Under the pieces are notes generated by a model. It was not told the DNA's origin, did not search any database, and worked only from the letters and a program-made list of their open reading frames with translations. Below are positions 1 to 64,000 of a stretch of DNA of 64,000 nucleotides, one piece after another. This DNA is from Actinomycetospora corticicola. GTDB taxonomy: Bacteria > Actinomycetota > Actinomycetes > Mycobacteriales > Pseudonocardiaceae. Positions within the stretch are counted from its first letter, which is position 1, and every line of letters begins with the position of its first letter. A program made the position numbers and the translations under genes. The stretch covers positions 2,728,001 through 2,792,000 of the forward strand of contig NZ_JACCBN010000001.1 in the NCBI RefSeq assembly GCF_013409505.1, read 5' to 3'.

Positions 1-248
1 GGCATGCCCGGCCGGTCGACGGCGAGGGCGACCCGCGGGTGGGCCGTGATCGCGGCGACCTTGGCCGAGTGCACGACGGTGGTGATCACGATCGCGGTGC
101 CGTTCCACCAGAACGCCGTCGGCACCACGCGCGGGTCGCCGTCGAGGCCGACGTAGGACAGGCGGGCGGGGACGTCGGAGAACAGCAGCTCCTGGGCGAC
201 GGGGTGCGCGAGGGTCTCGGTGACGGTGCGGGCGTCCATGGTGCTCAT
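1..248 (-). CDS. PPOX-family flavin-binding protein, 3' end cut by window
   Basis: The first 82 residues are visible; the C-terminus lies beyond base 1. The protein begins MSTMDARTVTETLAHPVAQE and continues with RLSYVGLDGDPRVVPTAFWW, then a strand-rich stretch on to HPRVALAVDRPG. This is the split-barrel pattern of the pyridoxamine 5'-phosphate oxidase superfamily (FMN- or F420-binding). The P-R-V-V-P-T segment followed by a short hydrophobic strand and a K-V-x-x-I-x-x-x-P-R-V-A block is typical of small actinobacterial members. The ATG at 248 has an AGGAG seven bases upstream; an ATG at 239 is possible. It is divergent from the GNAT at 493. The substrate cannot be told from this fragment. 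Confidence 0.75.
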   Translation of the reverse strand, partial: MSTMDARTVTETLAHPVAQELLFSDVPARLSYVGLDGDPRVVPTAFWWNGTAIVITTVVHSAKVAAITAHPRVALAVDRPGM

Positions 249-492
249 CGGGGTGCTCCTGGCGATCGGGGGTCGGTCATCCCCGGGACGGAGCCGGATC
301 GCGGTTCTCGACATCGCCGCGCGACGGTGTGGAATTCCTGTCGCTGGGTGCAAGCAGTGACGCACTACGTTCACCCGGGCTCGCGGCCGCCGTCGAGAGC
401 CGTTCCTCTCCCGGACCGCGGTTCACGACCACAGCGTGTGAACAGCAGTCGCTCAGGCGTGTCTGCTGCCGAGAATGTGCAAGAGTAGGGCG

Positions 493-1029
493 ATGACCGT
501 CGCCGTCGGGAAGCCGACCGTGCGCCCCGCCGGGGTCGAGGACCTGCCCGCCGTCGAGCTGCACATGCGCGCGATGCTCGTGGAGCTCGGCGGGCACGAC
601 CCGCGGTTCCACACCGACGTGGACGACCTCGCCGCCGCGTACCTCGGTCAGCCCGACCGGGTGCTGCTCGTGTCCTACGCCGAGGACGGGACGGTGGCCG
701 GCACCGCGTCGGTGCGGCCCGGTGGGCCCCAGGCCGAGTACGTCCCGGAGTGGCTGGCGGCGCGCTACGCGTCGGCCTCGGTCGGCCAGATCTGCCGGGT
801 GTGGGTGGCGCCGTCGGCCCGGCGCGGCGGGTACGGGCGGACCCTCGCGCAGGCCGCCGTGGACTGGGCGGTGGACCGCTTCGACGTCGTCTGCCTGCAC
901 ACGAACGCCTCCGTGCCGGGCGCGCTCGCCTTCTGGCGGGCCTTCCCCGGGCTCGTCGAGGTGTACGACGCCCGGCCGGACCCGTGGTCGACGGTGCACT
1001 TCGAGGTGGCTTCGCCAGGTGAGCACTAA
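493..1029 (+). CDS. GNAT-family N-acetyltransferase
   Basis: 178-residue single-domain GNAT protein. The acetyl-CoA binding motif A is seen around residues 98-122 as VWVAPSARRGGYGRTLAQAA, with the R-R-x-G-x-G pyrophosphate loop, followed by a V-C-L-H-T-N strand and A-x-x-F-W near the end (motif B). The ATG at 493 was chosen because AGTAGGG lies just upstream and because the domain begins with V-R-P-A immediately after; an in-frame ATG at 475 lacks such a site. The acceptor is unknown. The stop codon lies inside the left arm of a 13-bp inverted repeat shared with the convergent gene. Confidence 0.85.
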   Translation: MTVAVGKPTVRPAGVEDLPAVELHMRAMLVELGGHDPRFHTDVDDLAAAYLGQPDRVLLVSYAEDGTVAGTASVRPGGPQAEYVPEWLAARYASASVGQICRVWVAPSARRGGYGRTLAQAAVDWAVDRFDVVCLHTNASVPGALAFWRAFPGLVEVYDARPDPWSTVHFEVASPGEH

Positions 1030-1060
1030 AGAGCGTTATAGCCCCACTTAGTGCTCACCT
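1017..1060. terminator. 13-bp inverted repeat overlapping both convergent stop codons
   Basis: AGGTGAGCACTAA (1017-1029) is repeated perfectly inverted at 1048-1060 with an 18-base loop. The TAA stop of the GNAT lies in the left arm and the TGA stop of the RibD-like gene lies in the right arm. The position suggests a bidirectional terminator, although there is no T-run. Confidence 0.6.
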
Positions 1061-2053
1061 GCGCGTAGCGCACCTGATCGCCAGCGGCTCCCACCGCGGG
1101 AGCTGCATGACCTCGACACCGACCGCCTCGAGCTGGGCGCTCCCGCTCGGCGCGGTGACGAAGTCCGGCGGCTCGCTCCACGCGTGGACCACCCGCGGGA
1201 TCCCGGCGCGGGCGATCAGGGCGGCGCACGGGTCGGGCCGCGACGCCCGCTCCCCGCACGGCTCCAAGGAGCTGTACAGCGTGGCCCGACGCAGCCGCGG
1301 GTCGTTGCCCAACGCCCGCAGCACCCCCTCCTCGGCGTGGTCGAGCGGATGATCCCGCCGCGACCACCCGGCACCGAGCACCGTGCCGTCGTCGGCGACC
1401 ACCACGCACCCCACGCTGAACGCGGTCGCCGACGGCGGGCAGTGCTCAGCGAGCAGACACGCCTCGGCCAGGTGCCGGTCGTCGGCCTCGCCGAAGCGGT
1501 GGCGCAGCAGGACGTCGCCACCGATCGTGCGGGTCTCCACCAGGTGCGGGGCCCGGCCGCCGCCGGTGAACCGCGGACCGTCGCCCACCAGCTGCGGGGC
1601 CAGGACCAGCTGCAGCTCGTCGACCAGACCCGCCGTCAGGAACTCGCGCAGCACCGCCGCGCCGCCCTCGATCATCAGCCGCACCACACCCTGTGCCCCG
1701 AGCGCGTCGAGCACCTCACCGGGGCTGCCGGCGAGCGTGATGGTCTCGGCCCCGGGCTCGGCCTGGACGCGGGCGGACGGGTCGATCGCACCCGTCGTCA
1801 GGACCACCCGCAGCGGACTCGGCGGGAGCCCGCGGGCGACCCGGGCCGCCCGGCGCTCCGGGGCGCGGACCAGCAGCCGCGGGTCGTCCGCGCGGACGGT
1901 GCCCGCCCCGACCAGGATCGCGTCGACCCCCGCCCGCTCCTGGTCGACCCGGTCGAGATCGGCGGGACCGGACAGGATGCGGCGCTGCGGGGTCGCATCG
2001 TCGAGGAACCCGTCGAGCGAGACGGCGCAGCTCGCGAGGACGTGCGGCCTCAC
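1055..2053 (-). CDS. RibD-like bifunctional protein with reversed domain order (reductase then deaminase)
   Basis: 332 residues. The N-terminal ~215 residues match the RibD C-terminal / dihydrofolate-reductase-like fold: [12 protein letters not shown] near the start, [16 protein letters not shown] around 50, and [20 protein letters not shown] around 140-160. The C-terminal ~115 residues are a zinc-dependent CDA-type deaminase, with D-H-A-E-E as the H-A-E motif and [13 protein letters not shown] as the P-C-x(n)-C motif. Canonical RibD/RibG (riboflavin pathway) has deaminase first, so this is a domain-swapped fusion. The start is the GTG at 2053, overlapping the map stop as GTGA, so it is translationally coupled to map. 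All zinc ligands and the NADPH-loop glycines look intact. It may act on a pyrimidine or pterin-like substrate; whether that is riboflavin biosynthesis is inference. Confidence 0.8.
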
Positions 2054-2916
2054 GGCAGCGTCAGGATCTCGCTGCCCGTGTCGGTGACCAGGATGGTGTG
2101 CTCGAACTGGGCGGTGCGCGACTTGTCCTTCGTCGTCACCGTCCAGCCGTCGTCCCAGATGTCGTAGTCGATCGAGCCGAGGGTGATCATCGGCTCGATC
2201 GTGAACGTCATGCCGGGCTCGAGCATCTCGTGGCGCGACGGGTCGTCGTAGTGCACCACCACGAGGCCGCTGTGGAATGCCCGGCCGATGCCGTGGCCCG
2301 TGAAGTCGCGGACCACGCCGTAGCCGAAGCGGTTGGCGTAGGCCTCGATGACCCGCCCGACCACGTTGAGCTCGCGACCCGGCTTCACGGCCTTGATCGC
2401 ACGCATCGTCGCCTCGTGGGTGCGCTCGACGAGGAGGCGGTCCTCCTCGGAGACGTCGCCCGCGAGGAAGGTCGCGTTCGTGTCGCCGTGCACGCCGTCG
2501 ATGTAGGCGGTGACGTCGATGTTGACGATGTCGCCGTCCTCGATCACCGTCGAGTCGGGGATGCCGTGGCAGATGACCTCGTTGAGCGAGGTGCAGCACG
2601 ACTTCGGGAAGTTCCGGTACCCGAGCGTCGACGGGTACGCGCCGTGGTCGACGAGGAACTCGTGGACCACCCGGTCGACCTCGTCGGTGGTCACGCCGGG
2701 CCGCACGGCCTCGCCGCCGAGCTGCAGCGACTGCGCCGCGATCCGGCTCGCGTGCCGCATCTTCTCGATGATCTCGGGGTCCTGCACCCACGGGTCGGTC
2801 GAGCGCGCGGGAGCGGGCTTCCCGACGTACTCGGGCCTCGTGATGGACGACGGCACCGGGCGCAGAGGCGTCTGCTGCCCGGGGCGCAGAGGGGCACGCA
2901 CCGGCATGTCCTCCAC
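2050..2916 (-). CDS. map: Methionine aminopeptidase, type I
   Basis: 288 residues; removes the initiator methionine from nascent proteins in the cytosol. The five metal ligands can be placed: Asp in [10 protein letters not shown], Asp in [10 protein letters not shown], His in [11 protein letters not shown], Glu in [10 protein letters not shown] and Glu in QFEHTILV. About 40 residues precede the catalytic domain and are proline-rich ([20 protein letters not shown]), as in mycobacterial MapB, where the extension has been linked to ribosome binding. The ATG at 2916 gives MEDMPVRAP; the second ATG at 2907 is also possible. The stop overlaps the start of the RibD-like gene. Confidence 0.95.
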
Positions 2917-2917
2917 C

Positions 2918-3292
2918 CTAGGCGTCCTGGTGCCGACGCCTCCCCCGCACCGCCGTGACGGCGCGCACCACCCCGCGCCAGCCGAGGACGAGCACGGCGA
3001 GCGAGACGGTCGCGACGATGACGAAGCTCAGCGGCGGGGTGTCCACGAACGCCCAGCGCAGGAGCATCCCGACGACGACGGCCCCGAGCCAGACGCTCAC
3101 ACCGGAGCGCCACGACAGGGGGTCACGCCAGGAACGGCTCACGAGGGCGCCGACCAGGGCGCCGAGGACGAACGGCGCGGCGACCTCCGCGATGCCGACG
3201 ATCGCCAGGTCCTCCTCGTGCGAGCGCCGTCCGATCGCGGCGAACACCAGCACGGCGAGGACGTCGACGAGGGCGAGGGCACGGCTACGCAC
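2918..3292 (-). CDS. DUF3054 family membrane protein
   Basis: 124 residues with four hydrophobic segments and the diagnostic opening [16 protein letters not shown] of DUF3054, followed by P-F-V-L-G-A-L-V-G and [20 protein letters not shown]. The function of the family is unknown; it is a small integral membrane protein common in actinobacteria. The GTG at 3292 starts right before the first helix. The open frame continues upstream, but that part runs through the dispersed 37-base repeat and has no membrane character, so a longer start was rejected. It ends one base before map and is probably in the same transcript. Confidence 0.8.
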
Positions 3293-3323
3293 GGGGCCGA
3301 GGGTAGGCCGGTCCCCTCCCCTC

Positions 3324-3360
3324 GTGGCAGCGAAGCGTCGTTGCCGGCGTCCAGTGGCAG
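3324..3360 (+). repeat. 37-base dispersed repeat, copy A
   Basis: Begins GTGGCAGCGAAGCGTCG and ends CCAGTGGCAG. It matches copy B at 35 of 37 positions by eye. It is preceded by CCCCTCCCCTC and followed by a partly conserved CCACATCGTCGG. Confidence 0.8.
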
Positions 3361-3586
3361 GAACGCCACATCGTCGGCGGGCCGCGCGAGGTGCTCGCTC
3401 GGCCTGTCCGAATCTTCCCGACGACGGGTGCATCAGCTCGTGCGTCGATGGCGCCTCCGACGCGTCCGGTGACACGGATCGGCCACCGACGAGGCCCCGC
3501 GACCGGAGGACGACCGTGGCGACCTGCGCGCGTCGGACGTCAGCGGTGGCAGACGACTCTCATGCCGGAAGCCCGCCGCCCGCGCC

Positions 3587-3642
3587 GAGGTACACATCAG
3601 GCAGGCCGGCAGGCCCCGGAACCTGCCCTGTGGAGAGCTCGC
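3587..3642 (+). repeat. 56-base palindromic repeat, copy 1
   Basis: Begins GAGGTACACATCAGGCAGG and ends with GAGCTCGC. The unit is an imperfect palindrome with the same length and edge sequences as the copies at 37619, 59597, 59690 and 59772. Confidence 0.7.
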
Positions 3643-3678
3643 GACGGGGCCGCAGGCCTGCCCGAGGATGGGGCGGAA

Positions 3679-3715
3679 CTGCCACTGGACGACAGCAACG
3701 ACGCTTCGCTGCCAC
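3679..3715 (-). repeat. 37-base dispersed repeat, copy B (inverted)
   Basis: Reads GTGGCAGCGAAGCGTCG on the minus strand and ends CCAGTGGCAG; 35 of 37 bases match copy A and 35 of 37 match copy C. It lies 16 bases after the stop of the GNAT gene that ends at 3732, in the position of a terminator. Confidence 0.8.
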
Positions 3716-3731
3716 CGAGGGAGGGGGCGGG

Positions 3732-4595
3732 TCAGAACAGGACGGTGGCGAAGCTCGCGACCTGCTGGAACCCCACGCGGGCGTAGGCGGCCCGGGCCGG
3801 GGTGTTGAACGCGTTCACGTAGAGCGACGCGATCCGGCCGGCCCGGACGAGGTGGTCGACGACCGCCGCGGTGCCGGCTTGGCCGAGACCACGGCCGCGC
3901 CAGTCGGGGTGCACCCAGACGCCCTGGATCTGGCCGACCCGCGTGGAGAGGGCGCCCACCTCGGCCTTGAACACGACCTCGCCCTGCTCGAAGCGCACGA
4001 ACGCGCGTCCGGAGGAGATCAGCTCCGAGACGCGGGCGCGGTAGCCCGCCCCGCCGTCGCCGACCCGCGGGTCGACCCCGACCTCCTCGAGGAACATCGC
4101 GATCGCCGCCGGGAGGTAGCGCTCCATGTCGTCGGGGCGCGCCTGCCGGACCTCGCGGTCGGGGATGATCGACGGGTTCGAGTCGGTGGCCATCAACGGC
4201 TGGTCGGGCCGCACCTCGCGGGCCTCGCCCCAGTGCTCGGACAGCTCCTCCCACAGCGGCAGCACCAGTTCACGGCGTCCGACGAGCGAGGAGCACGTGC
4301 GTCGGTTGCGCCGTGCACGTTCGGCGAAGGCGCGGACGGCGGCGCGCTCACCACGCAGCGGCACCAGGTTGGCCCCGGAGAAGCACAACCCGTCCAGGCG
4401 GCCACCCACGCCCCACAGCTCACCGCCGAGGCGCCAGGGTTCGACACCGACCGTCTCGACCCGCGACGCGACCATGCAGGTCGCGACCGGGTCAGCGTCG
4501 AGCACACCGCGCACCCTCGACCGGTCACGGTCGTCGAGGAGCCGCGCACCGGCGGTACGGAGCACACCGCAAGAGTGCCACACCGGAGCCGCCAT
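3732..4595 (-). CDS. GNAT acetyltransferase with N-terminal DUF4081 domain
   Basis: 287 residues. The N-terminal ~135 residues match DUF4081 (D-x-D-P-V-A-T-C-M-V-A-S-R-V, then L-G-G-E-L-W-G-V), and the C-terminal half is a GNAT domain with motif A seen as VWVHPDWRGRGLGQAGTAAV near residues 222-241 and Y-V-N-A-F-N-T-P-A-R-A-A-Y near 262. This is the homologue of the mycobacterial gene next to gcpE (ispG), so it marks the conserved isoprenoid locus. Here ispG is about 13 kb away, with the RuMP module in between. The ATG at 4595 was preferred to the TTG at 4598. The acceptor is unknown. Confidence 0.88.
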   Translation of the reverse strand: MAAPVWHSCGVLRTAGARLLDDRDRSRVRGVLDADPVATCMVASRVETVGVEPWRLGGELWGVGGRLDGLCFSGANLVPLRGERAAVRAFAERARRNRRTCSSLVGRRELVLPLWEELSEHWGEAREVRPDQPLMATDSNPSIIPDREVRQARPDDMERYLPAAIAMFLEEVGVDPRVGDGGAGYRARVSELISSGRAFVRFEQGEVVFKAEVGALSTRVGQIQGVWVHPDWRGRGLGQAGTAAVVDHLVRAGRIASLYVNAFNTPARAAYARVGFQQVASFATVLF

Positions 4596-4702
4596 CAACC
4601 GTGCACGGTGCGTACACCTCGCGCGGGTTGCTTCATCGGACCGTCATGAGCGACACAGGTGTCGGACATGAATCGAACAGCTCGGTCGTGGACCCTGGGG
4701 TC

Positions 4703-4804
4703 ATGGCAGACGACACCACCCGGGACGACATCGACGCCGCGGCCGCCCTCGAGGCCCTCGCGCGTCAGGGCAGCGTCGCGAACCCGCGCCGCACCCGTCG
4801 CTGA
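4703..4804 (+). CDS. Possible 33-residue protein MADDTTRDDID...
   Basis: A short open frame beginning MADDTTRDDIDAAAALEALA and ending with a basic N-P-R-R-T-R-R tail. Nearly every codon ends in G or C, as in the genes around it, and a clean intrinsic terminator with a T-rich tail follows 22 bases after the stop, which implies a plus-strand transcript here. An in-frame ATG at 4646 would add 19 residues. The ribosome-binding site is weak (GGGGTC). The function is not recognised; amphipathic acidic helix then basic tail. Confidence 0.45.
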   Translation: MADDTTRDDIDAAAALEALARQGSVANPRRTRR

Positions 4805-4826
4805 GTCCCCCACCAGCTCCCCCCTA

Positions 4827-4860
4827 CGCCCGCCGCATCGTCGCGGCGGGCGTTTCTTCT
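4827..4860 (+). terminator. Intrinsic terminator with T-rich tail
   Basis: Arms CGCCCGCCGC (4827-4836) and GCGGCGGGCG (4843-4852), six-base loop, then TTTCTTCT. This is the only hairpin in the window with a real T tract in the plus direction. It closes the small reading frame upstream. Confidence 0.8.
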
Positions 4861-4910
4861 GTGTCCGGCCTGATGCCGCGCACGACTCCGGGCGCCGACG
4901 CCCGACGCGA

Positions 4911-6140
4911 TCAGGCGTCGAGCTCGGCCCCGTCGCCGATACCTGCGTGGTCGGGATTCGGGGCGGTCACCACCACCGTCGTGCCCCGTCCCGGGCCGGA
5001 GGTGAAGGTCAGCGCCCCGCCGATGAGCTCGGCCCGCTCCCGCAGGGAGGCCAGCCCGAACCCGCCGTCGTCCCCGGCCGGGTCCGGCGTGGAGCCGGCG
5101 GTCCCGACACCGTCGTCGGTCACCTCGAGCCGCACCCCGGCGGGGTCGGTGTCGAGCCGGATGGTGACCCGCGTGGCGTCGGCGTGCTTGAGGACGTTCT
5201 GCAGTGCCTCCTGGGCGATCCGGTAGAAGGCGATCTCGACGTGGTCGGGGAGGTCCACGTCGTCGAGGTGGAGGGCGTGCGCGACGCCGGGCAGGTCGGA
5301 CGCCAGGGCCGTGAGGGCGCCCGTGAGGCCGAGGTCGTCGATCACCGGGGGGTGCAGGGCGCCGATGGCGGCGCGGGCCTCGCCCAGCGTGGTCTCGACG
5401 AGGCTGCGCGCCGTCTCGGTGTCCGTCCGCGCCGGGTCGGTGTCGCCGCGGTCGAGGTGGGTGAGCGCTGCGTCGAGGTGGAAGGAGAGCGAGACGAGTC
5501 GTTGGGAGATCCCGTCGTGGATGTCGTGCGCCAGTTGGCGGCGTTCGGCCTCCTGCGCGGCGACGATCCGTTCGGTGAACCGCTGCTGGGCCCGTTCGCG
5601 GAGGGCGAGCCGGCGGTGCATCCGCGCCTGGTGGACCGACCCCGCGAGCAGCCGGCCGATGGCGAGCAGCAGCCGCACGTCGCGGTCGTCGAACTCGTGC
5701 CGGTGGCGGGTGTGCACGTTGAGCACGCCGGTCAGGCCCCACGGTGCGCTGATCATCGGGACCGAGACCATCGAGGTGTAGTCGCGACCCCGGAGGGACG
5801 GGATCGGGATGTAGCGCGGGTCGGACTCCTTGTCCTCGACGATCACGACCGGTTCGAGGTGACTGGCGACCCAGCCGCTGACCCCTCGTCCCAACGGCAG
5901 GTGCACCGAGCCGACCTCGGCGTCGAACGGCGGGGTCGCCCCGAGCAGGGTCAGCGCGCGCTCGGAGTCGTCGAGGACGTGGACGAAGCAGACGTCCGTC
6001 GCGGTGGCGTCGGTGATCACCTGCGCGACGGCGGCCGCACGTGCCTCCGGGTCCGGTCCCGACGAGGTGGCGGCCTCGATGATCGCGAGCAGGACGGCGT
6101 TCTCGCGCTCCGGGTCGGCGAGCCCGAGACTGCCGATCAC
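4911..6140 (-). CDS. GAF-domain sensor histidine kinase (HisKA_3 type)
   Basis: 409 residues. Residues ~20-170 form a GAF domain (F-V-H-V-L-D-D-S-E-R, then VGSVHLPLGRGVSGWVASH and VSVPMISAPWGLTGVLNVHT). A coiled linker leads to the HisKA_3 dimerisation helix with the phospho-acceptor His in LAHDIHDGISQRLVSLS. A HATPase_c domain follows, with N in EALQNVLKHA, D-D-G-V-G as the G1 box and GGFGLASLRERAELIGG as G2. There is no membrane segment, so it is a cytosolic NarL-type sensor. The GTG at 6140 is the first start after the response regulator stop, 28 bases away; the upstream site is weak. It lies last in the fba-rpe strand, so it could sense a signal linked to the RuMP pathway (inference). Confidence 0.9.
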   Translation of the reverse strand: MIGSLGLADPERENAVLLAIIEAATSSGPDPEARAAAVAQVITDATATDVCFVHVLDDSERALTLLGATPPFDAEVGSVHLPLGRGVSGWVASHLEPVVIVEDKESDPRYIPIPSLRGRDYTSMVSVPMISAPWGLTGVLNVHTRHRHEFDDRDVRLLLAIGRLLAGSVHQARMHRRLALRERAQQRFTERIVAAQEAERRQLAHDIHDGISQRLVSLSFHLDAALTHLDRGDTDPARTDTETARSLVETTLGEARAAIGALHPPVIDDLGLTGALTALASDLPGVAHALHLDDVDLPDHVEIAFYRIAQEALQNVLKHADATRVTIRLDTDPAGVRLEVTDDGVGTAGSTPDPAGDDGGFGLASLRERAELIGGALTFTSGPGRGTTVVVTAPNPDHAGIGDGAELDA

Positions 6141-6168
6141 GCGCGGCTCGGATCGCGGCGGGCCCGGC

Positions 6169-6849
6169 TCACCGGAACATCCCCTCCCGCAGCGCCGCCG
6201 CCACGGCCGCCGTGCGGTCGGCGACCCCGAGCTTGCGCAGCACCGCACGGACGTGGGTCTTCACGGTCTCCTCGCCGATCACCAGACGGGACGCGATGGC
6301 CCGGTTGCTGCACCCCGCGACCAGCAGCGCGAGCACCTCACTCTCCCGGTGGGTGAGCCCGAGGTGGGCGCCGGGCCAGAACTCGTCGCGCTCCAGCCGC
6401 GCCGCCGAGGTCACGACACGGCCCGCCATGGTGGCGTCGATGACCGTCGTGCCGGCGGCCGCCAGCTCGAGCTGCGAGACGAGCTCCTCGCCGCGGATGC
6501 TCTTGAGCAGGTAGCCCGCCGCACCCGCGCGCAGCGCCTGGAAGACGTACTGCTCGTCGTCGTACACCGACAGCAGCACGACGCGTCGACCGGGCGCCCG
6601 CTCGCCGAGCCGACGACACAGGTCGAGGCCGCTCTCGCCGGCCAGGCGCACGTCGGCGAGTACGAGATCGGGCTGCATCGAGACGACGACCTCGAGCGCG
6701 TCCGCCACGTCGGACGCGGACCCGACGACCCGGACCCGGTCGAGGAACGGCGCGAGCATCTGCTGCAATCCGGCCAGGACCATCTCGTGATCGTCGACCA
6801 GGACCACCCGGAGGGGCCCCGTCGCAGGGGATCGAGCGACGGCGGCCAT
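6169..6849 (-). CDS. NarL/LuxR-type response regulator
   Basis: 226 residues. The receiver domain is at residues ~14-130: V-D-D-H-E at the acidic pocket, phospho-acceptor Asp in LVLADVRLAG, Ser in VVLLSVYDD and Lys in AGYLLKSIRG. The C-terminal LuxR helix-turn-helix reads LTHRESEVLALLVAGCSNRA then EETVKTHVRAVLRKLGV. It starts at the ATG at 6849 (MAAVARSP). It is directly upstream of the kinase and 83 bases after the 88-residue gene. As cognate partner of the kinase it is a candidate regulator of the divergent RuMP promoters at 9029-9830 (inference from position). Confidence 0.93.
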   Translation of the reverse strand: MAAVARSPATGPLRVVLVDDHEMVLAGLQQMLAPFLDRVRVVGSASDVADALEVVVSMQPDLVLADVRLAGESGLDLCRRLGERAPGRRVVLLSVYDDEQYVFQALRAGAAGYLLKSIRGEELVSQLELAAAGTTVIDATMAGRVVTSAARLERDEFWPGAHLGLTHRESEVLALLVAGCSNRAIASRLVIGEETVKTHVRAVLRKLGVADRTAAVAAALREGMFR

Positions 6850-6932
6850 CCGCCCATGGTAGGAGCCCGAGCCGCCGTCGGGGGGAGTTCCGGTGCTCCG
6901 GACCGACGATCCCATCGAACCGTGACGTCGGC

Positions 6933-7199
6933 CTACGTCGCCGTGCCGGGCCACATCGGCGACAGTTCGGGGTGGTCGTCGTCCACCAGGCGGTGCGCCA
7001 GCGCGACCGCTTCCTCGTGATCGACCCCGTCGTCGTCCGCCGTGGCGGCGATCGACTCCAACGTGCTGCTCAGTTCGGCGGCGTCCGCCGGGGACACGCC
7101 GGCGTAGCCACCGCGCTCCCCCCGCGTACGCACCACCGTGGCGGCGTGCCGCAGCAGGGTCTGTCGGCCTTCCGGCGCAGATGCCTTCTCGACGACCAT
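6933..7199 (-). CDS. Small hypothetical acidic protein
   Basis: 88 residues, beginning MVVEKASAPEGRQTLLRHAA. The GAGGGAGAACC just upstream of the ATG at 7199 is a strong ribosome-binding site. The C-terminal half is acidic, with D-D-D-G-V-D-H-E-E-A and L-V-D-D-D-H-P-E. No membrane segment, no cysteines and no motif I recognise. It sits between rpe and the response regulator, in one direction with both, so it may be part of the same transcript. Confidence 0.7.
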   Translation of the reverse strand: MVVEKASAPEGRQTLLRHAATVVRTRGERGGYAGVSPADAAELSSTLESIAATADDDGVDHEEAVALAHRLVDDDHPELSPMWPGTAT

Positions 7200-7276
7200 G
7201 GTTCTCCCTCTCGTTCTTCCTCGTGCGCGGCACGCGCGCCGGAACGGCGTCGCCCGCGCTCTGCACTGCCCGCGCG

Positions 7277-7957
7277 TCACGGCGCGGGCGACGACTCCGC
7301 CAGGACACGCTGGAGGTCCTCGACGGCCGCTCGTTTGCCGGCCGGGTGGGTGAGCAGGGCGGAGCCGGCGACGAGGAGCTCCGCGCCGGAGGTGCGCGCC
7401 GCCGCCGCGGTGTCCACGGAGATCCCCCCGTCCACCTCGATCCGGATCGCCCGGCCGGAATCGCGCACGAGTCCGCGGGCCTGCGAGACCTTGGCCTCCA
7501 TCGCCCCGATGTAGTCCTGGCCCCCGAAGCCGGGATTGACCGTCATGATCAGGAGGTGATCGAGCTGCTCGAGGACGTACGGGACGAACTCGAGGGAGCT
7601 CGCGGGATTCACCGCGACGCCCGCCCGCGCGCCGAGCTCCCGGATCCTCGACAGCGTGCGATGCAGGTGCGGGCACGTCTCGACGTGGACGATGATCGTC
7701 TCGCACCCCGCCTCGACGAAGTCGGACAGCACCGCATCCGGGTCGGCCACCATGAGGTGCGCCTCGAAGGGCACCTCGGTGTACGACCGACAGGCAGCGA
7801 TCACGTCGGCGCCGAACGTCAGGTTCGGGACGAAGTGCCCGTCCATGACGTCCCACTGGATGCGGTCGACACCGGCCGCCACGAGGTCGAGGACCTCACC
7901 ACCGAGGCGCGAGTAGTCGGCACCCAGGACCGAGGCGACGATCTGGGGATGGGGCAC
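7277..7957 (-). CDS. rpe: Ribulose-phosphate 3-epimerase
   Basis: 226 residues, TIM barrel. It interconverts ribulose 5-phosphate and xylulose 5-phosphate. The family motifs are visible: I-V-A-S-V-L-G-A-D at the N-terminus, WDVMDGHFVPNLTFG with metal-binding D, F-E-A-H-L-M-V near residue 68, LLIMTVNPGFGGQ near 140, and RIEVDGGIS followed by GAELLVAGSALL. The GTG at 7957 was chosen because GGAGAAAG precedes it at good spacing and the protein then begins directly with the first strand. A longer frame upstream is basic and unlike the family. With fba upstream it supplies the epimerase step for regenerating the formaldehyde acceptor. Confidence 0.95.
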   Translation of the reverse strand: MPHPQIVASVLGADYSRLGGEVLDLVAAGVDRIQWDVMDGHFVPNLTFGADVIAACRSYTEVPFEAHLMVADPDAVLSDFVEAGCETIIVHVETCPHLHRTLSRIRELGARAGVAVNPASSLEFVPYVLEQLDHLLIMTVNPGFGGQDYIGAMEAKVSQARGLVRDSGRAIRIEVDGGISVDTAAAARTSGAELLVAGSALLTHPAGKRAAVEDLQRVLAESSPAP

Positions 7958-8050
7958 GGGCTTTCTCCGTCTCGAACGTCTCGGTAGCGGCGGAACGCGC
8001 GACGGGTCCTCGACCGACCGTCGGCGGTGCACGGTCCAGATCGTCATCGC

Positions 8051-9028
8051 TCAGCGCACGGAGGCGTTGGCGACCGCGCGCTCGGAGAGGGCCTTCTGGG
8101 CGGCCTCCCACCCGTCGTCGCTGCCTCGCCAGGTGTCGAGTGCGGGCCCCACGAGCGCGCGCCCGAAGGAGTAGGTCAGCTCCCAGGGCAGGGGCGTGAT
8201 CTCCTGCATCGCCGCCAGGTTCGCGGTCGCCTCCTCCGGGGTCTGGCCGCCGGAGAGGAAGGCGATCCCGGGGACTCCCGGCGGGACGGTCTCGTGCAAC
8301 GTGTCGACGGTGGCCCGGGCGACCTCGGACGCGTCGGGCCGACGTGAGCAGGCGTCCCCGGCCACCACCATGTTCGGCTTGAGGACGATGCCGTCGAGCC
8401 GCACCTCCATCAGACCGAGTTCGGTGAAGACCGACCGCAGGACCGTCGTGGTGACCTGCCGGCACTCGTCGAGCGAGTGGTCCCCGTCCATCACGACCTC
8501 GGGTTCCACGATCGGCACGAGCCCGGCCTCCTGGCACAGTCCGGCGTAGCGCGCCAGGGCGTGCGCGTTGGCGTGGACCGCCCGGGCGCTGGGGAGGCCG
8601 TCACCGATCGAGAAGACGGCCCGCCACTTGGTGAAGCTCGCCCCGAGCTCGACGTACTCCTCGAGCCGCGCCCGCAGACCGTCGAGCCCCTCCGTGACCT
8701 TCTCGCCCGGGGCGCCTGCGAGGGGCACGGCCCCGGTGTCGACCTTGATCCCCGCGAGGACACCGCGCTCGCCCAGGGCGTTCGGGAACGTGGTGCCGTC
8801 GGACAGTTCCTGGCGGAACGTCTCGTCGGACAGAATGGCGCCGCTGACCGAGTCGGAGAGTCCGGGCGTGGTGAGGAGCAGTTCGCGGTAGCGACGCCGG
8901 TTCTCCTCCGTGGGCTCGACGTCGACGCTCTCGAGACGTCTCGACATCGTCCCGATGCTCTCGTCGGCGGCCAGGATGCCGCGCTTGTTCGACACCATGG
9001 TCCGGGCGATCTCGTTCAGCGTTGGCAT
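8051..9028 (-). CDS. fba: Fructose-bisphosphate aldolase, class I
   Basis: 325 residues of the eukaryote-like class I (Schiff base) aldolase family, not the metal-dependent class II enzyme. Seen: GILAADESIGTMSRRLESV at residue ~17, GIKVDTG around 100, W-R-A-V-F near 140, the Schiff-base lysine in GIVLKPNMVV around 220, and GIAFLSGGQTPEEAT around 262. It cleaves fructose 1,6-bisphosphate; related aldolases also condense erythrose 4-phosphate and dihydroxyacetone phosphate to sedoheptulose bisphosphate, which would suit the SBPase variant of the RuMP cycle (inference). The ATG at 9028 is preceded by GAGGAGAGG. It is the first gene of the minus-strand arm. Confidence 0.93.
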   Translation of the reverse strand: MPTLNEIARTMVSNKRGILAADESIGTMSRRLESVDVEPTEENRRRYRELLLTTPGLSDSVSGAILSDETFRQELSDGTTFPNALGERGVLAGIKVDTGAVPLAGAPGEKVTEGLDGLRARLEEYVELGASFTKWRAVFSIGDGLPSARAVHANAHALARYAGLCQEAGLVPIVEPEVVMDGDHSLDECRQVTTTVLRSVFTELGLMEVRLDGIVLKPNMVVAGDACSRRPDASEVARATVDTLHETVPPGVPGIAFLSGGQTPEEATANLAAMQEITPLPWELTYSFGRALVGPALDTWRGSDDGWEAAQKALSERAVANASVR

Positions 9029-9293
9029 CGGTCTCTGCCTCTCCTCGGGATGTCGCGCCGAAGCGCTGCGGGAACGGCCCGGTGGGGGCGACGCCGCGCC
9101 TGGGATCGGGCCCGGAACCATGAGCGGTCGGCCGGGCTCGGGAATGATCGGTGGCGGGAACCGGCGGGACGTGCAGGGCACGACGCCGTCCGCAGGATCG
9201 ATCGACGCCGCATCGGGCCGTCGATTCCCAGGGGGCGATGGGTGACGTCCGGCGGGTCCTGCCGCGGCGGCTCGAGCCGGCCCGGTGCGACTC

Positions 9294-9329
9294 TTTGTAG
9301 ACGCCGTCGGATGTGAGCGCAACCACATC
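9294..9329 (-). promoter_or_regulatory. Candidate fba promoter with overlapping inverted repeat
   Basis: On the minus strand TTGCGC (9322-9317) and TACAAA (9299-9294) are separated by 17 bases, a good primary-sigma spacing. GATGTG (9310-9315) and CACATC (9324-9329) form an inverted repeat around the -35 box, a plausible operator. The leader to the fba ATG would be about 265 bases, so a closer promoter is possible. Confidence 0.4.
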
Positions 9330-9530
9330 GCTGCGGCCGCTCCCCCGGTCCCGACGACGACCGCGCGTCGCGGATCGCAGGTTCGCGCTGGTCAGCGGCT
9401 GCTCGCCCCGCCGAGCCGCGGATGCGGGAGTTCCTCCCGGGAGCCGGCGGGACCGGAGGCACCGGGGCGGGGCGCAGGCGGCGGTCCGACGCCGGCGGGG
9501 GACCCGGTCGCTCCCCGGGTCACCCTTCGG

Positions 9531-9548
9531 CTCCCCCACATGGGGGAG
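9531..9548. promoter_or_regulatory. 18-base palindrome, candidate operator
   Basis: CTCCCCCA and TGGGGGAG separated by CA. It lies in the middle of the divergent region, about 280 bases before hxlB. Two-fold symmetry over 8-bp arms suits a dimeric regulator such as the neighbouring LuxR-type response regulator (inference). Confidence 0.4.
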
Positions 9549-9753
9549 GTGACGACGTGACCGGCGTCATTAACGTCCGCCGACATGACATCGACGGCGC
9601 AGCGGTGGAGGTGCCCGGGTGGGCCCCGCGGCCCCACGGTGCGGCACCGATTCCCGGGCCTCGGCAGGCGGGGGCGCGTGCCGGGATCGAGGCGGTGCAC
9701 CGGAATGTGCGCCGCCCTGTGAACCATCAGGAGATCGATTCCGCCAGGCGATC

Positions 9754-9768
9754 GACCGGTCACCGGTC
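9754..9768. promoter_or_regulatory. 15-base palindrome upstream of hxlB
   Basis: GACCGG and CCGGTC around TCA, ending 62 bases before the hxlB ATG. The position would overlap a proximal hxlB promoter. Weak evidence alone, since CCGG-rich palindromes are frequent at this GC content. Confidence 0.25.
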
Positions 9769-9830
9769 CGTGCCCTTCCCGGCACATGCGCCTTCCGTGG
9801 GTCCGGTCGAGAGAAACTGAGGTGTGTCCC

Positions 9831-10442
9831 ATGACCGCATCGGCATCAGCGGAATCCGGCACGAGCACGGTCGAGCGGGCGGGACCCGCCCAGTTCGATG
9901 ACGCCGTCGCCCTGATCACGGGCGAGCACACGTCGACCGTCTCCGGGGTCGACGCCGATTCCTGGGCGCGGGCAGGACGACTGCTGATCGACGCCCCGGC
10001 CGTGTTCACCGTGGGTACGGGCCGCAGTGGACTCGCCCTGCAGATGGCGGCGATGCGCTTCATGCACCTGGGCAAGTCCGCCCACGTGGTCGGCGAGACC
10101 ACCACCCCGGCGATCGGCGAGGGCGACGTCCTGGTCGCGGCGTCGGGGTCCGGCTCCACGAAGCGGGTCGTCGCGGCGGCGAGGACGGCGTCCGAGCAGG
10201 GCGCCTCGGTGCTGGCGATCACCACGAATCCCGACTCCGATCTCGCGGGCTTCGCGACCGAGACGCTCGTGATCCCCGCTGCCGACAAACAGGACTTCGA
10301 CGGGACGGCGTCCGTGCAGTACGCCGGGAGCCTGTTCGAGCAGTCGGTCCTGATCCTCACGGACGCGCTGTTCCACGCCCTGTGGCAGACGAGCGGGACG
10401 CAGGCCCGCGAACTGTGGCGTCTCCACGCCAATCTCGAGTGA
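9831..10442 (+). CDS. hxlB: 6-phospho-3-hexuloisomerase (RuMP pathway)
   Basis: 203 residues, SIS-domain sugar-phosphate isomerase. It converts 3-hexulose 6-phosphate, the product of HxlA, to fructose 6-phosphate. The signature regions are TVGTGRSGLALQMAAMRFMH at residue ~60 (substrate phosphate loop), HVVGETTTPAIGEGD near 85, and ASGSGSTKRVV near 103; FDGTASVQYAGSLFEQ precedes the C-terminal helix, as in known PHI proteins. The ATG at 9831 has TGAGG 9 bases upstream; an in-frame ATG at 9786 lacks one. It is the first gene of the plus-strand arm, followed 38 bases on by glpX. Confidence 0.92.
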   Translation: MTASASAESGTSTVERAGPAQFDDAVALITGEHTSTVSGVDADSWARAGRLLIDAPAVFTVGTGRSGLALQMAAMRFMHLGKSAHVVGETTTPAIGEGDVLVAASGSGSTKRVVAAARTASEQGASVLAITTNPDSDLAGFATETLVIPAADKQDFDGTASVQYAGSLFEQSVLILTDALFHALWQTSGTQARELWRLHANLE

Positions 10443-10480
10443 CGCCCTGACCTGTCGAACCCTCCCGGTGGTGAGCAGAG

Positions 10481-11488
10481 ATGGAGCCCGACATGCAGCA
10501 TGCGGACGATCGGCTCGCGCGGTCCCGGACCGACCTCGGGCCCCTGGAGGCGGTGGCGCTCGCGGCGACGCACGGCGCAGCACTGGCGTGCTGCCCGTGG
10601 GTCGGCCGGCACGACCCGGACGCGGCCGACAGGGCCGCGACCGAGGCGATGCGTCACGTGCTGGCGGGTGCTCCCGGGCAGGGAACGGTCGTCATCGGCG
10701 AGGGCGAGAAGGACAACGCCCCGATGCTGTTCAACGGCGAGGTCGTCGGGCGCGGAGACGGTGGGCCCGACTTCGACGTCGCCGTCGACCCCTTGGAGGG
10801 GACGTCCTTCTGCGCCAGGGGACTACCGGGCGCCCTGGCCACGATCGCGTTCGGCGAGCCGGGCACGTTCTGGTCCCCGGGGCCGGGGTTCTACATGGAC
10901 AAGATCGTGGTCCCGCCGCCCGCGCGCGACGCGATCGATCTGACCGATCCTCCCGAGCGCACCCTGCTCAAGGTCGGCGAGGCCCTCGGCAAGCCGGTGG
11001 ACGAGCTCCGCGTGGTGATCATGGACAAGCCCCGCCACCAGGGCGAGGAGGGCCTGATCGCCCGGGTCCGTGCGACCGGGGCCGCGGTGCACACCCCGTC
11101 GGGGGGTGACGTCGCCGGGGCGCTCGAGGTGCTGCTGCCGACCGGCGGCGTCGACCTGCTCCTCGGGGTCGGGGGCACCCCCGAGGGGGTCATGACCGCG
11201 GCGGCCGTCCGGGCCCTCGGCGGCGGCATGCTCGGGCGCCTGGCGCCGAAGACCGACGACGAGGCGGCGGCCGTCCGGCACGCCGGTATGAGCGTCGACC
11301 GCATCTACGACCGCGACGAGCTCGTCGGCGGGGACGCCCTGTTCGCCGCCACCGGGGTCAGCGGTGGCTCGTTGCTCGCCGCACCGCGCCGCGCCGACGG
11401 CACCACCCTCGCCGAGTCGCTGTTGATCACCGACGGCCAGATCCGCCACGTCCGGCACACCACCTTCGAGCCGATCCCCGCCCGATGA
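10481..11488 (+). CDS. glpX: Class II fructose-1,6-bisphosphatase (GlpX)
   Basis: 335 residues. The Li-sensitive sugar bisphosphatase core is seen as TVVIGEGEKDNAPMLFNGE near residue 68 and FDVAVDPLEGTSFCARGLPG near 100 (metal-binding D-P-L-E-G-T), with A-A-V-R-A-L-G-G-G-M and DRIYDRDELVGGDALFAATG in the C-terminal half. The enzyme hydrolyses fructose 1,6-bisphosphate; the GlpX of Bacillus methanolicus also has sedoheptulose bisphosphatase activity, which would explain why it sits with pfk. The ATG at 10481 follows GGTGAG; an alternative ATG is at 10493. The stop overlaps the pfk start as ATGA, so the two are coupled. Confidence 0.92.
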   Translation: MEPDMQHADDRLARSRTDLGPLEAVALAATHGAALACCPWVGRHDPDAADRAATEAMRHVLAGAPGQGTVVIGEGEKDNAPMLFNGEVVGRGDGGPDFDVAVDPLEGTSFCARGLPGALATIAFGEPGTFWSPGPGFYMDKIVVPPPARDAIDLTDPPERTLLKVGEALGKPVDELRVVIMDKPRHQGEEGLIARVRATGAAVHTPSGGDVAGALEVLLPTGGVDLLLGVGGTPEGVMTAAAVRALGGGMLGRLAPKTDDEAAAVRHAGMSVDRIYDRDELVGGDALFAATGVSGGSLLAAPRRADGTTLAESLLITDGQIRHVRHTTFEPIPAR

Positions 11489-12858
11489 CCGCGACCACCC
11501 GCGCGCCCGGGGAGAGACCGGTGACGGTGGAACTGGAGGACCTCCGCGTCCGCACCCTCGGCGAGTGCCGGATCCCCTCGCCCTTCTCCGTCCTGCTCAC
11601 GGACAAGGAGACGACGCCGCACTTCGTCCACGAGGACGACCGGGTGATGCTCGACGACACGATGTCGGTGATCGCCTCGAGATCGATGGAGACCCTGCCC
11701 AGCCTCGAGACGGCGGGGGCCCGGCGGAACATCTACTTCGACCCCGAACACACGACCGTCGGGATCGTGTCCTGCGGTGGGCTGTGCCCGGGCGTCAACA
11801 ACGTCATCCGGGGGCTGGTCCAGGAACTGACCGTCCATTACCGGGTGAACCGGATCCTGGGGTTCCGCAACGGGTTCCGCGGTCTGACGACCACCTACCG
11901 CCACGACACCGTCGACCTGACGGGGAGGAGCTTCCGGGACATCACGCCGACCGGGGGCACCATCCTCGGCAGCTCCCGCGGTGACCAGGACGCCGACGAG
12001 ATGGTCGACACCCTGGTCGCGCGGGAGGTCGACATCCTCGTCGTCATCGGCGGCGACGGCAGCATCCGGGGCGCGACGCGCCTGGTGGCGGCGATCGACC
12101 GTCGTGGCCTGGACGTCGCGGTCGTGGCGATCCCCAAGACCATCGACAACGACCTGCCCTACACCGACCAGTCCTTCGGGTTCCAGAGCGCCTTCGAGCG
12201 CGCCACCGACTTCATCGACTCGGTGGCGATCGAGGCGAGTGCCCACGAGAACGGCGTGGGGATCGTGAAACTGATGGGCCGGCACTCCGGCTTCATCGCC
12301 TGCTACGCGGCCCTGGCCACCTACGGCGCCGACATGGTGCTCATCCCCGAGGTCCCGTTCACCCTCGACGGGGACGACGGCCTGCTGGGCCGGGTCGAGC
12401 ACCTGATCCGGGCCCGCGGCCACGTGGTGATCGTCGTCGCCGAGGGCGCCGGGCAGGACCTCCTCGACGCGACGGGGCAGCTCGAGGAGACCGGGGCGAC
12501 CGACGCCTCGGGCAACGCCAAGCTCGGTGACATCGGGCAGTTCCTCGCCGAGGAACTCACCGAGCACCTGACCGGGGTCGGGCTGCCGCCGACGCTGCGC
12601 TACATCGACCCGAGCTACTCCATCCGCAGCGTCGCGGCCAACGCCTACGACAGCGTCTACTGCCTCCGCCTGGCCCACGCCGCGGTGCACGCCGCGATGG
12701 CCGGCCGCACCGAGACGGTCGTCGTCCGTTGGCGGCGTCGATTCGTGCACGTCCCGATGCCCGTGATCACGAGCCACCGCAACCGGGTCGACCCCGACGG
12801 CGACCTGTGGATGTCGGTGCTCGAGGCGACGAACCAGACCGAGATCCTCGCCGGCTGA
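11485..12858 (+). CDS. pfk: 6-phosphofructokinase, group III type, probably ATP-dependent
   Basis: 457 residues, longer than the ~320-residue bacterial PfkA and like the plant/trypanosome-type group. Seen: IVSCGGLCPGVNNVI near residue 93, ITPTGGTILGSSRG, VVIGGDGSIRGA near 189, and AIPKTIDNDLPYTDQSFGF near 217, then VKLMGRHSGFIA. In this superfamily Gly in the GGDG(S) position favours ATP, whereas Asp (GGDD) marks pyrophosphate enzymes; Lys in PKTIDND is shared by both. ATP use is therefore inferred. It phosphorylates fructose 6-phosphate for the cleavage phase of the RuMP cycle. Start overlaps the glpX stop by four bases; tkt follows after 57 bases. Confidence 0.88.
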   Translation: MTATTRAPGERPVTVELEDLRVRTLGECRIPSPFSVLLTDKETTPHFVHEDDRVMLDDTMSVIASRSMETLPSLETAGARRNIYFDPEHTTVGIVSCGGLCPGVNNVIRGLVQELTVHYRVNRILGFRNGFRGLTTTYRHDTVDLTGRSFRDITPTGGTILGSSRGDQDADEMVDTLVAREVDILVVIGGDGSIRGATRLVAAIDRRGLDVAVVAIPKTIDNDLPYTDQSFGFQSAFERATDFIDSVAIEASAHENGVGIVKLMGRHSGFIACYAALATYGADMVLIPEVPFTLDGDDGLLGRVEHLIRARGHVVIVVAEGAGQDLLDATGQLEETGATDASGNAKLGDIGQFLAEELTEHLTGVGLPPTLRYIDPSYSIRSVAANAYDSVYCLRLAHAAVHAAMAGRTETVVVRWRRRFVHVPMPVITSHRNRVDPDGDLWMSVLEATNQTEILAG

Positions 12859-12915
12859 GAACGCCACGACCGAGGCGATCAGAGCACCTCCACCGAACCC
12901 CTGGAGTGGGTCCCC

Positions 12916-15063
12916 GTGAACAGCATCGAAGCCGAGCGCCACCACCCCGCGTTCGACGACCTCGGCCGGCCGGGCTCGCTCGTCGACCTGTCGGTCCCGG
13001 CCGACTGGTCACCCCTGGACACCCGCGCGGTGGACACGGCCCGCGTCCTGGCGGTCGACGCCGTCCAGCGCTGCGGCAGCGGGCATCCCGGGACCGCGAT
13101 GTCCCTGGCACCGCTGGCCTACACGCTATTCCAGCACGTCATGCGCCACGACCCGGCCGACCCGCTCTGGCCGGGCCGGGACCGGTTCGTCCTGTCCTGC
13201 GGCCACTCCAGCCTCACGCTCTACCTGCAGCTCTACCTGTCCGGGTACGGGCTGGAGCTGAGCGACCTCGAGCACCTGCGGACGTGGGGCTCGCAGACCC
13301 CCGGGCACCCCGAGTACGGCCACACCCCCGGTGTCGAGATCACCACCGGCCCGCTCGGTCAAGGGCTGGGCGCGGCGGTCGGGATGGCGATGTCCGCCCG
13401 TCGCGAGCGCGGTCTGTTCGATCCCGACGCTCCGCCCGGTGCCAGCCCGTTCGACCACGCCGTCTACGTGATCGCCTCCGACGGTGACATCGAGGAGGGC
13501 GTCACCGCCGAGGCGTCGTCGCTGGCCGGGCGCCAACAGCTCGGCAACCTCGTCGTGATCTACGACGACAACCACATCTCGATCGAGGACGACACCGCGA
13601 TCGCCTTGTCCGAGGACGTGGCGATGCGCTACGAGGCCTACGGCTGGCACGTCCAGACCGTGCGCGGGGGCGAGAACGTCGTCGGGATCCGGGAGGCCCT
13701 GACCAGGGCGAGGGCCGAGACCGACCGGCCCTCGTTCATCGCGCTGCGGACCGTCATCGGCTTCCCCGCCCCCGACCGGATGGACACCGGCGCGGCCCAC
13801 GGCGCGGCGCTCGGCGAGGACGAGGTCTCGAAGGTCAAGGAACTCCTCGACTTCGACCCGGCGAAGAGCTTCGCCGTCGACGACGAGGTGCTCGCGCACG
13901 CCCGGCAGGTCGGGGAACGGGCCTCCCGGCGGCGCCGTACCTGGCAGGAGTCGTTCGACGCCTGGGCCCGGGCGAACCCGGAGCGCCACGCGCTGTTCGA
14001 GCGGATGGCCTCCTCCGAGCTCCCGGCCGGCTGGGGTGACCACCTCCCGGACTGGAGCCCCGGCGACGACCCCGTCGCCACCCGCAAGGCACTGGCGAAG
14101 GTCCTCGGGTCGATCGGCGACGTGCTGCCGGAGCTCTGGGGCGGGTCGGCCGACCTGGCCGAGAGCAACAACACGACCATCGAGGGCGCCGACTCGTTCG
14201 GGCCGGGCAGCGTCACGACCCCGATGTGGGGCCAGGCCAACCCGTACGGGCGCACCCTGCACTTCGGCGTCCGCGAGCACGCGATGGGCGCCGTCCTCAA
14301 CGGCATCGCCCTGCACGGCGGTACCCGCGCCTACGGCGGGACCTTCCTCGTCTTCTCGGACTACATGCGCCCGGCGGTGCGGCTGGCCGCCCTGATGAAG
14401 CTGCCGACGATCTACATCTGGACCCACGACTCGATCGGACTCGGCGAGGACGGCCCCACCCATCAGCCGGTCGAACACCTCGCGGCCCTGCGCGCGATCC
14501 CCGGCCTCTCGGTCGTCCGGCCCGCCGACGCCCGGGAGACCGCCGCCGCCTTCCGCGGCATCCTCGAGAACCCGACCGGGCCCGCCGGGCTGGCCCTGAC
14601 CCGGCAGGACGTGCCGGTCCTCGAGGGCGTGACGATCGACGGGGTCCGGCGCGGCGGTTACGTGATCGCCGAGGCCGGTGCCGGCGGGAACGGCACGGCG
14701 GAGCCGGAGCTCCTGCTCATCGCGACCGGATCCGAGGTGCAGCTGGCCCTGGCGGCCCGCGACGCGCTCGAGGCCGAGGGCGTGCCCACCCGGGTCGTGT
14801 CCATGCCCTGCATCGAGTGGTTCGACGCGCAGGACGAGGCCTACCGCCGCAGCGTGCTCCCGCCGCAGGTCACCGCCCGGGTCGCCGTCGAGGCCGCGAT
14901 CGCCCTGACCTGGCACCGCTTCGTCGGCGACCGCGGGGAGATCGTCTCCCTCGAGCACTTCGGCGCCAGCGCCGACCACCAGACGCTCTACCGGCAGTTC
15001 GGGCTCACCACCGACGCCGTCGTCGCGGCCGCCCGTCGCTCGCTGTCGCGGACCTCGACGTGA
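12916..15063 (+). CDS. tkt: Transketolase
   Basis: 715 residues, full length. The thiamine-diphosphate domain has [20 protein letters not shown] near residue 53, [20 protein letters not shown] near 150 and [19 protein letters not shown] near 188, with D-D-N-H-I-S. The pyrimidine domain shows [19 protein letters not shown] near 450 and [20 protein letters not shown] near 510; the C-terminal domain begins near 590. It moves two-carbon units to remake pentose phosphates. The GTG at 12916 is preceded by GGAGTGGG. A probable second copy for the general pentose pathway would be expected elsewhere; this one is dedicated by position to the RuMP module. Confidence 0.95.
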
Positions 15064-15152
15064 CCTGACCCCGACCCGTTGCTCGTGCAGGCGGAGACGG
15101 GTCGACCCCCGAGGACCTCGGACGAGGACTCGAAACAGATGAGGAGATGCCA

Positions 15153-15809
15153 GTGAAACTGCAGGTAGCTTTGGACGTCCCGACGCTCGCCGACGCGTTG
15201 GAGCTCGCGCGCAAGGTCGCCGATCACGTCGACATCCTCGAGCTGGGCACGCCGTTGATCAAGGCCGAGGGCATGAGCGCCATCGGCGCGATCAAGGCGG
15301 CGCACCCGGACAAGCTCGTGTTCGCCGACCTGAAGACCGCCGACGCCGGCGAGCTCGAGGCGGACCTCGCCTTCGCGGCGGGCGCCGACCTGGTCACGGT
15401 CATGGGCACCGCGGACGACGACACCATCAGTGGCGCGGTGGAGGCCGGCAAGAACGCGGGGATGCGGGTCGTGGCCGACATGATCACCGTCGTCGACGGC
15501 CGGGTGGAGCGCATCAAGGAGGTGTCGGCGCTGGGCGTGGACTTCGTCGAGATCCACGCCGGGCTCGACGAGCAGGCCCGCCCCGACTACACGATCGACG
15601 CGTTGCTCGCCGACGGCCGGGAAGCCGGTGTCCCGTTCTCCATCGCCGGCGGCGTCAGCGTCGACACCGTCGCCTCGGTGGAGGAGGCCGGCGCGGAGGT
15701 CGCCGTGGTCGGCGGGTCGATCTACAACGCCGACGACCCCGGCGCCGCGGCGAAGGCCATCCGGGACGCGATGGGGCAGGGCGCCGCAGCGAGTACCGGC
15801 TCGGCGTGA
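15153..15809 (+). CDS. hxlA: 3-hexulose-6-phosphate synthase (formaldehyde fixation)
   Basis: 218 residues, small TIM barrel of the OMP-decarboxylase superfamily. It condenses formaldehyde with ribulose 5-phosphate. Seen: MKLQVALDVPTLADALELAR at the start, DILELGTPLIKAEG near 30, VFADLKTADAGELEADLAFA near 55 (catalytic D-x-K-x-x-D/E block), ADLVTVMGTADD, and DFVEIHAGLDEQA. The GTG at 15153 was preferred to the ATG at 15147, because GAGGAG stands directly against the ATG but at normal spacing from the GTG, and family members begin MKLQ. A short hairpin (CGACCCGT/ACGGGTCG) lies in the 83-base gap after tkt. It ends the operon before a strong hairpin. Confidence 0.95.
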   Translation: MKLQVALDVPTLADALELARKVADHVDILELGTPLIKAEGMSAIGAIKAAHPDKLVFADLKTADAGELEADLAFAAGADLVTVMGTADDDTISGAVEAGKNAGMRVVADMITVVDGRVERIKEVSALGVDFVEIHAGLDEQARPDYTIDALLADGREAGVPFSIAGGVSVDTVASVEEAGAEVAVVGGSIYNADDPGAAAKAIRDAMGQGAAASTGSA

Positions 15810-15817
15810 CCGGGCAT

Positions 15818-15848
15818 CCCGCCGGACGCGGCTCCCGCGTCCGGCGGG
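15818..15848. terminator. Bidirectional hairpin after hxlA
   Basis: Perfect 14-bp stem CCCGCCGGACGCGG / CCGCGTCCGGCGGG with a CTC loop, between the convergent hxlA and S9 peptidase genes. No T tract, as is usual in high-GC actinobacteria. Confidence 0.75.
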
Positions 15849-15863
15849 CGGTCCGTCGGCTCC

Positions 15864-17909
15864 CTAGACCAGGGCCGGCCGCTCCCACTCCCGCCCGAGC
15901 ACGTGGTGGTCGAGGAACGCGAACACCGTCGAGTACCAGACCTTGACGTCCCCCGGCCCGAGCACCCAGTGGTTCTCGTCGGGGAAGTACAGGAACTGCG
16001 ACTCGACACCTTCTCGCTGCAGGTCGTACCAGAGCCGCAGGCCCTCGCCGATCGGCACGCGGTAGTCCTTGTCGCCGTGGATCACCAGCATCGGCGTCGT
16101 GATCGACGAGGCGAACCGGTGCGGGGAGTGCTCGTCGTAGCGCTCGCGGTCGGTGATCGGGTCGCCCCACTGGCGCGTCCAGTGGTACGAGCCGTCGGTG
16201 GTGCCGACGAAGCCGTCGAGGTGCCAGATCGACGCGTGGGTGACGATCGCGTCGAAGCGGTCGGTGTGCCCGGCGACCCAGTTGGCCATGTAGCCGCCGA
16301 AGGACCCGCCCATCGCGGCGGTCCGCGAGGAATCGATCTCCGGCCGCGCCTCGCACGCGTCCGTCAGCGCCAGCAGGTCCGTGTACGGCAGCCCGCCCCA
16401 GGCCCCCGACGAGACGTCCATGAACTCCTGCCCGTACCCGGTCGACAGCCGCGGGTCGGGCAGCAGCACCGCGTACCCGCGGGCCGTGGCCACCCAGGGG
16501 TTCCACCGCCACGTCCACGCGTTCCACGAGCCGAACGGCCCGCCGTGGATCCACAGCAGCAGCGGGTGCGGGCCGTCCCCCTCGGGCAGCGCGAGCCAGG
16601 CCCGCAGCGGCGCGCCGTCCTCGCCGGTCGCCGTCACCTCGGTCAGCGTCCCGGGCAGGGCGTCGACCTCCGTCGCGCCCGGCAGGGTCGTCGGGTCCTG
16701 GTCGGCGGCGTACGGGTCGAGCCGCACCGGGGTCGGCGGCGCGTCCACCGCGGACCGGAGCGCGTAGACCGCGCCGCCCTCGGCGGTGGGGACGACGTCG
16801 GTGTACGCCCCGGAACGGGTCAGCCGGACCTGCTCCCCCGTCGTGATCGAGAGGCGGAACACCGGGCAGTGCCCCTGCTCGTCGGCCGTCACGTAGACGG
16901 CGTCGCGATCGGCCGCCCCGGTCACCGACTGCACCGTCAGCCGCCCCTCCGGCAGCACGACGACCGTGTCGCCGCCGTCGAGCGGGCGCGCCAGCAGCGT
17001 GTGGGCGGGCGCGCGGCCCGGCTGCGCGTGCCGCTCCCGGATCCAGAGCAGCCACCGCCCGTCGGGGGTGATGGTCGGGCGCTCGTGATCCACGCCGCGC
17101 TCGTCGGCGACGACCTCGTGCTCCGCGCCGCGCCGGATCTCCAGCCGCACCCGCACCGCCGCCGGGTCCTCCGGGTCGCGCACGTCGACGGCTACCGCGA
17201 GCGCCTGCCCGTCGGGGCTGATCGCGTGCTCGCGCAGCCGCTGCCCGGGTTCCAGGGGGTCGATCACGACGGCGGGCGGCGCGAGCCGGTCCGCCGCCAG
17301 CGGCTCGTGGATGCGGATCTGCGGGCGCCCGGGCCCGAGGTCGTGGTCCCAGAACCGCACCGGGTAGCGGGTGTGCAGCCGGGCACTCACGCCGGCCTTC
17401 TTGCGGGCCGCGCGCAGCACGCCCGCCGGGTCCTCCTCGTCCTCCGCCGAGTCGCCTGCGGAGTCCGCGGGGGCCTCAGCGGCGACCGGCCCCACCGGCA
17501 CCGACGTCGCGACCACGACGTGCCCCGAGTCCTGCGCGACCTGGAAGGAGGAGACGCCGTCCCCCGTCGTCAGGACCTGGCGGGACTCCCCGCCGTGGTG
17601 CGGGAGGACCCAGAGCGCGGTCGGCGCGTCCTCGGCGGCCTCGGTCGACGGGTCGGGGCGGCCGGAGGTGAAGAACAGGTCCCCGTCGGGCGCGAAGGCG
17701 GCGGACGCCTCGCCCTTCGACGACCGCGTCAGTCGCCGGGACTGCTCCTCGCCCCGCGGGTCGACCTCCCAGACGGAGGTGACGTAGCGCGTGGCGTCGG
17801 GTGAGAGCTCGGCGGCCGTGGTGACCAGCCGCGCACCGTCCGGGGACAGGGCGAGCCCGGCCTGACGGCGGGTGGCGATGAAGGCGTCGAGGTCGTCGAA
17901 GGTGCTCAT
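15864..17909 (-). CDS. S9-family (prolyl oligopeptidase-like) serine peptidase
   Basis: 681 residues. Residues ~1-420 form a beta-propeller-like region with repeated S-P-D-G-x-x-L and P-D-G-R-W-L-L-W strands. The C-terminal alpha/beta hydrolase domain has LLLWIHGGPFGSWNAWTWRW as oxyanion region, nucleophile Ser in AAMGGSFGGYMANWV, catalytic Asp in VIHGDKDYRVP and His in YFPDENHWVLGP. There is no signal peptide, so it is likely cytosolic and hydrolyses short peptides or acylated peptides. The ATG at 17909 gives MSTFDDLDAF. It is convergent with hxlA and lies 30 bases downstream of ispG on the same strand. Confidence 0.92.
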   Translation of the reverse strand: MSTFDDLDAFIATRRQAGLALSPDGARLVTTAAELSPDATRYVTSVWEVDPRGEEQSRRLTRSSKGEASAAFAPDGDLFFTSGRPDPSTEAAEDAPTALWVLPHHGGESRQVLTTGDGVSSFQVAQDSGHVVVATSVPVGPVAAEAPADSAGDSAEDEEDPAGVLRAARKKAGVSARLHTRYPVRFWDHDLGPGRPQIRIHEPLAADRLAPPAVVIDPLEPGQRLREHAISPDGQALAVAVDVRDPEDPAAVRVRLEIRRGAEHEVVADERGVDHERPTITPDGRWLLWIRERHAQPGRAPAHTLLARPLDGGDTVVVLPEGRLTVQSVTGAADRDAVYVTADEQGHCPVFRLSITTGEQVRLTRSGAYTDVVPTAEGGAVYALRSAVDAPPTPVRLDPYAADQDPTTLPGATEVDALPGTLTEVTATGEDGAPLRAWLALPEGDGPHPLLLWIHGGPFGSWNAWTWRWNPWVATARGYAVLLPDPRLSTGYGQEFMDVSSGAWGGLPYTDLLALTDACEARPEIDSSRTAAMGGSFGGYMANWVAGHTDRFDAIVTHASIWHLDGFVGTTDGSYHWTRQWGDPITDRERYDEHSPHRFASSITTPMLVIHGDKDYRVPIGEGLRLWYDLQREGVESQFLYFPDENHWVLGPGDVKVWYSTVFAFLDHHVLGREWERPALV

Positions 17910-17939
17910 CGCCCCCGATCACACCACGGGGGCAGCCAC

Positions 17940-19106
17940 CTAGCCGACCGTGACCGTGGGCGCCCCGCCCGCCACGCCGCCCGCCAGCTCCTCGTCGGAG
18001 CCGGCCTCCTCGGCGAGGCGCATGGCCTCCTCGATGAGGGTCTCGACGATCTGCGCCTCCGGCACGGTCTTGATGACCTCGCCCTTGACGAAGATCTGGC
18101 CCTTGCCGTTGCCGCTGGCCACGCCGAGGTCGGCGTCGCGGGCCTCGCCCGGGCCGTTCACCACGCAGCCCATGACGGCCACGCGCAGCGGGACCTCCAT
18201 GCCCTCGAGGCCGGCGGTCACCTCGTCGGCGAGCTTGTAGACGTCGACCTGGGCGCGCCCGCAGGACGGGCAGGAGACGATCTCGAGCTTGCGCGGGCGC
18301 AGGTTCAGCGACTCCAGGATCGACAGGCCCACCCGGACCTCCTCGATCGGCGGCGCCGAGAGCGAGACGCGGATGGTGTCGCCGATGCCGCGGGAGAGCA
18401 GCGCGCCGAACGCGGTGGCGGACTTGATCGTCCCCTGGAACGTCGGGCCGGCCTCGGTGACGCCGAGGTGCAGCGGGTAGTCGCACTGCTCGGCGAGCAG
18501 CTCGTAGGCCCGCACCATCGTCACCGGGTCGTGGTGCTTGACCGAGATCTTGATGTCGTGGAAGTCGTGCTCGCTGAACAGCGAGGCCTCCCACAGGGCC
18601 GACTCGACGAGCGCCTCGGGCGTGGCCTTGCCGTACTTGGCCATGATCGACGGCTCGAGCGACCCGGCGTTGACGCCGATGCGGATCGGCGTGCCCGCGT
18701 CCTTGGCGGCCTTCGCGATCTCACCGACCTTGTCGTCGAACTTCTTGATGTTGCCCGGGTTCACGCGCACGGCGGCACAGCCGGCGTCGATCGCGGCGAA
18801 GACGTACTTCGGCTGGAAGTGGATGTCCGCGATCACGGGGATGTTGGACTTCTTCGCGATCGCCGGGAGCGCCTCGGCGTCGTCGGCGCTCGGGACGGCC
18901 ACCCGCACGATGTCGCAGCCGGCCGCGGTGAGCTCCGCGATCTGCTGCAGCGTGGCGTTGACGTCCGAGGTGAGCGTGGTGGTCATCGACTGCACCGAGA
19001 CCGGGTGGTCACTGCCGACGCCGACGCCGCCGACGTCGAGCTGACGGGTCTTCCGCCGCGGCGCCAGCACCGCAGGGGCCTCCGGCATACCCAGGTCGAT
19101 CTGCAT
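17940..19106 (-). CDS. ispG: 4-hydroxy-3-methylbut-2-enyl diphosphate synthase (IspG/GcpE)
   Basis: 388 residues. It converts MEcPP to HMBPP in the non-mevalonate isoprenoid pathway, using a 4Fe-4S cluster. The N-terminal TIM barrel shows [24 protein letters not shown] and VRVNPGNIK; the cluster-binding C-terminal domain has [14 protein letters not shown] (two cysteines) and [20 protein letters not shown] (third cysteine). The length is normal. The ATG at 19106 gives [11 protein letters not shown]. It lies downstream of rseP and dxr in one direction, the classic actinobacterial order. Confidence 0.97.
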
Positions 19107-19173
19107 GCCACCAGTCTGCCCGAGGGTTCCCGAGGATGCCGGGGTCGACGACGTGACCCCGACTGCTGTTCAC

Positions 19174-20493
19174 CTACAGGTTGAGTTTGATCGGGTTGAC
19201 GATGTCGGCCAGGATCACGAGCCCGCCGTAGAGCATGATCACGATCGCGAAGCCGTAGGCGATCGGCATCAGCTTCGCCATGTCGACCGGGCCGGGGTCC
19301 GGGCGACCGCGGAGCCGGGCGATCCGCTTCTTCGCCGCCTCCCAGAGCGCGGGGAGGATGTGCCCGCCGTCGAGCGGCAGGATCGGCAGCAGGTTCAGCA
19401 GGAACAGCGACACGTTCACCGCGGCCAGCAGCTGCAGCATCATCGCGATCTCGGCCGCGACCGGGCTGTCCGAGGCCAGCACCTCGCCGCCGAGCACCGA
19501 CACCCCGACGACGCTGACCGGTCCGTTCACGTCGCGCTGCTCGCCGAGGAACACCGCCCCGAACAGGGCGGGGACCTTCGTGGGCAGCGCGATGATGCTG
19601 TTCACCGCCCGCACGCCCATGTCCCCGACGAAGTCGACCACCTGGGCGGGGGTCTGCCGGGTCGTCGGCTGGATCGGGCTCAGGCCGAGGAACGACCCGG
19701 TGACGTACTGCGGCTCCCCGGTGGAGCGCGCGGAGTCGAGGTCGAGCAGCTGGGTCTGGATGAGCCGCGGGTAGAGCGTCAGGGTCTGCGACCCGCCGTC
19801 GGGAAGGGGCCGCTCGATGACGACGGGGACGGTGCCCGAGGCCGCCCGGATGGCCAGCTGCATGTCCTCCCACGAGCCGTAGGAGCGGCCGTCGAAGCTG
19901 ACGATGCGGTCGCCGGCCCGGAAGCCCGCCTCGGCGGCCGGGGTGAGCGGCGCGCCCGGGGGGCACTGGTCGGTGGTGGTCGCCTGCGAGGCCGGGACGA
20001 CGCACTTGCTGACGGCGGAGACCACCGGCTGGGCGGTCGGGATGCCGAAGCCCATGAGCACGATGATGAACAGCACCGCGGCGAGGATCAGGTTCATGAA
20101 CGGCCCGGCGAACATCACGACGATGCGCTGCCAGGGCTTGCGGGTCCAGAACTGGCGGTCCTCGTCCCCGGGACGGATGTCCTTGACCGAGTCGGCGCGG
20201 ACGTCGTCGATCAGGCCCTGGAACGGCCCGGACCGGCGGCTGCGGCCGATCTTCTCGCCCGGAGCCGGCGGGATCATGCCGATCATCCGGATGTAGCCGC
20301 CGAGCGGGATCGCCTTGATGCCGAACGACGTCTCGCCGCGCTGCCGGGCGAAGACCGTCGGGCCGAAGCCCACCATGAACTCGGGCACGCGCACACCGAA
20401 CCGACGAGCGGCGGTGAAGTGGCCGAGCTCGTGCCAGGCGATGGAGAACATCAGTCCGAGCGCGAAGAGCACGATCCCGAGGACGAGCATCAC
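19174..20493 (-). CDS. rseP: Site-2 protease RseP/Rip1 family
   Basis: 439 residues, zinc metalloprotease that cuts membrane-spanning anti-sigma factors and other substrates inside the membrane. The zinc motif H-E-L-G-H lies in the first transmembrane helix (IAWHELGHFTAARRFGVRV), followed by the family stretch FGIKAIPLGGYIRMIGM. A PDZ domain lies in the middle (AGFRAGDRIVSFDGRSYGSW). The third ligand is in LLPILPLDGGHILPALWEAA near residue 370. The start may be the GTG at 20493 or the ATG three bases further. It lies between dxr and ispG, as Rip1 does in mycobacteria. Confidence 0.96.
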   Translation of the reverse strand: MMLVLGIVLFALGLMFSIAWHELGHFTAARRFGVRVPEFMVGFGPTVFARQRGETSFGIKAIPLGGYIRMIGMIPPAPGEKIGRSRRSGPFQGLIDDVRADSVKDIRPGDEDRQFWTRKPWQRIVVMFAGPFMNLILAAVLFIIVLMGFGIPTAQPVVSAVSKCVVPASQATTTDQCPPGAPLTPAAEAGFRAGDRIVSFDGRSYGSWEDMQLAIRAASGTVPVVIERPLPDGGSQTLTLYPRLIQTQLLDLDSARSTGEPQYVTGSFLGLSPIQPTTRQTPAQVVDFVGDMGVRAVNSIIALPTKVPALFGAVFLGEQRDVNGPVSVVGVSVLGGEVLASDSPVAAEIAMMLQLLAAVNVSLFLLNLLPILPLDGGHILPALWEAAKKRIARLRGRPDPGPVDMAKLMPIAYGFAIVIMLYGGLVILADIVNPIKLNL

Positions 20494-20541
20494 GGAGCGC
20501 CACGGTAGCGGGCGCCCCGGTGATCTCGGCGTGGGGCGGTG

Positions 20542-21714
20542 TCAGACCGCGAGCAGCTCCCCCGCACGGGTGCGCGCCCAGTCCTCGGCGGCGTACACGT
20601 CGTCGACGTCGCGGGGGTCGCCCGCCCACTCGGTCGCGCCGCCCAGCACGTCCGCGACGGTGTCGACGATCCCGAGCCACGTGCCCCGGCCGGCGAGGAA
20701 GCCGCGGACGGCCTCCTCGTTCGCCGCGTTGAACACCGCGGGCAGGCAGCCGCCCGCGCTCCCGGCGGCGCGGGCGAGGTCGACGGCGGGGAACGCGGCC
20801 ACGTCGAGGGGCTCGAAGGTCCACGCCTGGGCGGCGGCGAACGTCTCCCGCGGCGAGGCCCCGGGCAGGCGGTCGGGGAAGGCGAGCGCCAGGCCGATCG
20901 GCAGGTGCATGTCGGGCGGGCTGGCCTGCGCGATCGTCGCGCCGTCGACGAACGTGACCATGGAGTGCACCACCGACTGCGGGTGCACCACGACGTCGAT
21001 CCGGTCGTAGGGCACCGCGAACAGCAGGTGCGCCTCGATGAGCTCGAGCCCCTTGTTCACCAGGGTCGAGGAGTTGAGGGTGACGACGGGGCCCATCGCC
21101 CACGTCGGGTGCGCGAGGGCGTCGTCGAGCGAGACCCCGGCGAGGTCGTCGCGGGACCGGCCGCGGAACGGGCCGCCGCTCGCCGTCAGGACGATGCGGT
21201 CGACCTCGCCCAGCGCCCCGGAGCGCAGGCACTGCGCGATCGCGGAGTGCTCGGAGTCGACCGGGAGGATCTGTCCGGGGGTGGCGGCGCGCGTGACCAG
21301 CGGCCCTCCGGCGACCAGCGACTCCTTGTTGGCCAGGGCGAGCGTCGCCCCGCTGCGCAGCGCGGCCAGCGTCGGCGCGAGCCCGCGGGAGCCGTCGACG
21401 GCGTTGAGCACCACCGTGCCCTCGGCGCCGCTGCCGGCGAGGTCGGTCATCGCCCCCGCGCCCGCGAGCACCTCGGCGCGACTCCCGGCCGCGCGGAGCG
21501 CCTCGACCACCGTGGCCCGGGCGCCCTCGTCGGCCACGGCCACCGTCGGGACGCCGAACTCCGCGGCCTGCGCGGCGAGCAGCTCCGGGCGGCCACCGCC
21601 GGCGGCGAGGCCGGTGACGGTGAACCGGTCGGGGTGGAGGCGCACGAGGTCGAGCGCCTGGGTGCCGATCGACCCGGTGGAACCCAGCAGGACGACGGGG
21701 CGTGCGGTGCTCAT
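20542..21714 (-). CDS. dxr: 1-deoxy-D-xylulose 5-phosphate reductoisomerase
   Basis: 390 residues; converts DXP to MEP with NADPH. Seen: [18 protein letters not shown] (NADPH loop), [18 protein letters not shown] near residue 120, [15 protein letters not shown] near 145 with metal ligands D and [11 protein letters not shown] near 180 and [20 protein letters not shown] near 210. The ATG at 21714 has AGGA eight bases upstream. With ispG it supplies two steps of one pathway within 4 kb. rseP follows after 48 bases. Confidence 0.97.
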
Positions 21715-21833
21715 CGCCGCCATCCTGGCCCGACTCCCGGGGATCGGCGCGGTCACACGCCCCACGGACTGCCACGGGCCGCGACGACCGATAGATTGTC
21801 GCGCGAACGGCACGTCGGAGACCAGGAGGACCC

Positions 21834-22136
21834 GTGGCCAGCTCGAGCCCCGCCCGTCAGGCGCACGGCGACCCCGCGAAGGCCGACAGCCACCAGGCCG
21901 TCGTCGTCAACGGCGTGTCCTCCGACGACGAGCCGTCGGTCGAGTGGGGCTGGCACGGCCACTACCCGAAGGTCGCGCACTTCGCGGGCTTCCTCGTCGC
22001 CGCGATCTGCCTGATCATGCTGTGGGGCAACCACGTCGGCCAGCAGGAGAACATCTGGCTCGTCGTGATCGCGGTCGCCTTCTTCGCGCTCTCGCTGGGC
22101 GCGATCATCCGCAACCGGACGTCCTGGCGCCGCTGA
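21834..22136 (+). CDS. DUF2631 family small membrane protein
   Basis: 100 residues. A polar N-terminal half ([20 protein letters not shown]) leads to the conserved W-G-W-H-G motif and two membrane helices ([20 protein letters not shown] and a second ending in R-N-R-T-S-W-R-R). This matches DUF2631, an actinobacterial family found beside dxr; its function is unknown. The GTG at 21834 is preceded by CCAGGAGGACCC, an excellent site. It is divergent from dxr and convergent with the flavoprotein gene. Confidence 0.85.
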
Positions 22137-22158
22137 CGCACCCGGCCACGCCCGGCGA

Positions 22159-23559
22159 CTACACCGGGCTGCGCGGGATGTCGTCCTGGACCGCCTTCGC
22201 GCCCTTGCGCGCGGCCACCAGGACGGCGTCCCAGGTCGGTGAGAACGGCGGGGCGTAGGAGAGGTCCATGAAGGTCATCTCCTCGAGGCCCATCCCGTTC
22301 CAGATGGCGGTGGCGAAGACGTCGATGCGCTTGGCCGAGTTGGCCCGCCCGACGATCTGGGCCCCGAGCAGGCGCCCGGAGCGTTCCTCGGCGATGACCT
22401 TCACCGTCATCATCTCCGCGCCCGGCATGTACCCCGCGACGTTCGACGACTCGATCGTCGCCGTCACGAACCCGTACCCGGCGGCCCGCGCCTCGTTCTC
22501 CCCCAGCCCGGTCCGCCCGATCTCGAGGGAACAGACCTTGGAGATCGCGGTGCCGATGACGCCGGGGAACGTGCCGTACCCGCCCGCGAGGTTCGTGCCG
22601 ATGATCCGGCCGTGCTTGTTGGCGTGCGTGCCGAGGGCGATCGCGACGCCCTGCTGCGAGAGCCGGTGGTGCACCTCGACGCAGTCACCGCCGGCCCACA
22701 CGTTCTCGTGGCCGACACAGCGCATCCGCACGTCGGTGACCAGCCCGCCGGACCGCCCGACGGTCAGCCCCGCCTCCTGCGCGAGCGACACGTTCGGCGC
22801 GACGCCGAGCCCGATGACGACGATGTCCGCGGCGACCGCCCCGTCACCGGTACGCACGGCGGCCACGCGCCCGTCCTCGCGGGTGTCGAAGCCCTCGACG
22901 GAGGTGCCGGTCAGCACCGTGATGCCCATGTCCTCCATGGCGGTCCGCACGATCGCCCCGAGGTCCGGGTCGACCTGGGTGAAGGGCTGGGGCGCGCGGT
23001 CGACGACGGTGACCTCGAGCCCGCGGGTCAGCATCGCCTCGGCCATCTCGACGCCGATGTACCCGGCGCCGACGACGACGGCCCGTCGGGCCTGCGACGC
23101 GTCGAGGTCCTTCACGATCTGCTCGCCCTGCTCGAGCGACTGCACGCCGTGGATGCCCGCGGCGTCGATCCCGTCGAGCGGCGGGTAGACGGGCGTCGCC
23201 CCGGTGGCGAACACGAGGTCGTCGTACTCCAGCTCGCCCTCGGAGCCGTCCCCGTCGAGGGCACGGAACGAGACGACCTGCTTCTCGACGTCGACCGCCG
23301 TCGCCTCCGTGCGCATCCGCACGTCGATCCCGGCCTCGCGGTGCTGCTCCGGGGTGCGGGCGACGAGGTCGTCGCGGTCGGAGACCTCGCCGGCGATCCA
23401 GTAGGGGATGCCGCACGCCGAGTAGGACGTGTAGTGCCCGCGCTCCAGGACGATCACCTCGGGCGCCTCGCCGCCGTCGGCCGCGGTGTGCCGCAGGGCG
23501 GTGTTGGCTGCGCTCATCCCGGTGGCGTCGCCGCCGATGACGACGATCCGACGGGTCAT
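22159..23559 (-). CDS. FAD-dependent pyridine nucleotide-disulfide oxidoreductase, CoA-disulfide-reductase-like
   Basis: 466 residues. The FAD-binding loop is V-I-G-G-D-A-T-G-M-S-A near the start; a second Rossmann loop is AVVVGAGYIGVEMAEAM near residue 160, and the FAD ribityl motif is ENVWAGGDCVEVHHRL near 290. A single cysteine in YTSYSACGIPYWIAGEV sits where CoA-disulfide reductases, NADH oxidases and NADH peroxidases carry their redox Cys. A dimerisation domain fills the last ~120 residues. It is probably a cytosolic NAD(P)H-dependent thiol-disulfide or persulfide reductase; the substrate is not fixed by sequence. It is divergent from the LigD-type polymerase gene with only 28 bases between, so shared control is possible. 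Confidence 0.88.
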   Translation of the reverse strand: MTRRIVVIGGDATGMSAANTALRHTAADGGEAPEVIVLERGHYTSYSACGIPYWIAGEVSDRDDLVARTPEQHREAGIDVRMRTEATAVDVEKQVVSFRALDGDGSEGELEYDDLVFATGATPVYPPLDGIDAAGIHGVQSLEQGEQIVKDLDASQARRAVVVGAGYIGVEMAEAMLTRGLEVTVVDRAPQPFTQVDPDLGAIVRTAMEDMGITVLTGTSVEGFDTREDGRVAAVRTGDGAVAADIVVIGLGVAPNVSLAQEAGLTVGRSGGLVTDVRMRCVGHENVWAGGDCVEVHHRLSQQGVAIALGTHANKHGRIIGTNLAGGYGTFPGVIGTAISKVCSLEIGRTGLGENEARAAGYGFVTATIESSNVAGYMPGAEMMTVKVIAEERSGRLLGAQIVGRANSAKRIDVFATAIWNGMGLEEMTFMDLSYAPPFSPTWDAVLVAARKGAKAVQDDIPRSPV

Positions 23560-23587
23560 TCGGATTCCCCTCCGCTAGCGTGCGCTC

Positions 23588-24532
23588 GTGGCAGAAGCTG
23601 CCGAGCTCGTCCTCGCCGGCCGCACGGTGCGGCTCACGAACCCGGACAGGGTCTATTTCTCGGCGCGCGGGGAGACGAAACTCGATCTCGCGCAGTACTA
23701 CGTCTCGGTGGGCGACGGCATCGTCAACGCGCTGCGGAACCGGCCGTGCATGATGCACCGGTTCCCGAGCGGCGTGGACGGCGACAAGGTCCACCAGAAG
23801 CGGCTGCCGAAGGGGGCGCCGGACTGGGTGCCCACGGTGCGGGTGCACTTCCCGCGCTACCACCGCACCGCCGACGAGCTCTGCGTCTCCTCGATCGCCG
23901 ACGTCGTGTGGGCCGTGCAGATGTCGACCGTCGAGTTCCACCCCTGGAACTCCCGGGCCGCCGACGTCGAGTCGCCCGACGAGTGGCGCATCGACCTCGA
24001 CCCGATGGAGGGCGTCGGGTTCGACACGGTGCGGCAGGTCGCGACGGTGGTGCACGAGGTGCTCGACGAACTCGGGGCCGTCGGTTTCCCGAAGACGTCG
24101 GGCGGCTCCGGCCTGCACGTCTACGTGCGGATTCGCCCGGAGCACTCCTTCGGCGAGGTGCGGCGGGCCGCGTGGGCCTTCGCACGCGAGGTCGAGCGGC
24201 GGGCCCCGCAGCTGGTGACGACGGCCTGGTGGCGCAAGGACCGCGAGCCCGGCACCGTCTTCGTCGACTACAACCAGAACACCCGCGACCACACGATCGC
24301 GAGCGCCTACTCGGTCCGCGGCACCCCGCTGGGCATCGTCTCGGCGCCCCTTCGTTGGGACGAGATCGCCGCGGCGGAACCGGGCGACTTCACGATCGCG
24401 ACGATGCCCGCGCGCTACGCCGAGCTCGGCGACCTGCACGCGGATATCGACGAGGCCGTCTTCGACCTCGCGCCCCTGCTGGAGTGGGCCGACCGCGACG
24501 AGGCGCCGGAACCGGACGCCCCGGAGGTCTGA
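23588..24532 (+). CDS. Stand-alone LigD-type primase-polymerase domain
   Basis: 314 residues, matching the polymerase domain of LigD (archaeo-eukaryotic primase fold) used in non-homologous end joining. Seen: LTNPDRVYF at the start, MHRFPSGVDGDKVHQKRLPK around 55, catalytic D-x-D in WRIDLDPMEGVGFD near 135, KTSGGSGLHVYVRI near 170, and VFVDYNQNTRDHTIASAYSV near 220. No ligase or nuclease domain is fused, and no Ku gene is nearby. It would add nucleotides at double-strand break ends. The GTG at 23588 gives MAEAAELVL. A 19-bp palindrome follows the stop. Confidence 0.92.
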   Translation: MAEAAELVLAGRTVRLTNPDRVYFSARGETKLDLAQYYVSVGDGIVNALRNRPCMMHRFPSGVDGDKVHQKRLPKGAPDWVPTVRVHFPRYHRTADELCVSSIADVVWAVQMSTVEFHPWNSRAADVESPDEWRIDLDPMEGVGFDTVRQVATVVHEVLDELGAVGFPKTSGGSGLHVYVRIRPEHSFGEVRRAAWAFAREVERRAPQLVTTAWWRKDREPGTVFVDYNQNTRDHTIASAYSVRGTPLGIVSAPLRWDEIAAAEPGDFTIATMPARYAELGDLHADIDEAVFDLAPLLEWADRDEAPEPDAPEV

Positions 24533-24549
24533 ATCCCCGAGGTCTGATT

Positions 24550-24587
24550 CCCGACGACGGGTGCCGCGCGCGGCACCCGTCGTCGGG
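24550..24587. terminator. 38-base perfect palindrome between convergent genes
   Basis: Arms of 19 bp meet without a spacer: CCCGACGACGGGTGCCGCG and its exact complement. The outer 13 bases (CCCGACGACGGGT) are identical to the arm of the hairpin at 35657. It separates the LigD-type polymerase gene from the secreted protein gene on the other strand. Confidence 0.75.
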
Positions 24588-24594
24588 ACGGGGT

Positions 24595-25083
24595 TCAGCT
24601 GCCGGACAGGGCGTCGAGCGCCGACAGGTCGGGCGTGAGCGCCTCGGGGCTCAGGCCCTGCGAGAGGTCCTCGGCGGTGGGCAGGCCCTGGGTCAGGGTG
24701 TCGCCGAAGGCGGTCGGGTCGGTGGGGAGCTTCGTGAGGTCGGCGAAGCCGGCGAGGTCCCCGGCCGACGGGATCGCGTCGAGACCCTGGGTGAGACCCG
24801 GGATGTCGGCGACGGAGTCGAACCCCGGCACGGCGTCGAGGCCCGGGATGTCCACCCCGGCGACGTTCTTCGCGACGGCGGCCGCGGCGTTGGCCGCGCT
24901 CAGCCCGGCCTGCGCGCCGGCGAGACCGGCCTGCGTCCCGGCCGTGGCGGCGGCACCGGCGGCGGCGACCGCCCCGTCGACCCCGGGCGGCGCGACCGGC
25001 GCGGCGGACGCGATCCCGGCGAAGGACGTGAGGCCGGCCCCGAGCACCGCGGCTCCGACGACGGCACGGCGGACGATCGACAT
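24595..25083 (-). CDS. Secreted Ala/Leu/Pro-rich protein
   Basis: 162 residues. A clear signal peptide (MSIVRRAVVGAAVLGAGLTS... to A-S-A before A-P-V-A-P-P) is followed by an Ala-rich stretch (VAAAGAAATAGTQAGLAGAQ) and short repeats of the form D-I/A-P-G-L/F-D (GVDIPGLDAVPGFDSVADIP). No cysteines or catalytic motif. The ATG at 25083 has AGGGGGAAC upstream. It is the third of three consecutive secreted-protein genes on this strand but does not share the N-terminal domain of the other two. Function unknown; likely cell-surface or extracellular. Confidence 0.75.
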   Translation of the reverse strand: MSIVRRAVVGAAVLGAGLTSFAGIASAAPVAPPGVDGAVAAAGAAATAGTQAGLAGAQAGLSAANAAAAVAKNVAGVDIPGLDAVPGFDSVADIPGLTQGLDAIPSAGDLAGFADLTKLPTDPTAFGDTLTQGLPTAEDLSQGLSPEALTPDLSALDALSGS

Positions 25084-25228
25084 GTCAGTTCCCCCTGGCA
25101 TGAGGCCCGATCACGGACTGCGATCGGACGTGACGGAGCGTCCAACGGGGGCTACACGGCGCTGGTACGGATCTCGACGCCACGTGATCAGATCGGGCGA
25201 GGAACCCCTGTTGCGGGGCGGGACGACG

Positions 25229-25269
25229 ACGGGCCCGACCCCGCTCGCGAGGAGCGGGGCCGGGCCCGT
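25229..25269 (-). terminator. 18-bp hairpin after the basic-tailed secreted protein
   Basis: ACGGGCCCGACCCCGCTC and its complement, with one G-U type mismatch and a five-base loop, 23 bases after the stop at 25292. Confidence 0.75.
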
Positions 25270-25291
25270 GGTGCCGTGCGGGTGGATCAGG

Positions 25292-26611
25292 TCAGAGGCC
25301 GGACACGACCGACTTCGCCGCGCTCCTGGCCTCCTTCGCCGCCGACTTCGCCGCGCTCTTGGCCTCCTTGGCGGCCGACTTCGCCGCGCTCTTGGCCTCC
25401 TTGGCCGCCGACTTCGCCTCGCTCTTGGCTTCCTTGGCGGCCGACCTCGCCTCGGCCTTGGCCTCCTTGGCCGCCGACTTCGCCTCGGCCTTGGCCTCCT
25501 TGGCGGCCGACTTCGCCTCGGCCTTGGCCTCCTTGGCCGCCGACTTCGCCGCCGAGGAGGACGAGGACGACGAGGACGACGTGGAGGTCGAGCCCGAGTC
25601 CTGGCTCAGGACCGGGAGGTTGGCGTCCACCAGACTGCCGGTGCTCCCGCTGCCCGAGTCCTGGCTCAGGACGGGGGCGTTTGCGCTCACGAGGCTCTCG
25701 CCGGTGCCACTCGTCCCGGAGTCCTGGCTGAGCACCGGGACGTTGGCGTCGAGCACGCTCGCGGTCCCGCCGGTGCTGCCCGAGTCCTGGCTGCCCACCG
25801 GGATGTTCGCGTTGATCAGGCTGCCGAGCCCGGAGGTGCCGGACCCCTGGCTGAGCACCGGGATGTTGGCGTTGATCAGGCTGCCGAGGTCGGTGCCCGA
25901 GCCCTGGCTCAGGATCGGGAGGTTCAGGTTCAGCAGCGAGCCGAGGTCCAGGCCGCCCAGGCCGGTATCGGTCCCGGTGCCCGTCCCCGTCCCCGTGCCG
26001 GTGCCGGTGCCGGTGCCGGTGCCTCCCGTGCCCGGGAAACCGCCCGGACCGAAGGGGAAGTCCGGACCGAAGGGGAAGTCGGGACCAAAGGGCGACCCGT
26101 CCGGCCCGAACGGGAAGTCGGTCCCGAAGGCGTCGACCAGAGACCCGTTGTAGGCCTCGGCCTGGGCCCTTGCCTGGTCGATGGCGTCCTGCACCGCCGC
26201 GGCGAAGTCGGCCGGCGAGAGCCCCGTGGAGGGGATCGTGACCGTCCCCGGCAGGGTCCCGCCGGTCGTGGTGCCCGTGCCGGTGGTGGTGCCGGTCGTC
26301 GTGCCCGTGGTGGTGCCGTTCGTGGTCGTCGTGGTCGTGTCGTTGACCGTCGTCGTGTTGCCGTTGACGATGGTGCCCCCGAGCAGGGCGACGTTGTTCC
26401 CGCTGGCCACGACGTTGCCATTGCCGATGTCGCTGATGTTGGTGGCGGTGATCCTGGTGTTCCCGCCGGTGACGTCCCCGAGGCCGGAGCCCGTGGTCGT
26501 GTTCGTGGCCGTGATGGTGTTGACCGAATCGGCCGCCGCAACCCCCGCGGTGGTCCCGAGTCCGGTGACGACGATCGCGGCCGCTGCGGCGGCCCGACGT
26601 GCGGCATTCAT
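25292..26611 (-). CDS. Secreted repeat protein with basic Lys-Ala tail
   Basis: 439 residues. Order of regions: signal peptide (MNAARRAAAAAAIVVTGLGT, cleavage near V-A-A-A-D); an Asn/Thr/Gly-rich domain (residues ~30-90: SDIGNGNVVASGNNVALLGG, TIVNGNTTTVND); a Thr-rich linker; a helix LSPADFAAAVQDAIDQARAQ; F-P-F-G-P repeats; a Gly-Thr run; seven copies of a ~17-residue unit with core N-x-P-V-L-S-Q-D-S-G; a Ser run; and about 85 residues of SAAKEAKAEAK repeats, strongly positive. The ATG at 26611 has AGGAG upstream. It is the paralogue of the gene at 26935-28425, whose tail is acidic instead. No homologous enzyme domain is recognised. The tail recalls the Lys-rich end of mycobacterial HBHA, which binds polyanions (analogy only). 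Confidence 0.85.
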   Translation of the reverse strand: MNAARRAAAAAAIVVTGLGTTAGVAAADSVNTITATNTTTGSGLGDVTGGNTRITATNISDIGNGNVVASGNNVALLGGTIVNGNTTTVNDTTTTTTNGTTTGTTTGTTTGTGTTTGGTLPGTVTIPSTGLSPADFAAAVQDAIDQARAQAEAYNGSLVDAFGTDFPFGPDGSPFGPDFPFGPDFPFGPGGFPGTGGTGTGTGTGTGTGTGTGTDTGLGGLDLGSLLNLNLPILSQGSGTDLGSLINANIPVLSQGSGTSGLGSLINANIPVGSQDSGSTGGTASVLDANVPVLSQDSGTSGTGESLVSANAPVLSQDSGSGSTGSLVDANLPVLSQDSGSTSTSSSSSSSSSAAKSAAKEAKAEAKSAAKEAKAEAKSAAKEAKAEARSAAKEAKSEAKSAAKEAKSAAKSAAKEAKSAAKSAAKEARSAAKSVVSGL

Positions 26612-26639
26612 GGATCGACTCCTAGATCGCAGGCTTTTG

Positions 26640-26677
26640 GCGACTCCCCGCAGTCGCTTGATGACACAGAGCTAATC
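26640..26677 (-). promoter_or_regulatory. Conserved upstream element, copy 1
   Basis: On the minus strand it reads GATTAGCTCTGTGTCA, then a hairpin GCGACT-GCGGGG-AGTCGC. The same block occurs at 28455-28492 before the paralogue, with two or three changes. The AT-rich TTAGCT may be part of a -10 box and the hairpin part of the 5' leader (inference). Confidence 0.6.
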
Positions 26678-26863
26678 GCCCGTTCGGCCCAGCCCGCGAC
26701 CGGAGAGCCGCGAGGTCACCCCGTTCGTGTGAGCACTCCACCGGCGAGTCCGTCCGGCAATCGTGTGAGATCACGACAGTGCGTCGACCGCGTCTCCGTG
26801 TCATCGCGCCGTCTTTGCCCGGTTGGGGTCACCCCGTCCCCATCGACGTTCCGCCCCGTCACG

Positions 26864-26912
26864 CACGAGGGCCCCGCCTCGCACCTCTCGGGTGCGGGGC
26901 GGGGCCCTCGTG
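26864..26912 (-). terminator. 22-bp hairpin after the acidic-tailed secreted protein
   Basis: CACGAGGGCCCCGCCTCGCA... pairs with the complementary arm ending at 26912, with one wobble and a short TCTC loop, 22 bases after the stop at 26935. Confidence 0.8.
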
Positions 26913-26934
26913 TGGTCGTGCTCGGAACGCAGGG

Positions 26935-28425
26935 TCAGAGGAGATCCGACGCGCTGTCGACGACGTCGGAGACCGTGTCGCCGGCGTCGCTGTCGCCCGA
27001 GTCGCTGTCGCTCGAACCGCTGTCGCTCGAGTCGCCGTCGCCCGAGTCGCTCAGGACCGGGATGTCGACGTCGGCGACGTCGTTGTCCGAGCTGCTCTCA
27101 TCCGACGAGTCGGAGTCGCTCAGCACCGGGACGTCGACGTCGGCGACGTCGTTGTCCGAGCTGCTCTCATCCGACGAGTCGGAGTCGCTCAGCACCGGGA
27201 CGTCGACGTCGGCGACGTCGTTGTCCGAGCTGCTCTCGTCCGACGAGTCGGAGTCGCTCAGCACCGGGACGTCGGCGTCGATCAGGTCGTCGTCGGACCC
27301 GGTCCCGCCGTCGGAGTCGCCACCGATGGGCAGGTCGGCGTCGATCAGGTCGTCGTCGGACGCGGAGCCGCCGTCGGTGTCTCCACCGATCGGGAGGTCG
27401 ACGTCCACTCCGTCGTCGTCGGAGCCGGCGCCACCGTCGGCGTCCCCACCGATCGGGAGGTCGACGTCCACCCCGTCGTCGTCGGAGCCGGCTCCACCGT
27501 CACCGGGACCGTCACCGAGCGGGTCCCCGAGGTCGATGCCGCCGTCGTCACCGGAGCCCGGCAGGTCGCCGGGGAGACCCGGCAGCCCGCCGTCGTCGGT
27601 GCCACCGTCGTCGGTGCCGCCGTCGTCGGTGCCACCACCGGTACCGGGCAGGCCTCCGTCGTCGCCACCGGTGCCGGTGCCCGGCAGGCCCGGGAACCCG
27701 CCCGGACCGAACGGGAAGTCCTCGCCGAAGGGCGAACCGCCCGGTCCGAACGGGAAGTCCTCGCCGAAGGGCGATCCACCCGGCCCGAACGGGAAGTCGT
27801 CCCCGAACAGGTCACCGAGGTCGGGGGCCGTCGGGGTCGTGCCGCCGCCCGGCGTCGGACCGCCGCTGCCCGGCAGGTCGGGCAGGTCGGGCAGGTCGGG
27901 CGTGCCCGGAAGGGTCGGGAAGGTCGGGAACGTGCCGACCCCGCCGCCCGCGTAGAAGTCACGGAGCGCCTCGGCGTAGACGCGGGCCGCATCGGCCTGC
28001 GCCTGGGCCTGGGCCCGGGCCTGGTCGATGGCCTCCTGCACCGAGGCGGCGAAGTCGGCCGGCGAGAGCCCGCCGGACGGGATCGTCACGACGCCGAGGG
28101 CGTCGGCGGCGACCGTCGGGGTGGCCGTCCCGGTGGTGGTGGTCGTGGTGCTCGTGTCGTTGACCGTGGTGGTGTTCCCGTTCACGATCGTCCCGCCCAG
28201 GGCGACGTTGTTCCCGGAGAGGATCCGGTTCCCGTTGCCGATGTTGCTGGTGTTGCGGGCCGTGATGGTGATGTCTCCGCCGGTGGTGTCCCCCAGACCG
28301 TTACCGACGGTGGTGTTGGTCGCCGAGATGCGGTTCTGCGCATCGGCGGAGGCGAGTCCGGTCGTCGTACCCAGACCCGTGACGACGATCGCGGCGGCAG
28401 CGACTGCGCGGCGTGCGGCGTTCAA
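26935..28425 (-). CDS. Secreted repeat protein with acidic Asp-Ser tail
   Basis: 496 residues. The N-terminal half parallels the protein at 25292-26611: signal peptide (L-N-A-A-R-R-A-V-A-A-A-A-I-V-V-T-G-L-G-T, cleavage near L-A-S-A-D), the Asn/Thr/Gly domain (TSNIGNGNRILSGNNVALGG), a Thr run, LSPADFAASVQEAIDQARAQ, a Gly/Pro/Leu linker with DFPFGPGGSPFGE repeats. The rest is acidic: S-D-D-D-G-V-D-V-D-L-P-I-G-G-D repeats, then three 23-residue units with core PVLSDSDSSDESSSDNDV, then an S/D-rich end. The start is a TTG at 28425: AAGGAG stands nine bases upstream, and TTG-AAC-GCC-GCA aligns codon by codon with ATG-AAT-GCC-GCA of the paralogue. Longer ATG starts upstream would cross the conserved promoter element. 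Function unknown; the tail could bind calcium or a basic partner. Confidence 0.83.
   Translation of the reverse strand: MNAARRAVAAAAIVVTGLGTTTGLASADAQNRISATNTTVGNGLGDTTGGDITITARNTSNIGNGNRILSGNNVALGGTIVNGNTTTVNDTSTTTTTTGTATPTVAADALGVVTIPSGGLSPADFAASVQEAIDQARAQAQAQADAARVYAEALRDFYAGGGVGTFPTFPTLPGTPDLPDLPDLPGSGGPTPGGGTTPTAPDLGDLFGDDFPFGPGGSPFGEDFPFGPGGSPFGEDFPFGPGGFPGLPGTGTGGDDGGLPGTGGGTDDGGTDDGGTDDGGLPGLPGDLPGSGDDGGIDLGDPLGDGPGDGGAGSDDDGVDVDLPIGGDADGGAGSDDDGVDVDLPIGGDTDGGSASDDDLIDADLPIGGDSDGGTGSDDDLIDADVPVLSDSDSSDESSSDNDVADVDVPVLSDSDSSDESSSDNDVADVDVPVLSDSDSSDESSSDNDVADVDIPVLSDSGDGDSSDSGSSDSDSGDSDAGDTVSDVVDSASDLL
27050..27256 (-). repeat. Three tandem 69-base coding repeats
   Basis: Units 27050-27118, 27119-27187 and 27188-27256 are nearly identical (first unit differs at a few bases) and encode 23-residue acidic repeats in the secreted protein. 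A partial fourth unit starts at 27257. Copy number could change by slippage or recombination. Confidence 0.85.
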
Positions 28426-28454
28426 TGGATTCGGCTCCTTGGATCGCTGGCGTT

Positions 28455-28492
28455 GCGACTCCCCGCAGTCGCTTCGTGACACAGAGCTAATC
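28455..28492 (-). promoter_or_regulatory. Conserved upstream element, copy 2
   Basis: Same layout as 26640-26677: GATTAGCTCTGTGTCA followed by GCGACT-GCGGGG-AGTCGC on the minus strand, then about 22 bases to the AAGGAG of the TTG start. The spacing to the start codon is similar in both copies (about 29 bases), which supports joint regulation of the paralogues. Confidence 0.6.
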
Positions 28493-28651
28493 CCCGAACG
28501 GCCTAACGGCGCACCCGGCGCGAATCGGTAGGAACCGAGTGGGTGACGCAAACGGGCGAAACCGCGTACAACAAACGAGTGACGTCACAGGTCGACAACG
28601 ATCGGACAGCGACGAAATCGCGGTCGAGAACGCCCGAACCGGTCGAGAAGG

Positions 28652-29917
28652 TCAGAACCGGGTGCCGTTCCACGCCACCGAGGGCGCCGCGAGCATCCGG
28701 GCCAGGCGCGCCGCCGCGCCCGCCGAGCGTTCCTCGAGCCGGTTCGCCCGGACGAGGACCCGCGGGTCCACCCCACCGAGCACGACCGACCCGAGCGTCG
28801 GGGCCGGCATCCGGACATCGGGCTCCCCGGCGTCGGTCGTGACGGCGGGGGCGAGCCGGTCGTGCGTGTCGAGCCGCCAGCGTCCCCGGGCGTGGCCGAG
28901 CGGGTCGGTGACCTCGAGCACGAGGGCGTCCTCGGTCGGGTAGCGGCGGGCGCCGAGGAGGGCGGGTACGTCGAGGACCCGCAGCCACAGCATCGGGCGG
29001 CTCTCCCCGAGCACCACCGCCCGCGGGTCGGTGAACAGCCACGGCAGCGGTTCGTCGACCGATGCGTCGGACCAGGTCACCGTGCCGATGAGGTCCTGCG
29101 AGCACAGGTGGCGCCAGAGCTCGGTGTAGGCGGTCGGGGTGAGGGCCTGGAGGTCCACCACACCGAGCGTCCCCGCGCCGGAGGCGTACCAGCTCTCCTC
29201 GACCCGGAGGACGACGTAGCCACCCGGTCGGCCGTCGTCGTCGCGCCAGACGACGACCTGGCGGAGCCGGTCGGGCTCCAGGCCGTTCCACGGTCCCGCA
29301 CCCACCAGCAGTTGGTCCCACTGCGACGCCAGCCGCTCCAGCGCACCCGGATGGCGACGCCGGGCGCGGTCGTGGAGCGGGCGGGTGAGGGCGAGCGCGG
29401 CGTCCGGCCGGTCGACGACCTCGAGGGTGCCGCGCGGCCCGGCGTCCCGGAAGCGGGCCCGGGCGGTGTCGACGGTGAGCCGACGGGAGTGGGTCGCGAG
29501 CCCGAACCCCCACCGCTCGTAGAGCGCACCCTGGGTGGAGGTGAGCACGGCGGCCGCGGCGCCGGCGCGCGCGGCGGCGCCGAGGTCCTCGCTGAGCAGG
29601 CGGTCGGTCAGACCCCGGCGGCGATGGGTGGACCGCACGCCGATGCCGGTGATCGCGTCGGCGGGCACGTCGCCGCCGGGCACCGTGAGACGGGCGTCCC
29701 AGGAGCGCAGGGTGGCGACCGGGGTCGGGTCGGGGTCGGCGTACGCGCCCCGGAGCCGGTTGCCCTCGAAGGCGACGCCGATCCGGGCGAGCAGCTCGGC
29801 GTCCAGGCGCGGCCCGAGGAACGCGGCCAGCTGGGCGCGCGTCCACGCCACGGTGCCCGCGTCCGAGGAACCCTCGACGACCCGGGGCGAGAACGTCCGC
29901 ACCGCCGGCGTCACCAC
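28652..29917 (-). CDS. Eis-like GNAT N-acetyltransferase
   Basis: 421 residues in the three-part Eis layout: an N-terminal GNAT domain (ITGIGVRSTHRRRGLTDRLL with the acetyl-CoA loop R-R-R-G-L at residues ~100-110, then L-Y-E-R-W-G-F-G), a central GNAT-like domain, and an SCP2-like C-terminal domain ending W-N-G-T-R-F with the terminal carboxylate typical of the family. Eis proteins form hexamers and acetylate amines, including aminoglycosides; the substrate here is unknown. The GTG at 29917 (or the next GTG at 29914) lies ten bases or less after the rlmN stop, with GGGGGA upstream. Probably co-transcribed with rlmN. Confidence 0.9.
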   Translation of the reverse strand: MVTPAVRTFSPRVVEGSSDAGTVAWTRAQLAAFLGPRLDAELLARIGVAFEGNRLRGAYADPDPTPVATLRSWDARLTVPGGDVPADAITGIGVRSTHRRRGLTDRLLSEDLGAAARAGAAAAVLTSTQGALYERWGFGLATHSRRLTVDTARARFRDAGPRGTLEVVDRPDAALALTRPLHDRARRRHPGALERLASQWDQLLVGAGPWNGLEPDRLRQVVVWRDDDGRPGGYVVLRVEESWYASGAGTLGVVDLQALTPTAYTELWRHLCSQDLIGTVTWSDASVDEPLPWLFTDPRAVVLGESRPMLWLRVLDVPALLGARRYPTEDALVLEVTDPLGHARGRWRLDTHDRLAPAVTTDAGEPDVRMPAPTLGSVVLGGVDPRVLVRANRLEERSAGAAARLARMLAAPSVAWNGTRF

Positions 29918-29924
29918 CGGGTGA

Positions 29925-31055
29925 TCATCCCCCGGTGGCGGCCAGCTGCCCGCACGCCGCGGCAATCTCGCGTCCCCGCGTGTCGCGCACGGTGCACGCG
30001 ACGCCGCCGTTGCGCACCCGCCGCACGAACTCCGCCTGGACCGGCGCGGGGCTCGCGTCCCACTTCGAGCCCGGCGTCGGGTTGAGCGGGATGAGGTTCA
30101 CGTGCACGAGGCGGCCGAGGTGCTGCGAGGCGAGCTTGGCGAGCAGCTCGGCCCGCCACGGCTGGTCGTTGACGTCCCGGATCAGGGCGTACTCGATCGA
30201 CACGCGCCGCCCGGTGACGTCGGCGTAGTGCCGCGCCGCCTCGAAGACCTCGCGCACCGGCCAGCGGGTGTTGACCGGCACCAGGGTGTCGCGCAGCTCG
30301 TCGTCGGGAGTGTGCAGGCTGACCGCCAGGGTGACCTGCAGGCCCTCGTCGGCGAGCCGGTGGATCGCGGGGACGAGCCCGACGGAGGAGACCGTCACCG
30401 AGCGCTGGCTGATCCCGAGCCCCGCGGGCGGGGCGTCGCAGATGCGGTGCACGGCGTCGACGACGCGGCGGTAGTTCGCGAGCGGCTCCCCCATGCCCAT
30501 GAACACGACGTTCGAGAGCCGGGCCGGGACGCCGTCGCCGAGCGCGCCGTCGCGTGCCGCCGCGGCCGCCGACCGGACCTGCTCGACGATCTCGGCCGTC
30601 GACATGTTCCGCTGCAGCCCGCCCTGGCCGGTCGCGCAGAACGGGCACGCCATCCCGCAGCCGGCCTGGCTGGAGATGCACACCGTGGCCCGGTCCTGGT
30701 AGCCCATGAGCACGCTCTCCACGAGCGCGCCGTCGGCGGCCCGCCAGAGCGTCTTGCGCGTCGCCCCGCCGTCGCACTCCACCACCGAGGCCGGCTCGAA
30801 GAGGTGCGGGAAGAGCTGCGCGGACTTCTCCCGGTCCGCGGCGGAGAGGTCGGTCATCGACGCCGGGTCGGCCTCCAGGCGCGCGAAGTACTGCCGCGCG
30901 ATCTGGTCGGCGCGGAAGCCCGGCAGGCCCAGCTCGGTGACCGCGGCCTTGCGGTCGTCCGGCGCGAGGTCGGCGAAGTGCCGCGGCGGGCGCGTGCGCC
31001 GCGTCCCGGTGCCCGTCAGCGACAGGACGGGGAGCTCCCGCTCGGTCCCGGTCAT
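29925..31055 (-). CDS. rlmN: 23S rRNA (adenine2503-C2)-methyltransferase RlmN
   Basis: 376 residues, radical SAM. The cluster motif C-x3-C-x2-C is in [18 protein letters not shown] near residue 125; [11 protein letters not shown] and [10 protein letters not shown] follow, and the second methyl-carrying Cys is in [13 protein letters not shown] near the C-terminus. It methylates A2503 of 23S rRNA and A37 of some tRNAs. The ATG at 31055 overlaps the stop of the upstream membrane protein as ATGA. Length and motifs are normal. Confidence 0.96.
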
Positions 31056-31753
31056 CGGACCCGGTCCCGCAGGGCCTCGAGCAGCCCGATCCGGTCGGCG
31101 GCCGAGACGAGGACGAGGATCCCGCACAGCAGGCCGAGCAGGCCCTGCGAGACGAAGCCCGACGCCTCCTGCGTGCTGATGATCGCCGCCAGCACCCCGA
31201 GCGCGGCCAGGACGATGCCCAGCCACTGCGTCGGGCGCTGCCCGGTCGAGCGGGCGAGCGCCAGGAACGCGCCGCCGGTGATCACCGCGGCGATCCCGGG
31301 CGCGGCCTCGGACCAGGAGATGAGCCCGAGCAGCACCGACACCACCACGATCGCCCCGACGGCGATGCCGCCGAACCGCAGCAGGTCGGCCGAGCGCGCG
31401 CCGTCGAACGGGTTCGAACCGCGGCGCCGGTTCTCGACGAGGATCACCACGACCCCCGCGATCCCGACGGCGAGCAGCAGCGTGCCCGCGCCGTCGGCGC
31501 CCAGCCCGAGCGTCCCCACCGTCAGCCAGGCCACGCCGACCAGGCACTCCACGAGCACCGGGTCGAGCCGCACCGACCGACCGCCCGGTGCCCGTCCACC
31601 CGAGGGCGGACGGCCGCGCGAGGAACCCGGCGGCGGGCCGGACGACCCGGGGGGCGGACCGGCGGGGCCAGGACGGCCGGGCGCGGGGAAGCCGCCACCG
31701 CGGTACGGGTCACCGGGTCGCTGGCCGGGATGGGGGTACGACACGCCCTCCAC
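31052..31753 (-). CDS. Hypothetical multi-pass membrane protein with Pro/Gly-rich N-terminus
   Basis: 233 residues. The first ~60 residues are Pro/Gly/Arg-rich and probably disordered ([17 protein letters not shown]). About six hydrophobic helices follow ([56 protein letters not shown] and others). There is no catalytic motif. It overlaps rlmN by four bases, so the two are translationally coupled. Genes like this between cdsA and rlmN are common in actinobacteria; the function is not known to me. Start at 31753 (ATG) or 31744 (GTG). Confidence 0.75.
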
Positions 31754-31795
31754 GGTAGCCGCGTCCGGTGTGTCGACGGCGTGGTGGGCCGGTGG

Positions 31796-32506
31796 TCACG
31801 GCGGCAGCAGTCCGGTCGGTCGCCGGCGGACGTGGATCCGGTAGGCCACCGGGAGCGCGAGACCCGTGGTGCCGTTCACGGCCCGGTCCGCGACGGCCGG
31901 TGTGAACTCGATCCGCAGCACCGCAGCCATCGTCGCGCGGTCGGAGAACCGCCACAGGGTGTCGACCCGCCGGGTCGAGAATCCCTGCGCGGTGAAGAAA
32001 CCGGCGGCCGACCGGGGGTCGTAGCCGGGGGCCGAGGCCCGCATCCAGGCGCCGTAGGAGTGCCGGGTCGCGTCCAGGTCGACGATCACGAGGGCGCCGC
32101 CGGGCCGGAGCACCCGGTCGGCCTCGACGAGCCCGGGCTCGCAGCCGTGCCCGAAGAAGTAGGCGGTCCGGGCGTGGACCACGTCGACCGACGCGTCGGG
32201 GATGGGGAGGGAGGCCGCGCTCCCGCCGACGACCGAGACCGAGGGCAGGTCCGCACAGCGCGCCCGCGCCCGTGCGACGAGCGGCGGGTGGGGTTCGACG
32301 CCGATGACCGACCGGGCCGTCGTCGCGAACCGCGGCAGGTGGAAGCCGTCGCCGCACCCGACGTCGAGAACGTCGCCGGAGAGGTCGACGCTCTCCGCGA
32401 GCGCCTCCCACAGCGCCCCCGTCGCGTCCTGCGCGGCGTTCTCGGCCTCGTACACCTCGGGCCAGCGCCAGATGTTGGGGCTCTCGGCGACGCCGGGGAA
32501 GGTCAT
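31796..32506 (-). CDS. Class I SAM-dependent methyltransferase
   Basis: 236 residues. Motif I is DVLDVGCGDGFHLPRFA near residue 45; motif II/III are seen in G-V-E-P-H-P-P and VDVVHARTAYFFG, and RPGGALVIVDLD near 140 is motif VI. This is the methyltransf_11/25 type acting on a small molecule or lipid; the substrate is unknown. The ATG at 32506 overlaps the cdsA stop by one base (TGATG), so it is coupled to cdsA. A long alternative frame upstream is a shadow inside cdsA. Confidence 0.87.
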   Translation of the reverse strand: MTFPGVAESPNIWRWPEVYEAENAAQDATGALWEALAESVDLSGDVLDVGCGDGFHLPRFATTARSVIGVEPHPPLVARARARCADLPSVSVVGGSAASLPIPDASVDVVHARTAYFFGHGCEPGLVEADRVLRPGGALVIVDLDATRHSYGAWMRASAPGYDPRSAAGFFTAQGFSTRRVDTLWRFSDRATMAAVLRIEFTPAVADRAVNGTTGLALPVAYRIHVRRRPTGLLPP

Positions 32507-33375
32507 CAGGTGGCGTAGGGCAGGAGCACGAACAGCAGCAGCCAGGCCACCGGCGCCGAGGTCACCAACGAGTCGAGGCGCTCCATGAGGCCACCGTGCC
32601 CGGGGATCGTCTGGCCCATGTCCTTGATGCCGAGGTCGCGCTTGACCAGCGACTCCACCAGGTCGCCGATCACGGCGGCGACCACCAGCACGGGACCCAG
32701 GACGAGGCCGTACCACCAGGGGGCGTCGAGCAGGAGCGCCACGCACAGCGAGGCGCCGGTGGCGCCGAGGACCATCGAGCCCGCGAGCCCCTCCCAGGAC
32801 TTCTTCGGGCTGACCTTCGGCGCCATCGGGTGCCTGCCGAACAGCACGCCGGCCGCGTAGCCGCCGGTGTCCGAGCAGACGACGATGATGAGGAAGGTGA
32901 GCACCCGGGCGGTGCCGTCGCTGGGCACCACGAGCATGGCGCCGAAGGCCATGCCCATCGGGATCCAGACGAGCACCAGCATCGAGGCGCCGACGTCGCG
33001 GACGAAGCCGGCGGCGCCGAGCCGCATCCGCCAGATGAAGCAGCCGAGGACGGTCACCACGAGGGCCCCGAGGATGCCCTCGGACCCGAACGGCCAGGAC
33101 AGCCAGATCATCGCCTGACCGCCGAGGAGCACCGGCACGCGGGAGAGCCGGATGCCCGCGGCACGGTTCAGCGCCCCGAAGACCTCCCAGATCCCGATCG
33201 CCGCACAGACCGCGACGATGATGATCCAGGTCTGCCGGACGGTGAGCAGCGAGAGCAGGATGACCGCGCCCATGGCGAGGCCGACCCCGATCGCCAGCGG
33301 CAGGTTCCGGCCCGCGCGGGAGGACGAACCACCCGGGCCGGCGCTGTTGGCCGGGACCGCCACGTCCTCCGCCAC
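32506..33375 (-). CDS. cdsA: Phosphatidate cytidylyltransferase (CDP-diglyceride synthase)
   Basis: 289 residues, about eight membrane helices. It makes CDP-diacylglycerol, the precursor of phospholipids such as phosphatidylinositol. The family signature is at the C-terminus: VIGDLVESLVKRDLGIKDMG followed by PGHGGLMERLDSL. The usual D in M-D-R-L-D is E here (MERLDS), a conservative change worth noting. The N-terminal 22 residues are polar. It follows frr after 27 bases in the normal pyrH-frr-cdsA order. Confidence 0.95.
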   Translation of the reverse strand: MAEDVAVPANSAGPGGSSSRAGRNLPLAIGVGLAMGAVILLSLLTVRQTWIIIVAVCAAIGIWEVFGALNRAAGIRLSRVPVLLGGQAMIWLSWPFGSEGILGALVVTVLGCFIWRMRLGAAGFVRDVGASMLVLVWIPMGMAFGAMLVVPSDGTARVLTFLIIVVCSDTGGYAAGVLFGRHPMAPKVSPKKSWEGLAGSMVLGATGASLCVALLLDAPWWYGLVLGPVLVVAAVIGDLVESLVKRDLGIKDMGQTIPGHGGLMERLDSLVTSAPVAWLLLFVLLPYAT

Positions 33376-33402
33376 GGCTCGTGTCCTCCTCGTCCGCGCC
33401 GC

Positions 33403-33960
33403 TCAGACCTCGAGCAGTTCGGCTTCCTTGGCCTTGACCATGTCCTCGATCTTGGTGATGTAGGTCGCGGTCACGCTCTCGAGCTCCTTCTCGGCCCGGG
33501 CGACCTCGTCCTCACCGGCCTCGCCGTCCTTGACGATGCGCTGCAGCTCGGTCATCGCGGTGCGACGCACGCTGCGGATCGACACGCGGGCGTCCTCGCC
33601 CTTGCCCCGGGCGACCTTGACCATCTCGCGGCGACGCTCCTCGGAGAGCTCCGGGAAGATGACGCGGATGATGAGGCCGTCGTTCGACGGGTTCACGCCG
33701 AGGTCGGAGTCGCGGATCGCGCGCTCCATCACGCCCAGGGAGCTCTGGTCGTACGGCTTGATGACCGCCATCCGCGCCTCGGGCACGCTCACCGAGGCGA
33801 GCTGGGGCAGCGGGGTGTAGGAGCCGTAGTACTCGACCTGGATGCGGTTGAACATCGCCGGGCTGGCCCGCCCGGTGCGCACGCCCTGCAGGTCGGCGCG
33901 CGCGGCGTCGACCGACTTCTCCATCTTCTCCTCGGCGTCGAGGAGGGTCTCGTCGATCAT
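33403..33960 (-). CDS. frr: Ribosome recycling factor
   Basis: 185 residues, normal length. With EF-G it splits the post-termination ribosome. Diagnostic stretches: [54 protein letters not shown] and [20 protein letters not shown], then RRTAMTEL. The ATG at 33960 gives [17 protein letters not shown]. Twelve bases separate it from pyrH. Confidence 0.97.
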
Positions 33961-33972
33961 CTCGGGCTCCTC

Positions 33973-34734
33973 TCAGGACGCCGGGGTGTGGACCAGCGTG
34001 CCGATCCTCTCACCCCGGACGGCGCGCGCGATGTTCCCCTCGATCAACAGGTTGAACACCATGATCGGCATCTGGTTGTCCATGCACAGGCTGAACGCGG
34101 TGGCGTCGGCGACCTTGAGGCCCTTCTCCAGGACCTCCCGGTGGGTGATCTCGGTGTACATCGTGGCCGTCGGGTCGACCTTCGGGTCGGCGGTGAAGAC
34201 GCCGTCGACCCCCTTGGCCAGCAGGACCATCTCGCACTCGATCTCGAGGGCGCGCTGGGCGGCCGTGGTGTCGGTGGAGAAGTAGGGCATGCCCACGCCG
34301 GCGCCGAAGATGACGACGCGGCCCTTCTCGAGGTGGCGCATCGCGCGCCGCGGGATGTACGCCTCGGCGACCTGACCCATCGTGATGGCGGTCTGCACGC
34401 GCGTGTCGATGTGGTGCTCGCGCTCGAGGAAGTCCTGCAGCGCGAGGCAGTTCATCACCGTGCCGAGCATGCCCATGTAGTCGCTGCGCTGGCGCTGCAT
34501 CCCGGCCTGGGAGAGCTCCTCGCCGCGGAAGAAGTTGCCGCCGCCGATGACCACGGCGATCTGCACGCCGGACGCGACGACGTCGGCGATCTGGCGGGCC
34601 ACGGTCGAGACCACGGTGGGGTCGACCCCCACGCCGCCGCCCCCGAACATCTCGCCACCGAGCTTGAGCAGGACCCGGCGGGTCGGCCCCGACGTCCAGC
34701 TGCCCGTGCGTTCGGCCTCGACGGTGCCGGTCAC
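33973..34734 (-). CDS. pyrH: UMP kinase
   Basis: 253 residues, amino-acid-kinase fold. It phosphorylates UMP. Seen: [30 protein letters not shown] near 70, [20 protein letters not shown] near 98, [20 protein letters not shown] near 155 and [14 protein letters not shown] near 215. The GTG at 34734 was preferred because GGGGAG precedes it; a longer frame begins in the intergenic region after tsf. The N-terminal extension of ~20 residues is typical of actinobacterial PyrH. Confidence 0.96.
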
Positions 34735-34813
34735 GGCGGAGCTCCCCTCGTGCGGTGCTTCTCGGACACACGCGACGGGTCGGTGCGGGATCCGCACCGA
34801 CCCATCGTCGTGA

Positions 34814-35629
34814 TCAGGCCTGGCCGACCTCGAAGCGGGCGAAGGTGCGGACGTCGACGCCCGCGTCCTTCAGCACCGCGCCGACCGACTTCTTGTCGAC
34901 CGACACCGAGTCCTGCTCGAGCAGGACCGTGTCCTTGTAGTAGCCGTTGAGCCGACCCTCGACGATCTTGTCGATGATCTTCTCGGGCTTGCCCTCCTCA
35001 CGCGCGGTGGCCTCGGCGACGCGGCGCTCGCTCTCCACGACGTCCGCCGGCACCTCCTCGCGCGTGGTGTAGAGCGGGCGGGCCGCGGCGACCTGCATCG
35101 CGGCGCCGCGGGCGGCCTCCTGGTCGTCCCCGGTGTAGGCGACGAGCACGCCGATCGCCGGGGGCAGGTCGGAGGACCGACGGTGCAGGTAGGTCGTGGT
35201 CGGGCCGTCGAGCGTGACCACGCGACGGAGCTCGAGCTTCTCGCCGATGCGGGCCGAGAGGGCCTGCACGGCGTCGTCGACGGTGCCGTCGCCCAGCTTC
35301 GCGGCCTTGAGCGCCTCGACGTCGGAGACCTTCTCGGCGATCGCGACGCCGAGGATGTCCTCGCCGAGCTGGATGAAGTCCGCGTTCTTGGCGACGAAGT
35401 CCGTCTCGGAGTTCAGCTCGATCATCGAGCCGTCGCGGGCGGCGACGATGCCGTTGGCGGTCGCGCGCCCGGCACGCTTGCCGACGTCCTTGGCGCCCTT
35501 GATGCGCAGGGCCTCGATGGCCTTGTCGAAGTCGCCCTCGTTCTCCTCGAGCGCCTTCTTGCAGTCCATCATCCCGGAGCCGGTGGCCTCGCGGAGCTTC
35601 TTCACGTCGGCGGCGGTGTAGTTCGCCAT
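34814..35629 (-). CDS. tsf: Elongation factor Ts
   Basis: 271 residues. It recycles EF-Tu by nucleotide exchange. The UBA-like start [20 protein letters not shown] with [19 protein letters not shown] is diagnostic, as is [16 protein letters not shown] near residue 72; the C-terminal EF-Ts dimerisation domain follows and ends [12 protein letters not shown]. It is 72 bases downstream of rpsB, with a 39-base palindrome between them, so its level may be set apart from rpsB. Confidence 0.97.
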
Positions 35630-35656
35630 CGTGTTCCTGTTCCTCTGGATCGAAGG

Positions 35657-35695
35657 TTCCCGACGACGGGTCCGGTCCGGACCCGTCGTCGGGAA
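35657..35695 (-). terminator. 39-base perfect palindrome between rpsB and tsf
   Basis: 19-bp arms (TTCCCGACGACGGGTCCGG and complement) around a single T, six bases after the rpsB stop. It may act as an attenuator or processing site, since tsf must still be transcribed. Its arm start is the same as in the hairpin at 24550. Confidence 0.7.
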
Positions 35696-35701
35696 GGGGT
35701 G

Positions 35702-36715
35702 TCAGCGGCTGGCCTGGCCGTTCTCGGGGGTCCCGGCGGCCGGGGCGGCGTCGATCGCGTTGTCGTCCGAGCCGGTGCCGTCGGAGTCGGCGACCCCCGC
35801 GGTGCGCTCGGGACGACCCTCCTCGCCCGTGGGCTGGACCTCGTCGCCCGCGGCGGCCGCGGTCGCCTCGGCCTCGACGCTCGCCACGGGGGCGTCGCCA
35901 CCCGCGTCGACCGCGGAGTTCGTCGGCAGGCTCTCCGGGGCCGAGGCCCCGTCGCCGCCGACCGGCGCGAAGTCGCGCTCGGCCTGCGCGTCGGCCGCCG
36001 GCGCCTCCTCGGTGCCGTTCTGGCGCTGGTTGCGGGCCCGGAAGCCCTCCGCGCACGCCTCGGCGACGACCTTGGTGAGCAGGGCGGCGGAGCGGATCGC
36101 GTCGTCGTTGCCCGGGATCGGGTAGTCGACCTCGTCCGGGTCGCAGTTCGTGTCGAGGATCGCGACGACCGGGATGTTCAGCTTGCGAGCCTCGCCGACG
36201 GCGATGTGCTCCTTCTTGGTGTCCACGATCCACACGGCGCTCGGGACGCGGGCCATGTCGCGGATACCGCCGAGGGTCCGCTCGAGCTTCTCGTGCTCAC
36301 GGCTGAGCATGAGGATTTCCTTCTTGGTGCGACCCTCGAAGCCCCCGCTCTGCTCCATCGCCTCGAGCTCCTTGAGGCGGGTCAGACGCTTGTGCACCGT
36401 CTGGAAGTTCGTGAGCATGCCGCCCAGCCAGCGCTGGTTGACGTAGGGCATCCCCACGCGGTCGGCCTGCTCGGAGATGGCCTCCTGGGCCTGCTTCTTC
36501 GTCCCGATGAAGAGCACCGTGCCGCCGTGGGCGACGGTCTGCTTCACGAAGTCGTAGGCGCGGTCCACGTAGGACAGCGTCTGCTGCAGGTCGATGATGT
36601 AGATGCCGTTGCGCTCGGTGAAGATGAAGCGACGCATCTTGGGGTTCCAGCGCCGGGTCTGGTGTCCGAAGTGGACACCCGAGTCCAGCAGCTGTCGCAT
36701 GGTGACGACGGCCAT
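35702..36715 (-). CDS. rpsB: 30S ribosomal protein S2 with long acidic C-terminal extension
   Basis: 337 residues against ~250-290 for most S2 proteins. The S2 core is complete ([20 protein letters not shown], then [51 protein letters not shown]). From about residue 235 a 100-residue extension rich in Ala, Glu, Asp, Gly and Pro follows ([17 protein letters not shown] and on), predicted disordered. The ATG at 36715 has AGAGGTAG upstream. Long S2 tails are known in actinobacteria, but the length is notable. Confidence 0.96.
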
Positions 36716-37053
36716 GGTGGTCGTACTACCTCTGTCTCTGCTGCGGTTGCCGCGCCGGACCGGGTGGACCGGCGCCCTGGTGCCCCGCCGCACGGTCCGA
36801 ATCCCCGGGGGGACCGCTCGGTGTGCGGGGTCGATGGCTCGCGCTGGGCGGGCTCGTCGGGGCACGCGAAGTCGACCCACCGGAGGCGGGCCGCTGACGT
36901 GCAGTCTACGCGGACGCCCGTTCCTGCTGGCCGCGCACCCTGCCGGGTCCCCTCCCCGTGGCAGCGGAGCGTCGTTGCTGTCGTGCAGTGGCAGGGAATC
37001 CACATCGTCGGATTCGCGGGAGCCGCGGCGGGCGCCGGCGCGTCGGTACCCGT
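36716..37053. other. 338-base divergent gap between rpsB and the M23 gene
   Basis: Holds the rpsB leader and promoter and one 37-base dispersed repeat (36958-36994) followed by the conserved CCACATCGTCGG. No gene seen. A TAGACT that could serve as an rpsB -10 box lies on the minus strand at about 36903-36908, without a convincing -35. Confidence 0.55.
36958..36994 (+). repeat. 37-base dispersed repeat, copy C
   Basis: Begins GTGGCAGCGGAGCGTCG and ends GCAGTGGCAG; 35 of 37 bases match copy B. It lies 60 bases upstream of the M23 peptidase start. Confidence 0.8.
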
Positions 37054-37602
37054 GTGAGGCTGTTGCTGACGTTCCTGACGGCGGGTGTGCTGCTGCTGGC
37101 GGGCGCGGCGCCCGCCGTGGCCGGCCCCGACGACCTGCCCGTCATCCCGGTCGGCGCGTTCGGCTGGCCGGTGACCGGGCTGTCCGACGGGGCGCCCGCG
37201 GGCGGCGGGGTGGTGCGCCGGTTCCTGCCCCCGCCGACGCCGTACGGCCGGGGCCACCGCGGGGTCGATCTCACGGGGGTGCCGGGCTCCGCGGTGCTGG
37301 CGGCCGGGGCGGGGACGGTGGTGTTCGCCGGGATGCTGGCCGGGCGCGGCGTGGTGTCGGTGCTGCACGCGGGCGGGCTGCGCACGACCTACGAGCCGGT
37401 GCGGGCGCTCGTGCCGGTCGGCGCGGTCGTCGCGCGCGGGACGGTCCTCGGGACGCTCGACCCCGGCCACGCGGGCTGTCCCGTCGCCTGCCTGCACTGG
37501 GGTCTGCGCCGCGCCCATCCACCGGGTGCGGCGCGGGAGCAGTACCTGGACCCGTTGCTGCTCGTGGGCCTGGGCCGGACCCGCCTGTGGCCGACGCGCT
37601 GA
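37054..37602 (+). CDS. Secreted M23-family (LytM-like) peptidase
   Basis: 182 residues. The signal peptide is [20 protein letters not shown] to A-V-A before G-P-D-D. The LytM-type domain shows the first zinc motif in [20 protein letters not shown] (H-x3-D) and the second in [14 protein letters not shown] (H-x-H is reduced here to L-H-W-G with the last His; the first His of the pair is replaced by Cys-Leu). Activity as a peptidoglycan endopeptidase is therefore plausible but not certain. The GTG at 37054 is chosen because the longer frame runs through a dispersed repeat. Actinobacteria often carry such a gene between rpsB and whiG. Confidence 0.8.
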
Positions 37603-37618
37603 CCCAGGCCGTCTCGTC

Positions 37619-37674
37619 GAGGTGCACACCAGGCAGCGCCCGACCGCTCCGGACCTGCCCCACGTGAACCTCGC
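37619..37674 (+). repeat. 56-base palindromic repeat, copy 2
   Basis: Begins GAGGTGCACACCAGGCAGC and ends CCACGTGAACCTCGC. The two ends are complementary over most of 18 bases. It lies between the convergent M23 and whiG genes, the place of a bidirectional terminator. Confidence 0.75.
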
Positions 37675-37682
37675 CAGCGGCG

Positions 37683-38654
37683 TCAGTCGGCGTGCGACTC
37701 CGCGAGACGTGCCCGGAGACGGAGGACCGCCCGGGTGTGCAGCTGGCACACCCGCGACTCGGTGACCCCGAGGACCTTGCCGATCTCGGCGAGCGTCAGG
37801 TTCTCGAAGTAGTACAGACCCACGATGGTGCGGTCGCGCTCGGCGAGCCCGCCGATCGCGTCGGCGAGCAGCCGACGGGTCTCCCGCGATTCCATCGCGG
37901 CGACCGGGTCCTCGGCGCCGGCGTCGGGGAGCGAGTCCGCGAGGGACGGCGCCCCCGAGCCGGACCCGGCCCCGCCGGACCGACCGGCCGCGACCAGCTC
38001 GTCGAGCGCGGCGACGCTCGTCATCGCGATCTGCCCGTAGGTCGAGCGCAGCTCGCCGGTCTCCATCCCGAGCTCGTCGGCGATCTCGGAGTCGCTGCAG
38101 CTGCGCTGCTCGCGGGTCTCCCGCCGCTCGATCGCGCGCTCGATCTCCCGCGCCCGGGAGCGCACGGAGCGCGGCACCCAGTCCTGGGAGCGCAGCTCGT
38201 CGAGGATCGCGCCCCGGATGCGCTGCATCGCGTAGACCTCGAACTTGCGCCCGCGGTCGGGCTCGAAGCGCTCGATGGCGTCGACCAGGCCGAAGATGCC
38301 GCACTGGACGAGGTCGGCGACGTCGACGTGGCTCGGCAGCCCGGTCCCGACGCGGCCCGCCACGTACTTGACCAGCGGCGCGTAGTGCAGCACCAGCCGG
38401 TCGCGGACCACTCGGTCGTCGGGCGCCTCGGCGTAGTCGGCCCACATCCGCGAGATGCCGGCCTCGACCAACGCCTCCTCGTCCGGCTTCGTCCCGTCGG
38501 GGGCCTGGCCGGGGTGGATGGTCGTCGGCCGGGCGCGGACGGCCACGTCGCGCAGGGGGCGCGGAGCGGCGGCCGGCGCGACGGCACGGGCGGCGGAACC
38601 CATCGTGGCGGCGGCGGGCCGCATCGACTCAGGCTCGGGGATGCGCGGCGTCAT
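37683..38654 (-). CDS. whiG: Sigma factor WhiG/FliA family
   Basis: 323 residues, group 3 sigma factor. Region 2 is seen as [20 protein letters not shown] and [20 protein letters not shown] then [20 protein letters not shown]; region 3 and 4 follow, with [20 protein letters not shown] and [20 protein letters not shown] as the -35-binding helix-turn-helix. The first ~65 residues are a low-complexity extension. In streptomycetes WhiG controls commitment of aerial hyphae to sporulation; here it may control spore-chain or related development. The ATG at 38654 lies 26 bases inside the end of xerC. Confidence 0.93.
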
Positions 38655-39801
38655 GAACGGCCCTCAGACGGTCGGCGGTCACGTGGGTGTACAGCTGCGT
38701 CGTCGCCGGTGAGGCGTGCCCGAGCAACTCCTGGACGCTTCTCAGGTCGGCTCCCCCTTCGAGCAGGTGGGTCGCCGCGGAGTGGCGCAACCCGTGCGGT
38801 GCGATGTCCGGCGCGCCCGGCACCGAGCCCGCCGCGTCGTGGACGACGGCCCGCGCGATGCGCGGGTCGAGGCGCCCACCACGGGCGCCGAGCAGCAGGG
38901 CGGGCGGCGAGCCCGCGACGGCGAGGGCGGGGCGTCCGTCGGTGCGCCACGCGTCGAGCGCGGTCGCCGCCGGGCCACCGAAGACGACGGTGCGTTCCTT
39001 CGCGCCCTTGCCCAGCACCCGCAGGGTCCGGCGGGCGTCGTCGACGTCGTCGACGTCGAGCCCGCACAGCTCGGAGACGCGGATGCCGGTGGCGTAGAGC
39101 AGTTCGAGCAGGAGGTGGTCCCGCAGGGCGATCGGATCGCGTTCCGCCGCGCCCCGGGCCGCGTTGTCGAGCGCGGCCGCCGCCTGGTCGGCGCGGAGCA
39201 CCGCGGGCAGCGTGCGATGCGCCCGCGGGGACGCGAGGCGGGCCCCGGCATCGGTCGGCGCGTGGCCGGTGCGGACCGCCCACGCGGTGAAGGCGCGGAC
39301 CGACGCGGCCCGCCGGGCCACCGTCGTGCGGCGGACCGGACGACGACCGGCGTCGTGTCGCCCACCGGCGTCGGTCGGCTCGCCGCGGCGTCGTCCCGGC
39401 TCCTCGACCCCGCCCTGGGCGAGCCACGACCGCAGCGCCGCCAGGTCGAGGTCGACCAGCGTGACCGCGCCCGCCCCGGCGGTGCCGGCGCGCCGGGCGG
39501 CGATCCGGGTCACCAGGTGGCGCAGGGCGGCCGAGACGTCCCCGGTGTAGGCCCGCACGGTGTGCTCGGACAGCCCACGCTCGTAGCGCAGGTGGGCGGT
39601 GAACTGCTCGAGCGCCCGCGCGAGCGCGGCGGGCAGCCCCTCGGTGCCCGTCGCGTCAGCTGTGGAGATCCCGTTTTTCGTCGCGCTGTGTGACGAGTTC
39701 TCCGGGCCGTCAACCCCCACATCACGGGGGTCCGCGACGGCCGCGGGATCTCCCGCGTCGCGCTGCGGGTCCGCGTCGTGAGACGAGAATCTGCCGGTCA
39801 T
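38629..39801 (-). CDS. xerC: Tyrosine recombinase XerC family
   Basis: 390 residues, longer than the usual ~300. The first ~60 residues are polar and low-complexity; a SAM-like core-binding domain follows ([20 protein letters not shown]), then the catalytic domain with Arg in [12 protein letters not shown] near residue 240, Lys in [14 protein letters not shown]-x-x-R in [18 protein letters not shown] near 335, His in [16 protein letters not shown] and Tyr in the same stretch. All catalytic residues are present. It resolves chromosome dimers with a partner. The ATG at 39801 ([12 protein letters not shown]) is taken; later starts are possible. It overlaps whiG by 26 bases. Confidence 0.9.
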
Positions 39802-39930
39802 CGCCACGAGACTCCGCGTCGGACCGGGGAGCGTCAAGCACCGCCGCGCCCGCGTCGGTGACCGCGCGGGCCGAGCGGGCAACGGTCACTCTCGTCGCGC
39901 TGTGCAACCGTTCGTCGCACGCAGCACGCG

Positions 39931-41091
39931 TCAGACGGACCGGCTCCACCCCCTCTCCCCGTCGGGCACGACGAGCCCGGCGGCGAGGAGCTCGTCCAGC
40001 GCTCCGGCGACCGCCCGCGGCAGGATCCCGGACTCGCGGACGAGGTCCGGCAGCGTCTTCGGCGCGTGCCCGCGCAGGGCCCCGTGGACCCGGACGGCCG
40101 GGCCCGAGAGCCCGTCGGTGGGTCGGGGCGGACTCCGGTGCTCCCGCTCCGGTGGCGGCGTGAGGAGGTCGCCCACCGGGGCCAGGTCCTGCAGGACGTG
40201 TGCCGCGTTGCCGACCACCGTCGCGTATCCCTTCCGGAGGAGCTCGTGGTTGCCGACCGACTGCGCCGAGGTGACGGGCCCCGGCACCACCAGGACCGGC
40301 CGCCCCAGCTCCTGCGCGGCGAGCGCGGTGCGGGCGGCACCGCTGCGGTGGCCGGACTCGACGAGCAGCGTCCCGTTCGCGAGCGCCGCGATCAGGCGGT
40401 TCCGCACGAGGAACCGATGCCGCGCGGGCACCGCGCCGACCGGGTACTCGCTGACGACGAGCCCGCTCGAGCCGATCCCCTCGAGCAACCGGCCGTGCGA
40501 GGCGGGGTAGGCACGGTCGATGCCGCAGGCCAGCACGGCGACCGTGGTGCCCTTCGCCGCCAGCGCGCCCCGGTGCGCCTCTCCGTCGATCCCGAGCGCG
40601 GCCCCCGACACGACGACCAGCCCCGCGTCCACGAACGAGGCCGACCAGTCGCGGGCGACCCATTTCCCGTAGCCGCTCGCCGCCCGCGACCCGACGACCG
40701 CCACGCTGCGGCGCCCGGGGGTCGCGAGATCGGCCACCGACGCCGGTCCCCGCACCCAGAGCCCGAGCGGCGCCACCCAGTCCGCGTGCCCCGGCTGCCC
40801 GGCGAAATCGGCCATGGCCGCCGTCGGCCACGCCGGGTCCTCGGGCACGAGCAACCGGCCGCCGAGAGCGCGGGCGGCTGCCAGGTCGGCGGCCGACCGG
40901 TCGTCGTGCCGCCGGGCGTCGACCTCCGCCCCGACGTGCGGACCGAGATCCGCCCCGCCCCGGATGCGCTCGGCCGCCTCCACCGGCCCGAGGAGCTCGG
41001 CCAGGTGCGACACCGCGGGGGCCGGGGGCTCCGCGACCCGCAGCAGGAAGGCGCGCGCGAGCAGGACGGCCTCGTCGACCGCGCCCGTCAC
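39931..41091 (-). CDS. dprA: DNA-processing protein DprA
   Basis: 386 residues. A short N-terminal SAM-like region is followed by the Rossmann DprA domain (SVAVVGSRAASGYGKWVARD, VSGAALGIDGEAHRGALAAK, VAVLACGIDRAYPASHGRLL, RNRLIAALANGTLLVESGHR, SGAARTALAAQELGRPVLVV) and a C-terminal winged helix (LPDLVRESGILPRAVAGALD). DprA loads RecA on incoming single-stranded DNA. The GTG at 41091 overlaps the comM stop as GTGA. With comM and yraN it forms the standard cluster. Confidence 0.95.
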   Translation of the reverse strand: MTGAVDEAVLLARAFLLRVAEPPAPAVSHLAELLGPVEAAERIRGGADLGPHVGAEVDARRHDDRSAADLAAARALGGRLLVPEDPAWPTAAMADFAGQPGHADWVAPLGLWVRGPASVADLATPGRRSVAVVGSRAASGYGKWVARDWSASFVDAGLVVVSGAALGIDGEAHRGALAAKGTTVAVLACGIDRAYPASHGRLLEGIGSSGLVVSEYPVGAVPARHRFLVRNRLIAALANGTLLVESGHRSGAARTALAAQELGRPVLVVPGPVTSAQSVGNHELLRKGYATVVGNAAHVLQDLAPVGDLLTPPPEREHRSPPRPTDGLSGPAVRVHGALRGHAPKTLPDLVRESGILPRAVAGALDELLAAGLVVPDGERGWSRSV

Positions 41092-42617
41092 CGCTGCGCT
41101 CCCGTCGCCGCGCCCTGGTGCTTGAGCTCCAGTGCGTCGTGCACGTCGTCGGCGTCGGGCCGGTCGCCCCCGCGCAGGTCGCACACCGTCCAGGCGACCC
41201 GCAGGCAGCGGTCGAGCGCGCGGGCGGTCAGCAGGCCCGCCCGCAGGAGGTTGTCCAGCTCGAGCGTCACCCCCGGCTCGACCGGACGCAGCCGTCGCAG
41301 CGCCGGCCCCGGCACCTCGGCGTTGCTCCGCCACCCGGTGTCCGCCCACCGCCGGCGGGCCCGCTCGCGTGCCGCGAGGACCCGGGCCCGGACGGTCGCG
41401 GTGTCCTCCTCCTGCTCGTCGGGGCCGCGGTCGAGCGTGGTGATCGGGTCGAGCTCCACCTGCAGGTCCGTGCGGTCGAGCATCGGCCCGGACAGCCGGT
41501 TCCGGTAGCGGCGCACCGCGTCCGGTCTGCAGGTGCAGTCCGTCGGCCGCGGCGGGGCGCACGGACAGGGGTTCGCCGCCATGACGAGCTGGAAGCGCGC
41601 CGGGTACCGCACGACGCCGTCCTTGCGCGCGAGCCGGACCTCCCCCTCCTCCATCGGCGTGCGCAGCGAGTCGAGCAGGTGCGGGCCGAACTCGAAGACC
41701 TCGTCCAGGAACAGCACCCCGCGGTGGGCCAGGGACACCGCCCCGGGCCGCGCCAGTCCCGAGCCCCCGCCCACGAGCGCAGCGGCCGACACCCCGTGGT
41801 GCGGCGCGACGAACGGCGGGGTGACCGCGAGGTCCCCGTCCGGGGGCAACGCGCCGGCCAGCGAGCGGACGGCCGCCACCTCCATCGCCTCGGGCACCGA
41901 CAGGTCCGGCAGCAGGCCGACGAGGCGGCGGGCGATCATCGTCTTGCCGGAGCCCGGCGGGCCGACGAAGAGCAGGTGGTGGCCGCCCGCCGCCGCGATC
42001 TCCGCCGCCCGGCGGGCCCGTTCCTGCCCGACCACCTCGCCGAGGTCCTCGTGCACCGGCCGCACCGGAGGTGTCGGTCGGGTCGGCGGACGGCTCAGTC
42101 GGCCCTCTCCGTCGAGCCACGCGAGCACGTCGGCGAGATGGCCGGCGCCGAGCAGCTCGACGTCCTCGACGAGCGACGCCTCCTCGAGGCAGTCCTCGGG
42201 CACCACGATCCGCCGGATGCCCGCCCGTCGCGCCGCCACCACGCAGGGCAGCACGCCGCGGACCTGTCGGATCCGCCCGTCCAGCGCGAGCTCGCCGAGC
42301 AGCACGACGCCCTCGAGGGCCGAGGGCCGCACCTTCCCGTCGGCCGCCAGCACGCCGCAGGCCAGGGCCACGTCGTAGCTCGACCCCTGCTTGGGCAGCG
42401 TGGCCGGCGAGAGGGCGAGCGTGATCTTGCGGCCCGGCCAGTCCCGTCCGGAGTTGACCACCGCGGCGCGCACCCGGTCCCGCGCCTCGGCCAGCGCCGC
42501 GTCGGGCAGCCCGACCAGCGACAGCCCCGGGAGCCCCGGACCCACGTCGGCCTCGATCTCCACCAGGTCGCCGTCCACCCCGTGCAGTCCGATCGACCAC
42601 GACCGCGCGAGCGCCAT
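41088..42617 (-). CDS. comM: YifB/ComM family Mg-chelatase-like AAA ATPase
   Basis: 509 residues. The N-terminal ChlI-like domain has VEIEADVGPGLPGLSLVGLP then KITLALSPATLPKQG; the AAA domain has Walker A LLFVGPPGSGKTMIARRLVG near residue 218, Walker B RGVLFLDEVFEFGPHLLDSL and LVMAANPCPC, with a Cys-rich C-P-C-A-P-P-R-P-T-D-C-T-C insertion typical of the family; the C-terminal Mg_chelatase_C domain follows. ComM drives branch migration during natural transformation. The ATG at 42617 overlaps the yraN stop by one base. Confidence 0.95.
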   Translation of the reverse strand: MALARSWSIGLHGVDGDLVEIEADVGPGLPGLSLVGLPDAALAEARDRVRAAVVNSGRDWPGRKITLALSPATLPKQGSSYDVALACGVLAADGKVRPSALEGVVLLGELALDGRIRQVRGVLPCVVAARRAGIRRIVVPEDCLEEASLVEDVELLGAGHLADVLAWLDGEGRLSRPPTRPTPPVRPVHEDLGEVVGQERARRAAEIAAAGGHHLLFVGPPGSGKTMIARRLVGLLPDLSVPEAMEVAAVRSLAGALPPDGDLAVTPPFVAPHHGVSAAALVGGGSGLARPGAVSLAHRGVLFLDEVFEFGPHLLDSLRTPMEEGEVRLARKDGVVRYPARFQLVMAANPCPCAPPRPTDCTCRPDAVRRYRNRLSGPMLDRTDLQVELDPITTLDRGPDEQEEDTATVRARVLAARERARRRWADTGWRSNAEVPGPALRRLRPVEPGVTLELDNLLRAGLLTARALDRCLRVAWTVCDLRGGDRPDADDVHDALELKHQGAATGAQR

Positions 42618-42976
42618 CAGAAGGCTCCCTCGTAGTGCTCGACCTGCGGCTCCCTGCCGTCCACGAGCAGCACCGACACCACGTCGAAGCGCACCTCGCA
42701 CCACCGGGCCCGCGACTCCGCCAGCCACTGGTGCGCGAGGCGCCGGATGCGCGCCGCCTTCGTGCGCGTGACCGCCTCGACCGGGAGGCCGTAACCGGTG
42801 CCCGAGCGGGTCTTCACCTCGCAGACCACCAGCCGGTCCCCGTCGGTGGCCACCACGTCGAGCTCACCCTCGCGCCGCCGCCAGTTCCGCGCGAGCACCA
42901 CCAGACCCCGCGCGGTCAGGTGCTCGACCGCGAGGTCCTCCCCCGTGCGCCCCAGTTCGTCCTTCGCCGCCACCAC
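42617..42976 (-). CDS. yraN: UPF0102 family endonuclease-like protein YraN
   Basis: 119 residues, normal length. The PD-(D/E)xK nuclease pattern is seen: G-R-x-G-E-D-L-A near the N-terminus, GELDVVATDGDRLVVCEVKT with D and E-V-K, then KAARIRRLAHQWL. The cellular role is not settled; it is nearly always beside comM and dprA. The start is a GTG at 42976. DUF2469 and rnhB lie upstream after a 144-base gap. Confidence 0.93.
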   Translation of the reverse strand: MVAAKDELGRTGEDLAVEHLTARGLVVLARNWRRREGELDVVATDGDRLVVCEVKTRSGTGYGLPVEAVTRTKAARIRRLAHQWLAESRARWCEVRFDVVSVLLVDGREPQVEHYEGAF

Positions 42977-43120
42977 GCCCGTCCTCCCGCCGCCGGTGGG
43001 ACCACGGTGACGACGACGGGCCCGCGGGCGCGAACAGCGAGCGGTGCTCTGGGGACAACTGCGGCCCGCGGACGGGGCGCTGGTCCGCCCGCCGTCACCG
43101 GGACGGCGGGCGGCGCAGGA

Positions 43121-43441
43121 TCAGCCGCCGAACGGACCGTCCTCGAGGCGCAGGTCGGGCTTCTCGAGCTCCTCGACGTTGACGTCCTTGAACGTCACCA
43201 CGCGCACGTTCTTCACGAAGCGCGCCGGGCGGTACATGTCCCACACCCACGCGTCGGACATCCGCACCTCGAAGTAGACCTCGCCGTCGGCGTTCCGGAC
43301 GGCGACGTCGACCGAGTTCGCCAGGTAGAAGCGGCGCTCGGTCTCCACGACGTAGGAGAACTGGCTCACGATGTCGCGGTACTCGCGGTAGAGCGACAGC
43401 TCCATGTCGGTCTCGTACTTCTCGAGATCCTCCGCGCTCAT
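43121..43441 (-). CDS. DUF2469 family protein
   Basis: 106 residues, beginning MSAEDLEKYETDMELSLYRE and containing SYVVETERRFYLANSVD, VYFEVRMSDAWVWDMYRPAR and FVKNVRVVTFKDVNVEEL. This is the highly conserved actinobacterial family next to rnhB (Rv2901c type). The function is unknown; cytosolic. The ATG overlaps the rnhB stop by four bases (ATGA), showing tight coupling. Confidence 0.93.
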   Translation of the reverse strand: MSAEDLEKYETDMELSLYREYRDIVSQFSYVVETERRFYLANSVDVAVRNADGEVYFEVRMSDAWVWDMYRPARFVKNVRVVTFKDVNVEELEKPDLRLEDGPFGG

Positions 43442-44187
43442 GGTCCCTCTCCCCCCTCCGCGACCGGGTCGTCCAGGTACCCGTCGAACGACTCATTGTG
43501 GCCCACCGGCCCGGGAGGTGAGTCTGCCGCCCGCTCCCCGGCGAGGCGAGCCGCCCCGGCCACGTTCACGAAGCTGTAGCGGTGGTCCGGGCTCGGACCG
43601 TGCATCGCGAGGGCCGCGGTGTGCGTCGGGGTGCAGTACCCCTTGTGGACGTCGAAGCCGTACTCCGGGCGCCGCTCGTGCAGCTCCGCCATCAGGGCGT
43701 CCCGCGTGGTCTTCGCGAGGATCGAGGCCGCCGCCACGCAGGCCGCCGCCAGATCGCCCTTGGGCACCGCGAGGCTCGGCACCCCGAACCCGGTCACCGG
43801 GAAACCGTCGGTGAGCACGTAGCCCGGCCGCACCCCGAGCCGGGCGACCGCGCGGCGCATGCCGTCGATGTTGGCCGCGTGCACGCCCCGGTGGTCGACC
43901 TCCGTCGGGTCGACCAGCACCACGCAGTGGTCCACCGCGCGCCGGCGCACGATGACGGCGAGCCGTTCGCGTTCCGCCGCGGAGAGCAGCTTCGAGTCGG
44001 TGAGGCCGTCGAAGTGCTTCGCGTCGTTCGGCCGCAGGATGCAGGCGGCGACGGCGAGCGGCCCCGCGCACGCCCCGCGACCGGCCTCGTCGACGCCGAC
44101 GACCGGTCCGAGGCCGTGCCGCTCCAGCGCGGACTGCAGCGCCCACGCCTCGCTGGAGCGTCGGATGATCGCGCGGGGCGGCTGCAC
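43438..44187 (-). CDS. rnhB: Ribonuclease HII
   Basis: 249 residues from the GTG at 44187. It removes RNA from RNA/DNA hybrids, including single ribonucleotides. Seen: GPVVGVDEAGRGACAGPLAV (D-E-A-G-R-G), DSKLLSAAERERL, AAASILAKTTRDALMAELHE and YGFDVHKGYCTPTHTAALAM. A GTG at 44301 overlapping the lepB stop as GTGA would give 287 residues with an Arg/Pro-rich extension; but a strong hairpin (44264-44293) sits inside that extension, so the shorter form is preferred with moderate certainty. The C-terminus carries an acidic tail. Confidence 0.92.
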   Translation of the reverse strand: MQPPRAIIRRSSEAWALQSALERHGLGPVVGVDEAGRGACAGPLAVAACILRPNDAKHFDGLTDSKLLSAAERERLAVIVRRRAVDHCVVLVDPTEVDHRGVHAANIDGMRRAVARLGVRPGYVLTDGFPVTGFGVPSLAVPKGDLAAACVAAASILAKTTRDALMAELHERRPEYGFDVHKGYCTPTHTAALAMHGPSPDHRYSFVNVAGAARLAGERAADSPPGPVGHNESFDGYLDDPVAEGGEGP

Positions 44188-44263
44188 CCCGGTCCGCGGG
44201 GGCAGGGGCTTGCGCGCACGGCGGGGCGGGCGTCCCCCGGCCGGTTGACCCGGGCCTCGGGGG

Positions 44264-44293
44264 CGCCCGTCCCCGCTACGGCGGGGACGGGCG
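44264..44293 (-). terminator. 13-bp hairpin just after lepB
   Basis: CGCCCGTCCCCGC (44264-44276) and GCGGGGACGGGCG (44281-44293) with a four-base loop, starting five bases after the lepB stop. It is either a lepB terminator or lies in the coding sequence of a longer rnhB. Confidence 0.6.
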
Positions 44294-44297
44294 GTGG

Positions 44298-46133
44298 TCA
44301 CTCGAGGGTCGGCCCTTCCCGACGTCGGGTGGGGTCGGGCGGGGCGCCCGTCGTCGCCCCGGTGAGTGCGCGGCGCAGTCGGCGCCCGCTCCACACCACG
44401 GGCACGGCGAGCAGCGCGCCGGCGACCTCCGGCGTGCCCCCGGGAACGCCGCCCTCACCCGTCGTCGGGGCGAGGGCGGTGGCCGTGGGCTGCTGCGGGT
44501 CGATCGCGGGCACGGTGCGCCAGCGGGTGATCGGCAGGACGACCACGCGCACCTTGCCGATCACGTCGGAGAGCGGCACCGGGCCGTGGAAGCGGGCGTC
44601 CGCGGAGTTGTTGCGGTTGTCGCCCATCACCCAGAGCTGGCCCTGCGGCACCTGCACCGGGTCGAACGCGGCCTGCCGGTCGCCGAGCCCCGACTGGTAG
44701 TAGAGGTAGGGCTCGGTCAGGGGCTGCCCGTCGACCAGGACCCGGTTCTGCGCGTCGCAGCACTGCACGGTCTGCCCGCCGACCGCGATCACGCGCTTGA
44801 CGAAGTCCTTCTCGTTCGGCGCCGCGAGCCCGACCAGCGAGAGGGCGTCCTGGAACCCGCGCACGATCGGGTTGCCCGACGGCTCGGAGTCGCCGACCTC
44901 GTCGTTGTCGAGCCACGCGGGCGGGCCCTTGAACACGACGACGTCGCCGGGCGCCGGGTCGGTGAAGCGGTAGCTCACCTTGTCCACCGCCACGCGGTCG
45001 TTCGCGCAGCCGGTGCAGCCGTGCAGCGTCTGCTCCATCGATGCCGAGGGGATCACGTAGATCCGGGCGACGAACGTCTGGATGACGAACGTGAGCACGA
45101 TGGCGACGACGATCAGCAGGGGCAGCTCGCGCCAGAACGAACCCTTGCGCTTCTTCTTGCCGCCCGGCGTGGTGCCGGTGGCGTCGTCCTTGCCCTTGGC
45201 GCGGCGGCCCGGGCCGGAGGACCCGGCGTCGCTGCCGTTGCGGCCCGGCCCGGCGGCGGCCGCGCCACGACGACGGCCCGACGACCGCTCCTCGTCGGCG
45301 ACCGCGCTGCCGTCGACCTGGGTGTCGCCCGCCGCCGCGGCCGCGCCGCGACGGTGCTTCCCGGTGTCGGGGCCGAGCCCGGTGGTCTGCGTGACGTCGG
45401 ACCCGTCGTCGGGAGCCGCGGAGGATCCCGAGGTGGACGCCGAGGACTGCGAGGGCGGCGGGATGCCGCCGGCGAGCAGGGGCCGGTCGGCGGGCGGCGA
45501 GGCGGGGGGCGCCTGCTCCGCAGGGGCCTGCACCGCGGTCGGGGCGGGGCGCTGCTCGCCCGTCGTCGGGAAGGGACGCTGCTCGCCCGTCGTCGGGAAC
45601 GGCCCCTGGCTGCCCGACGGCGGACCGGCGGGGCGACCGACCGGGGGACGCGGCGCGTAGCCGTGCGGCGGGGACGGCGGGGCCTGACCGTACGGCGGGG
45701 GCGGCGCCTGGCCGTAGGACGGCGAGGCCGGGGGCTGCCCGTACGGCGGTGAGGGCGGTGCCTGTCCGTACGGCGGAGACGGCGGCGCCTGACCGTACGG
45801 AGACCCGGGGCGCGAGGGCGGCTGACCCGGCCCGGGCGTCCGCCACGAGTCACGCGGCGGCCCGGAGGGCAACGCCGTGGGGGGCGGCCACTCGGCGGTG
45901 GGACGGCGCCCCGACAGGGGGTCGGCGTCCGGCGCGCCGTGGCGACCGGAGGCCGGACCGAACCGGCCCTCGTCGGAGGGGGACCCGTGCCGACCGGCCG
46001 GCCGGCGGTCGCCGTTCACCTCGCCGTAGGGGTCTTCCCCGGGGTCGGCCTCAGCGGGCCCGCCCCACCGCGGATCGACCCCGCCGTGGCGGGGCTCGCG
46101 GTAGCGGCGGCCGGGCTCGTCGGTCGGTGGCAC
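44298..46133 (-). CDS. lepB: Signal peptidase I with ~330-residue disordered N-terminal region
   Basis: 611 residues, roughly twice the usual actinobacterial length. The catalytic part starts near residue 330: a basic stretch G-G-K-K-K-R-K-G, one membrane helix (LLIVVAIVLTFVIQTFVARI), Ser nucleophile in YVIPSASMEQTL near 363, Lys general base in DFVKRVIAVGGQTVQ near 445, and GQLWVMGDNRNNSADARFHG. A second hydrophobic segment lies near the C-terminus (AGALLAVPVVW). The N-terminal region is Pro/Gly/Ser-rich and includes about six YGQAPPSPP-type repeats and two P-F-P-T-T-G-E-Q-R units. The ATG at 46133 gives MPPTDEPGRRYRE. The enzyme cuts signal peptides of exported proteins. Confidence 0.93.
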   Translation of the reverse strand: MPPTDEPGRRYREPRHGGVDPRWGGPAEADPGEDPYGEVNGDRRPAGRHGSPSDEGRFGPASGRHGAPDADPLSGRRPTAEWPPPTALPSGPPRDSWRTPGPGQPPSRPGSPYGQAPPSPPYGQAPPSPPYGQPPASPSYGQAPPPPYGQAPPSPPHGYAPRPPVGRPAGPPSGSQGPFPTTGEQRPFPTTGEQRPAPTAVQAPAEQAPPASPPADRPLLAGGIPPPSQSSASTSGSSAAPDDGSDVTQTTGLGPDTGKHRRGAAAAAGDTQVDGSAVADEERSSGRRRGAAAAGPGRNGSDAGSSGPGRRAKGKDDATGTTPGGKKKRKGSFWRELPLLIVVAIVLTFVIQTFVARIYVIPSASMEQTLHGCTGCANDRVAVDKVSYRFTDPAPGDVVVFKGPPAWLDNDEVGDSEPSGNPIVRGFQDALSLVGLAAPNEKDFVKRVIAVGGQTVQCCDAQNRVLVDGQPLTEPYLYYQSGLGDRQAAFDPVQVPQGQLWVMGDNRNNSADARFHGPVPLSDVIGKVRVVVLPITRWRTVPAIDPQQPTATALAPTTGEGGVPGGTPEVAGALLAVPVVWSGRRLRRALTGATTGAPPDPTRRREGPTLE

Positions 46134-46162
46134 GTCGTCAGGCTAGGAGACGCCGGGCCGCG

Positions 46163-46522
46163 TCAGGACGCGGAGGTCGTCTCGCGCTTCTCGCGGATCT
46201 TCGCGGCCTTGCCGCGCAGCTCCCGGAGGTAGTAGAGCTTCGCGCGCCGGACGTCACCGCGGGTCACGACCTCGATGTGGTCGATGTTGGGCGTGTGCAC
46301 CGGGAAGGTGCGCTCCACCCCGACGCCGAAGCTGACCTTACGGACGGTGAACGTCTCGCGGAGGCCGCCACCGTGGCGACGGATCACGACACCCTGGAAG
46401 ACCTGTACACGAGAGCGTGAACCCTCGATGACCTTGACGTGCACCTTGACGGTGTCACCCGGGCGGAAGTCCGGGATGTCGGAGCGCAGCGAGCGCGCGT
46501 CGAGCTCGTCCAGGGCGTTCAT
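46163..46522 (-). CDS. rplS: 50S ribosomal protein L19
   Basis: 119 residues, normal length. Diagnostic: [60 protein letters not shown] and [20 protein letters not shown]. It lies between trmD and lepB, as in most actinobacteria. The 190-base gap to trmD carries only a weak 7-bp hairpin (46566-46588). Confidence 0.97.
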
Positions 46523-46712
46523 GGTCTGTCGTCCTCGCCTGTCTCGGGTCGCCTCCGGCCACGCGCCACCGTCGAGTTCGAACGGTGGGCAGGCCCGGAG
46601 CGACCGGATGGGTGTCGTCCCTGTCACGGGGGACCGCCCGGAGGCGGCCCGCGGCCCGTGGCAACTCCCCCAGTCTGCCAGACGGCTCAGCCACGCCGGG
46701 CAGGCGGGGCGG

Positions 46713-47495
46713 TCACGGGCTCCCGCCCGGGACCTCGTACCCCGCGCCCGCCAGCACCTCCCGGTCCCGCCGGTCGAACGCCGTCGCCCCGAGCCGCTCG
46801 ACGAGCCGGTCGAGCAGGTCGGGCCGCACCGCCGCCGTCCGTTCCAACGAGCGGTCACGACGCCACCGTGCGACCGCGCCGTGGTCCCCCGACCGCAGCA
46901 CCGGCGGCACGTCGAGCTCCCGCCAGGACTCCGGGCGCGTGTACGCGGGGGCCTCGAGCAGCCCGTCGGAGAACGAGTCGAGCTCGGCGGAGGCCGGGTT
47001 CCCGAGCACGCCGGGCACGAGCCGGGACACCGCCTCGACCACCACGAGGGCCGCCACCTCCCCGCCGGCCAGCACGTAGTCCCCGAGGGAGAACTCCTCG
47101 ACCGGTCCACGCCGTGCCGCGTCGACCGGCACCCGCCCGTCGATCCCCTCGTACCGGCCGCACGCGATCGTCAGCCGGGACGCCTCCGCCCAGCCCGCGA
47201 CCCGCCGCTGTGTGAGCGGCGCCCCCGCCGGGGTCGGCACCAGCAGCACACCCGGGTCGTCGGGCACGGCCGCCCGCACCGCGTCCAGGGCCTCCCCCCA
47301 CACCGTCGGCGTCATGACCATCCCGGGGCCGCCGCCGTACGGGGAATCGTCCACCGCCTGGTGCACGCCGGTGGCCCATCGACGCAGGTCGTGGACGTGC
47401 AGGTCGATCAGCCCGGCACGGCGGGCGCGTCCGACGATGGCGTCGTCGAGTGGCGCGAGGTAGTCGGGGAAGATCGTGACGACGTCGATGCGCAC
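46713..47495 (-). CDS. trmD: tRNA (guanine37-N1)-methyltransferase
   Basis: 260 residues. It methylates G37 of tRNAs for proline, leucine and arginine, keeping the reading frame. The knotted SPOUT core is seen in [45 protein letters not shown] and [20 protein letters not shown], then [15 protein letters not shown]. It is divergent by 41 bases from the MgtC-like gene and so likely shares a control region with it. Confidence 0.96.
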
Positions 47496-47536
47496 GCCGG
47501 GATCCTGCCAACCGGTGACGGAGGAGAGGACGCGAG

Positions 47537-48250
47537 GTGTTCTGGACGACGGGTCTGGCCGGTCAGGTGGGGGTCCTGCTGCCCCTGGCCATCGCGCTCG
47601 TGCTCTCGACCGCGGTCGGCATCGAGCGGGAGCTCGCGGCGAAGTCGGCCGGCCTCCGCACCCACGCCCTGGTCGGCGTCGGTTCCGCGGCGTTCATGCT
47701 CGTGTCGAAGTACGGCTTCGACGACCTGCTGCGGATCGACGACGTGTCGCTCGACCCGTCGCGCGTCGCGGCCCAGATCGTCTCCGGCATCGGGTTTATC
47801 GGCGGCGGACTGATCTTCGTCCGCCGGGACGCCGTGCGCGGCCTGACGACGGCGGCCACCGTCTGGCTCGTCGCCGCGGTGGGGATGGCCTGCGGGGCGG
47901 GACTCCCCCTGCTCGCGCTCGCGGGCGTCGTCGCGCACTACCTCGTGACCCGTGGCTTCCGGCCGCTCGCCCGGGCCCTGTCGCGGTCGTCGAACGCCCC
48001 GCGCGCGGTGCACGTGTCCTACGCGGACGGGCGCGGCGTGCTGCGCCGCGTGCTCAGCACCGCCACGGAGCGCGGCTTCGCGGTCGCGGGCGTGACGGTG
48101 GACCGGGACGGCACCGAGGACGGCACGGCCGCGGTCACGCTCTCGCTGCTCGGCCGCATCCCCCTGCACCCGCTCACCAGTGAGCTCGCGGAGATCCCCG
48201 GCGTCCGGAGCGTGCGGGTGGGCGAGGACGACGAGGAGCCGGCCGACTGA
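47537..48250 (+). CDS. MgtC/SapB family membrane protein
   Basis: 237 residues. Four to five N-terminal helices carry the family signature: GVLLPLAIALVLSTAVGIER E-L-A-A-K-S-A-G-L-R-T-H, then GSAAFMLVS and IVSGIGFIGGGLIFVRRDAV R-G-L-T-T-A-A-T-V-W. A ~80-residue ACT-like C-terminal domain follows. MgtC proteins matter for growth at low magnesium and within phagocytes. The start is a GTG at 47537 with GAGGAGAGG upstream. The gene interrupts the usual trmD-rimM run on the opposite strand, so it looks inserted. A repeat-derived hairpin follows it. Confidence 0.92.
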   Translation: MFWTTGLAGQVGVLLPLAIALVLSTAVGIERELAAKSAGLRTHALVGVGSAAFMLVSKYGFDDLLRIDDVSLDPSRVAAQIVSGIGFIGGGLIFVRRDAVRGLTTAATVWLVAAVGMACGAGLPLLALAGVVAHYLVTRGFRPLARALSRSSNAPRAVHVSYADGRGVLRRVLSTATERGFAVAGVTVDRDGTEDGTAAVTLSLLGRIPLHPLTSELAEIPGVRSVRVGEDDEEPAD

Positions 48251-48255
48251 CCGTG

Positions 48256-48323
48256 TCCCCGATGGCAGGAAAGCGTCGTTGCTGTCGTCGGACGACAGCA
48301 ACGACGCTCCGCTGCGACGGGGA
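48256..48323. repeat. Composite hairpin made of two half copies of the 37-base repeat (copy D)
   Basis: A 17-bp perfect stem (GCGTCGTTGCTGTCGTC and complement, 48273-48289 and 48291-48307) around one G. Each arm with its flank matches the first two thirds of the 37-base repeat, once in each orientation. It sits between convergent mgtC and rimM, six bases after the first stop and nine before the second, so it probably works as a bidirectional terminator. Confidence 0.8.
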
Positions 48324-48331
48324 GTCGGGCC

Positions 48332-48856
48332 CTACTCCGGGTCCAGCAGACCCTCGGGCGGGTCGAGCACCACACGGCCGCCGGCCACGTCCACGGTCGG
48401 CACGATGGCGAGGACGAAGGGGACCAGGAGCTCCGTGCCCTCCCGGTCGACCACGAGCGTCTCCCCACCGGCGCCGTGATCGACGGCGGTGACCGTCCCG
48501 ATCACGGTGCCGTCGGCGAGCTCCACGCGGAGCCCCTCGAGCTGGTGGTCGTGGAACTCGTCGGGGTCGTCCGGCGCGGCCTCGAGGGGCGGCGCGGACA
48601 GGACGGCGCGACGGAGCCGCTCGGCGGCGTCGCGGTCGGCGACCTCCTCCGCGGACACCAGGAGGCGGCCGGAGTGCCAGCGCGCCCCGACGATCGTCAG
48701 GAACCCGCCGTCGGGAAGGCGGAGCCGCGCCCCGGGCGCGAACCGCGTCTCGACGTCGTCGGTCGAGGGCTCGACCACGAGTTCACCGCGCAGGCCGTGC
48801 ACCTTGACGACCCGCCCGACCACACGCAGGTCGGACGGGTCGTTCCGGGGGGCCAC
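48332..48856 (-). CDS. rimM: 16S rRNA processing protein RimM
   Basis: 174 residues. RimM binds S19 and helps mature the 30S head. The N-terminal domain shows VVGRVVKVHGLRGELVVEPS T-D-D, with RFAPGARLRLPD following; the PRC-barrel has DEFHDHQLEGLRVELADGTV, IGTVTAVDHGAGGETLVV and E-L-L-V-P-F-V. The start is a GTG at 48856, two bases after the stop of the KH-domain gene. Confidence 0.95.
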   Translation of the reverse strand: MAPRNDPSDLRVVGRVVKVHGLRGELVVEPSTDDVETRFAPGARLRLPDGGFLTIVGARWHSGRLLVSAEEVADRDAAERLRRAVLSAPPLEAAPDDPDEFHDHQLEGLRVELADGTVIGTVTAVDHGAGGETLVVDREGTELLVPFVLAIVPTVDVAGGRVVLDPPEGLLDPE

Positions 48857-48858
48857 GG

Positions 48859-49098
48859 TCAGCGGTCGGTGTCGACGACGTCGACCCGCACCCCGCGACC
48901 GCCGACCCCGCTGATCACGGTGCGCAGTGCGGTGGCCGTGCGTCCGCCGCGCCCGATGACCTTGCCCAGGTCGTCGGGGTGGACCCGCACCTCGAGGGTG
49001 CGGCCACGGCGGTTGGTGACGAGGTCGACCGCGACCTCGTCGGGGTGCGTGACGATGCCCCGCACCAGGTGCTCGAGGGCCTCGGCGAGATCACTCAC
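48859..49098 (-). CDS. khpA: KH-domain RNA-binding protein (KhpA type)
   Basis: 79 residues, beginning M-S-D-L-A-E-A-L-E-H-L-V-R-G-I-V-T-H-P-D. The single KH domain has the G-x-x-G loop in DDLGKVIGRGGRTATALRTV. KhpA pairs with KhpB in other bacteria to bind RNA and affect cell division. The GTG at 49098 starts seven bases after rpsP, between rpsP and rimM as usual. Confidence 0.94.
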   Translation of the reverse strand: MSDLAEALEHLVRGIVTHPDEVAVDLVTNRRGRTLEVRVHPDDLGKVIGRGGRTATALRTVISGVGGRGVRVDVVDTDR

Positions 49099-49105
49099 CG
49101 CAGGC

Positions 49106-49468
49106 TCACTCGGCCGCGGCGTTGCCGCTGACCTTGGCCAGCTCCTCGTTGAAGCGGGCCTGCTTGTCGACCTTCTCCGGCTTGGTCTGCAGGCGCCCCT
49201 CGGTGTGCGGGAGGCCCTTGAACTTCTGCCAGTCCCCGGTCACCTTGAGCAGGTGGTGCACCGGCTCGGTCGGCTGCGCGCCGACACCCAGCCAGTACTG
49301 CGCCCGCTCCGAGTCGATCTTGATGGTGCTGGGGTTGTCCTTCGGGTGGTACTCGCCGATCGTCTCGATGACGCGCCCGTCACGGCGGTTACGGGCATCG
49401 GCGATGACCACGCGGTAGTGGGGCTCGCGGATCTTGCCCATGCGGGCGAGCTTGATCTTGACGGCCAC
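49106..49468 (-). CDS. rpsP: 30S ribosomal protein S16
   Basis: 120 residues. Core: [40 protein letters not shown] and [21 protein letters not shown]-terminal extension of ~35 residues ([20 protein letters not shown]) is typical of actinobacteria. GTG start at 49468. First gene of the rpsP-khpA-rimM operon; ffh lies upstream beyond an insertion of three genes. Confidence 0.97.
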
Positions 49469-49615
49469 GGGTCCGGTGCACTCCTCGTTCGCGGTACTGC
49501 TGCGTGCTCGACGTCTCCGCGCGACGTGGGGTGCCGCGCGTGCGCCAAAGGTCCGACGGTCACGGCCCAGGGAGAGGGTGGCCGTGACGCAACTCCCCGA
49601 TTGTGCCAGACCCCC

Positions 49616-50374
49616 TCACGACGACGGGTCGGCGGGCTCCGCGAGCGCCTCCCGGACCGCGCGCGCGTTCGCCACGGCCTCCGGGGTGTCCCCGTGCAGG
49701 CACAGCGAGTCCGCCCGCACCGCGACCTCGGTGCCGTCCACCGCCACGATCACGCCGTCCCGCGCGAGACGGACCGCCCGCTCGACGACCGCCGCGGTGT
49801 CCGGCAGCAGCGCACCGGGCTCCGAGCGCGGGACGAGCGTGCCCTCCGGCGTGTAGCCGCGGTCGGCGAAGGCCTCGGCGATCGTGGGGAGCCCGGCGTC
49901 GGCCGCGAACTCGAGCAACCGGCCGCCCGGGAGCGCCATGACGGGGAGGTCCCCGGCGGCGCGCGCCGCGTCGACGACCGCCCGCGCCTGCACCTCGTGG
50001 TGCACCACCGTGTTGTAGAGCGCGCCGTGCGGCTTCACGTACTCCACGGTCCCGAAGGCCCGGAGCGCACCGATCTGGTAGAGGATCTCCGCGGTGAGCG
50101 TCTCCGGGTCGACGTCGAGGAACCGGCGCCCGAAGCCGGCGAGATCCCGGTAGGAGACCTGGGCCCCGATCCGCACCCCGCGCTCCGCCGCCCGCGCGCA
50201 GACGCGGCGCATCGTCACCGCGTCGCCCGCGTGGAACCCGCAGGCGACGTTGGCCGAGGTGACCACGTCGAGCAGCGCGTCGTCGTCGGTCAGGGACCAG
50301 GTGCCGAAGCCCTCGGCGAGGTCGGCGTTGAGGTCGAAGGAGACGGAGCGGAGCGGAGCTCGACCATCGGACAT
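49616..50374 (-). CDS. pxpA: 5-oxoprolinase subunit A (LamB/YcsF family)
   Basis: 252 residues. Family motifs: VSFDLNADLAEGFGTWSLTD, VTSANVACGFHAGDAVTMRR near residue 40, GAQVSYRDLAGFGRRFLDVD, EYVKPHGALYNTVVHHEVQA and LCLHGDTPEAVANARAVREA. PxpA works with PxpB and PxpC to open 5-oxoproline in an ATP-dependent way; pxpB and pxpC are not in this window, so they are elsewhere or the protein acts otherwise. ATG at 50374; only two bases separate it from the amidohydrolase gene. Confidence 0.93.
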   Translation of the reverse strand: MSDGRAPLRSVSFDLNADLAEGFGTWSLTDDDALLDVVTSANVACGFHAGDAVTMRRVCARAAERGVRIGAQVSYRDLAGFGRRFLDVDPETLTAEILYQIGALRAFGTVEYVKPHGALYNTVVHHEVQARAVVDAARAAGDLPVMALPGGRLLEFAADAGLPTIAEAFADRGYTPEGTLVPRSEPGALLPDTAAVVERAVRLARDGVIVAVDGTEVAVRADSLCLHGDTPEAVANARAVREALAEPADPSS

Positions 50375-50376
50375 GG

Positions 50377-51450
50377 CTAGAGCGCCGTTCCCCGCCGCAG
50401 CACCGCCACGGGCCGCCGCAGCAGGTCCAGGTCGCCCCGCGGGTCGCCGGACACCACCACGACGTCCGCCGGCGCACCGACCTCGAGGGCCGGCCGTCCC
50501 AGCCAGGACCGCGCCGCACCCGACGCCGCGGCCAGGGCGCGCTCGGCGCCGAGCCCGACCTCGGCGAGGGCCGCGATCTCGTCGACGATCCGGCCGTGCC
50601 GGATGCCGCCGCCCGCGTCCGTCCCGGCGTAGACCGGGACGCCCGCGTCGATCGCGGCCGCGACGGTGTCGTGGGACCGGGCGTAGAGGTCGCGCATGTG
50701 GGCGCCGTAGGCCGGGAACTTCTCGCCCGCCGCGTCGGCGAACGAGGGGAAGTTCTCGACGTTGACCAGCGTCGGCACCAGCGCGGTCCCCCGCTCGACC
50801 ATCATCGCGATCGTCTCGTCGGTGAGCCCGGTGCCGTGCTCGATGCAGTCGATCCCCGCGCCGATCAGGCCGGGCAGGGCGTGCTCGCCGAAGACGTGCG
50901 CCGTGACCCGGGCCCCGTGGGCGTGCGCGGCGTCGATGGCCTCGCGCAGCACGTCGTCGGGCCACAGCGGCGTCAGGTCGCCCGCCTCGCGCTCGATCCA
51001 GTCCCCGACGAGCTTCACCCACGGGTTGTGGGCCGCCTGCTCCGCGACGAGGCGCGGCAGGTCGGTCGGCTCCTCGGCGTCGATCGGCAGCCCGCGGATG
51101 TAGCGCTTCGGGCGGGCGAGGTGGCGGCCCGCACGGACGATCTCGGGCATCCGCGGGTCGTCGTCGAGCGGGCGGGTGTCGATCGGCGAGCCGCAGTCCC
51201 GCAGCAGCAGCGCGCCCGACGCCGCGTCGGTGTGCCCCTGGGTGCGCGCCTCCTCGAGCTCGACCGGACCGTCCGGACCGATCCCGACGTGGCAGTGCGC
51301 GTCCACCAGCCCCGGCAGGATCCAGCCGTCGATCCGGTCGGCCCCGGCGATCTCCTCGGAGGTGATCAGGCCGACGTCGCCGACCCAGAGGTCGCGAGGC
51401 TCGTCGTCGCCGCTGCCGTCGAGGACCGGACCGTGGAGGTGGAGGGGCAC
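50377..51450 (-). CDS. Amidohydrolase-superfamily protein (imidazolonepropionase-like)
   Basis: 357 residues. The metal-dependent hydrolase barrel shows H-x-H in LPGLVDAHCHVGIGPDGP near residue 50, a His in VTAHVFGEHALPGLIGAG, H in IDCIEHGTGLTD and D in VPVYAGTDAGGGIRHG, with a C-terminal composite beta domain ending in LGRPALEVGAPADVVVVSGD. It probably hydrolyses a cyclic amide or amidine. Coupling to pxpA suggests a joint role in using cyclic amides (inference). The GTG at 51450 gives MPLHLHGPV; the usual frame continues upstream without a site. Confidence 0.87.
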   Translation of the reverse strand: MPLHLHGPVLDGSGDDEPRDLWVGDVGLITSEEIAGADRIDGWILPGLVDAHCHVGIGPDGPVELEEARTQGHTDAASGALLLRDCGSPIDTRPLDDDPRMPEIVRAGRHLARPKRYIRGLPIDAEEPTDLPRLVAEQAAHNPWVKLVGDWIEREAGDLTPLWPDDVLREAIDAAHAHGARVTAHVFGEHALPGLIGAGIDCIEHGTGLTDETIAMMVERGTALVPTLVNVENFPSFADAAGEKFPAYGAHMRDLYARSHDTVAAAIDAGVPVYAGTDAGGGIRHGRIVDEIAALAEVGLGAERALAAASGAARSWLGRPALEVGAPADVVVVSGDPRGDLDLLRRPVAVLRRGTAL

Positions 51451-51481
51451 GGGTCGGCAGCCTAGGAGACCCGCCGCCCGC

Positions 51482-51528
51482 GTGAGGGGAACCCTCGTGC
51501 CATCGGAGCGCTCGGTTCCTCCCCTCAC
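51482..51528. promoter_or_regulatory. Inverted repeat upstream of the amidohydrolase gene
   Basis: GTGAGGGGAACC (51482-51493) and GGTTCC-CCTCAC with a three-base bulge (51514-51528). It lies in the 139-base divergent gap between the amidohydrolase and the Uma2-like gene and could be an operator. Confidence 0.35.
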
Positions 51529-51589
51529 CCCCGGCCGTCTTCCTGGCATCCGGCTGAGCACGCCGACAGGGGGTGGTTACGGTCGCGCG

Positions 51590-51982
51590 GTGATCCCGGT
51601 GGCCGCAGTGATCGCGGAGGCGCTCGAGGCCCAGGCGCCCGCGGACCTCGTCGTCGTCCGCCGCGCGCCGGTGCACTTCCCCGGCGCGGTCGTCCGCACG
51701 CCCGCCCTGCTGGTCGCCGGGGCGGTCCGCGCGTCCTACGGGCCGACCGACGTCCGGCTCGCCGTCGAGGTCGAGCCGACCGACGACGACCGGACGAGCT
51801 CGCCCGCGGTGTACGGCGAGCACGGCGTGCCGCACGTCTGGCGGGTCACCCCGGAGCCGCCGACGATCCGCGTGTTCGCGCTGCGCGACGGCGTGCACCA
51901 GCAGGTCGCGGCGTCGGCGCACGTCCTCGCCCACGCCCCGTTCCGGCTGCGGGTCGACCTCACCGAACCGACGGGGCGCTGA
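51590..51982 (+). CDS. Uma2-like (DUF820) nuclease-fold protein, short and degenerate
   Basis: 130 residues from the GTG at 51590. The middle matches the Uma2 pattern (LAVEVEPTDDDRTSSPAVYG E-H-G-V-P-H-V-W-R-V), where typical members read V-E-V-x-S-P-S-T-x-x-x-D and Y-x-x-x-G-V-x-E-Y-W. The lysine expected between these motifs is missing, and the usual N-terminal ~60 residues are short, so nuclease activity is doubtful. Uma2 genes are very abundant in actinobacteria. Convergent with ffh. Confidence 0.65.
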   Translation: MIPVAAVIAEALEAQAPADLVVVRRAPVHFPGAVVRTPALLVAGAVRASYGPTDVRLAVEVEPTDDDRTSSPAVYGEHGVPHVWRVTPEPPTIRVFALRDGVHQQVAASAHVLAHAPFRLRVDLTEPTGR

Positions 51983-52091
51983 GCACCGCCGCGAGCACGA
52001 TGATCAACGGTCCCTCAGCGGCCTGGTCCGGCCCTCGCGAGCCCGATCAGGGTCTGGTGATCATGTCGCCGCGGCGTCGTGACGCCCGGAC

Positions 52092-53696
52092 CTACTTGCG
52101 GCGCTTCTTCTTGTTGCCCTTGGGCCCGCCGCCGCCGGACTTGGTGCCCGGGAAGCTCAGGGCCGACGGGTCGAAGTCGGCCGGCAGGTCGTTCATCCCC
52201 GCGAGGCCGGGCGGGAGCTGGTTGAGGCCCGGGGTGTCGTACGACCCGACCTGCCGCTGCTGCCCGCCGCTCTCGGTGGCGATGCCCGCGATGGCCGGCA
52301 TCTGCTTGGGTCCACGCTGCGGCCGCGGGGCGCCCTTGCGGGCGTTCCGCGCCGCCTTGCGGGCGGCCCCGCGCCCCGCCGAGCCCGGCAGCCCGAACTG
52401 GCCCGCCATCTTCGTCATCATCTTCTTCGCGTCGAAGAAGCGGTCGACGAGCTGGTTGACGTCGGAGACGCCGACCCCCGACCCGTTCGCGATCCGGAGA
52501 CGCCGCGACCCGTTGATCATCTTCGGGTCGGCGCGCTCCGCGGGCGTCATGCCGCGGATGATCGCCTGGACGCGGTCGAGGTGCTTCTCGTCGATCTGGC
52601 CGAGCTGGTCCTTCATGTTCGCCGCACCCGGGAGCATCCCGAGGATGTTCGCGATCGGCCCCATCTTGCGGACGGCCTGCATCTGCTCCAGGAAGTCCTC
52701 GAGGGTGAAGTCGCCCTCGGACATCTTCTGGGCGGCCTTCTCGGCCTGCCCCTCCTCGAAGGCCTGCTCGGCCTGCTCGATGAGGGACAGCACGTCGCCC
52801 ATGCCGAGGATGCGCGAGGCCATCCGGTCGGGGTGGAAGACGTCGAACTCGTCGAGACCCTCGCCGTTGGAGGCGAAGAGGATCGGCTGGCCGGTGACCT
52901 CGCGGACCGAGAGCGCCGCACCACCGCGGGCGTCACCGTCGAGCTTGGTGAGCACCACGCCGTTGAAGCCGACGCCGTCGCGGAAGGCCTCGGCGGTGTT
53001 GACCGCGTCCTGACCGACCATCGCGTCGAGGACGAACAGCGTCTCGTCGGGGTTCACGGCGTCGCGGATGTCCGCGGCCTGGCGCATCAGTTCCTCGTCG
53101 ACGCCGAGGCGACCGGCGGTGTCGACGACGAGGACGTCGTACTGCCGGCTGCGCGCGTCGGCGACGGCGCGGCGCGCCACGTCCACCGGGTCGCCCACCC
53201 CGTTGCCGGGCTCGGGGGCGAACACCTCGACGCCGGCGCGCTGCCCGACGATCTGCAGCTGGTTCACGGCGTTCGGCCGCTGGAGGTCGCAGGCCGCGAG
53301 CATCGGCGTGTGGCCCTGGTTCTTCAGCCAGCGCGCGAGCTTGCCCGCGAGGGTCGTCTTGCCCGAGCCCTGCAGGCCCGCGAGCATGATCACCGTCGGC
53401 GGGTTCTTCGCGAACCGCACCCGGCGGGTCTCGCCGCCGAGGACGCCGACGAGCTCCTCGTTGACGATCTTGACGACCTGCTGGGCGGGGTTGAGGGCCT
53501 CGGAGACCTCGGCGCCCTTCGCCCGCTCCTTGATCTGCTTGACGAATGCGCGCACCACCGGGAGCGCGACGTCGGCCTCGAGCAGCGCGATGCGGATCTC
53601 GCGGCAGGTGGTGTCGATGTCGGTCTCGGAGAGCCGGCCCTTGCCGCGCAGGTCCGACAGGACCGATGTGAGGCGATCGGAGAGGGTGTCGAACAC
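52092..53696 (-). CDS. ffh: Signal recognition particle protein Ffh
   Basis: 534 residues. The N domain starts MFDTLSDRLTSVLSDLRGKG; the GTPase has G1 LAGLQGSGKTTLAGKLARWL near residue 107, DTAGR in VLVVDTAGRLGVDEELM, and TKLDGDARGGAALSV. The Met-rich M domain has GDFTLEDFLEQMQAVRKMGP and IINGS-type helix (MINGSRRLRIANGSGVGVSD). The last ~85 residues are a basic Gly/Lys-rich extension ending N-K-K-K-R-R-K. With FtsY and 4.5S RNA it targets membrane proteins. The GTG at 53696 starts with the N domain. Confidence 0.97.
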   Translation of the reverse strand: MFDTLSDRLTSVLSDLRGKGRLSETDIDTTCREIRIALLEADVALPVVRAFVKQIKERAKGAEVSEALNPAQQVVKIVNEELVGVLGGETRRVRFAKNPPTVIMLAGLQGSGKTTLAGKLARWLKNQGHTPMLAACDLQRPNAVNQLQIVGQRAGVEVFAPEPGNGVGDPVDVARRAVADARSRQYDVLVVDTAGRLGVDEELMRQAADIRDAVNPDETLFVLDAMVGQDAVNTAEAFRDGVGFNGVVLTKLDGDARGGAALSVREVTGQPILFASNGEGLDEFDVFHPDRMASRILGMGDVLSLIEQAEQAFEEGQAEKAAQKMSEGDFTLEDFLEQMQAVRKMGPIANILGMLPGAANMKDQLGQIDEKHLDRVQAIIRGMTPAERADPKMINGSRRLRIANGSGVGVSDVNQLVDRFFDAKKMMTKMAGQFGLPGSAGRGAARKAARNARKGAPRPQRGPKQMPAIAGIATESGGQQRQVGSYDTPGLNQLPPGLAGMNDLPADFDPSALSFPGTKSGGGGPKGNKKKRRK

Positions 53697-53774
53697 GGCG
53701 GGCGTACTCCCGGGGTCTGGCTGGTCGGACCGTCGCGGTGGGCACACGCGGGCGGCCCCCGACGATGCTCCAGC

Positions 53775-54941
53775 CTAACCGGCGGGTCCGACGACGTCCC
53801 GGGACCCGGTCGCCTCCACGAGGTCCGCGGCGCGGCGGGCGCCGCCGGCGTCGTCGAGCTCGGCCGCCGCGGCCCGGCAGCGGGCCCGGACGGCGTCGCC
53901 GGCGAGGGTCGCCGCCGCCTCCCGCAGGGCACCGACGGTCACCGCGTCGCGGTCCACCACGACGCCCACGCCGGCCTCGGCCAGCATCGCGGCGTTGCCG
54001 AACTGGTCGACGGCCTGCGGCACCGCGATCATCGGCGTCCCCGTGGCGAGACCCTCCGAGCAGCCGCCCATGCCGGCGTGGGTGACGAACAGCGCGGCCC
54101 GACGCAGGATCGCCAGCTGCGGCACCCACGCGTGCGCGGTGGTCCCGTCCGGCAGCGGTCCGAGGTCGGCCGGATCGACGTGGCGTCCGATCGCGAGCAC
54201 CACCCGTCGTCCGGAGAAGGCCTCCACGACCGTCCGCCAGAAGGCGGCGTCACCGACGTAGGCCGAGCCCAGCGACACCAGCACGTCGACGTCCTCGGCC
54301 CACTCCCCCTGGTGCTCGCGGGCGTCCAGGCACGGCCCGACGAACGTGTACCGGTGCGGGTCGACCTTCCCGGCGTGCGGCTGGAGCAGGCGCGGGATCA
54401 GGACGATCGAGGAGTCCGGGACCCCGACGAAGGTCTGCGGCTCGAGGTCGATCCCCTCGGCCGCCAGCCACCCCGCGAACCGCTCGAGGTAGGCGGCGCC
54501 CGCCGGGCCGGCGAGCAGGTCGGCCATCCCGGTGTCCTGCTCGAAGCCCTCCCACGCGACCATCGCGAGCGAGAGCTGCACGCACGGCACGTCCCACCGC
54601 CGCCCGAGCACCCGCGCCGCGTAGCCGCCGATGTCGGCGAGGAACACGTCCGGCCGGTCGCGCTCCAGGGCGGCCTCGAGCTGGGGGGTCACGTGCCGTC
54701 CCTCGTCGAGGAAGAGCCCCATCCCGACGACGGGATCGTCCGGCCAGCGCTCGTCGCGCGTCTCGTCCGGCAGCACCGACGTGTGCGGCAGCGGGGTGGC
54801 CCCCGACGAGGCGACGAGGTCGGCGAACGGGCCCGGCACGGCGTACTGCACCCGGTGGCCGCGGGCGACGAGCTCCGCGACCACGGGCAGGTTCGGGTTG
54901 ATGTGGCCGTGGGCGCCGGCGCCGACCATGACGATGTGCAC
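53775..54941 (-). CDS. GT1-family (macrolide-type) glycosyltransferase
   Basis: 388 residues, GT-B fold. The acceptor half begins MHIVMVGAGAHGHINPNLPV V-A-E-L. The donor-binding C-terminal half has the UGT signature in HAWVPQLAILRRAALFVTHA G-M-G-G-C-S-E-G-L and MIAVPQAVDQFGNAAMLAEA. It likely transfers a sugar from a nucleotide sugar to a small hydrophobic molecule, as in macrolide inactivation; substrate unknown. It lies between ffh and glnD, not part of the conserved order, so probably accessory. ATG at 54941. Confidence 0.9.
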   Translation of the reverse strand: MHIVMVGAGAHGHINPNLPVVAELVARGHRVQYAVPGPFADLVASSGATPLPHTSVLPDETRDERWPDDPVVGMGLFLDEGRHVTPQLEAALERDRPDVFLADIGGYAARVLGRRWDVPCVQLSLAMVAWEGFEQDTGMADLLAGPAGAAYLERFAGWLAAEGIDLEPQTFVGVPDSSIVLIPRLLQPHAGKVDPHRYTFVGPCLDAREHQGEWAEDVDVLVSLGSAYVGDAAFWRTVVEAFSGRRVVLAIGRHVDPADLGPLPDGTTAHAWVPQLAILRRAALFVTHAGMGGCSEGLATGTPMIAVPQAVDQFGNAAMLAEAGVGVVVDRDAVTVGALREAAATLAGDAVRARCRAAAAELDDAGGARRAADLVEATGSRDVVGPAG

Positions 54942-55005
54942 GGCGAGGCACCGTGCCAGGTCGATCCGTCCGGTTCGACCGGTTTTCCGCTCCGGGCGCT
55001 CGTCG

Positions 55006-57516
55006 TCAGGAAGGCTGCGGCGCGACGGCGGCCATCACCGCCGCCTCGATGGCCCGACGGCGGGTGGGGTCGAGGGGCGTGACGCGTCCGGTGCCGGGGC
55101 TGTCGTGCTCGCCGTCGTCGCCCTCGGGCGACGCCTCGAGGCAGAACGCGTCGACCACCGACGACCCGAGGGTCGACACGCGTGCCCACCGGACGTCGAC
55201 GGCCTCGGCCTCCAGCGCCGCCGCGACCCCGTGGAGCAGCCCGATCCGGTCGGCGGTGCGCAGCTCGAGCACCACCGCCCCGGTCGCCTCGTCGTCGAAC
55301 CAGAGCACGCGGGTCGCGGGCGGGGTGCCCGTGGCCGCGGAGGACGAGTAGTCGCGCTCCTTCGCGGCGAGGCGCGCGGGGAGGTCGAGCGACCCGGTCA
55401 GCACCCGCACCAGGTCCTCGCGCAGGAGCGAGGCCTCGGGGAGCCGGCCGAACCGCGGCGAGACGGTGAAGCTGTCGACCGCGACGCCGTCGTGCTCGAC
55501 CAGGACGGCCGCGTGGACCTGCAGCGAGTGCAGGGCGAGCACGCCCGCCGCGCGGCTGAGCAGGCCCGGTCGGTCGGGGGCGGCCACCGTCATGGTGACC
55601 GTGGTCAGCTCGTCCGCGGCCTCGACGGAGACCTCGGGGCTGCCCGAGGCGGCGACGGACCTCGCCAGCGCGAGCCGGTCGTCGGAGAGCGGCTCCGGGC
55701 CGGGCATCCCACCGCCGGCCATGACCTGGCGGCACCGCCGCACGAGATCGCCCAGCAGGGTCGCCCGCCAGGGCGTCCAGACGCCGGGTCCGGTCCCGAG
55801 CGCGTCCGCCTCGGCGAGGGCGTGGAGCAGCTCGAGCAGCACCGGGTCGCCCTCGAGGGTGTCGACGACGCGTTGCACCGTCGCCGGGTCCTCGGGGTCA
55901 CGACGTTGCGCGGTGTGGGGCAGCAGGAGGTGGTGGCGGACCATCAGGCCGAGGGTCTCGACGTCGTTGGGCCAGAGCCCGAGCCGGCGCCCGATGTGCC
56001 GGGCCAGCTCCGCCCCGACGACCGAGTGGTCCTCGTCCCGACCCTTGCCGATGTCGTGGATCAGGGCGCCGATGAGCAGCAGGTCGGGCCGGGCGACGCG
56101 GGTGGTCAGCTCCGACGCGCGGCGGGTGACCTCGACGAGGTGGCGGTCGACGGTCCACACGTGGGTCCGGTCGCGCGGCGGCAGGTCGCGCACCGCGCCC
56201 CACTCCGGGAAGAGGCGCCCCCAGAGCCCGGTGCGGTCGAGCGCCTCGACGACGTCGACCATCCCCTCACCCGCGGCGAGCAGGGCGAGCAGCTCCTCGC
56301 GGGCGGCGCGCGGCCACGGCTCGCGGAGCTCCGGGGCGGCGTCGGCGAGCCGGCGCAGGGTCCCGGCCGCGATCGGCAGCCCGGTCCGGGCGGCCACCGC
56401 GGCCAGGCGCAGGACGAGGGCCGGGTCGCGGGTGACCTGGGCCTCCCGGGCCAGCACGATCTCGCCGGCCTGTTCGACCACGCCCTCGTCGAGACCACGA
56501 CGGGACGGGGTGCGCCGCAGCGCGGCGAGCCCGCGGCGCGGCAGGGCCGCCTTGGCCGAGCGCAGGGCGACGTCGGTCGCGTAGACCACCGTGCGCGCGG
56601 CTCCGGACAGCGAGCGCGCCAGGTCGTAGCGGTCGGCGACCCCGAGGTCGGGGATGCCGGCGAGCTCGTGGGCGTCCTCGGCCTGCAGCACGTCGCGGGC
56701 GCGGCCGGCGCGGCGGTGCAGCTCGGTGCGCAGGTCGAGCATGAGCGTCCGGGCGGAGCGGACGTCGACGGCGGGCCGGTCGACGAGCTGGGCGGCGGAG
56801 AGGGCGTCCAGGAGCTGGACGTCGCGCAGTCCGCCGCGGCCGTTCTTCAGGTCGGGCTCGACGCGGTGGGCGACCTCCCCGGACCGCTGCCACCGGGAGC
56901 GGGTGGCCTCGACGAGGTCGTCGAACCGGTTGCGGATGCCGGCCCGCCAGGCCTGGCGGGCCGACGACGACAGGCGCTCGGCGAGCTCGGCGTCGCCCGC
57001 GATGAGGCGCACCTCGAGCAGTCCGAGCGCGACCCGGAGGTCCTCGGTGGCCACCCCGACGGCCTCGCCGACGGTGCGCACCGAGTGGTCGAGGCCGATC
57101 CCCGCGTCCCAGAGCGGGTACCAGAGCGCGTCGGCGATCCGGGCCACCTCGTCGGGGGTCCTCCCCCGGCTCCGCCCGGTCCCGTCGTGGATCAGGACGA
57201 GGTCGAGGTCGGACCACGGGGCGAGTTCCCGGCGACCCAGCGCACCGACCGCGACGAGGGCGGTGCCGGTGCCCGGCCCGACCCCCACGGCGGCGGCGCG
57301 GGTGGCGAGCCAGAAGTCGTGCAGTTCGACGAGGGCGTCGCGCAGGGCGGCCGGGCCGAGGCGCCGGGCCCCGGGCGGCGGGGTGAGCAGGGCGGTCCGG
57401 GCCCGGACCAGGTCGACGGCGGCCCCCTCGTCCGACTCCCCGGAGACGGCCAGGGAGGGCAGGACACCCTCGCCCCCGGTCTCGTCCCCGGTGCGCCCCG
57501 ACCCGACTGCGACCAT
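55006..57516 (-). CDS. glnD: [Protein-PII] uridylyltransferase / adenylyltransferase GlnD
   Basis: 836 residues. The nucleotidyltransferase domain has TALVAVGALGRRELAPWSDL D-L-V-L near residue 94; HVEPDLK-type region (VEPDLKNGRGGLRDVQLLDA) follows; the HD domain has LIGALIHDIGKGRDEDHSVV near 487; two ACT domains fill the C-terminus (TMTVAAPDRPGLLSRAAGVL; LRTADRIGLLHGVAAALEAE). In actinobacteria GlnD adenylylates rather than uridylylates the PII protein. It senses glutamine. ATG at 57516. A hairpin lies in the 127-base gap after glnB. Confidence 0.96.
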   Translation of the reverse strand: MVAVGSGRTGDETGGEGVLPSLAVSGESDEGAAVDLVRARTALLTPPPGARRLGPAALRDALVELHDFWLATRAAAVGVGPGTGTALVAVGALGRRELAPWSDLDLVLIHDGTGRSRGRTPDEVARIADALWYPLWDAGIGLDHSVRTVGEAVGVATEDLRVALGLLEVRLIAGDAELAERLSSSARQAWRAGIRNRFDDLVEATRSRWQRSGEVAHRVEPDLKNGRGGLRDVQLLDALSAAQLVDRPAVDVRSARTLMLDLRTELHRRAGRARDVLQAEDAHELAGIPDLGVADRYDLARSLSGAARTVVYATDVALRSAKAALPRRGLAALRRTPSRRGLDEGVVEQAGEIVLAREAQVTRDPALVLRLAAVAARTGLPIAAGTLRRLADAAPELREPWPRAAREELLALLAAGEGMVDVVEALDRTGLWGRLFPEWGAVRDLPPRDRTHVWTVDRHLVEVTRRASELTTRVARPDLLLIGALIHDIGKGRDEDHSVVGAELARHIGRRLGLWPNDVETLGLMVRHHLLLPHTAQRRDPEDPATVQRVVDTLEGDPVLLELLHALAEADALGTGPGVWTPWRATLLGDLVRRCRQVMAGGGMPGPEPLSDDRLALARSVAASGSPEVSVEAADELTTVTMTVAAPDRPGLLSRAAGVLALHSLQVHAAVLVEHDGVAVDSFTVSPRFGRLPEASLLREDLVRVLTGSLDLPARLAAKERDYSSSAATGTPPATRVLWFDDEATGAVVLELRTADRIGLLHGVAAALEAEAVDVRWARVSTLGSSVVDAFCLEASPEGDDGEHDSPGTGRVTPLDPTRRRAIEAAVMAAVAPQPS

Positions 57517-57588
57517 GCCCGTCCTCTCCGGTGGTGCGGGCCCGATGGAGGCCGGCACGGTGACTGCCGGGGGTCGACGTGCAGCACC

Positions 57589-57623
57589 GGGCCCGCCGTC
57601 GAAGCCTTCTCGACGGCGGGTCC
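57589..57623 (-). terminator. Hairpin between glnB and glnD
   Basis: GGGCCCGCCGTCGA and TCGACGGCGGGTCC pair with one wobble around a seven-base loop, about 20 bases after the glnB stop. It may lower glnD expression relative to amtB-glnB. Confidence 0.6.
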
Positions 57624-57643
57624 GGTGGCGGTCGACCTGCGAG

Positions 57644-57985
<342 letters not shown>

Positions 57986-59323
57986 TCAGCCCTCCTGACC
58001 GGCCGAGGCCGGCACCTTCGACGTCGCGGCCTCGAGGATCGAACCGCTCCCGCCGCCCGAGCGCAGCCCGGAATAGTCGTAGCTCGACTCGGCGTGCTCG
58101 GACTCGTCGATGCCGGAGGACTCGTCCTCGGCGGTGATGCGGAAGCCGATCGTGTACTTGATCAGCAGCGCGATGATCGTCGTGACCACGAAGGAGTAGG
58201 CGAGCACGGCGAGCGCGGCGACCACCTGGATGCCGAGCTGACCGAAGCCACCCCCGTAGAACAGGCCGTCGGCGCCGGCCGAGTTCAGCGACGTGGTGCC
58301 GAAGAACCCGATCAGGACGGTGCCGATGAGGCCACCGACGAGGTGGACGGCGACGACGTCGAGCGAGTCGTCGAACCCGAACCGGAACTTGATCGAGACG
58401 CAGAGCGCGCAGATCGCACCGGCGATGAAGCCGACGGCCAGACCGCCCACGGGGTTGACGAACGCACAGGCCGGGGTGATCGCGACGAGGCCGGCGACGG
58501 CACCCGACGCGGCGCCGAGCGTGGTCGGCTTGCCGTCGCGGAACTGCTCGACGACGAGCCAGCCGATGACGGCGGCGGCGGTGGCCAGCGTCGTCGTCGT
58601 GAAGGCGATCGCGGCGTTGGCGTTGGCACCCAGCGCCGAGCCGGCGTTGAAGCCGTACCAGCCGAACCACAGCAGGCTCGCCCCGAGGAGCACGAAGGGC
58701 AGCGAGTGCGGACGGCCCGGGTCACGCGGCCAGTTGCGGCGCTTGCCCAGCACGAGGCAGAGGGCCAGACCCGCGGCACCGGCGTTGATGTGGACCGCGG
58801 TCCCGCCGGCGAAGTCCAGCGCCTTGAGCTGGTTGGCGATCCAGCCGCCGGTCTCGGCGGTGTAGCCGTCGAAGGCGAACACCCAGTGGGCCACGGGGAA
58901 GTACACGATCGTCACCCAGACGGCGACGAACAGGCCCCAGCTCCAGAACTTCACGCGCTCCGGCACGGCGCCCGAGATCAGGGCCGGCGTGATGATCGCG
59001 AACATCAGCTGGAACATCGCGAAGGCGAGGATCGGAATCTTGTCCGGGTCCGTGCCGACGGGGTCGGTCGGCAGCCCGCCGAGCCCGACGAACTGGAAGT
59101 TGCCGATCAGGCCGCCGAACGCGTCGTTGCCGAACGCCAGGGAGAACCCGTACAGACACCACAGCACCCCCACGATCGCGAGGCACATGAAGTTCATCAT
59201 CAGCATGTTCAGCACGCTCTTCGAGCGGACCATGCCGCCGTAGAAGAACGCGAGCCCTGGCGTCATGAGCATCACCAGCGCAGCGCTGGCGAGTACCCAC
59301 GCGGTACTTCCGGCATTCAACAC
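57986..59323 (-). CDS. amtB: Ammonium transporter AmtB
   Basis: 445 residues, eleven membrane helices. Seen: TAWVLASAALVMLMTPGLAF FYGG, FQLMFAIITPALISGAVPER, FDFAGG-type (KALDFAGGTAVHINAGAAGL with the first conserved pore His) and VAVHLVGGLIGTVLIGFFGT with the second His; LWFGWYGFNAGSALGAN is the family signature. The GTG at 59323 has AGGAGGGACGAAC upstream. First gene of amtB-glnB-glnD, behind the GlnR box at 59393. Confidence 0.97.
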   Translation of the reverse strand: MLNAGSTAWVLASAALVMLMTPGLAFFYGGMVRSKSVLNMLMMNFMCLAIVGVLWCLYGFSLAFGNDAFGGLIGNFQFVGLGGLPTDPVGTDPDKIPILAFAMFQLMFAIITPALISGAVPERVKFWSWGLFVAVWVTIVYFPVAHWVFAFDGYTAETGGWIANQLKALDFAGGTAVHINAGAAGLALCLVLGKRRNWPRDPGRPHSLPFVLLGASLLWFGWYGFNAGSALGANANAAIAFTTTTLATAAAVIGWLVVEQFRDGKPTTLGAASGAVAGLVAITPACAFVNPVGGLAVGFIAGAICALCVSIKFRFGFDDSLDVVAVHLVGGLIGTVLIGFFGTTSLNSAGADGLFYGGGFGQLGIQVVAALAVLAYSFVVTTIIALLIKYTIGFRITAEDESSGIDESEHAESSYDYSGLRSGGGSGSILEAATSKVPASAGQEG

Positions 59324-59392
59324 GGTCGTTCGTCCCTCCTGCGGTCGCCATCCGGCGCGGCGGTCACTGGGAGGAAAGAATGCTGAGAGCTT

Positions 59393-59430
59393 GTTTCGAG
59401 CGACGTCCACCGGTGTTTCTCGGCAGTTAA
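59393..59430 (-). promoter_or_regulatory. GlnR box upstream of amtB
   Basis: On the minus strand: TTAAC-N6-GAAAC-N6-GGACG-N6-GAAAC. The actinomycete GlnR consensus is gTnAC-n6-GaAAC-n6-GtnAC-n6-GaAAC; three of four blocks fit closely and the third is degenerate. It lies 70 bases before the amtB start, so nitrogen-limited activation of amtB-glnB-glnD is expected. Confidence 0.8.
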
Positions 59431-59596
59431 CAGCCCGCCGATCCGTGTGACCATCAGGTTGCCGAATCGGACATCGCGGGGCGCAGTGTGCCAGGTCACG
59501 CGAACGCGGTCACGATGTGCGACATCCACGGCTCGTTCGTGACGCTTCGTGTCACCCGATCGGTCGTGCGAGGTGACGGGCGGACCCGCGCGCCGC

Positions 59597-59653
59597 GAGG
59601 TGCACAGGGCACAGGTTCCACGGCCCGCGCGACATGCCTGACGGACGTCTCGC
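59597..59653 (+). repeat. 56-base palindromic repeat, copy 3 (diverged)
   Basis: Begins GAGGTGCACAGGGCACAGG and ends GACGTCTCGC. It is the least conserved copy and one base longer. Confidence 0.5.
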
Positions 59654-59689
59654 GACGGCGCCAGCTCGGGCGGCCCGGGCCGCCCGAGC

Positions 59690-59745
59690 GAGATGCACAC
59701 CAGGGAGCTCCGGAGGCCGTCCGGGCTGCCTCACGTGGACCTCGC
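59690..59745 (+). repeat. 56-base palindromic repeat, copy 4
   Basis: Begins GAGATGCACACCAGGGAGC and ends TCACGTGGACCTCGC. The second half is identical to copy 5 over about 28 bases. Confidence 0.75.
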
Positions 59746-59771
59746 GGCGGGGTGCGGGCCGACTCGGGCGC

Positions 59772-59827
59772 GAGGTTCACGTGGCGCAGGTTCCGGGGCC
59801 GTCCGGGCTGCCTCACGTGGACCTCAC
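59772..59827 (+). repeat. 56-base palindromic repeat, copy 5
   Basis: Begins GAGGTTCACGTGGCGCAGG and ends TCACGTGGACCTCAC, with near-perfect complementary ends (GAGGTtCACGTG / CACGTGgACCTC). It stops 10 bases before the ftsY stop codon, in the terminator position. Confidence 0.8.
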
Positions 59828-59837
59828 GGCGCTGCGG

Positions 59838-61718
59838 TCAGCGCAGGAGCGCGTCCACGAAGGCGTTCGGCTCGAACGGCGCCAGGTCGTCCGGCCCCTC
59901 GCCGAGGCCGACGAGCTTCACCGGCACGCCCAGCTCCCGCTGCACCTGGAACACGATGCCGCCCTTGGCCGTGCCGTCGAGCTTGGTGAGCACGACCCCG
60001 GTCACGTCGACCACCTCGCGGAACACCCGGGCCTGGGTCAGCCCGTTCTGCCCGGTGGTCGCGTCGAGGACGAGCAGCACCTCGTCGACCTCGGCCTGGC
60101 GCTCGACGACGCGCTTGACCTTGCCGAGCTCGTCCATCAGGCCGGTCTTGGTGTGCAGCCGGCCCGCGGTGTCGAGCAGCACGGCGTCGACCCCGGCCTC
60201 GGCGCCCCGCTTGACCGCGTCGAACGCCACGCTCGCCGGGTCCGCGCCCTCCGCGCCGCGCACGACGCGGGCGCCGGCCCGCTCCCCCCACGTCTGCAGC
60301 TGCTCGGCGGCCGCGGCCCGGAAGGTGTCCGCCGCGCCGAGCACGATCTCGTGTCCGCCGCCGACGAGGACGCGGGCGAGCTTGCCGGTGGTGGTGGTCT
60401 TCCCGGTGCCGTTCACCCCGACGACGAGCACGACGGCAGGTCGCCCGTCGTGCGCGAGGGCGCGCACGGAGCGCTCCATGCCGGTCCCGAGGGTCTCGAC
60501 GAGGACCTCGTGCAGCAGCTCCCGGACCTCGTCCGAGGTGCGGACCCCGCGTGAGGCGATCCGTTCGCGGAGCTTGCCGACGACCTCCTGGGTGGTGGCC
60601 GACCCCAGGTCCGCCATGAGCAGCTGGTCCTCGACCTCCTCCCACGAGTCCTCGTCGAGGTCGCCAGCGCCGAGCAGGCCCAGCAGCCCGGTGCCGAGCG
60701 TGGATCGGCTGCGACCGAGGCGTCCGCGCAGCCGCTCCAGCCGTCCCTCCGGGGAGGCGATGGGCTCGCTCGGGGCGGGCGCGGCGTCCGGGGCGGCCGG
60801 AGCCGGGGGTGCGGGCTGCGCCGGCGGTGCGGACGCGGGGGCCGGCGGAGCCGCGGCGGGCGGGATCTGCGTGGTCCGGTCGGGCGTGGCCGGGGTGATC
60901 TCGGTCGTCCGGTCCGGGGCGGGCGACGCGGGGCGCTGCGGCGCCGGGGGCGCGGGGGCGCTCGCCGCGGGCGGGGTCGGCGTCGTCCGGTCCGGAGCAG
61001 CCGGCGGAATCTCCGTCGTCCGGTCCGGCGCGGGAGTCGACGGGGCGGGTGCGACCGGCGGGACCGCGGTCGTCCGGTCCGGGGCGGGAGCCGTCGGAGC
61101 GGACGCGGTCGGCGGGATCTCCGTGGTGCGGTCACCGGCCGGCGGGATCTCCGTGGTGCGGTCGGCGGACGGCGCCGGAGTCCCGCCGGGAGACGAGTCG
61201 ATCTCGGTCGTGCGGTCCGGCTCGATCTCGGTGGTCCGCTCGGGCGCGACCGGCGTGATCTCGGTCTGCTCGGGGATCGCGGACGGGGCCTGGGTGGTGC
61301 GCTCCGGAGCAGGAGCAGGAGCGGACGGGCCCGACGGGCGCGACGGGCGCGCCTCGATGTCCGGGCCGGTCCCGGTGGGCGTGGTCCCGACCGTCGGCGG
61401 CGTCGGCCCGACCTCGGGCCGGTCCTTCGTCCCCGTCGCCCCGCCGCCCGCGGAGAACGAGAAGCCGCCGCCGGCGCTGTAGCTGCCCTTGGTCGGCTTC
61501 GGCGGCTCGGCCTGTTCCTCCTCCTGGTTCCGCAGCGAGATGCGGCGCCGGCGGGCCAGGACGAGCCCGACGATCAGGACGAGGAGGAGCACCACCACGA
61601 CGACCGCGACGATGATCCCGGTCAGCACACCCGGCGAGAGCCCGGCGGCGGGGGCCTGCGCGAGCAGTTCCCGGGTCGAGGTGTCGAGGGTGGTCAGCGG
61701 CGACGTCACGCGTCCCAT
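59838..61718 (-). CDS. ftsY: SRP receptor FtsY with RTTEI-repeat linker
   Basis: 626 residues, nearly twice a minimal FtsY. One N-terminal membrane helix (GIIVAVVVVVLLLVLIVGLV, residues ~33-55) with a basic A-R-R-R-R end; a Pro/Thr/Ala-rich linker to ~330 that contains ten [D/E]-R-T-T motifs, six of them DRTTEI; then the NG domain: N-domain helices, G1 LVVGVNGTGKTTTTGKLARV near 434, AADTFRAAAAEQLQTW, LLDTAGRLHTKTGLMDEL, VLTKLDGTAKGGIVFQV and GLGEGPDDLAPFEPNAFVDA. It docks SRP-ribosome complexes at the membrane. ATG at 61718. Confidence 0.95.
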   Translation of the reverse strand: MGRVTSPLTTLDTSTRELLAQAPAAGLSPGVLTGIIVAVVVVVLLLVLIVGLVLARRRRISLRNQEEEQAEPPKPTKGSYSAGGGFSFSAGGGATGTKDRPEVGPTPPTVGTTPTGTGPDIEARPSRPSGPSAPAPAPERTTQAPSAIPEQTEITPVAPERTTEIEPDRTTEIDSSPGGTPAPSADRTTEIPPAGDRTTEIPPTASAPTAPAPDRTTAVPPVAPAPSTPAPDRTTEIPPAAPDRTTPTPPAASAPAPPAPQRPASPAPDRTTEITPATPDRTTQIPPAAAPPAPASAPPAQPAPPAPAAPDAAPAPSEPIASPEGRLERLRGRLGRSRSTLGTGLLGLLGAGDLDEDSWEEVEDQLLMADLGSATTQEVVGKLRERIASRGVRTSDEVRELLHEVLVETLGTGMERSVRALAHDGRPAVVLVVGVNGTGKTTTTGKLARVLVGGGHEIVLGAADTFRAAAAEQLQTWGERAGARVVRGAEGADPASVAFDAVKRGAEAGVDAVLLDTAGRLHTKTGLMDELGKVKRVVERQAEVDEVLLVLDATTGQNGLTQARVFREVVDVTGVVLTKLDGTAKGGIVFQVQRELGVPVKLVGLGEGPDDLAPFEPNAFVDALLR

Positions 61719-61811
61719 CCTGTCAGCCGTCGCGTCCGGCGGCCGCGACCGAACGTGGCGGGTTGCCGACGTCGATCATCAGCCGTGTGCCACCGCTGAC
61801 ACCGGCCGAGG

Positions 61812-62282
61812 TCAGGCCAGCAGCGAGAGCAGTGACCACACCCCGACGCCGAGGAGCGCGAGCAGCACCAGGAGGGCGGCGAGCAGGGCCACCACGCCGC
61901 GGGTCTGCTGCGGCACCGGCCCCAGTGCACCGGCGCCGGGCAGGACGGGCGCGCGGTAGAAGACGTCGACGGTGTGGCCCGCCGCGACCGGCACCGCCTC
62001 GACCACGCGGCCCCAGCCGTCCCCGCGGTCGACGGCGATCTCCACGCGGTGCCGACCGGGCGGGAGCGCGATGTCGGTGCGGCCCCAGCGGATGCTCAGC
62101 GGCAGGTCGTCGACGAGGACCGTCACCGGGTGGCCGGCGAGGAACGGGGTGAGGCTGCTGTGCGAGGCGTCGACCACGAGGTGCCCGACGGCGGGCTGCG
62201 GGGCCGAGGGCATGCGCCAGGACCCGCGGGCGGACGGGGCGCGCTCGACCTGCACGCGGCGCTTGGGCTGGAGCACCGTCAT
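61812..62282 (-). CDS. Hypothetical protein with C-terminal membrane anchor
   Basis: 156 residues. The N-terminal ~110 residues suggest a beta-rich domain (HPVTVLVDDLPLSIRWGRTD then IALPPGRHRVEIAVDRGDG and VAAGHTVDVFYRAP), like small immunoglobulin-type or PEGA-like modules. The C-terminal 25 residues form one helix (GVVALLAALLVLLALLGVGV) with a short tail, so it may be tail-anchored. No enzyme motif. ATG at 62282. It lies between smc and ftsY on the same strand. Function not known. Confidence 0.75.
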   Translation of the reverse strand: MTVLQPKRRVQVERAPSARGSWRMPSAPQPAVGHLVVDASHSSLTPFLAGHPVTVLVDDLPLSIRWGRTDIALPPGRHRVEIAVDRGDGWGRVVEAVPVAAGHTVDVFYRAPVLPGAGALGPVPQQTRGVVALLAALLVLLALLGVGVWSLLSLLA

Positions 62283-62395
62283 CCCGACCCACCTCCCCCG
62301 AGGGGAGCCCCCGCTCCCCTACCCGACGAGGTCGACGGTAGGCCCGGTCAACGCCTGGCGGCATTCCCCGTGCGCGTCGTTCGTCGGGCACGACC

Positions 62396-62431
62396 GCGTG
62401 ATGTCTTGATCACGCAGCGCTAGGATAGCGC
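62396..62431 (-). terminator. Tandem hairpins after smc
   Basis: GCGTGAT/ATCACGC (7 bp, six-base loop, 62396-62415) and GCGCTA/TAGCGC (6 bp, three-base loop, 62417-62431), starting ten bases after the smc stop. They may also overlap the promoter of the next gene. Confidence 0.5.
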
Positions 62432-62440
62432 AACACAGCG

Positions 62441-64000
62441 TCACGACACGGGCGAGGGGTCCGCCCGGGCGAGTGGTCCGGGTGCCTCGGCCCCGCGGAG
62501 CCGCTGGGAGACGACCGCCGTGATGCCGTCGCCGCGCATGCTCACGCCGTAGAGCGCGTCGGCGATCTCCATGGTCGGCTTCTGGTGGGTGATGATCACC
62601 AGCTGCGAGGTGCGCCGGAGGTCGTCGAGCAGCGAGATGAGCCGCCGCAGGTTCGCGTCGTCGAGGGCCGCCTCGACCTCGTCCATCACGTAGAACGGCG
62701 AGGGGCGCGCCCGGAAGATCGCGACGAGCATCGCCACGGCGGTCAACGACTTCTCGCCGCCCGAGAGCAGCGAGAGGCGCTTGACCTTCTTCCCCGGCGG
62801 GCGGGCCTCGACCTCCACCCCGGTGGTCAGCAGGTCGTCGGGGTCGGTGAGCACCAGCCGTCCGTCGCCCCCGGGGAAGAGCACCGGGAACACGACCTCG
62901 AACTCCCGCGCCACGTCCGCGAACGCCTCCGCGAACACGTCGAGGATCCGCTGGTCGACGTCGGCCACCACCGAGAGCAGGTCCCGCTTGGAGGCCTTCA
63001 CGTCCTCGAGCTGGGTCGACAGGAAGCGGTAGCGCTCCTCGAGCGCCGCGTACTCCTCGAGCGCCAGCGGGTTGACCTTGCCCAGCGTGCCGAGTTCCTT
63101 CTCCGCCCGGGACGCCCGCCGCTGCTGCTCCGCCCGGTCGTAGCGCAGGGGCGGCGGCATCGAGACCTGCTCGCCCCGCTCGCGCGCGGCCGTGACCTCC
63201 GCGACCTCGGCCTCGCTCGGCGGGATCCCGACGTCGGGGCCGTACTCGCGCACGAGGTCGTCCAGGCCGATCCCGAAGCGCTCGACGATCGACTCCTCGA
63301 GCTGCACGAGCCGCGTGCGCTGCTCGGCGCGCAGGACCTCGTCGCGGTGCACCGCGTCGGTGAGCCGTTCCAGCGTCTGCTGGAGGCCCCGCGCCCGCTC
63401 GCGGACCGCGTCGAGCTCGGCCGCCCGCGCCTGCCGCGCCGCGGCCAGCCGGTCCCGCGCCGCCGCCGCGGCCGCCACCGACGTGGCGATCCGGTCGACC
63501 CCGACCCGGCCGTACTCCAGGATCTCCCCGAGCAGCGCGGCCTGCCGCTCCCGTTCCCGCCGACGGGTCGCGGCGCGCTCGCGCTGCTCGCGCTCGGCCC
63601 GGGCCCGGTGGCGCAGTGCCTCCGCGCGGCCGGTCACCGCCCGGGCCCGCTCCTCGGCGGTGCGCAGCGCGAGCCGGCCCTCCACCTCGGCGGCCCGTGC
63701 CGCGTTGAGCGCCGCCGACGCGGCGTCCCGGCTCGCGACGTCGGCCCCGTCGACCTCGTCGGCGTCGGTGTCGGCCTGGTCGGTCGCCATCTCCAGGCGC
63801 TCCGCGAGGTCGTCCAGCTCGGCGCGCCGCTCCTCGTGCGCCTGCTCGACCGTCGCGCGGCGCTCCGTGAGCCGGGTGAGCTCCGCCTCCGCCCCGCGCA
63901 CCGTCTCCGCCAGTCCGCCGAGCCGGCGCGCGAGCTGCGCGCGCCGGGCCTCGTCCTGCGCCCGGCGGGCGTCGGCCACCTTCCGCCGCTCGACGTCGGC
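62441..64000 (-). CDS. smc: Chromosome partition protein SMC, C-terminal part (5' end beyond window)
   Basis: About 519 residues of the C-terminal side are visible. A long coiled coil rich in Arg, Glu and Ala (for example QARAAELDAVRERARGLQQT) leads to the C-terminal head: NPLALEEYAALEERYRFLST, the signature LSLLSGGEKSLTAVAMLVAI and Walker B PFYVMDEVEAALDDANLRRL, ending after KPTMEIADALYGVSMRGDGI. SMC with ScpA/ScpB condenses and aligns chromosomes. The N-terminal head, hinge and start codon lie outside the window. Confidence 0.96.
   Translation of the reverse strand, partial: ADVERRKVADARRAQDEARRAQLARRLGGLAETVRGAEAELTRLTERRATVEQAHEERRAELDDLAERLEMATDQADTDADEVDGADVASRDAASAALNAARAAEVEGRLALRTAEERARAVTGRAEALRHRARAEREQRERAATRRRERERQAALLGEILEYGRVGVDRIATSVAAAAAARDRLAAARQARAAELDAVRERARGLQQTLERLTDAVHRDEVLRAEQRTRLVQLEESIVERFGIGLDDLVREYGPDVGIPPSEAEVAEVTAARERGEQVSMPPPLRYDRAEQQRRASRAEKELGTLGKVNPLALEEYAALEERYRFLSTQLEDVKASKRDLLSVVADVDQRILDVFAEAFADVAREFEVVFPVLFPGGDGRLVLTDPDDLLTTGVEVEARPPGKKVKRLSLLSGGEKSLTAVAMLVAIFRARPSPFYVMDEVEAALDDANLRRLISLLDDLRRTSQLVIITHQKPTMEIADALYGVSMRGDGITAVVSQRLRGAEAPGPLARADPSPVS

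Follow-up and report, generated by a model that had tools for sequence, protein, structure and literature searches.

The window analysed here is a stretch of 64,000 nucleotides from the genome of Actinomycetospora corticicola (6.17 Mb, a single contig; G000 below), whose nearest relatives are A. termitidis, A. chiangmaiensis DSM 45062 and A. sp. NBRC 106378. On the minus strand of the window, two genes for secreted proteins, B and A, follow each other head to tail, and a third gene, C, comes after them. Their features are listed here in window coordinates.

26935–28425, minus strand: gene B, secreted protein of 496 aa with an acidic tail, TTG start, orthologues in four other species
28455–28495, minus strand: conserved B leader GGGGATTAGCTCTGTGTCACGAAGCGACTGCGGGGAGTCGC, with the 6-bp hairpin GCGACT(GCGGGG)AGTCGC
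28162–28344, minus strand: B Asn/Gly domain, residues 28–88
27919–28092, minus strand: B helix segment, SPADFAASVQEAIDQARAQ...
27706–27795, minus strand: B FPFG/SPFG repeats, residues 211–240
26938–27558, minus strand: B acidic tail, repeats of 21–23 residues with a D-x-x-D-x-D-x-P-(V/I) core, net charge −68
25292–26611, minus strand: gene A, secreted protein of 439 aa with an Ala-Lys tail
26640–26680, minus strand: conserved A leader, the same element as in B, with one mismatch to the pattern
26345–26530, minus strand: A Asn/Gly domain, residues 28–89
26114–26245, minus strand: A helix segment
25592–25945, minus strand: A repeat region, six repeats of ~20 residues with a LINANIPVLSQ-type core, weakly acidic
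25295–25555, minus strand: A basic tail, 11-residue SAAKEAK(A/S)(E/A)AK repeats, net charge +11, this species only
24595–25101, minus strand: gene C, small Ala/Leu-rich secreted protein, at the B locus in all five species that carry B

A and B have in common a signal peptide (MNAARRA-AAAAIVVTGLGTT), an Asn/Gly domain of ~61 residues that is 74% identical between them, an SPADFAA (PADFAA) helix, FPFG/SPFG repeats (four in A, five in B) and a core of ~17 residues that is repeated six times in A and seven times in B (four PVLS and three PIGG versions in the latter). This shared architecture in two adjacent open reading frames had been described in the original prediction and is confirmed in every element. 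The TTG start of B is preceded by AAGGAG and recurs in three of the four orthologues (G001, G014 and G016), while in the fourth (G006) the codon at this position is ATG. Third-position GC in the stated frame is 0.98 for the A tail and 0.92 for the B tail, which supports the reading frame of both. These features are not a product of chance, as the DNA tandem repeats score 369 and 446 and orthologues of B are retained in four further species.

The tails also agree with their first description, as ~85 residues of Ala-Lys in A and ~200 residues of Asp/Ser in B. The A tail spans residues 353–439 (87 residues; Ala 41%, Lys 23%, Glu 13%; net +11) with a period of 11 residues, and the B tail residues 290–496 (207 residues; Asp 31%, Ser 20%; net −68). 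Calling A strongly basic is correct for its tail only; the mature protein as a whole is negative, with a net charge of −10 and a pI of 4.6. Past its last FPFG, B holds 77 acidic residues and no Lys or Arg, and both basic residues are absent from this region in five of five species. The net charge of the region is −77 in G000, −76 in G001, −94 in G006 and −68 in G016, a range that covers the four complete genes, the B gene of G014 being cut by a contig end. The acidity of the B tail is conserved across five Actinomycetospora species.

These five species (G000, G001, G006, G014 and G016) share the gene order rlmN, GNAT, B–(A)–C, LigD-like, CoA-disulphide-reductase-like, in which the flanking genes were named by reading their sequences, with no family search behind them. 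One culturable carrier of B is A. chiangmaiensis DSM 45062. C has no family match. In G006 and G016, B is directly followed by C and A is absent. A gene that we call A', with the same domain and a Gly-rich tail devoid of Lys and Arg, neighbours B in G001 and is found at the end of a second contig in G014. The space that separates GNAT from the LigD-like gene (24532–28652; L118, L121 and L122) varies within the genus. It is close to nil in eight congeners, where the two genes adjoin at a distance of 3–62 bp, it holds a Ser/Thr protein kinase gene in three (G002, G012 and G017), and it holds the B–(A)–C block in five; the comparison does not extend to the G007 insert, nor to G003, whose contig does not show the LigD side. 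The distribution fits a gain of the block in one clade at a gene-accepting spot, and a loss from the other congeners could also have occurred.

The original prediction took A and B for a matched pair that binds through its oppositely charged tails and forms a coat or coacervate. In this species the tails do carry charges of +11 and −68, the leader common to both genes means that they may be co-expressed, and it has been suggested that short chaplins associate more readily when they are oppositely charged (PMC3079736). However, neither the pairing nor the opposition of charge extends to the relatives, since two of them have B without A and the A' tails of the two others, G001 and G014, are uncharged. 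Even in G000, +11 against −68 is far from balanced, and A is net negative as a whole. We regard such a pair as very improbable. As a basic-tailed partner exists in this species only, the opposite charges of A and B are probably incidental.

The Ala-Lys tail was found in G000 alone and is absent from all relatives. It is encoded by repeats of a 33-bp unit (92% match, 7.4 copies), and both its DNA and its distribution would suit a neutral by-product of repeat expansion without a selected function. Against this stand the retained open frame with its codon-position bias and the regular amphipathic pattern of 11 residues, so that a neutral origin appears possible but doubtful. It would concern the A tail alone and is compatible with the surface-coat interpretation set out below. 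In its Ala/Lys/Glu composition and amphipathic 11-residue period, the A tail is similar to repeats of the group 3 LEA or apolipoprotein type; it differs from group 3 LEA proteins in that it sits on a secreted protein and is known from one species. Pfam gave a weak apolipoprotein match (E 0.07), no LEA family model in Pfam or NCBIfam matched the tail, and a PDB sequence search with it returned nothing. NCBIfam matches of A (valine–tRNA ligase and others) reflect Ala-Lys composition only and lie far under the cut-off, and a weak PHROGs match to 15 repeat residues of A (E 0.002) was disregarded.

The ~61-residue domain is not confined to A and B. An array of genes for small secreted proteins elsewhere on the chromosome (G000:C1:3781–3787 kb) also encodes it, and signal peptides are present, as judged by sequence, in all family members. 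Array-type members measure 97–146 aa and have two Cys in 39 of 39 cases, whereas A, A' and B are Cys-less. In G000, the minus strand of L042:5290–10648 (G000:C1:3781289–3786647) encodes seven small two-Cys proteins that are secreted and carry the A/B domain; within it, L042:8957–9415 holds at least one further gene for a small secreted protein, which has a signal peptide of this kind and a divergent body. On one side, the array has metG and upp as neighbours in six species; on the opposite side, seven species have the same coiled-coil gene. The array occupies the same chromosomal place (on the metG–upp side) in species down to G015. A single-sequence search found the family in 7 of 18 members of the genus and gave no match in the other 11, where divergent members could have been missed because only one query sequence was used.

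Outside the genus, a profile of the domain found no clear member in ~400 genomes from the order and ~395 from the class, and a helix profile returned only one weak match (E 4e-4). Pfam and NCBIfam gave no usable match and a PDB sequence search with the domain returned nothing, which agrees with the earlier statement that no described family is recognisable. On these searches, the A/B domain family is undescribed and limited to Actinomycetospora. AlphaFold models of the domain were unconfident for both its Cys-less and its Cys-bearing type (mean pLDDT 42 and 41); such low values are compatible with disorder or self-assembly but are no proof of either.

In the family tree, A, A' and B form a single clade (support 100/95), which bears out the proposed descent of A and B from one ancestor. 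This clade is nested within the family as the sister (98/93) of an array paralogue that ends in FFGPGFPFN, from which the FPFG repeats could plausibly have arisen. As the tree was midpoint-rooted and the alignment is short, a direction from the array to A and B can only be inferred. Because A pairs with B, at 100/96, and not with A', it may be a recent duplicate of B or else an A' gene whose front has been overwritten by gene conversion.

A 41-nt element, GGGGATTAGCTCTGYGTCAYNNAGCGACTGCGGGGAGTCGC, lies upstream of all the A, A' and B genes that were read, and the scanned genomes contain no other instance of it. This near-invariant common leader suggests that A, A' and B are co-regulated. Many genes of the array carry, close to their start, a hairpin that is spelled differently and has GGGG in its loop, such as GATTC(GGGG)GAATC, TATTC(GGGG)GAATA or TGTATC(GGGG)GATACA. 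With the A/B leaders included, 22 of the 45 upstream regions have a GGGG-loop hairpin, while shuffles gave 1.4 on average and 6 at most; as the motif was picked after looking and the genes are related, this count is a lead and not a firm statistic. Examples in the array are found at L042:8334–8345 and L042:6618–6629, and the stems vary between paralogues. The exact sequence ATTCGGGGGAAT has only two occurrences in the genome, and both lie in the array. We do not claim a riboswitch-like fold for the leaders, as the two leaders, folded as RNA strands of ~80 nt, are not unusually stable (z −0.5 for A and −1.7 for B) and give discordant structures. An Rfam search of 24500–29000 gave sub-threshold matches only, mostly of microRNA models to repeats.

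By analogy with known coat proteins, we propose that A and B are the long members of a secreted, disordered or self-assembling surface family that would work in a chaplin-like manner in a hyphal or spore coat. We give this reading a probability of about 45%. There is precedent for both kinds of coat, as long and short chaplins cover hyphae (PMC4255298, PMC3079736) and SspA of Actinoplanes is a predicted disordered spore-surface protein (PMC13293333). The signal peptides, the multi-copy array, the nested position of A and B, the distribution of Cys, the acidity of B and the common leader all speak for a coat; the lack of a C-terminal anchor, a domain less hydrophobic than that of Streptomyces chaplins and the 11 of 18 congeners without a match speak against it. 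In such a coat, the small two-Cys array proteins would be the short forms and A and B the long forms, an analogy with chaplins and not a claim of membership. At the surface, the Asn/Gly domain would link A and B to further members of the family, with the helix and the FPFG repeats serving as spacer or as a sticky stretch. The conserved Asp/Ser tail of B could project as a hydrated, cation-binding polyanionic brush. A would be a fast-changing paralogue with a species-specific tail, amphipathic Ala-Lys repeats of 11 residues here and Gly-rich sequence in the A' of relatives. Surface location, assembly, the brush function and any developmental role are what we infer from these features. The family is not essential to the way of life of the genus, as 11 of 18 members lack a match in the single-sequence search and some bearers also carry true chaplins.

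We searched the C-termini of A and B for a terminal LPxTG motif and a membrane helix and found no sortase signal or anchor; LPGTG does occur in B, at the internal residues 247 and 259. The two proteins could therefore be freely secreted, and the family might serve as matrix or cation-sequestering proteins, with the Asp/Ser tail binding Ca2+ or other metals and the His-rich stretches of the small members binding metal, and form no structural coat. The 77 acidic residues of B with no basic ones among them and the small members with up to seven His are in line with this idea, which we nevertheless consider unlikely: no known metal-binding family was matched in Pfam or NCBIfam, and the conserved Asn/Gly domain, the helix and the FPFG repeats would be left unexplained. 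It is similarly improbable that the family consists of highly diverged chaplins, true homologues of PF03777. In its favour, the small secreted two-Cys proteins come in multiple copies, and five G013/G015 members (GGDQVLAPINAC), hand-picked once the resemblance had been seen, reached an hhalign probability of 85% against a chaplin-repeat profile built from G028 chaplins (score 28.5; the best of 200 column shuffles scored 20.8). The full family profile is silent, however (2%), the G013/G015 members give no signal against the genus's own chaplin-like proteins (0.2%), and PF03777 matches none of 45 domain sequences, even at E ≤ 10. Chaplin homology of the family is not established.

A PF03777 search of all of G000 returned no match. 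Chaplin-like genes with PF03777 are present in other Actinomycetospora (L126, L127, L128, L072 and L073), with a patchy distribution in the genus and a classic short chaplin in G013 (L126). Mutual exclusion of the family and chaplins, which an initial comparison had suggested, was rejected, as G013 and G014 have both. Our literature search found no paper linking Actinomycetospora with chaplins, and beyond Streptomyces clear chaplin and rodlin equivalents are patchy in filamentous actinobacteria (PMC4255298). It is conceivable, if somewhat unlikely, that the coat proposed here is a system of Actinomycetospora's own and unrelated to chaplins, made up of the two-Cys array and long members with polyanionic or variable tails, and governed by GGGG-loop leader hairpins throughout the family.

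Chaplins, which assemble into amyloid and coat aerial hyphae, form with the rodlins the textbook hydrophobic sheath of Streptomyces. The genus-limited short and long secreted forms described here, in a genus where chaplins are patchy, are candidates, open to testing, for a coat that is separate or strongly altered. A, A' and B also demonstrate how completely closely related species can differ in the tails of such proteins. SspA of Actinoplanes missouriensis is, compared by description, a similar secreted, predicted-disordered structural protein at the surface of a sporulating actinomycete; it is sortase-anchored (PMC13293333), whereas A and B carry no sorting signal. With the chaplins (ChpA–H, PF03777) the family shares secretion, multiple copies, short and longer forms, and an occurrence in filamentous actinobacteria. 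Its domain differs from theirs in being Asn/Gly-rich and not hydrophobic. The ~40-residue domain of short chaplins has a GRAVY of 0.16–0.60 (PMC3079736), above the values for the domains of A (0.05), B (−0.31) and the small members (mean −0.39); the true short chaplin of G013 reaches −0.43 over its whole mature length. The long forms lack the sortase signal and second domain of long chaplins and end in charged or Gly-rich repeats. The Cys pattern is an ambiguous point of comparison: chaplins have two conserved Cys, absent in ChpE, and here the 39 small members have two and A, A' and B none, so that a Cys-less type exists in both groups.
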